The notes below the pieces were generated by a model, which worked only from the letters and a program-made list of their open reading frames with translations, had not been told where the DNA came from and made no database searches. Below, piece by piece: positions 1-34,183 of a stretch of DNA of 34,183 nucleotides. The DNA lies in IMG/VR virus record IMGVR_UViG_3300002228_000012, positions 1 to 34,183 of that record. The stretch is one strand, 5' to 3'. The DNA comes from a virus. The first letter of the stretch is position 1, and each line of letters begins with the position of its first letter. The translations under genes were made by a program, and so were the position numbers.

Positions 1-165
1 GGGCATTCCCATAGCTGGCTGCCTGCCGAGGAAGCTGCGGAAATCTTCCTTGCGACGGACCACGCCCAAACGCCGGGCGAATACAAGACCAAATTTCCGG
101 CAAGCTATTTCCTTGGCGTTGAAGGAACAGCAGAACACCGTTTGATTTTTTGGTTCGACAACTGA
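1..165 (+). CDS. C-terminal end of an unknown protein (partial)
   Basis: The first reading frame is open from the first base and stops at TGA 163-165, giving the last 54 residues of a protein that begins outside the window. The piece is compact and mixed alpha/beta in character, with an acidic helix-like start (PAEEAAEIF) and an aromatic end (LIFWFDN). I do not recognise a family. The next gene starts one base after the stop, so it is the upstream member of the early rightward operon. The coding call rests on the open frame and the tight spacing. Confidence 0.6.
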   Translation, partial: GHSHSWLPAEEAAEIFLATDHAQTPGEYKTKFPASYFLGVEGTAEHRLIFWFDN

Positions 166-166
166 G

Positions 167-409
167 ATGAATGAAACCATGATCACAATCGACAAAGACA
201 AGCCGATGCCTAATGGGTTTGGTGTCAGGGGAAAATACCCATTCGCCGAACTTGACGTTGGCCACTCCTTTTTCGTGCCGGGCAAAACAACAGGCGGGAT
301 TTCATCCAGCGTGGCAAATGCACGAACACGAATGCCTGGGAAAAAGTTTGTAACGAACACCGTAACAGAGAACGGCGTGACCGGCGTCCGCGTGTGGCGC
401 GTCCAATGA
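167..409 (+). CDS. Small conserved-type phage protein, unknown function
   Basis: An 80-residue protein starting at ATG 167, directly after the upstream stop; a second ATG lies at 179. The middle carries YPFAELDVGHSFFVPG, followed by a basic stretch (residues about 50-62) and a GVRVWRV end. This pattern of an aromatic-acidic strand, a glycine turn and a terminal VWRV recurs in small proteins of early phage operons that have no known role. The last bases overlap the start of the next gene in an ATGA, suggesting translational coupling. No catalytic motif, membrane segment or metal site is visible. Confidence 0.7.
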   Translation: MNETMITIDKDKPMPNGFGVRGKYPFAELDVGHSFFVPGKTTGGISSSVANARTRMPGKKFVTNTVTENGVTGVRVWRVQ

Positions 410-672
410 CTGAAGCCGACGAACTCAAAGCCCGCATAGCGATGGTGCAGGCCATCCTATCGGAGCCCCGGCTTGACTTTTCCAGCCGATGCCTTGCCGC
501 CATCATGGCGCTTAACCCGGACAAGCGCGCGAACCTGAAGGGGCTGGCAGCCGCGGCCAACGTGCAACTGCGCACCGTGAGCCGTCAGCTTCGCCGGATG
601 CGTGACCTTGGCGCTGTTGAGCGCGTGAAGGGCAACGATGGGCATTTTTACAAATGGAAGGGGTTGCCATGA
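406..672 (+). CDS. Winged-helix DNA-binding protein
   Basis: An 88-residue protein. I start it at ATG 406, which overlaps the previous stop (ATGA 406-409); the frame is also open from a GTG at 394. Residues about 35-70 (ANLKGLAAAANVQLRTVSRQL) look like the recognition part of a helix-turn-helix. They are followed by RRMRDLGAVERVKG and a short beta wing (GHFYKWKG), as in small MarR/ArsR-like winged-helix proteins. It may be an early regulator, or a DNA-binding accessory of the recombination genes that follow. The stop overlaps the next start in another ATGA. The fold is inferred from pattern only and the target is unknown. Confidence 0.6.
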   Translation: MTEADELKARIAMVQAILSEPRLDFSSRCLAAIMALNPDKRANLKGLAAAANVQLRTVSRQLRRMRDLGAVERVKGNDGHFYKWKGLP

Positions 673-1454
673 CCGACCAAGCCAAAGGCGAAACGAAGCC
701 AACCGGGCTTGCTCTGCTTCGCGTGCCGTTTCCAGATCACCAAATATCGAAGCTGCCCAAGCCGACAAAATCGCAGACAGATGCCGTCAAAGCCGACTTC
801 AAAAAAGGCATCCGGTGCAAGTTGTGCGGGGCATGGCATCATCCCGATGTTGTGCATCTGGACTATGTCGGCCATGCGGCGCTAACCTCACGATTGCTTG
901 ATTGTGACCCGCAATGGAACTGGGAGCCCATCGCCGCCGATGATGCGGGACTGCCCCTTATCGACGCTAACGGTGGCATGTGGATCAAGCTAACCGTGTG
1001 CGATGTGTCTAGGCTTGGCTATGGCCATGCGGACGGCAAGCGCGGCGGTGACGCCATAAAAGAGGTCATTGGCGACGCTCTGCGGAATGCGGCGATGCGG
1101 TTCGGTGCGGCGCTTGACCTTTGGCACAAAGGCGACCTGCATGGCGAGGTGATCGATGACGGCGAATGGGCAAAGGGCAACGGCAAGGGCCAAACTGACA
1201 GCCGCGAACCGCCGCGCAATGTGGAACCGGAGGCAGAGCCTGACAAGCCAAGGATTGCAACCATCGTGGCGGCAAAGCAGTCGCTGCAACGCGCAGTAGA
1301 CTTGCCCCGGCTGAAGGCCATTTGGGAAAGCCTGCCAAAGCAGGTGCAAACATGGCCGGGCGTGTTGGAGGAAAAGGATGCGCGAAAGACGCAGCTAGCC
1401 GCGCAAGAGCCGCCCAGTGAGAGCGCTGCTTTCGACGACGAAATCCCGTATTGA
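669..1454 (+). CDS. Rad52-like single-strand annealing protein (probable)
   Basis: A 261-residue protein; ATG 669 is chosen because it overlaps the upstream stop. An N-terminal C50-x2-C53 with following histidines may bind zinc. Residues about 60-155 carry the pattern of phage Rad52-type annealases: an RLLDCDPQWNW strand, a glycine-flanked WIKLTV strand, RLGYG, and the helix KEVIGDALRNAAMRFG at 131-146. Such proteins pair complementary single strands during phage recombination and replication. The C-terminal third is low-complexity and ends in the acidic tip DDEIPY, much like the DDDIPF tip of the SSB in the same operon. The family call is from motif recognition; a different annealase superfamily is possible. 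Confidence 0.7.
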   Translation: MTDQAKGETKPTGLALLRVPFPDHQISKLPKPTKSQTDAVKADFKKGIRCKLCGAWHHPDVVHLDYVGHAALTSRLLDCDPQWNWEPIAADDAGLPLIDANGGMWIKLTVCDVSRLGYGHADGKRGGDAIKEVIGDALRNAAMRFGAALDLWHKGDLHGEVIDDGEWAKGNGKGQTDSREPPRNVEPEAEPDKPRIATIVAAKQSLQRAVDLPRLKAIWESLPKQVQTWPGVLEEKDARKTQLAAQEPPSESAAFDDEIPY

Positions 1455-1466
1455 GAGGAATGACCA

Positions 1467-2162
1467 ATGGAAAAGGAAAACCCGCGCGCCGTGATTGGCG
1501 GCAATAACCCGCCCGATCCGATAGAGGCCGCGCTTGCGCCGTATAGCGACTTGCTGACGGAGGCGGATAACTGGCTTGACGGCGTGCCGGTCGCCAATGC
1601 GGAGCAACTGAAAGCCGTTGACGAACTGACCAAGCAGGCAAAGGCGGCACGCAAGGCCATAAAGGCGGCTCGCGATGAATCGACAAAGCCACTGCATGAG
1701 GCGTGGAAAGCGGCAATCGATCAGTGGAAGCCAGCCGAGGAAAATCTAGAGACCATCGTCACCGGGCTTGTTGACATCGCTGGCGACTACAAGGCCAAGC
1801 TGGCATCGCAGCAGGCCGAAGCCCGGCGATTGGCATATCAGGAGGCTGGGCGGCTAAAGGCGGAGGCTGAAGCTGCCAGCAATGCGGCCAACGCTGGCGA
1901 TATTAAAGCCCAGCGCCAAGCATCCGAAGCCAAGCGGGCGGCGGTTGAAGCTGCCAAGCAGGCAGCGGCAACAAAGGTGGAAGTGCGCGGGCTGCGGACT
2001 GTCCACAAGTACGAAATCACGGGCCACAAGGCGGCGCTGCATTGGATTGCGGCCAACGATAAAGCGGCCATGACGGAGTTTATTGAAGCCTATGTCGCCA
2101 AGAACCATCGCAATGTGCAGATGGATGGCGTCCGCACGTGGACCGAGAAGGAAGCGTTTTGA
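1467..2162 (+). CDS. Coiled-coil protein next to the annealase, unknown function
   Basis: A 231-residue protein, very rich in Ala, Glu, Lys and Gln from about residue 45 to 175, giving long amphipathic helices and probably a coiled coil. The N-terminus has NNPPDP, a turn seen in many phage early proteins. The C-terminal 55 residues (VRGLRTVHKYEITGHKAALHW and onward) look like a small compact domain. It sits between the annealase and the DGQHRL-motif protein and its stop overlaps the next start (TGATG). A role as a structural partner of the recombination proteins is plausible but is only inferred from position. Confidence 0.75.
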   Translation: MEKENPRAVIGGNNPPDPIEAALAPYSDLLTEADNWLDGVPVANAEQLKAVDELTKQAKAARKAIKAARDESTKPLHEAWKAAIDQWKPAEENLETIVTGLVDIAGDYKAKLASQQAEARRLAYQEAGRLKAEAEAASNAANAGDIKAQRQASEAKRAAVEAAKQAAATKVEVRGLRTVHKYEITGHKAALHWIAANDKAAMTEFIEAYVAKNHRNVQMDGVRTWTEKEAF

Positions 2163-3031
2163 TGACTGACTATATCACCGTCGACGGAAAGGTTTTCCGC
2201 ACCGACACACAATCCGCAAGTTTTGTCACCATCACGCCGACAGAAGCGCTGGCCATGATGGTGCGGAATACCCGCAACAGGAATATTCGCCGCGATCATA
2301 TCGACAACATTACACGTGATATGGCGCAGGGCAACTGGATGGTTGACGGGTCAGCTATTCGGTTTGACACAAATGGCAGGATGATAGACGGCCAACATAG
2401 GCTGAGAGCCTGCATTATATCCGGTAAACCGCTTAAAACGCTGATAGTCACCGGCATTGACCCCAAGGCTGGCGTGATTATTGACACAGGAGCCAAGCGC
2501 ACGGCTGGCGATATGCTCAACATGATAGGCAACGCAGGCGGTAGCGGGAACACCGTGGCGGCGGCTATTAGGGTACTTGTTGGCTATGCGACGGGCGAAC
2601 TATCCAAGGCAAAAGTCACCATGTCGGAGGTTTATAGCGTCTTTGAGGTACACCCAGGTGTAGCAAGATCGGCCACGGCTGTCGCTAGCTGCCCTATAGA
2701 GCGGTCAATGGTTGCCGCCCTGCACTATGCGATGTCGGCAGACGGCCACACCGATGCCGCCGACAATTGGGCGAGAACGTGGAACGAAGGCGTTCCTGCG
2801 TATAGCGGAGACCCAGCGCACCGGTTGCGGGAGAGGTTTTTGCGCGAACGTACCGCAAGTGTGAAGTCGATTATACCGGTGCGCCGTAATCTGGCGCTTA
2901 ACGCATATCGCCACTTCATCGCTGGCATCCCTATTAAAATTCTGCGCGAACACGACAACACGCGACTAGCAGGATGGTCGCTGACACGCCTGGGGTTGCC
3001 AGAGCGCGCGAGTGATGGAGAAGCGCAATGA
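2162..3031 (+). CDS. DGQHRL-motif phage protein (ParB/sulfiredoxin-like fold suspected)
   Basis: A 289-residue protein starting at ATG 2162, overlapping the upstream stop by one base. Residues about 30-85 hold a patterned stretch: paired N-R and R-x2-H-I-x-NI residues, a GNW, AIRFDTNGR and then DGQHRLRA. The DGQHR signature occurs in ParB/sulfiredoxin-like domains and in phage proteins of unknown activity. It is followed by VTGIDPKAGVIIDTGAKRTAGD, also typical of this phage group. The C-terminal half is helical. No catalytic role can be assigned from sequence; a nuclease or nucleotide-dependent activity is known only for some relatives of the fold. Confidence 0.6.
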   Translation: MTDYITVDGKVFRTDTQSASFVTITPTEALAMMVRNTRNRNIRRDHIDNITRDMAQGNWMVDGSAIRFDTNGRMIDGQHRLRACIISGKPLKTLIVTGIDPKAGVIIDTGAKRTAGDMLNMIGNAGGSGNTVAAAIRVLVGYATGELSKAKVTMSEVYSVFEVHPGVARSATAVASCPIERSMVAALHYAMSADGHTDAADNWARTWNEGVPAYSGDPAHRLRERFLRERTASVKSIIPVRRNLALNAYRHFIAGIPIKILREHDNTRLAGWSLTRLGLPERASDGEAQ

Positions 3032-3285
3032 CCGACGCACAACGCGACGAACTCGAACGGCTGCGGATGAAGGCTGCCAGCATGGGTTTTGTCACCGTGC
3101 CGCGCGCATTGCTGGCGTGCGTGTTGCTAGAGGCAAAGGTGAACAGTAAGGGGTTTGCTAACGTGACAGCAGAAGTCTCCCGCATTTCGGCAAAAGGCTC
3201 CCGCCTTCGTGTTCGCGTTCGCGAAATGGAAGCGGCGGAACTGGCGCGAATAGCCGAACTCCGCGCCATCGCTGGTATTGAATAG
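3028..3285 (+). CDS. Small helical protein, unknown function
   Basis: An 85-residue protein beginning in the ATGA overlap with the previous gene. It is mostly helical, with a charged N-terminus (DAQRDELERLRMKAA), a central hydrophobic patch (VPRALLACVLLEAKV) and a basic arginine-rich segment (RLRVRVREM). No family is recognised. The basic helix could contact nucleic acid, but nothing more can be said. It is part of the coupled early operon and is followed by GcrA with its own AGGAGG-type ribosome binding site at about 3285-3291. Confidence 0.65.
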   Translation: MTDAQRDELERLRMKAASMGFVTVPRALLACVLLEAKVNSKGFANVTAEVSRISAKGSRLRVRVREMEAAELARIAELRAIAGIE

Positions 3286-3296
3286 GAGGAAACGCC

Positions 3297-3692
3297 ATGA
3301 AGCTATACGCCCAATTCGTGCCGTCATGGACGGACGAACAAATCGCCGAACTCAAACGGCTATGGATTGCCAACGAACTCACAACCGCGCAGATCGGCAA
3401 GAGGATTGGCAAGAAGAAGAACGCGGTTATCGGCAAGGCTTACCGGATGGGATTGCCGCGCAAGATTGGCCAGCAAAAGCCGACATTCAAGCCGGTGTTG
3501 TCACGCCCTCCGCCGCTGCACCGGGCCGCGTCATGCGCTTGGCCTATTGGTGACCCCGGCCAGCCAGACTTTCGCTTGTGCGGGGCGGAAATCGCCCGCG
3601 GCAGCTATTGCGCAACGCATGCGGCTAGGGCCAGCAAGCGCACGCTGCCAGAACTTGATGTTAATGCAACTATGAAGGAAATGCGGTTATGA
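3297..3692 (+). CDS. gcrA: GcrA-like cell-cycle regulator encoded by the phage
   Basis: A 131-residue protein with the two ends that define the GcrA family. Residues 11-55 (WTDEQIAELKRLW and onward, with NAVIGKAYRMGL) match the N-terminal DNA-binding helices. Residues 80-110 carry CAWPIGDPGQPDF, LCG and YCATHA, the cysteine/histidine pattern of the C-terminal domain. In Caulobacter, GcrA binds the housekeeping sigma factor and activates promoters carrying CcrM-methylated GANTC. The phage version is shorter, with a reduced proline-rich linker (residues 62-76). It probably redirects host or phage transcription. AGGAGG precedes the start. Its presence points to an alphaproteobacterial host. Confidence 0.88.
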   Translation: MKLYAQFVPSWTDEQIAELKRLWIANELTTAQIGKRIGKKKNAVIGKAYRMGLPRKIGQQKPTFKPVLSRPPPLHRAASCAWPIGDPGQPDFRLCGAEIARGSYCATHAARASKRTLPELDVNATMKEMRL

Positions 3693-3859
3693 GGTTTTCA
3701 ACGATGATAAAGCAGATTGAAAAGCGGCGCGATGCCATCGGCAAAGAGCGCGACAAGTTGAATGAAATGATTTCTGAAATGGAAACCCTGCGCGATTGTT
3801 GCGAGCGGGCATGGGATGATCTGCAAACAGCGCGCGATGCGCTTTCTGAACACGCATAA
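3689..3859 (+). CDS. Small coiled-coil protein, unknown function
   Basis: A 56-residue frame starts at ATG 3689, inside the ATGA overlap with the gcrA stop, and ends at TAA 3857-3859. It is almost entirely charged helix with heptad-like spacing (IEKRRDAIGKERDKLNEM and on), a CC pair at 37-38 and a tryptophan at 42. This composition and the coupling to gcrA support a real gene. It probably forms a short dimeric coiled coil. No function can be assigned. Confidence 0.6.
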   Translation: MRFSTMIKQIEKRRDAIGKERDKLNEMISEMETLRDCCERAWDDLQTARDALSEHA

Positions 3860-3875
3860 TGAAGGAAATGAGGCT

Positions 3876-4100
3876 ATGAGCCCGAACCTAATCGAAGCCA
3901 TGCAACACGCGGTAAACGCGCAACGCAACATTGTCGAGATCATGGCCGGTGACGACCGCGAAGACCGGATCGAACTAGCCAAGCGGAAACTGCATTCCGC
4001 CATGATTGCCCTGGAGCGCATCCAAGGCAAGCCGCAAGCCGGGCCGGTTTACGCCGTCATCGGTGACGCGGATGGATGGGGAGCGTCATATGTACTTTGA
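3876..4100 (+). CDS. Small protein, unknown function
   Basis: A 74-residue protein. ATG 3876 is chosen because GAAGGAAATGAGG lies just upstream, while the longer open frame from 3816 would run back into the previous gene. The first 55 residues are helical and charged (LIEAMQHAVNAQRNIVEIM, then EDRIELAKRKLHSAMIALERI), followed by a short beta-like tail. Its end overlaps the start of the next gene by 11 bases. No known family is recognised. Confidence 0.6.
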   Translation: MSPNLIEAMQHAVNAQRNIVEIMAGDDREDRIELAKRKLHSAMIALERIQGKPQAGPVYAVIGDADGWGASYVL

Positions 4101-5259
4101 TCCACTAGCCGCACTAATGGCAGCTTGGCGCAAATGGCGAAGCCGTCAGTCTATTTCGCCACCGCCCCCACCGCCTTCACCGCCAACGCTGACAAAACCG
4201 ACAAAACCGAAAAAACCCGATCAGCAAGACGAGCCCGACGCCACTGCGATGCCACTAACTAGCATCGTGGACGTGCTAGATAAGCTGCCCAAAACCATGC
4301 GAACCGTTGCCAGCCTGAAGCGGAATGACCCAGATACTTATTCCCTGTTGTCAAAGCTGGGCGCGCCTATCGTTAGCGAAGACCACCTATTCCACATCGC
4401 CAAGGTTGAACCTCAATTTTGCCAATCATGGCCGGTGTTTCGTGGCGTGTTCATTGGGTATGGCGACGATGGAAAAGAGACAATCCCGGCATCTGGGCTT
4501 TACATCGTGCGTGAGGAAAATCCTCTGATATCGATGCGCCGCCACGATGCCAAAGTTTACCGCCTAGGCATTCTGTACGACAGCGACCGCGGTCAGGTTA
4601 TGGCTGAGGCATACGCTGCCATCGACGCAATCGGCACCGTAACCCCGCTAAAAATGCCAACATATCGAACGCAGACGATCCAGCACAAAAAGCAAAACGG
4701 CAAAACCACGATCAGCCATCGCGCCTATGACTACCCGCAACGGATCAAGGACATTGCGGCGGAGTTGAAACATACGCCCGAAACATTGATCCGCCAGATG
4801 GTCTATCTGGCATCGTGGGGAAGGCTGCCTGACGATTGCATAATGGTCAGGGTGCATAAGGGCAGGGTTGCCGTTGCGTTCGGCATCGATAAAACGGACG
4901 GCAAGAGATTTTTTAGGCAACGCGACGGAGGCATTACGGCATCAGGGAGCCGAAAGAAAATCTTGCATTGGGTTGATCCGTTTACCCGGCAAGGTCTGGA
5001 CGGTGAACCAATCCAGGTACGTGGCCACTACCGCGGCGAGCGTAGCTTCCGCTGGAAAGAATACCGCGTAAAAATTTCCGGCTTAGGGTTCCACCATGAA
5101 AACTTTTACGACGCGGATATTGTGCCGGAATCGGTAGCGGATAACGATTTGCGACCGGGCATGATTGACACAAGCAAGGTGTCAAGCCTTATCGCGAAAA
5201 GATATGATGAACAGCGCTTTTTAAGCAGCGCGAAAAGCACGAAACGCTTTAGCGCATAA
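4090..5259 (+). CDS. Large early protein of unknown function with proline-rich N-terminus
   Basis: ATG 4090 gives 389 residues; the frame opens earlier (4006), but that part lies in another frame of the preceding gene. After a basic helix (AWRKWRSRQ) comes a linker of prolines and KPTKPKKP (residues about 22-45), then a globular region. Later segments include a helical IKDIAAELKHTPETLIRQM that could be a small DNA-binding helix pair, and a basic RGHYRGERSFRWKEYRVK stretch. I do not recognise the family. Its position just before ssb suggests a replication or recombination role, but that is inference from location alone. Confidence 0.7.
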   Translation: MYFDPLAALMAAWRKWRSRQSISPPPPPPSPPTLTKPTKPKKPDQQDEPDATAMPLTSIVDVLDKLPKTMRTVASLKRNDPDTYSLLSKLGAPIVSEDHLFHIAKVEPQFCQSWPVFRGVFIGYGDDGKETIPASGLYIVREENPLISMRRHDAKVYRLGILYDSDRGQVMAEAYAAIDAIGTVTPLKMPTYRTQTIQHKKQNGKTTISHRAYDYPQRIKDIAAELKHTPETLIRQMVYLASWGRLPDDCIMVRVHKGRVAVAFGIDKTDGKRFFRQRDGGITASGSRKKILHWVDPFTRQGLDGEPIQVRGHYRGERSFRWKEYRVKISGLGFHHENFYDADIVPESVADNDLRPGMIDTSKVSSLIAKRYDEQRFLSSAKSTKRFSA

Positions 5260-5314
5260 CCCAATCCCCGCGGCGGCACGGTAGGCAGAATATGCCGGTC
5301 AAATGCGGAGACAA

Positions 5315-5350
5315 GCGCTGGCTGTTTAGGGTCCGAGCCCCTGGCAGCGC
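5315..5350 (+). other. Hairpin in the leader of ssb
   Basis: In the 115-base gap before ssb, GCGCTG (5315-5320) pairs with CAGCGC (5345-5350). Inside it AGGG pairs with CCCT around a 7-base loop. It lies 25 bases before the ssb start, which has a GAAAGGA site. It could affect ssb translation or mRNA stability. It has no U tract, so it is not a terminator, and it does not fold as a tRNA. Confidence 0.3.
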
Positions 5351-5374
5351 AGCGCATAACATGAAAGGAACGCT

Positions 5375-5806
5375 ATGAGCAGCGTCAACAAAGTTATCCT
5401 TATCGGCACACTAGGCCGAGACCCTGAATCCCGGTTTATGCAATCGGGCGATAAAGTCGTGAATATGTCCATCGCCACAAGCGAGAAATGGAAAGACCGG
5501 CAGACCGGCGAACGCAAGGAAAAAACGGAATGGCACCGGGTCGTGATTTTCGATCCGAACATTGCCGAGATTGCCGACAAGTATCTCAAGAAGGGCTCGC
5601 CGGTCTATCTTGAAGGCCAGTTGCAAACGCGCAAATGGACGGATCAAAGCGGCGTGGAGAAGTTCTCAACGGAAATCGTGCTACAGAAATTCCGCGGCTC
5701 GATTGTGCTTCTCGGCAAGAGCGGCGGCGGATCAGATGACGATTACGCGCCAGCACCAAAGGCGGCGGCAAGTCCCGAACCGCTTGACGACGACATACCC
5801 TTTTGA
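5375..5806 (+). CDS. ssb: Single-stranded DNA-binding protein
   Basis: A 143-residue SSB of the bacterial type. The N-terminal OB fold (residues 1-110) is clear from [53 protein letters not shown] and the following strands. A short glycine/aspartate/proline-rich linker leads to the acidic tip DDDIPF, which in cellular SSBs recruits repair and replication proteins. It should bind as a tetramer to single strands made during phage replication and supply the annealase. It is the last gene of the early operon, before a strong terminator. GAAAGGA precedes the ATG. Confidence 0.97.
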
Positions 5807-5836
5807 TGCAAGGTTAACTCCGCGCCATGACACAAG

Positions 5837-5869
5837 CGCCGCCGCTATATCAAAAGCGGCGGCGTTTTT
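5837..5869 (+). terminator. Intrinsic terminator after ssb
   Basis: A perfect 10-base stem (CGCCGCCGCT 5837-5846 with AGCGGCGGCG 5855-5864), an 8-base loop, and TTTTT at 5865-5869. It ends the rightward early operon and separates it from the leftward small-gene block. Confidence 0.93.
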
Positions 5870-5908
5870 GCGTTTAGCATCTGGTCGCACCGGCTCATTC
5901 AATCGCCG

Positions 5909-6148
5909 TCACTTAAATGTAGCGGCCACCGCACGACCCGCCGCGGCTTGTGCGAGCAACCGCCGCCGGATTGGCACCACGGTCTGGTGTAGGACGGTCC
6001 CCGCCTTGGGATGCGAGGGCAAAGGCGTTTCGAGGATAGCCAACCACGCGGCCCGTATCGCCTCCAGGTGCGGGACGATTGCCGGGTCTCGCTTCCGGGC
6101 TTTGTCCAATTCGGCGGGCCAGTCTATGATATTGTGCGTCACCCTCAC
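5909..6148 (-). CDS. Small helical protein, last gene of the leftward block
   Basis: A 79-residue protein starting at GTG 6148, overlapping the previous gene's stop as GTGA; a second GTG lies two codons in. The sequence is helical with an N-terminal charged part (WPAELDKARKRDPAIVPHLEA) and a basic, alanine-rich C-terminus. The coupled start behind the block's shared junction sequence supports it being translated. No family is recognised. Confidence 0.55.
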   Translation of the reverse strand: MRVTHNIIDWPAELDKARKRDPAIVPHLEAIRAAWLAILETPLPSHPKAGTVLHQTVVPIRRRLLAQAAAGRAVAATFK

Positions 6149-6309
6149 TCACTCCCCTTGGCGTTCGCTGCGATGTAGTCCATAAAATCCGCGCACCGTT
6201 CCATCTGCCGGGCCAGAAAATTGTCGTAGCGCTCGGCGGCATAGGCTTCGGGGAAGTCTGTCCCGTATTGCTCTTTGTGCCACTCGCGAAAGCTCTTAGT
6301 GTCAGTCAT
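6145..6309 (-). CDS. Small charged protein, unknown function
   Basis: ATG 6309 opens a 54-residue frame ending at TGA 6147-6145. It begins MTDTKSFREWHKEQYG and continues as charged helix rich in aromatic residues (EAYAAERYDNFLARQ). The final codons (NAKGSE) are written by the block's AACGCCAAGGGGAGTGAGTGA sequence, which also serves as ribosome binding site for the next gene. No known family is recognised. The junction sequence and codon-tight packing are the evidence for coding. Confidence 0.55.
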   Translation of the reverse strand: MTDTKSFREWHKEQYGTDFPEAYAAERYDNFLARQMERCADFMDYIAANAKGSE

Positions 6310-6312
6310 CAC

Positions 6313-6465
6313 TCAATCACTCCCCGCAACGGGCGGCGATTCCATCACGCCAATATTGTAGCCTGCCACGAAATCGCCTGCCAGCTTGCCAGCAGCCCAT
6401 GGATTAAATGCGGCGGCAAGCAGCATGATCGCTATGATAGTGCCCAGAACTTCACTCATGCCCAT
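6313..6465 (-). CDS. Small membrane protein, unknown function
   Basis: A 50-residue frame from ATG 6465 (an alternative ATG lies two codons later) to TGA 6315-6313. Residues 6-20 are hydrophobic (VLGTIIAIMLLAAAF), consistent with one membrane segment; the rest is short and glycine-rich. GGGAGTGAGG lies just upstream of the start. A role at the host membrane is plausible but unproven; no holin or toxin family is recognised. Confidence 0.5.
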   Translation of the reverse strand: MGMSEVLGTIIAIMLLAAAFNPWAAGKLAGDFVAGYNIGVMESPPVAGSD

Positions 6466-6474
6466 CCTCACTCC

Positions 6475-6609
6475 CTACCAGTTGGGGCCAAACGCGGACA
6501 GTGCGCCGAACACCATGGCCGTGTCGGCCACCATTGCTATTCCGACAAGCCACCCAGGGGAGCCCTGGTCAGACTTTATTGCTCCCCACACGATTGCCCA
6601 AGTTAACAT
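6475..6609 (-). CDS. Very small membrane protein, unknown function
   Basis: A 44-residue frame from ATG 6609, nine bases after an AAGGGGAG ribosome binding site, to TAG 6477-6475. It is hydrophobic throughout, with two possible membrane segments (residues 2-11 and 20-40) split by a KSDQGSPG turn. The stop runs directly into the GGGAGTGAGG that serves the next gene. It is too short for family recognition; spacing and composition support it. Confidence 0.45.
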   Translation of the reverse strand: MLTWAIVWGAIKSDQGSPGWLVGIAMVADTAMVFGALSAFGPNW

Positions 6610-6631
6610 TCACTCACTCCCCTTGTCGTGT

Positions 6632-6820
6632 TCACTCAAAGCGCCAGTCAGGAGGCATCCCGGCCTTCTTGTATAAATCGACCAGCCATGCGTCGGCCAG
6701 ATCGTGGATTACCGAACGATCCAGTTCAGAAACCGGAATTGAGAGGGAATCCCCGTCTCCCTTCGTCTTGACAAAGTTTGGTGCCTTCCATGGCTCCAAC
6801 TCAACTTTCACACTTGGCAT
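6632..6820 (-). CDS. Small acidic protein, unknown function
   Basis: I start this at ATG 6820 (62 residues), because it follows the block's GGGAGGTAGTGACG junction sequence; the open frame extends further upstream without a good start. It begins with a beta-like stretch (SVKVELEPWKAPNFV), continues with LSIPVSELDRSVIHDLADAWLVDLYKKAG and ends PDWRFE. The helical second half is well patterned, supporting a folded protein. The function is unknown. Confidence 0.55.
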   Translation of the reverse strand: MPSVKVELEPWKAPNFVKTKGDGDSLSIPVSELDRSVIHDLADAWLVDLYKKAGMPPDWRFE

Positions 6821-6825
6821 CGTCA

Positions 6826-7014
6826 CTACCTCCCTTTGGCGTTCGCATCGACATAATCCCAAGCACCCGCGGTTGCCGCAGCACGTCTGGTCAACCACCC
6901 AATGTCGCAGAACCGGTCAACGCCAAGGATAGGCAGAAGGGCGCGCCGCAGCAGGCGGTATGTCCATATTTTTCGATACGCATCGGCCAATTTGCTGTCG
7001 TCAAAATGTGCCAT
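6826..7014 (-). CDS. Small basic protein, unknown function
   Basis: A 62-residue protein from ATG 7014, which lies inside the 3' end of the upstream regulator gene (14-base overlap), so the two should be coupled. It has a helical N-terminus (DSKLADAYRKIWTYRLLRR) and ends DANAKGR, resembling the AANAKGSE end of the 6145-6309 product. The similarity arises from the shared junction DNA. No family is recognised. Confidence 0.5.
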   Translation of the reverse strand: MAHFDDSKLADAYRKIWTYRLLRRALLPILGVDRFCDIGWLTRRAAATAGAWDYVDANAKGR

Positions 7015-7183
7015 CGTCACTCACTCCCTTGTTGCGTGCATCCTTTGCCGCTTCGATTGCCGCAATGGCAGTCATCCGAAGCCACCCAGACAGCGTGAGC
7101 GTATGAGCCCCGGCTGCCTTTTTCATCTCCGCCTTCAGATCGTCGCTGACGCGGACACGAATGTATGTTTCCTGTGTGTCCAT
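7001..7183 (-). CDS. Ribbon-helix-helix (Arc/CopG-like) regulator
   Basis: A 60-residue protein. TYIRVRVSDDLKAEMKKAA forms the N-terminal strand and first helix and LTLSGWLRMTAIAAIEAA the second helix of a ribbon-helix-helix DNA-binding dimer. It is the first gene of the leftward block and faces the divergent promoter region. There, two ACGTGGC half sites one helical turn apart sit between the rightward -35 and -10, so it may repress rightward transcription or itself. The predicted leftward start of transcription falls on or next to its ATG, so the message may be leaderless. An antitoxin role is possible, but no toxin gene is recognised beside it. Confidence 0.7.
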   Translation of the reverse strand: MDTQETYIRVRVSDDLKAEMKKAAGAHTLTLSGWLRMTAIAAIEAAKDARNKGVSDDGTF

Positions 7184-7189
7184 GCTGTT

Positions 7190-7217
7190 ATAATAGGAAG
7201 GCTACAAATAATTGCAA
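7190..7217 (-). promoter_or_regulatory. Leftward promoter of the small-gene block
   Basis: On the minus strand TTGCAA (7217-7212) and TATTAT (7195-7190) are separated by 16 bases. The expected start of transcription is at about 7183, the first base of the regulator's ATG. This would give a leaderless message. Confidence 0.45.
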
Positions 7218-7224
7218 TAGGGTA

Positions 7225-7253
7225 TTGACGTGGCCACAACGTGGCATTATGTT
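7225..7253 (+). promoter_or_regulatory. Rightward promoter with operator-like repeats
   Basis: TTGACG (7225-7230) and TATGTT (7248-7253) are separated by 17 bases. Between and overlapping them are two direct ACGTGGC copies (7228-7234 and 7239-7245), and CCAC-AAC-GTGG forms an inverted repeat. A repressor bound here would block the promoter; the ribbon-helix-helix protein is the obvious candidate. Confidence 0.5.
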
Positions 7254-7285
7254 TGGAGCATCAACCAAACGAGAGGAACAGACAG

Positions 7286-7471
7286 ATGAATGCCATAACA
7301 TTAGCCCTTCGCGAAAAAGACCTGACAGTCGGCCAAGTTCAGCAAATTGCTGAAACGGCAGCCGCGCGGATGGATTGCGAAGGCGATGATGTTCTGGCTG
7401 CTGCACTGATCGAGTTGGAACTGAGGATGCCAGAAAGCGCATTCATCCAATATCTGGGTCGGTTTGAATAG
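7286..7471 (+). CDS. Small acidic protein, first gene of the right accessory operon
   Basis: A 61-residue protein from ATG 7286, preceded by GAGAGGA. It is helical and acidic (TLALREKDLTVGQVQQIAETAAARM, then DVLAAALIELELRM). It lies about 30 bases downstream of the predicted promoter, so it should be the first product made after that promoter opens. No family is recognised. The good ribosome binding site and position support the call. Confidence 0.6.
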   Translation: MNAITLALREKDLTVGQVQQIAETAAARMDCEGDDVLAAALIELELRMPESAFIQYLGRFE

Positions 7472-7488
7472 CCCCGAAAGGATTGAAA

Positions 7489-7782
7489 ATGACGACGACA
7501 TTAGTTGAACCCAAAGCCCGCGGGTTAGCTGCGGCCCTGCAATACCTGAAGGAATGGGAAGGGCCGGAGTTCACCATCGCCGATGCGCTGGAGCTTTACG
7601 TGGTGGATGAAGAGGAACTCTTTCTGAGGGAAGACATGCACCAATGCGAACAGTGCGGCGGGCGCTTTGTTGATCGGCTGCCCCGCGGACTGTGCGAGCC
7701 CTGCGCAGTTGCCGTCGATGAATGGGACCGTCAAACCCGGCAGCCGGGCGTCTATGGGCACGCCAGCGGGAGGACGTTATGA
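7489..7782 (+). CDS. Small zinc-ribbon-like protein
   Basis: A 97-residue protein from ATG 7489. After a helical region comes CEQCGGRFVDRLPRGLCEPC, two CxxC knuckles 14 residues apart, as in a small zinc ribbon. The final 30 residues are polar. Such proteins are common in phage accessory regions and may bind nucleic acid or protein. The stop overlaps the next start (ATGA). The function is unknown. Confidence 0.65.
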   Translation: MTTTLVEPKARGLAAALQYLKEWEGPEFTIADALELYVVDEEELFLREDMHQCEQCGGRFVDRLPRGLCEPCAVAVDEWDRQTRQPGVYGHASGRTL

Positions 7783-8018
7783 GTGTCAAGATAACGCTGG
7801 CGTGTGACGGGTGCTTCAAGGAAAGCGGGCCTCACATGCTGCCTCACCGCGAGTTCAAGTCGTTTGATGGCCGGGGGTATGGGTTCGGTGTTTGGACCGA
7901 CCCAGGGCTGCACGATGTGCCAATCCCCGCGGCCTGGGTTATGTCGGACCCTTATACGGGATGCACCTACTGCCCCGATTGCTGGGCTGAAATCACTGCC
8001 GATGAGGAAAAGCCATGA
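7779..8018 (+). CDS. Small cysteine-rich, probably zinc-binding protein
   Basis: A 79-residue protein beginning in the ATGA overlap. It has a CDGC near the N-terminus and CTYCPDC near the C-terminus, enough ligands for one zinc site joining the two ends. Between them lies a glycine- and aromatic-rich stretch (GRGYGFGVW). The family is not recognised. Its neighbours on both sides also carry cysteine pairs, giving a run of three probable zinc proteins. Confidence 0.65.
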   Translation: MSVKITLACDGCFKESGPHMLPHREFKSFDGRGYGFGVWTDPGLHDVPIPAAWVMSDPYTGCTYCPDCWAEITADEEKP

Positions 8019-8401
8019 AAATATGGTGTTGCGGCTGCGAATGCGAAGTTGACGCGCGGTTGGCCGATGGCGCAGAGATATACCCGCACCGCAAAGACCT
8101 AGCCGCCCTGCCGTTTTGGCGCTGCGATACGTGCCGCAATTTCGTCGGCTGCCACCACAAAACGAAAGAGCCGACCAAGCCCTTGGGTGTTATCCCTACG
8201 CCGGAAATCAAAGCCGCTCGCCAGCACATTCACCGCATACTTGACCCCATTTGGAAAAGTGGCCGGGTGAGGCGCGGCACGGTGTATGCCAGAATAGCGA
8301 ACCACATGGGCTGGAACGAATACCACACCGCCGAACTTCGATCATTGGCAGACGCCCGCAAGGTTTATGCTTTTGTCCTAACCATGAGGAACCAACCATG
8401 A
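8015..8401 (+). CDS. DUF3268-type zinc-finger-containing phage protein
   Basis: A 128-residue protein. The N-terminus has CCGCEC and later CDTCRNFVGCH, followed by PLGVIPTPEIKAAR, then HRILDPIWKSG and a helical C-terminus (VYARIANHMG). This order of cysteine pairs, VGCH, PLG and the DPIWK helix matches the DUF3268 zinc-finger-containing domain common in phages and prophages. No biochemical role is established. It starts and ends in ATGA overlaps within the accessory operon. Confidence 0.78.
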   Translation: MKIWCCGCECEVDARLADGAEIYPHRKDLAALPFWRCDTCRNFVGCHHKTKEPTKPLGVIPTPEIKAARQHIHRILDPIWKSGRVRRGTVYARIANHMGWNEYHTAELRSLADARKVYAFVLTMRNQP

Positions 8402-8631
8402 AAACCACGATCAAACACGGGCTGCTAGCCGCAGCCTTCACCGCGCCCCTGGGTGCAGCGGCCATTTCGAAGCACGGGCAGGAGTGGCGGCACGCGCTCC
8501 ACTACGCGCCTGACTTCTTGGCTGGCTTTGCTGGTATGGCTGTCATCGTGGCGGCTTTTGTTGGTGTGCTTGGGGCCGCTTGCCTGGGCATGCAGTGGGG
8601 ATACAACAAACTTCTAGGAGATGACGCATGA
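8398..8631 (+). CDS. Small membrane protein, unknown function
   Basis: A 77-residue protein starting in the ATGA overlap. A short hydrophobic N-terminus (GLLAAAFTAPLGAAAI) is followed by a polar segment and then a strong membrane stretch (FLAGFAGMAVIVAAFVGVLGAACLG). This suggests one or two membrane spans. A holin-like role cannot be excluded, but it lies in the early-type rightward operon, which argues against a lysis function. Its start and stop are both coupled to neighbours. Confidence 0.6.
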   Translation: MKTTIKHGLLAAAFTAPLGAAAISKHGQEWRHALHYAPDFLAGFAGMAVIVAAFVGVLGAACLGMQWGYNKLLGDDA

Positions 8632-9041
8632 CCGTGTATTTGCTTGACGAGCCGTTTGAGACCAAAGTCGGCAACGTCGAAAAGCCGGTTGTTGTTGTCG
8701 CTTATGACAGCGAGACAGAGCATTTTTGGTTTGGTCGATCCAATGATTGGCACTGCGGAAGCGCCATTGTCGGTTTCTTCAATCCTCCGCCCCCGATCCC
8801 CGCCGCCGCGCGCAAGCCGAAGGTTGGGGAGGTGTGGATGGCCGAAGATTATGGGGCTTGCTTGCTCCTCGATTGGAGCGCTTTGTCAGATTGCTGGCAG
8901 GCATCCAAGACGCCGGGGATGGGCACTGCGTGGTTAACGCGACAGCAACTCATCCGCCCGGCCACACTGGACGAAGCCGAGCCCTTCCGCGAACTTATGG
9001 AGGGCTTGATGCGGTCGCTTGGGGAGAATGGGCATGACTGA
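8628..9041 (+). CDS. Hypothetical protein
   Basis: A 137-residue protein. The first part is beta-rich (VYLLDEPFETKVGN, then VVVVAYDSETEHFWFGRS), followed by a run of prolines and KPKVGEVWMAEDYG, a turn typical of small SH3-like beta barrels. The C-terminus is helical and acidic. No family is recognised with confidence. It begins and ends in overlaps, so it is translated with its neighbours. Confidence 0.6.
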   Translation: MTVYLLDEPFETKVGNVEKPVVVVAYDSETEHFWFGRSNDWHCGSAIVGFFNPPPPIPAAARKPKVGEVWMAEDYGACLLLDWSALSDCWQASKTPGMGTAWLTRQQLIRPATLDEAEPFRELMEGLMRSLGENGHD

Positions 9042-9246
9042 CTGGTGGGCGCGGCAACGGTCGCGAATGTCTGTGTCGCGGGCGTGGGGGTATCACATAA
9101 ACGCGCCACAAATGGCGGCGGGCTACTGCCTGATTGCGCCATGGCTGCACCCGGAAGCGCCGTGGTTGCTTGTCCTAGTCGGGCTGGTGCTATGCGTGCA
9201 GACGCCCTCTATAAATTACAGAATTATGGGGAAGGCTGATGACTGA
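9034..9246 (+). CDS. Small membrane protein, unknown function
   Basis: ATG 9034 gives 70 residues, overlapping the previous stop by 8 bases; the frame is also open from 9019. The N-terminus is basic (WWARQRSRMSVSRAWG) and residues about 35-55 are hydrophobic (WLLVLVGLVLCVQT), consistent with a membrane segment with a cytoplasmic N-terminus. No family is recognised. Confidence 0.5.
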   Translation: MTDWWARQRSRMSVSRAWGYHINAPQMAAGYCLIAPWLHPEAPWLLVLVGLVLCVQTPSINYRIMGKADD

Positions 9247-9562
9247 TAAACTCGTGGAAGCCTGGATCGCATGGTCCGCGAATATGGGCTGGTGGAACCG
9301 AAGCCAGCCAAGCAACGCCTGGAGGATTGGCATGACCAAAGAACAACGCGCCGCACGTGACCGGCTGATTGCCTACGCGCAGCGGCCTGACGTGTACTAC
9401 CCGCCAACGCCGGAGGAATGCCGGACGGCTTATGAACTGATTGAGGCGCTGCATGGCGCGTTGGCAGACATTGATTCCGTTGGCGTTGATTTCGGACACT
9501 ACGAAAGCGCGGCCCGCACCATGCAAGAGCACGCGCAGAAAGCGTTAGGGACAGGCAAATGA
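9239..9562 (+). CDS. Hypothetical protein
   Basis: A 107-residue protein from ATG 9239, overlapping the previous stop. It has an aromatic N-terminus (WIAWSANMGWWNR) and a largely helical remainder (KEQRAARDRLIAYAQ, then EECRTAYELIEALHGALADI). I do not recognise a family. It ends in an ATGA overlap with the next small gene. Confidence 0.6.
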   Translation: MTDKLVEAWIAWSANMGWWNRSQPSNAWRIGMTKEQRAARDRLIAYAQRPDVYYPPTPEECRTAYELIEALHGALADIDSVGVDFGHYESAARTMQEHAQKALGTGK

Positions 9563-9708
9563 ATGACCCATACAAAGACCTGGACCGCGAAATAGACCTC
9601 GGCCACCATGGGCGCGAGGAATCGCGGGAATGGGCAAGGACGCTCATATTCGTCGCCCTGGCCACGGCTGCACTGCTGGCCATTCTCTGGCTTGGCGGCG
9701 CGTTCTAG
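9559..9708 (+). CDS. Very small single-span membrane protein
   Basis: ATG 9559 (in the ATGA overlap) to TAG 9706-9708 encodes 49 residues. A charged N-terminal half (DPYKDLDREIDLGHHGREESR) precedes one membrane span (TLIFVALATAALLAILWL). The coupled start and clear charged-then-hydrophobic design support a real gene. The function is unknown. A 150-base non-coding gap follows. Confidence 0.55.
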   Translation: MNDPYKDLDREIDLGHHGREESREWARTLIFVALATAALLAILWLGGAF

Positions 9709-9720
9709 GCCACACAGAAT

Positions 9721-9801
9721 AGACACCGCAACTCCTTTGGGGGCGGGCCGGAGCGTCCTAAAGCCAGTGCAGCGTGAGTTCAAAGCCGGGATGCGGTGTC
9801 T
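9721..9801 (+). ncRNA. Candidate structured RNA between membrane gene and gapR
   Basis: The 153-base gap before gapR contains a perfect 10-base closing stem, AGACACCGCA (9721-9730) with TGCGGTGTCT (9792-9801). It encloses a second stem, CTTTGGG (9735-9741) with CCTAAAG (9757-9763, one G-T pair). An alternative pairing of CTTTG with CAAAG (9781-9785) is possible. No U tract and no tRNA cloverleaf is present. It could be a small RNA or a 5' leader element controlling gapR. The evidence is folding by eye only. Confidence 0.35.
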
Positions 9802-9861
9802 TGCATTTCCCCCGGCAATGGCTGGCATCTCCGGCACTAACAACGAACGAAGGAAAGACAC

Positions 9862-10101
9862 ATGACACAAGCGAACGGCGCGCAACTGCGCCAATACATC
9901 GAACGCATTGAACACCTGGAAACGGAGAAGGCAGAGATTGCCGACCTTGTGAAAGACATTTTCCAGGAAGCCAAATCTAACGGCTATGACACCAAGGCGA
10001 TGCGGGTTGTGATCCGCAAGCGCAAGATGGATGCCCAAGAGCGGGCCGAACTGGAAAGCATGGAAGCGCTGTATTTTGAAGCGCTGGAGGGGAATGAGTG
10101 A
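9862..10101 (+). CDS. gapR: GapR-like (DUF2312) nucleoid-associated protein
   Basis: A 79-residue protein that covers the whole DUF2312 domain: LRQYIERIEHLETEKAEIAD, then VKDIFQEAKSNGYDTKAMR, VVIRKRKMDAQERAE and a terminal YFEALEG. In Caulobacter, GapR is a helical clamp that binds overtwisted DNA ahead of polymerases and helps topoisomerases and replication. A phage copy could condition phage DNA during replication or compete with the host protein. AAGGAAAG lies before the ATG. The family is typical of alphaproteobacteria and supports the host assignment. Confidence 0.9.
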   Translation: MTQANGAQLRQYIERIEHLETEKAEIADLVKDIFQEAKSNGYDTKAMRVVIRKRKMDAQERAELESMEALYFEALEGNE

Positions 10102-10301
10102 TGGAACGTGTAGAATACCACAAAGCCCTGATTGTCGGCGCGGTGTCGGTCACAAGCGTTTACGCAGGCTTGGGCATCTTGGCTTATTGGCTGGGGTCTT
10201 TTGCCGGGATAGGTCTGCTCGCTGCTGCTGTGGCACTGACAACGCTTGGCGCGCTTGGCATGGGCGGATCAAACGCCAAGATGCACAAGAACCGGGCCTA
10301 A
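10101..10301 (+). CDS. Small membrane protein, unknown function
   Basis: A 66-residue protein from ATG 10101, sharing one base with the gapR stop (TGATG). Two hydrophobic segments (residues about 10-30 and 35-55) with a short glycine turn suggest a helical hairpin in the membrane; the C-terminus is basic (KMHKNRA). It is the last gene of the rightward accessory operon and faces the end of the late operon. No family is recognised. Confidence 0.55.
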   Translation: MERVEYHKALIVGAVSVTSVYAGLGILAYWLGSFAGIGLLAAAVALTTLGALGMGGSNAKMHKNRA

Positions 10302-10374
10302 CCGTTCGTGCCGTCGCGGTCTATGATGGTGTCCAATTCATCCAGGCCGCGGCGGATTTCGGCCATGACGCGCT

Positions 10375-10752
10375 TTAAGGCGTGGTGCAACTCGAAGCTT
10401 TCGACCTGTTGCTCTCTGACCTCGCCAGCCGCTCTACAGAGGCGGCCATCGCGCGGGCCGTCTCTAAGGATTCCCGCTGCAAGTCCATTACCTGAGAAAG
10501 CATCTCCCGCGTATCCTGTAAGTGAGCCGCCTTCCCCGCTTCCACCCGGTCCGCGTAGGATAATGCCAGCGCCTCGATCCGGCGACTGTTCTCGATTATG
10601 ATCTCTTCCATGCGCTTCGCGTGCGCCGCTTCCATCTTGCGGGTTTGATCCTGCGTCTCCGTCTGCCGTGCCCACTGACCCCGGATGAACAGCCAGAGAG
10701 CCGCCACTGCGGCCACGGCTATCGCCATGATAGCTTCGGCGTTTATCGACAT
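10375..10752 (-). CDS. Membrane-anchored coiled-coil protein (possible inner spanin)
   Basis: ATG 10752 gives 125 residues; the longer frame from 10857 begins with an unconvincing cysteine-rich stretch. Residues 8-24 are a membrane anchor (IMAIAVAAVAALWLFIR). Nearly all the rest is charged helix with heptad spacing (residues about 30-110). This is the architecture of inner-membrane spanins and of some phage holin-associated proteins. It is the last gene of the late operon, where lysis genes often lie, and a lipoprotein gene lies about 1.4 kb upstream. The spanin idea is inference from design and position. Confidence 0.6.
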   Translation of the reverse strand: MSINAEAIMAIAVAAVAALWLFIRGQWARQTETQDQTRKMEAAHAKRMEEIIIENSRRIEALALSYADRVEAGKAAHLQDTREMLSQVMDLQRESLETARAMAASVERLARSESNRSKASSCTTP

Positions 10753-10832
10753 TAGGCATAGGACCAAACGACATGAGAGGCTTCCACAAATGTTGCATTG
10801 CGCGCAGTTTGCACGCAGCGCATCATACCACC

Positions 10833-10848
10833 TGTGAAGTATATCACA
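10833..10848. promoter_or_regulatory. CRP/FNR-like palindrome
   Basis: TGTGA-N6-TCACA, a perfect inverted repeat with the spacing of CRP-family sites, lies about 80 bases upstream of the 10752 start in the 126-base gap. On the minus strand it overlaps TGTGATATACT, an extended -10-like sequence. No convincing -35 accompanies it. Confidence 0.3.
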
Positions 10849-10878
10849 CCCATACAATCGTACGCCGCCATTGTGCCG

Positions 10879-12135
10879 CTACCTTTTCAGTTTGGCGACA
10901 ATCGCCGTCAGGTTTGCCAGCCCGACTTCGATCTCCGCAATGATTGCCGCTTGTGGATCGTCTATTACTGGCAACGGCTCTTGTTGATCATCAACCGGCG
11001 TCTCTGGCACAACAATGGGAGCCGGGACCGGAGCCGGGGGAGCCGGGACCGGAGCCGGAACGGAGCCGAGCGGGCGGAAGTCGAAGTTAGCCGGGTCTTT
11101 GTAATGCTTGGCGTAATCCGCTGGCGCAATCTCTCGATTGTGCGCCTGATACTTCGGCACGCTTGGCGCTTCGTTGCCGACAACCTGATTGCCATTGCCC
11201 GCCCGCACGAAGATGCGCAAGCCCTCGCCACGATAGCGCGGGTTGCCGTCAATCACGCGGTTATTCGTCACCCGGCAGCCGATAGCGCCGCCAAGGCCGA
11301 TACCGTGTTTCCATGGCGTGAGCAGCAAAAAGTTGCCGTCAATGGTCCAGTTTTGCGGCGCACCATCGCCCATCCAGATGCCCTGGCCTGCGGAGATAAG
11401 CGGCACGGCGTCCGGGTTGATCGGTCCAGGCTCTGCCGTCCGGCTCCATATTTCGTTCTTTGGATCGTCGCAGGAATAGAACTCATTGCCGACAATCTGC
11501 ACATCGTCCACGGTGTCGGTATAGCTTTTCGACGGCCTGCCCGTGGCCGGGTCAAGCGCGAACGCCTGCACCATGTCGTCATGGTTGCCGTCAACCGCCC
11601 ATGTGTCGGTGACGTAGCAAAGCGCAATGCGCGTGCCGTTCCCGTTCGGGCGGAAGGCGTCACCGGAAATGCCTTTGATCCGCAGGCCCTCAACGCGCGC
11701 GCCAGTGCTGGAATGCTGGGCAACAAAGCCCGTGCGGACCCCGTACATATCCCCGCCGATAAGCTGGCACCCGTGGCCATAGAACATGACCCCGCCCGTG
11801 GCGCGCTGGAGCCAGTCGCGCGCAGTCCACAAATCGCCGTCGCGGCAATCCAGGTCCAAGCCCTGAACGATGCAATCGTCACCGTGCAGGATGATGGCCG
11901 TGGTATTGACGCCAATACCGTTCGGTCGAAGCGTTGGCCGCAGGAACTTGACTTTATTCCACCCGCCGTTGATCCGGGTAAATTGCCCGCCTTCGATGGT
12001 GACGCCAGAGGCAATGGCAGTCCCGCCCGTGAGACTGTCCATGGGGATATTGCCCAGCTTGACGGTATCGCCCGCCCCGGCGTTCCGAAGTGCGCTGTAG
12101 GCGTCGGCCTGTGTAACCGGGGAGAGCGTGCGCAT
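10879..12135 (-). CDS. Beta-helix (pectate-lyase-like) tail spike or depolymerase candidate
   Basis: A 418-residue protein. From about residue 15 to 330 it shows repeating short strands with N/G turns (VTIEGGQFTRI, IVQGLDLDC, RVEGLRIKGI, VQIVGNEFYSC, WTIDGNFLL, CRVTNNRVIDGN). This is the pattern of a right-handed parallel beta helix as in pectate lyases and phage spikes. A proline/alanine linker (residues about 358-376) then leads to a short helical C-terminal tail. It probably binds or cleaves a surface polysaccharide. Catalytic residues cannot be identified by eye. It ends the tail-fibre gene group of the late operon. Confidence 0.7.
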   Translation of the reverse strand: MRTLSPVTQADAYSALRNAGAGDTVKLGNIPMDSLTGGTAIASGVTIEGGQFTRINGGWNKVKFLRPTLRPNGIGVNTTAIILHGDDCIVQGLDLDCRDGDLWTARDWLQRATGGVMFYGHGCQLIGGDMYGVRTGFVAQHSSTGARVEGLRIKGISGDAFRPNGNGTRIALCYVTDTWAVDGNHDDMVQAFALDPATGRPSKSYTDTVDDVQIVGNEFYSCDDPKNEIWSRTAEPGPINPDAVPLISAGQGIWMGDGAPQNWTIDGNFLLLTPWKHGIGLGGAIGCRVTNNRVIDGNPRYRGEGLRIFVRAGNGNQVVGNEAPSVPKYQAHNREIAPADYAKHYKDPANFDFRPLGSVPAPVPAPPAPVPAPIVVPETPVDDQQEPLPVIDDPQAAIIAEIEVGLANLTAIVAKLKR

Positions 12136-12138
12136 GGG

Positions 12139-12405
12139 CTAAAAGTCCTTCTGGCCGTCGCCGTCGCAGTCGAGAGTGAACAGGGCGGGGCTGCCAGAGG
12201 CCAACAATAGCGCGGCGACGGCTTCGGCATTCAGTTTGCGCTCACTGATTGGGAGAGCGCACTCGGCCTGTACCAGTTCCGCCGCCGTGCGAGCGGCATA
12301 GGGGCGGCCCTGATTGATCAAGTCGGTAGCGACCGCGCAGGCCGATAGCCCAAGCACGCCGCCGCCGAGGCAAGCGATGCGCAGGAACTTTGCAAGGTTT
12401 GTCAT
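12139..12405 (-). CDS. Small lipoprotein (possible outer spanin)
   Basis: An 88-residue protein with a classic lipoprotein signal: basic start (TNLAKFLRIA), hydrophobic core and lipobox LSAC, with Cys23 as the predicted lipidated residue. The mature part is about 65 residues, helical, with two more cysteines and an acidic DCDGDGQKDF end. An outer-membrane lipoprotein late in a phage operon is often an outer spanin, but no inner spanin overlaps it. A superinfection-exclusion role is the main alternative. Confidence 0.65.
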   Translation of the reverse strand: MTNLAKFLRIACLGGGVLGLSACAVATDLINQGRPYAARTAAELVQAECALPISERKLNAEAVAALLLASGSPALFTLDCDGDGQKDF

Positions 12406-12424
12406 GGGTATCCTTTCAGTTGCA

Positions 12425-13132
12425 TTACACGCCCCAACGATAACTGATATAGTCGAGCATTAGAAGCCACTCGTTCGCATCGTACGCGCCCTCCCACACG
12501 ATCATTTCACACAGCACGCCGTTCCACTTCTGGAAACCGCCGTCCGATTGCCCTAGGTAGAAATTCCGAAGCGAATTTGACCCCACATCAACAAGGCTGG
12601 CTCCAGGGGCCGCGTCCAAATTCAGGCGAGAAGAGGCTCCGTCGATGTGTAAACAAACCGCATGCAGCAGGTTGTCGGCCGTGCCGAATGACTGGCTTAC
12701 ACCCGCCGCCATGCCGTATAACCCGGTGCCGGAGACATGGGTGATGCTGAAGTTGGTGGCCGCACTCTGGTTATCCAAGATCGTCTTCTGCGATCCAGAC
12801 GTTACCCGTGAGACGATAGCAATGTTCAGCGGCTGCGCATAGATGTTGCCGCTGTCCATAGACAGAAAGCTGGATGTTGTCATGTTGGCGACGGTGAGAG
12901 AGTTGGCGACCCCGTCCCATGTGGGAGCCGACGCCACTAAACCGGTTAGATTGTTGGCATTTCCGCTCTTATCGGTGACCGATAGAATCCTGTTGGAGCC
13001 GTCAATAGTCATCGTCGTGGCATCGGCAAAGTCGTACCAAATGACGGGCGTCAGGTCTGCCGGGGTGAACGGTTGCAGCTGCGTCGGGTTACCGCGCGAA
13101 CTGTAGCCGTAGCCGTAGCCATATCCGGGCAT
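12425..13132 (-). CDS. Lectin-like (concanavalin-fold) virion protein
   Basis: A 235-residue protein. It begins with a GYGYGYGY run, then PFTPADLTPVIWYDFADATTMT and DKSGNANNLTG, the opening of many phage and bacterial LamG/concanavalin-like domains. WNGVLCEMIVWEG near the end is the matching last strand pair. Such domains bind sugars or proteins and occur on phage tail tips and fibres. It lies among the spike genes. The exact sub-family is not resolved. Confidence 0.65.
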   Translation of the reverse strand: MPGYGYGYGYSSRGNPTQLQPFTPADLTPVIWYDFADATTMTIDGSNRILSVTDKSGNANNLTGLVASAPTWDGVANSLTVANMTTSSFLSMDSGNIYAQPLNIAIVSRVTSGSQKTILDNQSAATNFSITHVSGTGLYGMAAGVSQSFGTADNLLHAVCLHIDGASSRLNLDAAPGASLVDVGSNSLRNFYLGQSDGGFQKWNGVLCEMIVWEGAYDANEWLLMLDYISYRWGV

Positions 13133-13135
13133 TGA

Positions 13136-13384
13136 TTACCACCAAGCGATTAGGGTTGCAGTGCCAGCCGTGAACTTGGTTGGACGCCAGTCAATGCGCT
13201 CGCCAGCGGCGAGATTATAGGCGATAGACACTCCCGCGGCATCAACAAGCGTTGCCGTGCCCGCCACATCGCAGCGGATCACAAGCGGCTTGGGATCGAT
13301 TTCGGCGATGGTTGCCGTCAACGTGGCGTGATAGACGCCGGGAGATGTCAGCCCGCGCGCGAAGTTGGAAAAGTCGTCAGACAT
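13136..13384 (-). CDS. Small beta-rich virion protein
   Basis: An 82-residue protein, mostly beta strands (YHATLTATIAEI, LVIRCDVAGTATLVD, GERIDWRPTKFTAGTATLIAWW). The end resembles small spike-base proteins of alphaproteobacterial phages, in which a hydrophobic strand follows a threonine-glycine turn. It sits between the lectin-like and spike genes and is probably a small structural adaptor. The identification is tentative. Confidence 0.5.
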   Translation of the reverse strand: MSDDFSNFARGLTSPGVYHATLTATIAEIDPKPLVIRCDVAGTATLVDAAGVSIAYNLAAGERIDWRPTKFTAGTATLIAWW

Positions 13385-13410
13385 TGGAAAGCCCTTTCTG
13401 GATTAGGCGG

Positions 13411-15612
13411 TTATGGTGCTGGAGTGTATGCGGTTGTTTCGTCGAGAAACTTCCAAACAGCGCTAGCATTCGCGCCCGCCGCATAAACTACGCGGCTGCT
13501 TGTCGTATCCCATCGCCAGCAACCCGCTGTTTTGTTTGTCGCGTTTACCGGGTCGGCTTGCGCCTCAAAGTTGGCCTGAGCATAGCTGCCCGTTGTGGCG
13601 ATGGTGTCGCCTGTGATTTTGAATGTGCCGTTCGATAGTTCGATGTATGCCGACTTGCTGGAATATAGCCGATGCGTTTGCGGACTTTGAACTGATACCG
13701 TCCCCGCAAATGCTGCCAAGCCGGAAAAGTTAAGCGCGTTCGGCACTCGTATCCGCGCGGTACGGATCGAGAAATTTGCGCCGTTCGTGCAAAGTCCGTC
13801 CGCAAACGCCGCCGCGTGCGTGCTTACCGTCAAATCCAAGTCGCGAATGCTTACCGTGCCCGCGCCTGTAATCTTAAACGGCGCAGTCATTTTTTGCGCC
13901 GCGCCCATCATGGCGATACTCATGCCCTGGATTGCAACCGTGCTTGATCCAATGTCGATATTAATCGGGTTGGCAATCTGGTTTTCAGTCTGCCCCGAAA
14001 AGTCGAAACGATTGATTGGGCCATTTCGGCAATGCAGGCGGAACGCGCTGCCACCATACGAAAGCGCATAGCCAGCCGGACCTATACGAATGCCACCAGA
14101 GACGCCGCTACAAACCGCGTCACCTGTTGCGCGCCATACCCGCCCGCCCGTTGAGTATGCCGTATGCCCGCCGCTATCCTCCCCCGATAGCTGCATAGTG
14201 CCAGAAAGGTTATCGCCCGCCAAAGTAAGGCCAGCAACACTGAATGACCGCTGTTCCAATTCATCCATTCCGCCCGCATCGGCGATGTAGACAGTCTGCC
14301 CGTTAGCCATTAAAGCGGCGTTCGCCGCGGTGCATGTAAATGCAACGACCGCCGGATCTGCCTTTGTAATGCCCGTTATGTTGCCAAACCAAAGCGATGC
14401 GCGCTTAAACTCGCTACTGCCAAGGTCATGCAGGATATTTGAGAACGGCCCGCTTGCGGCTGGCGGCAGTGTGCAGAATGACGATGACAATTCAGCGCCC
14501 CAAATATCAAGAGCATCTTGCATGTCGCCGCTGCCGAAATAGCAAAATGCATCCCCGTCAGGGTGCTTGTTGGTCACGTATGCGGTTACTGCCGAGACTT
14601 CGCAGCCGAGATTGATCATCGACGCCTTCGAACAACACCCATCAATAAAGATTTTGCCCTTCATTGACGGGGCGATTGGGGCCGCCGTTCCGCTACTTTC
14701 ACACCGGCCAAAGACAAAAGCCGCTTCCGGGCATGCGTCCGGGTCTGTCGGCGTCTCGATATAAAACGGCTCCACCATAACCCCGGAATTGAGCCCCCAC
14801 ATCTCCAGGCCGTAGCCGCCCGTCATATCAAAGAACAGCGCGCCATTGCCAAAGCGCATTTGCGGCTGCCTGACGTTGGTGCTGTCAATGCTGCCGGTGC
14901 ATCGCCAGACTTGCCCGGCAAAATTTACCCAAGCGTCGAACGTGCCAAGATTGCTATCGTATTGCGTTCCAACCCATGTAAAGCACGCCTGCACTGCCGT
15001 TGTGGCGTCGTTGGCATATCCGTTAAGTCCGTTCGCCCAATGCGCTGGCGTTGCGTTGCCGCCCATCGGTGACCAATCCTGCCCGTCTGCCGTGGTCAGT
15101 GCCGTGCCGCTGGCGTCTTTCTCATACAGGCAAAGCACTCCGCCCTGATAGCAGCCCAGAACCGTAATGCTTGCCGTATTGGTTAGAGCTTCGGCCTCCG
15201 CCCTGGTCAGGAATCCAAGGCTCTGCAATGCCGTATTCTGACCCGCCAAAGCCAGCAACGAAAACGCAGTGCCGTTGTATGTGACCTGATAGCTTGCGCC
15301 TGCCTGGATTTGCCCGATGGCAAGCCCGGTGATCGATTTCACGCCAAGCCCGGCGACATTCACCGTGACCGTGGCCGATGTGTTGGCAGAAGCCGCGATG
15401 AATGAAAACACTTGGCCAGCGGCATAGGCCGCAATGGTGATCGTTGGCGTTAGCGTCAAAGCGTTCGCCGTGCCGCCCGCCGTGCCGCACCAAAACACAT
15501 CGGCCCGGATCTGATCCAGCGTGTAAACACGGCTATTCGCGCCGGACAAGCCATAGAATTGATCCGCCAAAGATACGCTTGCGGCTGGCGTGAGTGCGCT
15601 TAGTACGGTCAT
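13411..15612 (-). CDS. Tail fibre/spike protein
   Basis: A 733-residue protein. Residues about 45-115 (LTLTPTITIAAYAAGQVFSFIA, then SATVTVNVAGLGVKSIT) form the beta-rich attachment module found at the N-terminus of many tail fibres. The rest is a long threonine/serine/glycine-rich beta structure with several repeated aromatic-glycine turns and no clear catalytic motif, consistent with a trimeric fibre or spike. It is the largest product of the window and probably a main receptor-binding protein. The chaperone-like small gene 15625-15906 precedes it. Confidence 0.75.
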   Translation of the reverse strand: MTVLSALTPAASVSLADQFYGLSGANSRVYTLDQIRADVFWCGTAGGTANALTLTPTITIAAYAAGQVFSFIAASANTSATVTVNVAGLGVKSITGLAIGQIQAGASYQVTYNGTAFSLLALAGQNTALQSLGFLTRAEAEALTNTASITVLGCYQGGVLCLYEKDASGTALTTADGQDWSPMGGNATPAHWANGLNGYANDATTAVQACFTWVGTQYDSNLGTFDAWVNFAGQVWRCTGSIDSTNVRQPQMRFGNGALFFDMTGGYGLEMWGLNSGVMVEPFYIETPTDPDACPEAAFVFGRCESSGTAAPIAPSMKGKIFIDGCCSKASMINLGCEVSAVTAYVTNKHPDGDAFCYFGSGDMQDALDIWGAELSSSFCTLPPAASGPFSNILHDLGSSEFKRASLWFGNITGITKADPAVVAFTCTAANAALMANGQTVYIADAGGMDELEQRSFSVAGLTLAGDNLSGTMQLSGEDSGGHTAYSTGGRVWRATGDAVCSGVSGGIRIGPAGYALSYGGSAFRLHCRNGPINRFDFSGQTENQIANPINIDIGSSTVAIQGMSIAMMGAAQKMTAPFKITGAGTVSIRDLDLTVSTHAAAFADGLCTNGANFSIRTARIRVPNALNFSGLAAFAGTVSVQSPQTHRLYSSKSAYIELSNGTFKITGDTIATTGSYAQANFEAQADPVNATNKTAGCWRWDTTSSRVVYAAGANASAVWKFLDETTAYTPAP

Positions 15613-15624
15613 TTCAGCATGGTC

Positions 15625-15906
15625 CTATAGGTCTATGTCCATTGCGGCCAAGAAGAGATTGTCTATCTCTGCCTCAGTAAACAGCTGCCCGCCCATGGCG
15701 GCTATTAGCGGGCTGTCGCGGTGTATTTCTGTTGCGTATTCCCAGACAATTTTTGCCTCTGGGTCTGCGTTTGCGATGGCTTCCACTTGCGCCAGCGCTC
15801 CCGCCCGATGCAAAGCCAACCGGATTTGAGCGGGCGAGCAAACAAGATCATCGTCAATGATCCGCTTCATGCCGTTTGCCGCAAACGCTACCCTACGCCG
15901 CATCAT
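15625..15906 (-). CDS. Small protein upstream of the tail fibre, unknown function
   Basis: A 93-residue protein; ATG 15906 overlaps the previous stop (ATGA). It is helical, with a recognisable phage pattern: SPAQIRLALHRAGALAQVEAI, then IVWEYATEIHRDSPLIAAM and EAEIDNLFLAAMDI. Proteins of this pattern commonly sit beside tail-fibre genes. A fibre-assembly role is possible but not established. Confidence 0.6.
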   Translation of the reverse strand: MMRRRVAFAANGMKRIIDDDLVCSPAQIRLALHRAGALAQVEAIANADPEAKIVWEYATEIHRDSPLIAAMGGQLFTEAEIDNLFLAAMDIDL

Positions 15907-16523
15907 CCTGATATAAACTCGCGGCGACGGAGCATGTAGACGTTGCCTTGGTCAAAGTTGCCCGCCGATAAGTCAAGTTGAGCCCGCAATATCGGCTGCA
16001 CCGTAGCATCAAGAACTTCAAACGGCCCGGTTGCGGCTGCTGAAGTTGGAGTGGTTCTATCATGCAACGGGAAAACCCAATCGGCCTTATGATAAACGCC
16101 GGGAACACGCGGGAAATAGATTTGCAGAAGGCCATCAAAGCCAAGCGCCGCGGCCATCCCCGTTGAAACCGTAAGGTTTGTATAGGCCGCGTCAGTTTCG
16201 CGGTACAGGTTGCAATTCATCGTTGGGAGCGGTGCCGACACACCCAAATTTACAAACCGCAACATATACTCATAGCCATCTTCGAAGTCTGGCGTTGTTA
16301 TGGTAGCCACCGCCCCATCAACTGAGAATTCATAGATCGCTCCGTCATTGCCGTCGCCGACCGTCACCATGTCATATGGATGCCAGCCTGTAGACAATAC
16401 GGGCGCATCCGTCGAACCTTCAGCGGTTGCCGCCACGTTGTCCCGATACGCTTGCATTAGCGTCGTTGTCACCGGGCTGTCAGCGTCAATGTCGGTATTC
16501 GGGATGGTTGTGTAGGTCGTCAT
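15903..16523 (-). CDS. Tail-tip/virion protein, unknown function
   Basis: A 206-residue protein. The N-terminus (YTTIPNTDIDADSPVTTTLM, then AYRDNVAATAEG) is a pattern found in many phage tail-tip proteins. The remainder is beta-rich, ending with VYMLRRREF. It follows the tail-hub-like gene with an 11-base gap and probably forms part of the distal tail. Confidence 0.6.
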   Translation of the reverse strand: MTTYTTIPNTDIDADSPVTTTLMQAYRDNVAATAEGSTDAPVLSTGWHPYDMVTVGDGNDGAIYEFSVDGAVATITTPDFEDGYEYMLRFVNLGVSAPLPTMNCNLYRETDAAYTNLTVSTGMAAALGFDGLLQIYFPRVPGVYHKADWVFPLHDRTTPTSAAATGPFEVLDATVQPILRAQLDLSAGNFDQGNVYMLRRREFISG

Positions 16524-16533
16524 TCAATCCGCC

Positions 16534-18321
16534 TTAAAACATCAAGTAGGGGCCGGTCCCGTCGCTAAATAGCAACGTGCCAGCGTCAACGATGTAGGTG
16601 CCTTTGGCAATCTCTGCCGCCGTCGATGATCCGTAATCGCTCCGCCCGGCCTCAGTGATAAAGCAATACCGGCCCGCAAAATCCCATTCCTCCGCCGTGA
16701 CCCGCAGCTTGTGGCCTGGGCTCACTTCCTCAACGGACGAAATCTGCATCTGCGTGGCGATGGAGTTGCCCGTTTCATCCTGCAATGCGCGGGTAGTAAG
16801 TGCCAGCAAGTCTGCCGTGCGAAGTGTAGCCTCGTCTTTCACGTCAACATCAAATTGCACTTCGCGTGGCGGGTTGCGGTATCTGTTCCGCAGCCTGACT
16901 GATACCGCCTGGGCAAGCTGATCGTCACCATCTGGCCCTAGCCATGGATTGAACACTTCGAAGGTTGCTACCTCGCCATATTCATCGCTGCTTTCCGCAT
17001 CCTCATCAATGGCAACAAGCAGCTTTTTATAGTTCTTTCCCGCGCTAGTGGTGTCTGAATAGTCAATGACGCCATGCCAAAACAGCACGCGGCTAAGGCG
17101 TTTGGATTGCAATTCGCTGTTTTTGAGCGAGCCTTCAAGAATGTTAGTGGCGTCTGACACTTGCGCCAGCGTCTCCGTCAAGTCTACCGGGCGATTGATC
17201 CTGAGCTTGATTTCCTGCGCGATATCATCCCACCACAGCATGATGCCGAGTTGCAGGATTTCACCGATTAACTTGGTGACGCCGGTCGGCTTGGCGATGG
17301 TGCGGGTTAGCCGCCAGTATGGCACCCATCGGTTAATCTCCGCCGCCCAATTCGTTGTCGGCAGAAAAGCCGGGTCTATGTTGGCGTAGTTCTCCAGCAG
17401 GTCCGCAATCACGGCTTGGATGGTTGATCCAGACGTGTAGTAGCATTCCTGAAACACGCTATCAGCCGAATGGCTTGCCCCGTCGCTGCCATCTACCCCG
17501 CGCGCGGTAATGGTGATTGCATCTGACGAGCGGGTAAACGTGACGATTTCCGAACCAATCGACGCCCGTCCGCTTGCCGCATATTCCGAACCAATGCCCG
17601 CTGGCAATAGGTTGATCGTCGGCAGTTCCGTCGCGTCGGCTATGGCCGTTTCCAGCTTGCCGCGTGACGGCTGCGGGCATTGCGCCTTCTTGTCATCGGC
17701 CAAAGTGAGAATGTCTTGCGCGGTGATTGCCACGTTGCCGCTATGGTCCGGCCCGCTCCATTCTGTGATGACATAATGCCGAGTGCGCATGGATGCCAAG
17801 CTGTCGCCGGTATAGCCCTCCAGCACGCGCAGCGGACGCCCTAGGTAGTATGGCCAGCGGCGGCGCAACTTGCCAAAGAACGTGCCACGATCTTGCGGGT
17901 TGTAGCCGCCTTCGTCCGTCTGCCCGGTGCCGTCAATGCGGTCTGCCCGGTATTTGTCGGTATAGATGTCGCTGTCGGTGAAATCCTTCAGCTTGACATT
18001 GACCCGCGCCCGCTTGCCAAGGCTGCCCAGCTTGTCACCAACGCCACCAAGGTTCACCTCAGTTGGATTGGTGCTTACCGGCCCAGCCAATGCCGGGTAA
18101 ATGATGGTGCCCTTGGGCAACCCGGTCTGATTTTGCGCAAACCGAAGCGTTAGCGTGCCTGCGCTATAGTTCGTTTGATCCTGGCAGGTAAAGAACGTGT
18201 TGTAGCATTTGCGCGGGAACAATCCGCCAAGCGCCGCCGTGCATGGAGCGCCGCCATAGGTCAGGCTGCAATAGTCAATATCGATCTCAACGATTTGCAG
18301 CGGCTCTTTCTTAAGGCTCAT
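16534..18321 (-). CDS. Tail hub/tail-tip protein (probable)
   Basis: A 595-residue protein. The start (IVEIDIDYCSLTYGGAPCTA, then CYNTFFTCQDQTNYSAGTLTLRF) is the signature of a family of phage tail proteins found after the tape measure. Further on are RRRWPYYLGRPLRVLEGYTG, an insertion with beta turns, and a region (residues about 300-450) with the strand pattern of baseplate-hub domains. It probably forms the central hub below the tube. It overlaps the preceding gene by 11 bases. Precise equivalence to lambda or T5 hub proteins is not shown. Confidence 0.65.
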   Translation of the reverse strand: MSLKKEPLQIVEIDIDYCSLTYGGAPCTAALGGLFPRKCYNTFFTCQDQTNYSAGTLTLRFAQNQTGLPKGTIIYPALAGPVSTNPTEVNLGGVGDKLGSLGKRARVNVKLKDFTDSDIYTDKYRADRIDGTGQTDEGGYNPQDRGTFFGKLRRRWPYYLGRPLRVLEGYTGDSLASMRTRHYVITEWSGPDHSGNVAITAQDILTLADDKKAQCPQPSRGKLETAIADATELPTINLLPAGIGSEYAASGRASIGSEIVTFTRSSDAITITARGVDGSDGASHSADSVFQECYYTSGSTIQAVIADLLENYANIDPAFLPTTNWAAEINRWVPYWRLTRTIAKPTGVTKLIGEILQLGIMLWWDDIAQEIKLRINRPVDLTETLAQVSDATNILEGSLKNSELQSKRLSRVLFWHGVIDYSDTTSAGKNYKKLLVAIDEDAESSDEYGEVATFEVFNPWLGPDGDDQLAQAVSVRLRNRYRNPPREVQFDVDVKDEATLRTADLLALTTRALQDETGNSIATQMQISSVEEVSPGHKLRVTAEEWDFAGRYCFITEAGRSDYGSSTAAEIAKGTYIVDAGTLLFSDGTGPYLMF

Positions 18322-19150
18322 CGTACAGCCTCATTTCCAGAGTTGCCGACATGTAGTCCTTGATCCCCATATTCTCAGGCGCAAGCGCGCCGCCTGACCT
18401 CCAGGCATAGTAGAAATCGCCGTATTTCGTCGGACGCCATGCCCAAAAGAAGCCGCCGCCTGCGTTAAAGTGGTTCTGAAACGCCTTCCACGATGCGCCG
18501 CGAAATGTCGTTGGCAAGATGTGCGTAAAGCTGGCGCTGGCTGTCGATGCCTTCTTGACCATGCTTGACCCCAGCAAATGCCCGCCTTCTGAGACGTTCG
18601 ATTGCAAGGCGACTTCTGTCGGTGTGATAGGCGGCTTGTACCCCTGATAAATCCGCTGCTCCACCGTGATCGGGTTGCCAACAAAGACAACGCCAGCAAT
18701 AGCCTCTTGCCCAGCCGTGGCGGTGTCGAAATACACCCGCCAATAGCGAGCGCTAACAGCCGGAAAATACCAGCCGATTGCTTGATTGTCGGTCGGCACT
18801 GTCGCTGCGGCGGGGCTTGTCCACGATCCGGCAAGCCCGGTTGCGCTGTGGCTTGTCGTCATCGTGGCGGCAATGTCCGCTGCGTTGTGCGATGCAATAG
18901 CCACGAAAGACACGCTTTGCGCAGAGCCTAAATCCACCTCAATTGCAGCGTCTCCGCTGGCGTGTACCGTCGCCTTCCATTGGTCAAACGTGGTCCCTGT
19001 GCCAGCATAAGCCGCTGAATTGATCTCTGTCCCCAAGTCAGTAGACCACGTGCCGCCCGCCCCTAGATTATCCCATAGAATAATCGGATTGTTGGACGTT
19101 CCCGCCGCGCTAAGGGCCGATGCTGTTGTAGGGTGTATGACTATAGTCAT
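18311..19150 (-). CDS. Minor tail protein with discoidin-like module
   Basis: A 279-residue protein. Residues about 65-160 (AIEVDLGSAQSVSFVAIASHN through SARYWRVYFDTA) resemble a discoidin/F5-8C beta sandwich. The second half (KASTASASFTHILPTTFRGA, then FFWAWRPTKYGDFYYAWRSG) matches distal-tail-type proteins in position and composition. It lies between the tape measure, which it overlaps by ATGA, and the hub. It could act as the distal tail protein or a sugar-binding tip component. Confidence 0.6.
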   Translation of the reverse strand: MTIVIHPTTASALSAAGTSNNPIILWDNLGAGGTWSTDLGTEINSAAYAGTGTTFDQWKATVHASGDAAIEVDLGSAQSVSFVAIASHNAADIAATMTTSHSATGLAGSWTSPAAATVPTDNQAIGWYFPAVSARYWRVYFDTATAGQEAIAGVVFVGNPITVEQRIYQGYKPPITPTEVALQSNVSEGGHLLGSSMVKKASTASASFTHILPTTFRGASWKAFQNHFNAGGGFFWAWRPTKYGDFYYAWRSGGALAPENMGIKDYMSATLEMRLYDEP

Positions 19151-21036
19151 GCGGCAAACATCGGGCGAATGCCGCGATCCCCTGCCTCGTCAATCAGCTT
19201 GTCGAACAGGCTTGACAATTGGCCCCCTGAAATCAGGTCGTTAGGTTGAAGCCCCTGGATCATAACGTCCAAAGGTTTTGGAGCCGCCGCAGCAGCCGCA
19301 GCGCCACCGGCACGACCACCTCCCGATGCGGAGTTAGCGCCGCCATTGGCATTCACGCCCGCGATTGTGGCAACGCTCGCCAAGCCGTTCGCAATAACGG
19401 CAGCCGCCGCCGCGAAGTTTGCCGGGAATGGTATCGTCCGCAGCGCGTTGGTCGCGCCTACATAGGTGTTAATCAAAGCCTCTGCGATGCCAAACGCCTT
19501 GGCAATGCCCGCGGTTTTCTTACCGCCTGCCTGGGCAAGATTTGCCAGCGCGCCAAACAGCGAACTTGTTTGCCCTAGCATGGTGTTGCGCTTGGCCGCT
19601 TCGATTGCTGTAATCTTGTCGGCGGTGTCCTGATTGATTTGCGCCACCAAATCGCCGTGTTCTTGCTCTTTAATGACGCCCTGCTCCCTCGCATCATCCG
19701 CAACCGCGATTTTATTTAGGCCGTGAGCGTAAGCGGCCTGCTCATCTGTAAGGTAAAACTCGCGGAGCCTGTCCAATCGGCGCTGCAAAGATTCCTGTTC
19801 CGCCAATTCCTCAGATGCAAGCCTTTCCTTTAGCTGCTCCATCTTGGCCGTTGCTTCTTTGTCTTCCGCGCCCAATCCGCTTAACCCACCAAGCCCTGAT
19901 GATCCACTTGGGGCAACGGGAGGGCCACCAAGGACGGACCTTACCTGCGCTTGTATTTGCTTTATGCGCTCAATAATAGGGACAAATTCAGTAAGCTCTT
20001 TTTTTAATTTATCAATGTTGTTGCCCGCGTTGCTTCTAACGTGCGCCATCGTCGATTCAGTGGTCTGCAAATCAAGTAGCGAAATTTTTGCCGCCCCTGT
20101 GGCATCGGCGACTTCATTCCATCCCTTCGCCAAGATGACTAGCCCAGCAATAGCATTTTCAGACATCGCCGCCATGGCGCGGTCAATCTCTTCAATATTG
20201 ATTTGCATCTGAATAATGATTTTTCGCACATCATCAATCTCGGCCCCAAGGAAGGCCATGGCCTGATTGCCAAGATTGCCCATATACTCCGCGCTTGCGC
20301 CAGATTGAAGGAACTGGTCAGATAAATACTTGACCAAAGGCGCAACATAAGATGCGACCATATTGCCGACGCCCTGGAGTGCATCTTGCACCCTGGCGAA
20401 TGCATCGTGAGCCGCTTCTATAGTCTGCGCGTCAACCTGTGAGACGGATAGGCCAAATTTATCTTGGAATGCGGCGGCATCGGCGGCCTTGTCGCTATAA
20501 TCCTCCAGCATCCCAATGATGGCGCGGCCTGACCTGCCGAAAATATCCATCGCCGTTGCGGTTCGAAGCGCGGGGTCGTCAATTTCGTTTAGACGCGCGG
20601 CAATATTTTTGAATTGCTCATCAGGCGAAAGCCCTGCAATGTCTTTAAACGTAACGCCTAGCCGTGCAAAAGCGTCAACTTGCGCCGCCGTTCCGGATGC
20701 CATCTCAATGATATTGCGCTGCATCAATCCAATCGATGATGACAACGCGCCCATTTCAACACCGGCCTCTCCAGCAACCTGAGCCATAATCTTGAATTGA
20801 TTATGTGTCAGGCCGATGCTGCGAGCCATCTTCGTGGTGTCGTCAATGGCCTGCGCCTGCTTTCGCGCGAATACCGCAAGGCCAACAGCGCCAGCCGCAA
20901 ACGCCGCCGCTGCTGCAATCCCTGCGTATTTTGCCGCCCCCGCAAACTTATTTAGCCGCCCTTCTGCGCTGCTAATCGTTTTTGAAAACTGGTCAGCGTC
21001 TGCGCCGATTCTGACAATAAGCTTAGGGAGCGCCAT
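19147..21036 (-). CDS. Tape measure protein
   Basis: A 629-residue protein. The N-terminal signature ADADQFSKTISSAEGRLNKFAG, a long alanine-rich hydrophobic segment (residues about 34-58), KMARSIGLTHNQFKIMAQ and extended helices identify the tape measure. A second alanine/glycine-rich hydrophobic segment lies near residue 540. At about 0.15 nm per residue it predicts a tail of roughly 95 nm. It follows the frameshifted chaperone genes in the usual order and overlaps the second by 14 bases. Confidence 0.9.
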   Translation of the reverse strand: MALPKLIVRIGADADQFSKTISSAEGRLNKFAGAAKYAGIAAAAAFAAGAVGLAVFARKQAQAIDDTTKMARSIGLTHNQFKIMAQVAGEAGVEMGALSSSIGLMQRNIIEMASGTAAQVDAFARLGVTFKDIAGLSPDEQFKNIAARLNEIDDPALRTATAMDIFGRSGRAIIGMLEDYSDKAADAAAFQDKFGLSVSQVDAQTIEAAHDAFARVQDALQGVGNMVASYVAPLVKYLSDQFLQSGASAEYMGNLGNQAMAFLGAEIDDVRKIIIQMQINIEEIDRAMAAMSENAIAGLVILAKGWNEVADATGAAKISLLDLQTTESTMAHVRSNAGNNIDKLKKELTEFVPIIERIKQIQAQVRSVLGGPPVAPSGSSGLGGLSGLGAEDKEATAKMEQLKERLASEELAEQESLQRRLDRLREFYLTDEQAAYAHGLNKIAVADDAREQGVIKEQEHGDLVAQINQDTADKITAIEAAKRNTMLGQTSSLFGALANLAQAGGKKTAGIAKAFGIAEALINTYVGATNALRTIPFPANFAAAAAVIANGLASVATIAGVNANGGANSASGGGRAGGAAAAAAAPKPLDVMIQGLQPNDLISGGQLSSLFDKLIDEAGDRGIRPMFAA

Positions 21037-21217
21037 CGGTCATTCCTTCCATCGCATACTCCCAAAGATCATTCACATCTGCGCGGGTTAGCTTGCCAGC
21101 AAAATCGCCGGGTTGCCGCGCGCGATTATGCTCATACAATAGCCACCACTCAGGCATAGTCATATCCCAAAACTCGCTTGGCGAAATGCCCCAAGATGTG
21201 GCATGTAAAAACATCAT
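21023..21217 (-). CDS. Tail assembly chaperone, frameshift extension (T-like part)
   Basis: This 64-residue frame (SPSEFWDMTMPEWWLLYEHNR, then LTRADVNDLWEYAMEG) matches the second part of tail assembly chaperones, which has a conserved FWDMTxPEW helix. It lies in the -1 frame relative to the preceding gene. That frame stays open back to the A7 slip site at 21280-21286 with no start codon in between. It is therefore probably made mainly as the C-terminal 85 residues of a fusion (about 194 residues) and not on its own, although ATG 21217 exists. Confidence 0.8.
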   Translation of the reverse strand: MMFLHATSWGISPSEFWDMTMPEWWLLYEHNRARQPGDFAGKLTRADVNDLWEYAMEGMTDGAP

Positions 21218-21606
21218 GCTCCAATCGATTTGGGCCGCTTCTGTTTCTGAGGTGGCGGCTTTGACTGCTCCGCGGCGGCTTTTTTTGGGTCTTCTCCTGG
21301 CGGAGAAATCGCCTCAACAACGCAGCCAAGAATGACCGCGATGCCTTCGCTGTTATTGTCTTGCATATCCCTGGCAAGGACGCCGTAGACTTCATCCTCC
21401 GTCACGCCGCGAACGCCAGCCGATTTTAGAAACTCGGTCATAACGTAAGCAATATCGAATATCGGGAAGCGCCCATCATTTGACCTGTTAATAAGGTCAA
21501 CAAAAGACACCTCCCGCTCTATCCGCCTCAACAGCTTGTTGGATGGAGTGAAGGGATACGCTTCCCCATTCCATTCCAAAGAGATTTCGCGAAATACTCC
21601 GGTCAT
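21214..21606 (-). CDS. Tail assembly chaperone (G-like part)
   Basis: A 130-residue protein. REISLEWNGEAYPFTPSNKLLRRIE is the start typical of tail assembly chaperones, followed by helices and a lysine/proline-rich end. It binds the tape measure while the tube assembles. A -1 slip at codons 108-109 (AAA AAA in an A7 run) would replace the last 21 residues by the 21023-21217 product. Position between major tail protein and tape measure fits exactly. Confidence 0.85.
   Translation of the reverse strand: MTGVFREISLEWNGEAYPFTPSNKLLRRIEREVSFVDLINRSNDGRFPIFDIAYVMTEFLKSAGVRGVTEDEVYGVLARDMQDNNSEGIAVILGCVVEAISPPGEDPKKAAAEQSKPPPQKQKRPKSIGA
21280..21286 (-). other. Programmed -1 frameshift site
   Basis: The minus strand reads CCA AAA AAA GCC in the chaperone frame, giving the slippery A-AAA-AAA heptamer followed by G. 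After a -1 slip the next codon is AGC and the frame runs to the stop at 21023-21025 without interruption. The GC-rich sequence immediately downstream (GCCGCCGCGG) could stall the ribosome. Confidence 0.85.
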
Positions 21607-21630
21607 TTTTTTATCTTTCGTTGGTGTCTG

Positions 21631-22038
21631 TTAGGAGAGTGTCACGGCCCCAGATGACTGGAATGATGCCGTAAACGTGGCAGGGTCGCCGCCTTCCGCG
21701 CCTTCGCCCTGGAAGCTGTTAATGAAGAATGACCCGGCCAGCGTGCCGACGCTTTGGATGGCGAACTGGAACAGGTGCAGAGAAGCGCCGCTTGCCGTGT
21801 TGGCTGCCAACGAAACCATCGTGCCGGTTGTCAAAACGCCCTCAACGGTCATTTCAACCTGCTTCGTGGCGATGTCATCCAGCAACGTCACAATGCCAAC
21901 GTCATCCTTGTCGGTAATGTCGATGGGCTCATTGTTGATCGTAAAGCTGTCAGTACGCGCGCCCGCAATGACTGCCGCTGTCGCCCCCGCTGACGTAAGG
22001 TATTTGATCCGCATCTTGCGGCCTGCTGCTGCTGCCAT
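21631..22038 (-). CDS. Major tail (tube) protein, TP901-1-like
   Basis: ATG 22038 (135 residues) is chosen because GGAAAGG precedes it; the open frame from 22074 would start inside a terminator hairpin. GRKMRIKYLTSAG, then ARTDSFTINNEPIDITDKDD and the later beta strands (FFINSFQGEGAEGGDPATFTAS) match the TP901-1-type major tail protein. It polymerises into the tail tube. The size is typical. The terminator at 22058-22083 lies just upstream, so its transcription depends on read-through or an unseen promoter. Confidence 0.85.
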   Translation of the reverse strand: MAAAAGRKMRIKYLTSAGATAAVIAGARTDSFTINNEPIDITDKDDVGIVTLLDDIATKQVEMTVEGVLTTGTMVSLAANTASGASLHLFQFAIQSVGTLAGSFFINSFQGEGAEGGDPATFTASFQSSGAVTLS

Positions 22039-22057
22039 GATTTTGGCCTTTCCATGC

Positions 22058-22083
22058 AAAAAGCGCCGCCACAACGGCAGCGC
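22058..22083 (-). terminator. Intrinsic terminator-like hairpin before the major tail gene
   Basis: On the minus strand GCGCTGCC (22083-22076) pairs with GGCGGCGC (22070-22063, one G-T pair) around a 5-base loop, followed by TTTTT (22062-22058). It lies between the tail completion gene and the major tail gene inside the late operon. Confidence 0.8.
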
Positions 22084-22103
22084 GTGAGCCCGCTAAACGG
22101 GGT

Positions 22104-22625
22104 TTATCCGCGTGAAGTTACGCGGAATTCCAATAGAGCCCGATGCGTCCTGCCATCGGTCGAAACGTCAAAAGCCATACCTTCGCATTCGGTGCTGATA
22201 TGGCCCGGCAATTCCGGCAAGTCTTGCCGCTGCAATAGCGTGTAGACCGCCGCCGCTATCGGCTTGATAGCTAACTCGCTGGTTGTGCGGTGCCATACGT
22301 CAACCTGGACCGTTGCATCGCTCCCGCCTTCGTCCTTGTCCGGCAATCCTCCATCATTTGGAAATGCGATGGTGATATAGGGGAAGTATGCCGGATCTTC
22401 TGATTGCGGTATTTGCGGGCTGGCTTGCGTGTATATGGCCGCGTTGACGCCAAGCGTTATCGTGCCGCTGTTATCACCTTCAAGTTCCAGGTCGCCACTG
22501 AAATCGCCTTCAAGTTCCAAGTCGTCGAACGGCACTAGCGATGTATGCGAGGATGACATAAGCGCCGCCAAAGACGCGGTGTTAAGTGCGGAAAATATGG
22601 CAATCTGCAATTCTTCAGGTCGCAC
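22104..22625 (-). CDS. Tail completion protein (DUF3168-like) with internal repeat
   Basis: A 173-residue protein starting at GTG 22625 (11-base overlap with the gene before). PYITIAFPND, VQVDVWHRTTSELAIKPIAAAVYTLL and the terminal beta strands match the DUF3168 tail completion family, which joins tail tube to connector. Residues about 34-53 hold two copies of DLELEGD(F/N)SG, coded by a 30-base tandem repeat (22465-22494 and 22495-22524). I would not expect this insertion in the family; it may be a surface loop. Confidence 0.8.
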   Translation of the reverse strand: MRPEELQIAIFSALNTASLAALMSSSHTSLVPFDDLELEGDFSGDLELEGDNSGTITLGVNAAIYTQASPQIPQSEDPAYFPYITIAFPNDGGLPDKDEGGSDATVQVDVWHRTTSELAIKPIAAAVYTLLQRQDLPELPGHISTECEGMAFDVSTDGRTHRALLEFRVTSRG

Positions 22626-23076
22626 GGCGCACGGCCTCCGCTATCGCGTCATTGATCCGCTTTTCATACTTTGGCCGCATCTTATCGATTGCCGGACGCC
22701 ATGCCGGACGCGGCGCAATCCGTCCTCTGCCGTTGGTTGATCCGTATTCAAGCGCCGCTGCGTATTCTATGGCGTTGAACACCCTGACCGATGCCGGGCC
22801 GGTTTTATCAAACAGCGTGCCGCCCTGAAGCCGCCCTGTGTCTGTCATCGGCGCTTGCCCCGGCGCGCTGGCTTGGTGCGTCCTGTTCGGCCTGTACTTG
22901 CGATAGGTCCGCCCGCTCGCTGGCCCGCGCTGGTAACGCTTGATAATGTCACCTCGCAATTCCAGGCCGGTAGCGTTCACCACGTCATCAAGTGCGCCGG
23001 TCATATCCTGGCCTAGCTTTTCCAGCCCTGCCAGCAATTCAGCCAGCCCGTGAACTTCCATTTTAAGCGTTGCCAT
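22615..23076 (-). CDS. HK97 gp10-like tail-head joining component
   Basis: A 153-residue protein. The N-terminal helix (GLAELLAGLEKLGQDMTGALDDVV), then SGRTYRKYRPNRTHQASAPGQAPMTDTGRL, YAAALEYGSTNGRGRIAPRPAWRPA and a final helix match the HK97 gp10-like family of neck proteins. The APG-x3-TDTG-L and APRP-x2-P motifs are typical. It shares one base with the upstream stop (TAATG). Confidence 0.9.
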   Translation of the reverse strand: MATLKMEVHGLAELLAGLEKLGQDMTGALDDVVNATGLELRGDIIKRYQRGPASGRTYRKYRPNRTHQASAPGQAPMTDTGRLQGGTLFDKTGPASVRVFNAIEYAAALEYGSTNGRGRIAPRPAWRPAIDKMRPKYEKRINDAIAEAVRRAT

Positions 23077-23420
23077 TAGACCGCATCCCCTAGGTCCAGG
23101 TCGATTTCTAGCCAGCGATCCATCAATTCCAGGTTGTTAACAAACCGGATTTGGTAGCTGCGCCCGCGAATGACCGCCTTCTTGGTCTCGTCAATGTTGG
23201 CATCATACCGGCAGACAATGCGCCAGCTTGCCGATGCTTCCGTCCTTGCGCTGGCATAGCGTTCGCCGCCTGACATTGCCTTAACGTGCGCCCGATCCGG
23301 TGCGCCGCTAATGGTTGACCATGTTTGCGTAAATCCGCCCGCGCCATCGCTTAGCCGTGCCATTTCCTGGAACGTCACGGGCTCGCGAAGCATTCCGGCG
23401 TGCATATCGCAGCATTTCAT
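23076..23420 (-). CDS. Head-tail joining (head closure) protein
   Basis: A 114-residue protein. MLREPVTFQEMARLSDGAGGFTQTW is the SPP1 gp16-like head-closure start, followed by SGGERYASARTEA, RIVCRYDANIDE, RGRSYQIRFVNN and LEIDLDL, the expected strand order. It stacks under the connector ring. It overlaps the connector gene by one base (TGATG). Confidence 0.88.
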   Translation of the reverse strand: MKCCDMHAGMLREPVTFQEMARLSDGAGGFTQTWSTISGAPDRAHVKAMSGGERYASARTEASASWRIVCRYDANIDETKKAVIRGRSYQIRFVNNLELMDRWLEIDLDLGDAV

Positions 23421-24103
23421 CAGATGCGAGCCACTCTGTAGACGCCTAGGACGCCCATAGCGCCGCTTTCACGCATGGCTTGCTCTGCATCGCAGCCGTC
23501 GCCCCTCTTGCTGTAGAACCCCGCCGCAAGCTGCTTCACCGCCCGGATAAGAGGCGCTGGCACATTGCTTGCCGCATCGCCATAGCCTGCAATGTATGAA
23601 ATCTGGATTGCGTTGTTGGCGCGCAAGGCAACCGGCCAAGTTGCCCCGCTCTGTAGCGTGATCCGGCCCGGATGCTGCGAAGTGTCAATGTCGAACGTGG
23701 CCGCTACCGTGACCGCGGTTGAATTGCTGTCCTCGTCGTATACCGTCACACTGGCGATGGATTGCAGCGGGTAGCGGGGAAGTCGAACGTCAGACGCATA
23801 GCGCGCGCCGTGCAGGTCATTCATTGCCCCATCCCGGACGCCATCCCACCAAGGTTCGTTCTGAGTTGGCCAGCGGTCAATGCTCATTAGCCAAGTCTGA
23901 GTAATTAGCGCTAGCCCGCTGAAATCCTCGATTTCTTGCCGCGACTGGGCAATGAAATCGTCGGCTTCTGTGTCAGGCAGGCCGGTTGCCGTCTCACGCA
24001 AGAACGTCCGCAATTCCGCCGCCGTTACCGGCTCAACGGCTGGCGCGCTGGTAAGCACGTTGCCGCGGTATTGGGTGAGCCGTGGCTGCGAACGTAGCGC
24101 CAT
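23420..24103 (-). CDS. Head-tail connector protein (gp6/YqbG-like)
   Basis: A 227-residue protein. EPVTAAELRTFLRETATGLPDTEADDFIAQSRQEIE is the helical start of connector proteins. It is followed by LALITQTWLMSIDRWP, VRLPRYPLQSIASVTVYDED, the long strand region with ISYIAGYGDA, and LIRAVKQLAAGFYSKR. These are the hallmarks of phage connector adaptors forming a 12-member ring under the portal. Length is usual. Confidence 0.9.
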   Translation of the reverse strand: MALRSQPRLTQYRGNVLTSAPAVEPVTAAELRTFLRETATGLPDTEADDFIAQSRQEIEDFSGLALITQTWLMSIDRWPTQNEPWWDGVRDGAMNDLHGARYASDVRLPRYPLQSIASVTVYDEDSNSTAVTVAATFDIDTSQHPGRITLQSGATWPVALRANNAIQISYIAGYGDAASNVPAPLIRAVKQLAAGFYSKRGDGCDAEQAMRESGAMGVLGVYRVARI

Positions 24104-24348
24104 TATTCAGCCGCCTTCTTTCTGGTGTATTTGCGTTTCGGCGGGACTTCTGCCGGTGCCGTCGCCTTAAACTCGCTCGGCCCGTTTACCTTGGTCGCAT
24201 AGCTGACGACTGGAACAGCCGCGCCCGCATCAATGGCGACTTGCGCAAACCGGCCTTCAATCTCAGTGCCCCACGGCAGGGTAATGACCGTGTGCCCTTC
24301 CGGCGCGTATCGCCAGCCGAGTTGCGCCGTAATCTTTGCCTTGGTCAT
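24103..24348 (-). CDS. Small protein with basic tail, unknown function
   Basis: An 81-residue protein starting in the ATGA overlap with the methyltransferase gene. The body is beta-rich (GHTVITLPWGTEIEGRFAQVA) and the last 15 residues are basic (KRKYTRKKAAE). Its place between head-associated and connector genes suggests a small virion or assembly protein, perhaps contacting DNA through its tail. No family is recognised. Confidence 0.55.
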   Translation of the reverse strand: MTKAKITAQLGWRYAPEGHTVITLPWGTEIEGRFAQVAIDAGAAVPVVSYATKVNGPSEFKATAPAEVPPKRKYTRKKAAE

Positions 24349-25664
24349 GCCTTCCCCTCCGCTGCTTCACTTGCCGCCCTCACAAGCCCATTTGCTGGCT
24401 TGCTATGGTCGTAGCGTGCTTCAATCTCTTCTGCCGTTGGCAGTTCCCGCGGCTCTATGTTGAGCCCCATGCCACCGCTATCCGATAGCCGGACCTTGTA
24501 GCCGTCATAGCCATAAAACAGCGAGTCCGGCCCGTCGCAAACGTCCATCAATGACGTATCGCGCGGCAATGTAATCTGGACGCCTTGCGACTTGGCTATT
24601 GCAATCCAGTATTCCAGACATGCCCGCCCGCGCTCTGCGGAGTGGCTGTTGGCGTAGGTGTAATCGCAGCCAAACAAGCTGATACGGCCAACGCGCCGAT
24701 ATAGGGCATATGCCACCGCATAGGCGACCGTGCCGTTAAAGTACGCCTCACCGGTCGCCTTAACGACTTTCTGCAACGGGTATTCCACCAATCCCGGATA
24801 CCCCGGCTCTAGGTGGCTGGTATATATCGGCCCCGGATGCGTTTTGATCCATTCGATCATGCGCGCAATGTTGCTTTCAGGATGCGCCGCCGCCCGCGAT
24901 TCCTGTACCCGCACATCGTCCATGTGCCAGATGCGATCTGCCCGCAAAACGTCACCAAGCGCGTTGATTGGCCATATCTCGTCACAGTATGCCGATGCGC
25001 CGCCCGCGCGCTTGCAATGGTCAACGAACGTGTCAGACGATGGCCCCAAGCCAACGATGGCAACATGCTTTCCGTATAGCGCCGCAAAGTCTGCGTTGCG
25101 CTTGCACCGGGCAACCAGCGTCCGGCCTGGGGTATCCCCTACCGCGCTTGTGTCGCCTTCCTGGTGCCTGATTTCCTCAACATTCCATCCGCTGCCATCC
25201 AGCAGGTCGATGAATTGCTCTTCTGTGTAATGCCGATGATGAAACCGAACCTTGCCGCCATGCGGGAAGTGCGTCTCATTCGGCACGCTCGCGAGCAGGT
25301 ATTCTGCCTTCACTGCGCGCAAAAACTTTTCCGGCTTCTGGACGTGTTCGATGCACTCAAACGCCACGGCATAGTCAGCATTGCCAACGTCCGCCATGCG
25401 CCAGCCGGTCTGCAAATCGGCCTCATGGTATCGGGCTGTTTTGTAGTTCGCCGCGCCATATTCCAGCGCCTCAACATCGCAATCGATGCCGATCACGTCA
25501 CGCTTGCCCCGCGCCAGCAAGTCGGCCCCATAGCCAACACCGCAGCCCAAGTCCAGCACGCTTGCGCCTGCCGGAATGATGCTATCCGCCCACTGGTAGC
25601 GGGCAACGTGATCTTGCCGAATGCCGTCAATCGACGGTGCAACTTGTCTTTCGCCGGGGCGCAT
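24345..25664 (-). CDS. Two-domain protein: SAM methyltransferase plus DUF115-like domain
   Basis: ATG 25664 follows a perfect AAGGAGG, giving 439 residues; the frame opens earlier at 25751, inside the terminator region. Residues 30-190 form a class I SAM-dependent methyltransferase: VLDLGCGVGYG (36-46), the acidic strand end GIDCD, and FECIEHVQKPEKFL. From residue 200 a second Rossmann-like domain begins (VAIVGLGPSS), with DEIWPINALGD, DRIWHMDD, and later GRISLFGCDYTYA, reminiscent of DUF115-type sugar-related proteins. The substrate is unknown; a small molecule, glycan or protein is likelier than DNA. The first 222 codons are duplicated upstream, in the chimera. Its presence between head and connector genes is unusual. 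Confidence 0.8.
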   Translation of the reverse strand: MRPGERQVAPSIDGIRQDHVARYQWADSIIPAGASVLDLGCGVGYGADLLARGKRDVIGIDCDVEALEYGAANYKTARYHEADLQTGWRMADVGNADYAVAFECIEHVQKPEKFLRAVKAEYLLASVPNETHFPHGGKVRFHHRHYTEEQFIDLLDGSGWNVEEIRHQEGDTSAVGDTPGRTLVARCKRNADFAALYGKHVAIVGLGPSSDTFVDHCKRAGGASAYCDEIWPINALGDVLRADRIWHMDDVRVQESRAAAHPESNIARMIEWIKTHPGPIYTSHLEPGYPGLVEYPLQKVVKATGEAYFNGTVAYAVAYALYRRVGRISLFGCDYTYANSHSAERGRACLEYWIAIAKSQGVQITLPRDTSLMDVCDGPDSLFYGYDGYKVRLSDSGGMGLNIEPRELPTAEEIEARYDHSKPANGLVRAASEAAEGKA

Positions 25665-25699
25665 TATGGCCTCCTTGCTGTTTCCGGTACGATAGTTGC

Positions 25700-25744
25700 C
25701 CGGTACAAAAAAGGCGGAGCCGAAGCCCCGCCAGTTTGTACCGG
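25700..25744 (-). terminator. Composite intrinsic terminator after the head gene (copy A)
   Basis: Core hairpin 25732-25713 on the minus strand: GGCGGGGC-TTCG-GCTCCGCC followed by TTTTTT (25712-25707). A perfect 10-base outer stem, CCGGTACAAA (25744-25735) with TTTGTACCGG (25709-25700), encloses it and uses part of the U tract. It lies between the 143-residue head gene and the methyltransferase gene. Confidence 0.9.
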
Positions 25745-25769
25745 AGTGCAACCCTTGCGGGATGCTTGG

Positions 25770-26201
25770 TTAGGTCGCCACTGGCGCGCGAGCCGCCCGC
25801 GTCAACACGGCATTGACCGCAATCGGCGGCGCTGCGGTGACGGTGCTTTTCACATCGGCCCGGATATAGCGCTTGCTGCCGATATAGCCGATCCGCTTGG
25901 CCACGTTTTCAGTGCTGCCATCGACGCGAACCGCCGCGGCCAAACCGGCTGCTAGTTCGGTGCCCAGCAAGTCGGTATCGGCAACCGAAGTCATGGTGCC
26001 GGTGACTTCGCCTTCCAACACGGTCACGGTGAAAACCGCATCAGTTGGCGTGACAGCGCCATAGTTGATGGCCAGTTCAACAGCGTCATAGCCGCGGGTA
26101 TCAATGACGTTGCCGGTACGGCCCGTGCCAGTCGTTCCAACCGTGATTGGCGGGATGACAGCCACAATATCTACATTGTTATGGAGATCACGATAAGCCA
26201 T
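25770..26201 (-). CDS. Small head-associated protein, duplicate copy
   Basis: A 143-residue protein identical to the product of 27905-28336. YRDLHNNVDIVAVIPPIT, GNVIDTRGYDAVELAINYG, ADTDLLGTEL and RIGYIGSKRYIRADVKST match a beta-rich protein often found directly after major capsid genes. It is plausibly a decoration or stabilisation protein, but its role is unproven. This copy follows the chimeric gene and precedes the composite terminator. The DNA copies differ only in a couple of bases near the start codon. Confidence 0.8.
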   Translation of the reverse strand: MAYRDLHNNVDIVAVIPPITVGTTGTGRTGNVIDTRGYDAVELAINYGAVTPTDAVFTVTVLEGEVTGTMTSVADTDLLGTELAAGLAAAVRVDGSTENVAKRIGYIGSKRYIRADVKSTVTAAPPIAVNAVLTRAARAPVAT

Positions 26202-26224
26202 GTTTTTGGCTCCTTTCTGCTCGG

Positions 26225-27799
26225 TTACGAGCCAAACTTGATGAGCTTGATTGCCTCGAAGTTCACCACGTCGCCGCCCGAACGCTTGACGGTGTAGAAG
26301 TGAACATACGGCTTGTTGGTGTACGGATCGCGCAGGACGCGGATGCCGGAGCGGTCAACAATCTGGTAAGCCTCGCGGAAGTCTGCAAAGGCGATAGACA
26401 GGCTGTCGGCTGCAATGGCTGGCATATCCTCAAACGGCGCAATCGGGTAGCCAGCGAGACGGTCAGGAATGCCCGCCTGTGCCGATGGCTGCCAGATGTA
26501 AGCGCCATCCGAATCCTTCAGCTTGCGCACGTCTGCGACCGCGGTCCGGTTCATTGCCCAACTGGCATTAACGCGGTAGCGGGCCTTGGTCTTGCCGACA
26601 ACGGTGTAGAAGATATCCACGCCCGCGCCGGACGCCGCAAAGCCTCCGCTTACGCCTGTCGCCGACTGTTCAATAGTGCCGGGGAGCGTGGTGCCGTTCG
26701 CATAGGTCAGGAAACCGCGCCACTTGCCGACGCCGTCGCCGGTGACGGAGGCGGTGTTTTCTGCCCGCCCCATGGCTTCGCCGACCTTGTTAGCCAGCCA
26801 AGTTTCCATGTTGATTTCCGCATCATCAAGCAGCTTTTGGGTAGCTGCCGGGTTTGCGTAAATCTCATGCACTGGGATGCGCCAAGCGCCAAGCTGCGGA
26901 GTGTTGGTCTCCGTCCGGGCGGCGGTTTCACCAACCCAGCCGACCGATGCCTCGTCCAGGTCATACATGCCTTCGAGCGCATCAGTGCTGATGGTCTGAA
27001 TATTGGCGAAGGCGCGAATGACCGAAGTCTCAAACTCTTTGGTTACGATGCGGCCCGACATATCGGGATGCACCACATAGCCGCCGTCAGGGTCGCTGCC
27101 GACCGAAAGAGCCTTGGTCTGGACGGCATCAAGTCCGCCAGCCCGCTTGCAATGGTCAACGAACGTGTCAGACGATGGCCCCAATCCAACGATGGCAACA
27201 TGCTTTCCGTATAGCGCCGCAAAGTCCGCGTTGCGCTTGCACCGGGCAACCAGCGTCCGGCCTGGGGTATCCCCTACCGCGCTTGTGTCGCCTTCCTGGT
27301 GCCTGATTTCCTCCACATCCCAGCCGCTACCGTCTAGCAGGTCGATGAATTGCTCTTCTGTGTAATGCCGATGATGAAACCGAACCTTGCCGCCATGCGG
27401 GAAGTGCGTCTCATTCGGCACGCTCGCAAGCAGGTATTCCGCTTTCACTGCGCGCAAAAACCTTTCCGGCTTTTGGACGTGTTCGATACACTCGAACGCC
27501 ACCGCATAATCAGCGTTGCCAACGTCAGCCATGCGCCAGCCGGTCTGCAAATCGGCCTCATGGTAGCGGGCTGTTTTGTAGTTCGCCGCGCCATATTCCA
27601 GCGCTTCAACATCGCAATCCACGCCGATCACGTCACGCTTGCCCCGCGCCAGCAAATCGGCCCCATAGCCAACACCGCAGCCAAGGTCCAGCACGCTTGC
27701 GCCTGCCGGAATGATGCTATCCGCCCACTGGTAGCGGGCAACGTGATCTTGCCGAATGCCGTCAATCGACGGTGCAACTTGTCTTTCGCCGGGGCGCAT
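26225..27799 (-). CDS. In-frame chimera: methyltransferase N-terminus fused to major capsid protein
   Basis: ATG 27799 follows AAGGAGG, giving 524 residues. Residues 1-222 are the methyltransferase domain and the first part of the second domain (VAIVGLGPSS at 201-210). From residue 223 (LDAVQTKALSVGSDPDGG) the sequence is the major capsid protein from its residue 127 to the end. The junction (27133/27134) keeps frame and lacks any stop. The delta domain of the capsid protein is thus replaced by an enzyme domain, and the expected cleavage region around QTK-ALS is kept. It differs from the intact methyltransferase at three residues (I/V, K/R, N/D) before the junction, and from the intact capsid at one (Q for K). 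It could be a minor capsid component, a dead by-product, or an assembly chimera. Confidence 0.7.
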   Translation of the reverse strand: MRPGERQVAPSIDGIRQDHVARYQWADSIIPAGASVLDLGCGVGYGADLLARGKRDVIGVDCDVEALEYGAANYKTARYHEADLQTGWRMADVGNADYAVAFECIEHVQKPERFLRAVKAEYLLASVPNETHFPHGGKVRFHHRHYTEEQFIDLLDGSGWDVEEIRHQEGDTSAVGDTPGRTLVARCKRNADFAALYGKHVAIVGLGPSSDTFVDHCKRAGGLDAVQTKALSVGSDPDGGYVVHPDMSGRIVTKEFETSVIRAFANIQTISTDALEGMYDLDEASVGWVGETAARTETNTPQLGAWRIPVHEIYANPAATQKLLDDAEINMETWLANKVGEAMGRAENTASVTGDGVGKWRGFLTYANGTTLPGTIEQSATGVSGGFAASGAGVDIFYTVVGKTKARYRVNASWAMNRTAVADVRKLKDSDGAYIWQPSAQAGIPDRLAGYPIAPFEDMPAIAADSLSIAFADFREAYQIVDRSGIRVLRDPYTNKPYVHFYTVKRSGGDVVNFEAIKLIKFGS

Positions 27800-27834
27800 T
27801 ATGGCCTCCTTGCTGTTTCCGGTACGATAGTTGC

Positions 27835-27879
27835 CCGGTACAAAAAAGGCGGAGCCGAAGCCCCGCCAGTTTGTACCGG
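27835..27879 (-). terminator. Composite intrinsic terminator after the head gene (copy B)
   Basis: Same structure as at 25700-25744, shifted by 2135: UUCG-capped hairpin 27867-27848, TTTTTT 27847-27842 and a 10-base outer stem. It lies downstream of the intact capsid gene and its 143-residue partner, so it should limit transcription of the chimera and later genes. Confidence 0.9.
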
Positions 27880-27904
27880 AGTGCAACCCTTGCGGGATGC
27901 TTGG

Positions 27905-28336
27905 TTAGGTCGCCACTGGCGCGCGAGCCGCCCGCGTCAACACGGCATTGACCGCAATCGGCGGCGCTGCGGTGACGGTGCTTTTCACATCGGCCCGGAT
28001 ATAGCGCTTGCTGCCGATATAGCCGATCCGCTTGGCCACGTTTTCAGTGCTGCCATCGACGCGAACCGCCGCGGCCAAACCGGCTGCTAGTTCGGTGCCC
28101 AGCAAGTCGGTATCGGCAACCGAAGTCATGGTGCCGGTGACTTCGCCTTCCAACACGGTCACGGTGAAAACCGCATCAGTTGGCGTGACAGCGCCATAGT
28201 TGATGGCCAGTTCAACAGCGTCATAGCCGCGGGTATCAATGACGTTGCCGGTACGGCCCGTGCCAGTCGTTCCAACCGTGATTGGCGGGATGACAGCCAC
28301 AATATCTACATTGTTGTGAAGATCACGATAAGCCAT
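27905..28336 (-). CDS. Small head-associated protein following the major capsid gene
   Basis: A 143-residue protein starting 23 bases after the capsid stop, with AAAGGAGCC just before its ATG. It is beta-rich with the pattern DLHNNV, IDTRGYDAVELAINYG, DLLGTEL, GYIGSKRYIRADV, found in many phages immediately after HK97-type capsid genes. It is plausibly a capsid decoration or stabilising protein; that is inference from position. It is identical in protein sequence to its duplicate and is followed by the composite terminator. Confidence 0.82.
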   Translation of the reverse strand: MAYRDLHNNVDIVAVIPPITVGTTGTGRTGNVIDTRGYDAVELAINYGAVTPTDAVFTVTVLEGEVTGTMTSVADTDLLGTELAAGLAAAVRVDGSTENVAKRIGYIGSKRYIRADVKSTVTAAPPIAVNAVLTRAARAPVAT

Positions 28337-28359
28337 GTTTTTGGCTCCTTTCTGCTCGC

Positions 28360-29646
28360 TTACGAGCCAAACTTGATGAGCTTGATTGCCTCGAAGTTCA
28401 CCACGTCGCCGCCCGAACGCTTGACGGTGTAGAAGTGAACATACGGCTTGTTGGTGTACGGATCGCGCAGGACGCGGATGCCGGAGCGGTCAACAATCTG
28501 GTAAGCCTCGCGGAAGTCTGCAAAGGCGATAGACAGGCTGTCGGCTGCAATGGCTGGCATATCCTCAAACGGCGCAATCGGGTAGCCAGCGAGACGGTCA
28601 GGAATGCCCGCCTGTGCCGATGGCTGCCAGATGTAAGCGCCATCCGAATCCTTCAGCTTGCGCACGTCTGCGACCGCGGTCCGGTTCATTGCCCAACTGG
28701 CATTAACGCGGTAGCGGGCCTTGGTCTTGCCGACAACAGTGTAAAAGATATCCACGCCAGCGCCGGACGCCGCAAAGCCTCCGCTTACGCCTGTCGCCGA
28801 CTGTTCAATAGTGCCGGGGAGCGTGGTGCCGTTCGCATAGGTCAGGAAACCGCGCCACTTGCCGACGCCGTCGCCGGTGACGGAGGCGGTGTTTTCTGCC
28901 CGCCCCATGGCTTCGCCGACCTTGTTAGCCAGCCAAGTTTCCATGTTGATTTCCGCATCATCAAGCAGCTTTTGGGTAGCTGCCGGGTTTGCGTAAATCT
29001 CATGCACTGGTATGCGCCAAGCGCCAAGCTTCGGAGTGTTGGTCTCCGTCCGGGCGGCGGTTTCACCAACCCATCCGACCGAAGCCTCGTCCAGGTCATA
29101 CATGCCTTCGAGCGCATCAGTGCTGATGGTCTGAATATTGGCGAAGGCGCGAATGACCGAAGTCTCAAACTCTTTGGTTACGATGCGGCCCGACATATCG
29201 GGATGCACCACATAGCCGCCGTCAGGGTCGCTGCCGACCGAAAGAGCCTTGGTCTGGACGGCATCAAGTACGCGGTCGTCTTTGCGCAGATACGCATCAA
29301 ACGCAGACTTGTACGCCTTCAGATCATCGGCCCCGTATTCCTGGATATTGGTGCCCTGGGCGCGTGCGTTGCGCTTGGCCCACTTGAGCGCCTTGGCGTC
29401 AAGATCGACTTCGCCGCCGCTGCCATCGGACACGATCCGGGATGCACGCTTGACCGCCAACACCGCATCATCCGCAACCTTTTGGGCAGCGTCCAAATCG
29501 GCGTTGATCTTGGCCATCTTCTCTTCAAGCACGACATCGCGCGCCTTCAGGTTTTCATCATTCGCGGCCTTGAACGCCTCAAAGCCCGCATTCAACGCTT
29601 CGACGGCCTTTTTGGCCTCTAGCATCGTGTTGTTATCGTCAGACAT
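28360..29646 (-). CDS. Major capsid protein, HK97 type (intact copy)
   Basis: ATG 29646 follows GGAAAGG and overlaps the protease stop by 8 bases, giving 428 residues. Residues 1-126 are a charged helical delta domain (KKAVEALNAGFEAFKAAND, then KINADLDAAQKVADDAVLAVK). ALSVGSDPDGGYVVHPDMSG begins the mature HK97 fold, with IRAFANIQTISTDALEG, VGWVGETAARTET, PVHEIYANPAATQKLLDDAEINME and GDGVGKWRGFLTY following. The protease should remove the delta domain near residues 130-135. Codons 127 onward are duplicated in the chimera. Confidence 0.95.
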   Translation of the reverse strand: MSDDNNTMLEAKKAVEALNAGFEAFKAANDENLKARDVVLEEKMAKINADLDAAQKVADDAVLAVKRASRIVSDGSGGEVDLDAKALKWAKRNARAQGTNIQEYGADDLKAYKSAFDAYLRKDDRVLDAVQTKALSVGSDPDGGYVVHPDMSGRIVTKEFETSVIRAFANIQTISTDALEGMYDLDEASVGWVGETAARTETNTPKLGAWRIPVHEIYANPAATQKLLDDAEINMETWLANKVGEAMGRAENTASVTGDGVGKWRGFLTYANGTTLPGTIEQSATGVSGGFAASGAGVDIFYTVVGKTKARYRVNASWAMNRTAVADVRKLKDSDGAYIWQPSAQAGIPDRLAGYPIAPFEDMPAIAADSLSIAFADFREAYQIVDRSGIRVLRDPYTNKPYVHFYTVKRSGGDVVNFEAIKLIKFGS

Positions 29647-30292
29647 GAAATTGCCTTTCCAGTTGCCTGATTGCATCAAAAAAGCCGCCCGTATCAGGCG
29701 GCTCGGCTACCGGCTCTGCTTTCACATCGTCCCGATGCTCTGCTAGCCCTTTGAAACCCTGGGCCGCAATGGCCTTGGCTTCCGTTTGAGAGAAACCCGC
29801 ATCCCGCAAGGCTCGCTCAAAATCTCGAATTGTCCTGATCGACTTGACCGCCGTTACCTGCGCGTCTGGCAGCATGGGGAACGTGACAAGGCTCACCTCA
29901 AATAGCTCCACCTCATCAAGCGCCCGAATGCGCCCGCCAGCTTCATCGCTTGCCTCTTTGACGCGATAGCCGATTGACATGCTGTCCATTGCGCCAGCCT
30001 TCAGCAGCGCCGCGGCTTCATCCGCACGGCGAACGCCTTTGACCAATCGCCCGCGAACGAATAGCCCGCGCTCGTCCTCTTCCACCTTTTCCCATACGCC
30101 AATGGGCTGGCTTTGATCGTGCTGCCAGAGCATCTTGACCTTCCGCCCGCCTGCCAGCGACTTCGCAAACGCGCCGGGCTTCACCACGTCGAGCCCTTGG
30201 TCCACCACGTCGAAAACCGAAGCATAGCCCTCAAAGACGCCTTCCGCGTCCGGCTCTGCCTTCAGTTCAAAGGCGGCTGATTTGTATTTCAT
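29639..30292 (-). CDS. HK97-type prohead protease
   Basis: ATG 30292 (217 residues); a TTG lies one codon earlier. VFEGYASVFDVVDQGLDVVKPGAF is the start of the caudovirus prohead protease fold. The catalytic histidine is in MLWQHDQSQPIG (His58) and the catalytic serine in MDSMSIGYRV (probably Ser106), followed by ELFEVSLVTFPMLPDAQVTAVK. It cleaves the capsid delta domain during maturation and itself. It lies directly before the capsid gene, as usual. A terminator-like hairpin sits in its last codons. Confidence 0.93.
   Translation of the reverse strand: MKYKSAAFELKAEPDAEGVFEGYASVFDVVDQGLDVVKPGAFAKSLAGGRKVKMLWQHDQSQPIGVWEKVEEDERGLFVRGRLVKGVRRADEAAALLKAGAMDSMSIGYRVKEASDEAGGRIRALDEVELFEVSLVTFPMLPDAQVTAVKSIRTIRDFERALRDAGFSQTEAKAIAAQGFKGLAEHRDDVKAEPVAEPPDTGGFFDAIRQLERQFHV
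29678..29703 (-). terminator. Terminator-like hairpin inside the end of the protease gene
   Basis: On the minus strand AGCCGCC (29703-29697) pairs with GGCGGCT (29689-29683) around a 7-base loop. The final T of the stem continues into a run of six T (29683-29678). It lies in the last codons of the protease gene, about 30 bases before the capsid start. Confidence 0.6.
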
Positions 30293-30296
30293 CAAT

Positions 30297-31100
30297 CTAC
30301 TCCAAAACCGTATGCACTGAGGCGCATCGGCAATTTATCGTATTCCCTGGACTTCCTGCCGGGTCGCCTGGGTACATCAGCGCTTCAGTCTTGCCGAATA
30401 GACCGGGAACCATGAAAGGCGCGTCCATAGCGACTTGAACGCCATTCATTTCGCGATGACTGAACTCCGATATTGTCGGCTCCAGGAAATCGCGCGTGCG
30501 GTGATCTTCTACCGACACCCATTCCTTCACCAATTGCAGCCCTGTAGCCTTGGCGGCATGATGTGCGCCATAGTTGGCCGCGTTGTGTGTTTCCGTCCGG
30601 GCTATAGTGTGAGCCCTCACACGGGCGATGCGTGGCGACGTTTGCCGGATTGCCTTGGCTATCTTTTCCAGGCTGTCGCCATTCTCTTGGCCGTTGGCGA
30701 TGATCCGCATAACGTGGTCGCGCGTTGTCTCGTTAATGGCGGTTATGCGCCGCCGTATCATTTCCGCCGCGATAAACTCCGCAGCCAACCGGGCAAAGAA
30801 CTCCGCAAAGCCCTTTTGTTCCATCGTAAGCGTTGCATTTTTGCCCCGGTCCAGAATGCGCGCGCCGAATGTGGCGATGGATTGCCCCGCTACCGTGCGC
30901 ATTGTTGCCGTCAACCTCGCCTCGCTGCCGTCTGGCAGTTGCGGCAACCCGCGGCCTATTTCGTATTGATCCGCCATCGCCTGCATGGTCCGGTTGATTT
31001 CACTGGCAATGCGCGAGCGGTTGGCCTTGGTCAGTGCATCAATCAGCTTCTCTTGCCTAGCGGCCTCTTCCGCAGGCGTGCCGCCAAGCAACACCTTCAC
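30297..31100 (-). CDS. Head morphogenesis protein, Mu gpF-like
   Basis: A 267-residue protein starting at GTG 31100 (GTGA overlap with the portal stop). The C-terminal half carries the family pattern: RVRAHTIARTETHNAANYG, LVKEWVSVEDHRTRDF, SHREMNGVQVAMDAPFMVPG, LMYPGDPAGSPGNTINCRCA. The N-terminal half is helical. Members are minor head proteins present in few copies, ejected or acting in head assembly. Order after the portal is standard. Confidence 0.92.
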   Translation of the reverse strand: MKVLLGGTPAEEAARQEKLIDALTKANRSRIASEINRTMQAMADQYEIGRGLPQLPDGSEARLTATMRTVAGQSIATFGARILDRGKNATLTMEQKGFAEFFARLAAEFIAAEMIRRRITAINETTRDHVMRIIANGQENGDSLEKIAKAIRQTSPRIARVRAHTIARTETHNAANYGAHHAAKATGLQLVKEWVSVEDHRTRDFLEPTISEFSHREMNGVQVAMDAPFMVPGLFGKTEALMYPGDPAGSPGNTINCRCASVHTVLE

Positions 31101-32332
31101 TTCAGATCAAGCCCATAGGCCAAGGCGGTCAGGTCTGACTTGCTCAACGCGGGCTCTGGCGCAACCGGCGCGGCTGGCTTTGTCGGCAGCACATTGCCAT
31201 CGGGCAACGGCTCATAACCCTTAATCAGCCGCCGCTCGTTTATGGTCAGGTCCATAGACTTATCTGCCATATCCCAAAGCACGCGCTTCTTTTCCGCAAT
31301 CGCCGGAACGTGGTCATAGTCCGGCTTGATCTCCAGCCCGCCGAAAGCCTCGCCTAGTGAGTTGGTCCAGTTGTCCGCCACACGCTCCACTAGCGGGATT
31401 ACCGTATCCTCCCAGAACGCCAGCCGGGCTTCCTGGTAGTTGGAGTATGTGTTGTCGCCAGGGATGCCCATAAGCTGGGCAGGGACGCCAAACGCCAGCG
31501 ACACATCACGCGCAGCGCTGTATTTGGTCTCTAGTATCTCCATGTCTTTAGGGCTCATGCCCATCGCCTGCCACGACACGCCGCCTTCAAGCAGCATCGG
31601 ACGGCCCGCATTCTTTGCGCCCTGATATTGGTCTTCCATCTGGGCTTTCAGCCGGTTGTAGTTGTCATCTGAAAGCGGCGTTTCTGAGACGAGCGCGCCG
31701 GATGGTCTGGCGCTGTTTTGCAAGAGCGCTTGCATAAGGCTCATGCTTTCGTTGTGCTGATCAACCGAATATGCCCCGGCTTCAATCGGGCTCATACCGT
31801 ACCAGTCGTTGATCGGGTTAAAGAGCCGGGTGTGATGTAGATCACCCTTGCCAGTGATTGGGTCCGCCACAAAATCGCGATACTTGCCATTGCCGACGCT
31901 GTAGCGGAACGTCATTTCTCCGCCCTTGCTCGGCGGTATGATTTTCATCCGGTCAGGCCGAAGCGTGTAAATTTCCCGCGGCTCATTGCGGATAGTCACG
32001 CGCTCCTCGTACTCATTGCCGCTAATCAGCAGGAAGCCAATCTTTGCCTGGATGTATTCAGCCTGCCCCTGTTGCGGGTTTGGCTTTGCTATCAGGTCAA
32101 GCAATGGGCTTTCGGTAAGCTCTGCCTTCCCTCGCCACGCCATCCAACGCACGCTTGAAACTGCCTCGGCCACGCGGTTGATTGCCTGATAGGCAACCAC
32201 GTTCCGCATGTAGGCTTCTTCTGCGAACGCCTTATAGTCCTTTGGCGACCATACCGGCTGGCCTGGGTTGAGTATGTGCAGCGATGCAACCGCGCTCTCT
32301 TTGCGCGATAGCCAGCGGTCCCAAAACGCCAT
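31097..32332 (-). CDS. Portal protein, HK97 family
   Basis: A 411-residue protein. Features include AYMRNVVAYQAINRVAEAVSSVRWMAW, SPLLDLIAKPNPQQGQAEYIQ, FLLISGNEYEERV, LRPDRMKIIP, LFNPINDWYGMSPIEAG and later FGVPAQLMGIPGDNTYSNYQEA, all typical of the HK97-type portal family. It forms the dodecameric DNA channel at one vertex. Start ATG 32332 shares a base with the terminase stop (TAATG). Confidence 0.95.
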   Translation of the reverse strand: MAFWDRWLSRKESAVASLHILNPGQPVWSPKDYKAFAEEAYMRNVVAYQAINRVAEAVSSVRWMAWRGKAELTESPLLDLIAKPNPQQGQAEYIQAKIGFLLISGNEYEERVTIRNEPREIYTLRPDRMKIIPPSKGGEMTFRYSVGNGKYRDFVADPITGKGDLHHTRLFNPINDWYGMSPIEAGAYSVDQHNESMSLMQALLQNSARPSGALVSETPLSDDNYNRLKAQMEDQYQGAKNAGRPMLLEGGVSWQAMGMSPKDMEILETKYSAARDVSLAFGVPAQLMGIPGDNTYSNYQEARLAFWEDTVIPLVERVADNWTNSLGEAFGGLEIKPDYDHVPAIAEKKRVLWDMADKSMDLTINERRLIKGYEPLPDGNVLPTKPAAPVAPEPALSKSDLTALAYGLDLK

Positions 32333-33819
32333 TATAGCGACCTGATCCGTGGCGCGGCTGGGAACGCCAGGAAATCGTCGATAGCATCCATTAGCGGGTC
32401 AACCTGATCATCAAAGCCGCTGCCTAGGCCGTCGAACATCTGTAGCTCGCTCCTTAGCGCTGGCGTGTATTCAGCATTCGCAGGCAACATCACTTGCCCG
32501 GTTGCTATCCATGGGGCTGCGTCAAGCCCGCGGGTGTATTTATCTTTGCCGCGTTGAATGCCAATCATCGGCAAGCCCTTGCGGCGTAGCGTCTGGATTA
32601 GGCCGGTGCCTGAAACCTTATCCTCTACCTTAAACCCATGCGGACGCTTGAAACGGTGCTTTTCCCAGAAGGCAACGGCCATCCGCTCCAACTCTGGCGC
32701 TTCCCATTTGCCGCGCAATTGGTCCATTAGCGCGATGCGATGCCCGGCACGGCCCCATAGTTGGAACACGCTCCAATCGTTGCGCTCGCCCGTCTTTTGT
32801 GCGGTATCCGCATAGATGCAATATTCACTGCATTCGGGCGGCCCATTGTACCACTCGATCCCGGCCATATCGAACAGCGCGCCTTCAATGCTCACGGGCC
32901 GCTGCATGTATTGGCTGGCGAACGTGTAAGCGTCTGCCCTCAATATCTCGATTTCCGATAGGGTGTGCTTTGCGGGCCATAGCGGGCCATCCGGCAAATC
33001 ATGCTCTATCGGTATGCCATGCGTCCAATCAGGCGGGTATTCATGCCCCGCGGTTATCTCTACCGGCAAATCCAGATGATGCCACTTGTCGCCTGATCCG
33101 CCGTGCAATAGGTGGCCTGCAAAATCGTCGTTGTGTAGTCTCTGCATGATGACGATGATCGGCACGCCGTCATGCGCCAACCGGCTGCGGAATGTATTCG
33201 TTGCCCTCTGGTTAACCGCGGCCCGCCGTGTTGGCGAAAAAGCGTCATCCGGCTTTAACGGATCGTCGATAATCAGCGCGCCGGTGAATTTGCCCGGTGC
33301 CATAAGGCCAGCCCTGAATCCGGTAATTGGACCGCCCGCCGCCTTGGCCAGCAGCCCGCCGCCTGCTATTGTTTTCCATCGATCCTTGGCCGATGAATCC
33401 GCGGCTATGCCAAAGCCTGGGCTTAGTTCGGCGAATGCCTCGCTTTCCACTAGGTCTTTTATCTTGCTGCTATTTTCACGCGCCAGATCGTCTGAGAATG
33501 TGGCGTGAATAAACCGGCTTGCCGGGTTAATCTGAAACCCCTTAGCGATGAACGCCACAACCGCCAATTCTGTTTTGGTGTACCCAGGAGGGACCGTAAT
33601 CAACAGCCGGGTTATGTCGCCGGTCAACACACGATCAAGAGTTTCGCCAATCAGCCTATGGTGCGGCCCTTCGATAAACGCCATCCGCTCCCGGTCATAA
33701 AAGAACCACTTCGCGAAGTCTAACAGCGGGCCTTCTGGTTTAAGCGTCGTCGCCTTCTTGTGCGCTTCCAGTGAGGCCAAGAAGTGCCGGATCGACGCCA
33801 AGTCTGGTTGCTTGCTCAA
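32332..33819 (-). CDS. terL: Terminase large subunit
   Basis: Up to 495 residues. Walker A is VPPGYTKTE (residues 76-84 from the first start) and Walker B ALIIDDP (181-187). A QRLHNDD segment follows, and the C-terminal nuclease begins at CIYADTAQ with its first aspartate at 338. It packages DNA into proheads and cuts concatemers. The start is uncertain: no ATG occurs before the conserved region, and TTG 33819 gives an 80-base overlap with the small subunit gene. Later TTG codons (33801, 33780) are alternatives. Confidence 0.95.
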   Translation of the reverse strand: MSKQPDLASIRHFLASLEAHKKATTLKPEGPLLDFAKWFFYDRERMAFIEGPHHRLIGETLDRVLTGDITRLLITVPPGYTKTELAVVAFIAKGFQINPASRFIHATFSDDLARENSSKIKDLVESEAFAELSPGFGIAADSSAKDRWKTIAGGGLLAKAAGGPITGFRAGLMAPGKFTGALIIDDPLKPDDAFSPTRRAAVNQRATNTFRSRLAHDGVPIIVIMQRLHNDDFAGHLLHGGSGDKWHHLDLPVEITAGHEYPPDWTHGIPIEHDLPDGPLWPAKHTLSEIEILRADAYTFASQYMQRPVSIEGALFDMAGIEWYNGPPECSEYCIYADTAQKTGERNDWSVFQLWGRAGHRIALMDQLRGKWEAPELERMAVAFWEKHRFKRPHGFKVEDKVSGTGLIQTLRRKGLPMIGIQRGKDKYTRGLDAAPWIATGQVMLPANAEYTPALRSELQMFDGLGSGFDDQVDPLMDAIDDFLAFPAAPRIRSL

Positions 33820-34183
33820 TCAGGGATTCCTTGGTAGCGCCTATCGTTTCGCCGTTGGAAGTGATATCCTGCTTGTCGGTAAGGCCAAGATCACGGGCGA
33901 TGATGGCATGGTTCAACAGCCCAGCCGATGCGCCCTCAAACTTCTGTTGCCGGATGATCTCTGCTATCTTTGCACAGATATCAATAAAACCATCCCGCGC
34001 GCCGTAATTCAGCCAACCTTGGTGACTAATATCTAGGAAGGTTTGCAGCCCCGAAAGCGTCATTGCCCGAATCTTTGGCACGTAAACTATTTCAGGCTCG
34101 CCCTTGTTTGCGGCAACCTTGGCTTCATAAAGCGGGTTATCCTCCACCCACTCGAAATACTCAACAGCGGCGGACCATAGCGC
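33740..34183 (-). CDS. terS: Terminase small subunit (5' partial)
   Basis: The frame is open to the right edge of the window, giving at least 147 residues. The extra 12 codons before GTG 34147 (LWSAAVEYFEWV) continue a conserved start of gp3-like DNA-packaging proteins, so the gene begins outside. MTLSGLQTFLDISHQGWLNYG is the DNA-binding helix pair, followed by FIDICAKIAEIIRQQKFEGA and NHAIIARDLGLTDKQD. It recognises the packaging site and recruits the large subunit. Its end overlaps the large-subunit frame. Confidence 0.85.
   Translation of the reverse strand, partial: ALWSAAVEYFEWVEDNPLYEAKVAANKGEPEIVYVPKIRAMTLSGLQTFLDISHQGWLNYGARDGFIDICAKIAEIIRQQKFEGASAGLLNHAIIARDLGLTDKQDITSNGETIGATKESLIEQATRLGVDPALLGLTGSAQEGDDA

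Follow-up and report, generated by a model that had tools for sequence, protein, structure and literature searches.

A direct tandem repeat of 2135 bp in the capsid region of this virus record very probably arose, judging from the sequence, when two haplotypes were brought together, whether in the sequencing library or assembly or by recombination. The window, that is, the whole IMG/VR virus record of 34183 bases, contains no Ns, and self-BLAST of it gave a single off-diagonal match, between positions 25000 to 27138 and 27135 to 29273 (2139 columns, 39 mismatches, no gaps, offset 2135). Chance is excluded as the source of a 2.1-kb repeat. Counted from its outer borders, the repeated unit is 2135 bp long (25000 to 27134 and 27135 to 29269), with 38 mismatches (98.2% identity) and no indels, and the 39th mismatch of the self-BLAST match is the first base beyond the right copy. 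The self-BLAST result confirmed the tandem duplication of 2135 bp at constant offset reported in the preliminary description, as well as its place, with the coordinates given there being one base off. The two adjacent direct copies, with intact genes at their outer sides, have the layout of a tandem duplication. The features of the region are as follows.

24345 to 25751, minus strand: intact methyltransferase gene, SAM methyltransferase domain plus conserved C-terminal domain (Pfam, alignment)
25000 to 27134, no strand: copy 1 of the unit, 2135 bp, continuous with the left flank (self-BLAST)
25713 to 25732, minus strand: terminator-like hairpin before the methyltransferase ATG, copy 1 (terminator scan)
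25770 to 26201, minus strand: 143-aa gene, phrog_5707, copy 1, downstream of the capsid gene in relatives (phrog match, relatives)
26225 to 27886, minus strand: in-frame fusion ORF, 553 aa (ORF list, Pfam, copy comparison)
27134 to 27135, no strand: junction, where capsid sequence ..GGCATCAAGT meets methyltransferase sequence CCGCCAGCC.. (sequence comparison)
27135 to 29269, no strand: copy 2 of the unit, 2135 bp, continuous with the right flank (self-BLAST)
27848 to 27867, minus strand: the corresponding terminator-like hairpin, copy 2 (terminator scan)
27905 to 28336, minus strand: 143-aa gene, phrog_5707, copy 2, protein identical to that of copy 1 (phrog match, copy comparison)
28360 to 29679, minus strand: intact HK97-type major capsid protein gene (Pfam PF05065, phrog_10)

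All genes in the duplicated region lie on the minus strand, and their order of transcription is capsid, 143-aa gene, 553-aa ORF, second 143-aa gene, and methyltransferase gene. The contents of the unit were as originally described, namely, the C-terminal part of the capsid gene, the 143-aa gene, a terminator-like hairpin, and the N-terminal part of the methyltransferase gene, and the intact capsid and methyltransferase genes were likewise found at the outer ends. In both copies the hairpin, followed by a T run, stands ahead of the methyltransferase ATG; the listed TTG start of the methyltransferase gene stands before this hairpin, and the gene likely starts at the ATG at 25664. The methyltransferase protein (24345 to 25664, minus strand) is composed of two modules: besides the SAM methyltransferase domain, there is a C-terminal domain that is highly conserved and carries the motifs GPSxD..., DExW.IN, and HMDD. 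The latter domain occurs alone at the same place in L013, L014, L016, L018, L028, L078, and others, and obtained no identity from Pfam, NCBIfam, or PDB sequence or fold searches; among the matches listed in the fold search of the intact protein, there were methyltransferases only.

The tandem form is unique to this record within the sequences searched. Six relatives (L002 to L007) were found at 85 to 95% nucleotide identity and a seventh (L026) by its capsid, which amount to only 3 to 4 independent lineages, with L003/L004/L007 and L002/L005 forming near-identical sets. L003, L006, and L007 run from the capsid gene through the 143-aa gene into the methyltransferase gene with one copy of each, and L003 also continues through the left flank. 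Moreover, the order of capsid, 143-aa gene, and methyltransferase (or C-terminal domain alone) was found at ∼35 loci, always once, with capsid identity down to about 30%, and no direct repeat of at least 150 bp was present in 107 related loci (101 contigs, about 1 Mb). Because the spanning relatives have one copy and repeats are absent from the 107 loci, the single copy is considered ancestral. The single unequal exchange proposed earlier agrees with this result, since one non-allelic join explains the layout. The phage collection searched held no near-identical genome and gave weak capsid-level matches only, and the cellular genomes searched yielded one distant relative, in a metagenome bin.

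The differences between the two copies are best read as standing strain variation brought together rather than as change after duplication, because they are mostly synonymous and clustered, both alleles often occur among relatives, one segment appears to be non-sister, and the relatives are mosaic. Twenty-eight of the 38 differences fall within 25000 to 25550 (551 bp, 5.1%), none within the next 630 bp, and 10 within the remaining 954 bp, the gap without differences (25551 to 26180) having a permutation p of about 5e-5; identical runs between the copies measure 630, 378, 251, and 186 bp. Synonymous changes make up 32 of the 37 coding differences, compared with about 24% expected without selection, and the excess extends to the redundant stretches of the fusion. 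Nonsynonymous changes occur at 4 of the 28 sites of the methyltransferase segment (3 codons), versus about 76% expected without selection, and at 1 of the 7 differing sites of the capsid part, while the two copies of the 143-aa gene have 2 synonymous differences, with the sampled relatives 23% different over most of this gene. At 12 of the 28 methyltransferase-segment sites both alleles were present among relatives, compared with 15 to 20% expected for new third-position mutations (binomial p of 0.002 to 0.005). Within 25000 to 25550, copy 1 differs from copy 2 by 5.1% and each differs from L002 by 4.9%, and the best tree of this segment placed copy 1 with L002 (bootstrap 99). A sister arrangement of the two copies was 10.9 log units worse and was rejected by the AU test (p=0.020), but not by the KH (0.053) or SH (0.126) test; tree tests are weakened by recombination, and the independent lineages among the relatives are few. 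Outside this segment the copies are identical or nearly so. The shared polymorphism and the apparently non-sister segment are the marks of a contig whose parts come from different co-circulating haplotypes. The view that the copies had diverged within one phage lineage, and were unusual for that reason, finds no support, given the synonymous excess, the allele sharing at 12 of 28 sites, and the position of copy 1 nearer to L002.

To judge from these comparisons, the phage population is strongly mosaic. For instance, L006 matches the window without a difference over 114 bp, departs from it by 23% in the 143-aa gene and then by 0.8% across the capsid gene end, and is 0 to 2% away from it in some segments. 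Since the relatives are mosaic throughout, no assignment of the left and right flanks to distinct strains was possible. As separate observations, L002 and L005 match both sides of 19645 to 21563 (tape measure gene region) with ∼1.7 kb unmatched between, a strain-variable module, and the tail module holds two adjacent 30-bp direct repeats at 22464 to 22523 that are 83% alike. In addition, the contigs of L006 and L007, from different samples, end at window positions 24912 to 24917, inside the methyltransferase gene and near the left duplication border, perhaps because assembly broke off where the sequence is conserved between phages; L018 matches 24815 to 24938 at 81%.

If two haplotypes were joined, haplotype A would give the left part up to 27134, ending within the capsid gene, and haplotype B would begin within the methyltransferase gene at 27135 and extend to the right end, so that the 2135 bp covered by both would be written twice. 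The apparent divergence of the copies would then be ordinary strain polymorphism older than the join, and one join event would account for the layout. We regard it as improbable that the unit was duplicated within a single lineage and diverged where it stood, with patches later replaced by recombination with other strains. The identical runs of 630, 378, 251, and 186 bp and the clustered differences would fit a recent exact duplication with at least one replaced patch, as would the near-identity of the 143-aa gene between copies when the sampled relatives are so different; however, extra exchanges would be required for the apparently non-sister methyltransferase segment and the shared polymorphism, and the redundant copies have few nonsynonymous changes. 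Duplication in one lineage followed by drift is thus disfavored.

At the junction itself, a T is joined to a C, with no base common to the parental sequences at the break; CGC is common to both one base past the break. A second source for the short stretch at the join (CCGCCAGCC and its neighbors), sought within the window, was not found to explain the join, and an exact search of IMG/VR, with wildcards at variable sites, gave no match to the junction in any other contig. A direct repeat of 2.1 kb with identical runs of 630 and 378 bp is expected to be lost quickly by homologous recombination. Because microhomology is missing at the join, unlike at T4 duplication junctions, because no other IMG/VR contig contains the junction, and because such a repeat should be unstable, we favor an artifact and give about even credence to two co-circulating haplotypes of one phage population having been joined end to end at non-allelic points in the sequencing library or the assembly. 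Against an artifact, an N-free join in a short-read graph assembly normally calls for a read across 27134/27135, and the 630-bp identical run would be hard to pass twice; graph assemblers tend to fragment at conserved regions or give a consensus (PMC11443906). Given the N-free join and the long identical runs, an artifact would therefore need a chimeric read, a merging step, or long reads.

Real illegitimate recombination between strains is plausible but short of probable. Two strains infecting one cell would have supplied the DNA ends, one lying in the capsid gene of the first strain and the other in the methyltransferase gene of the second, and their joining would give a phage genome with a partial tandem duplication, in which a single fusion ORF is redundant and the two parental genes stay intact. 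Consistent with such an event, the outer genes are intact, no stop or frameshift has been acquired, the junction is continuous without Ns, and the relatives are visibly mosaic. The window also encodes a phage recombination pair on the plus strand, a single-strand annealing protein (phrog_3290, 654 to 1454) followed by an exonuclease (phrog_10477, 1467 to 2162). The absence of microhomology, the quick loss expected of the repeat on general knowledge, and the lack of the tandem form in any relative found weigh against it.

Tandem duplications of similar size are documented in phages, which also speaks for recombination between strains, and include 1.8-kb tail-fiber duplications in EfV12-phi1 (PMC6365445) and segmental dmd-tifA amplifications in T4, where duplication junctions typically have 6 to 10 bp of microhomology (PMC9391042), a usual but not required property that was not found at the present junction. 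Like the repeat in this record, those duplications are direct tandem repeats of about 2 kb from a non-allelic join. They are, however, recent, within one genome, under selection, and seen as raised read depth, whereas the copies in this record carry strain-level differences. Inter-strain chimeric metagenome contigs (PMC11443906) resemble this record in their mixed haplotypes of one virus population and in the conserved runs between strains, while this record differs from them in having a tandem repeat and a clean join, free of Ns and overlap, rather than a switch at a shared position. The weights placed on all readings here are judgments and were not computed, with what remains after the artifact and inter-strain recombination going to duplication within one lineage and to further readings.

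The join preserves the reading frame and gives the 553-aa ORF, which was absent from the preliminary description. This ORF consists of methyltransferase residues 1 to 250 followed by the capsid from residue 138, with the N-terminal 137 capsid residues missing, and its Pfam matches are to methyltransferase families at 59 to 192 and to the entire Phage_capsid profile at 268 to 551. We consider it very unlikely that the ORF is a functional product under selection, i.e., a capsid core with a methyltransferase domain replacing the N-terminal 137 residues. The frame is kept (a one-in-three chance), the ORF has the whole HK97 core (PF05065 positions 1 to 280), and amino acid changes in the ORF are few; on the other hand, nearly all of the conserved methyltransferase C-terminal domain is missing (an alignment of 18 proteins has 51 invariant columns, of which 47 fall past the break), the fusion is present in no relative, and the purifying pattern is accounted for by strain polymorphism. 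The structure prediction was too poor for use, with a poor methyltransferase half (mean pLDDT of 64.7, pTM of 0.53), and nothing relevant on capsid-methyltransferase fusions was found in the literature. The T4 proteins gp23 and gp24 are an example of phage capsid gene duplicates kept as paralogues. As in T4, more than one HK97-fold capsid gene is present in the record, but the second copy here is cut short and fused, with about 99% identity to the first where the two correspond, and is absent from relatives. A functional fusion is without support, with no sign of use. We give next to no credence to a natural recombinant phage that makes a hybrid capsid subunit, in which the methyltransferase domain would replace the N-terminal scaffold (delta) region, beside the normal capsid gene and possibly as a minor co-assembled subunit.

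The repeat is probably no old duplication that has been maintained but a curiosity of minor interest, and the divergence of its copies within a single genome, the main cause of surprise, can be explained more simply. Should the join prove to be an artifact, the record deserves a flag, and capsid genes that are fused or duplicated within one metagenome contig should not be taken as biology. If the join is real, illegitimate recombination between strains would have been caught before collapse of the repeat, with an in-frame hybrid gene as a by-product, and the record would illustrate how mosaic phages and fused genes begin, a process that is already known.
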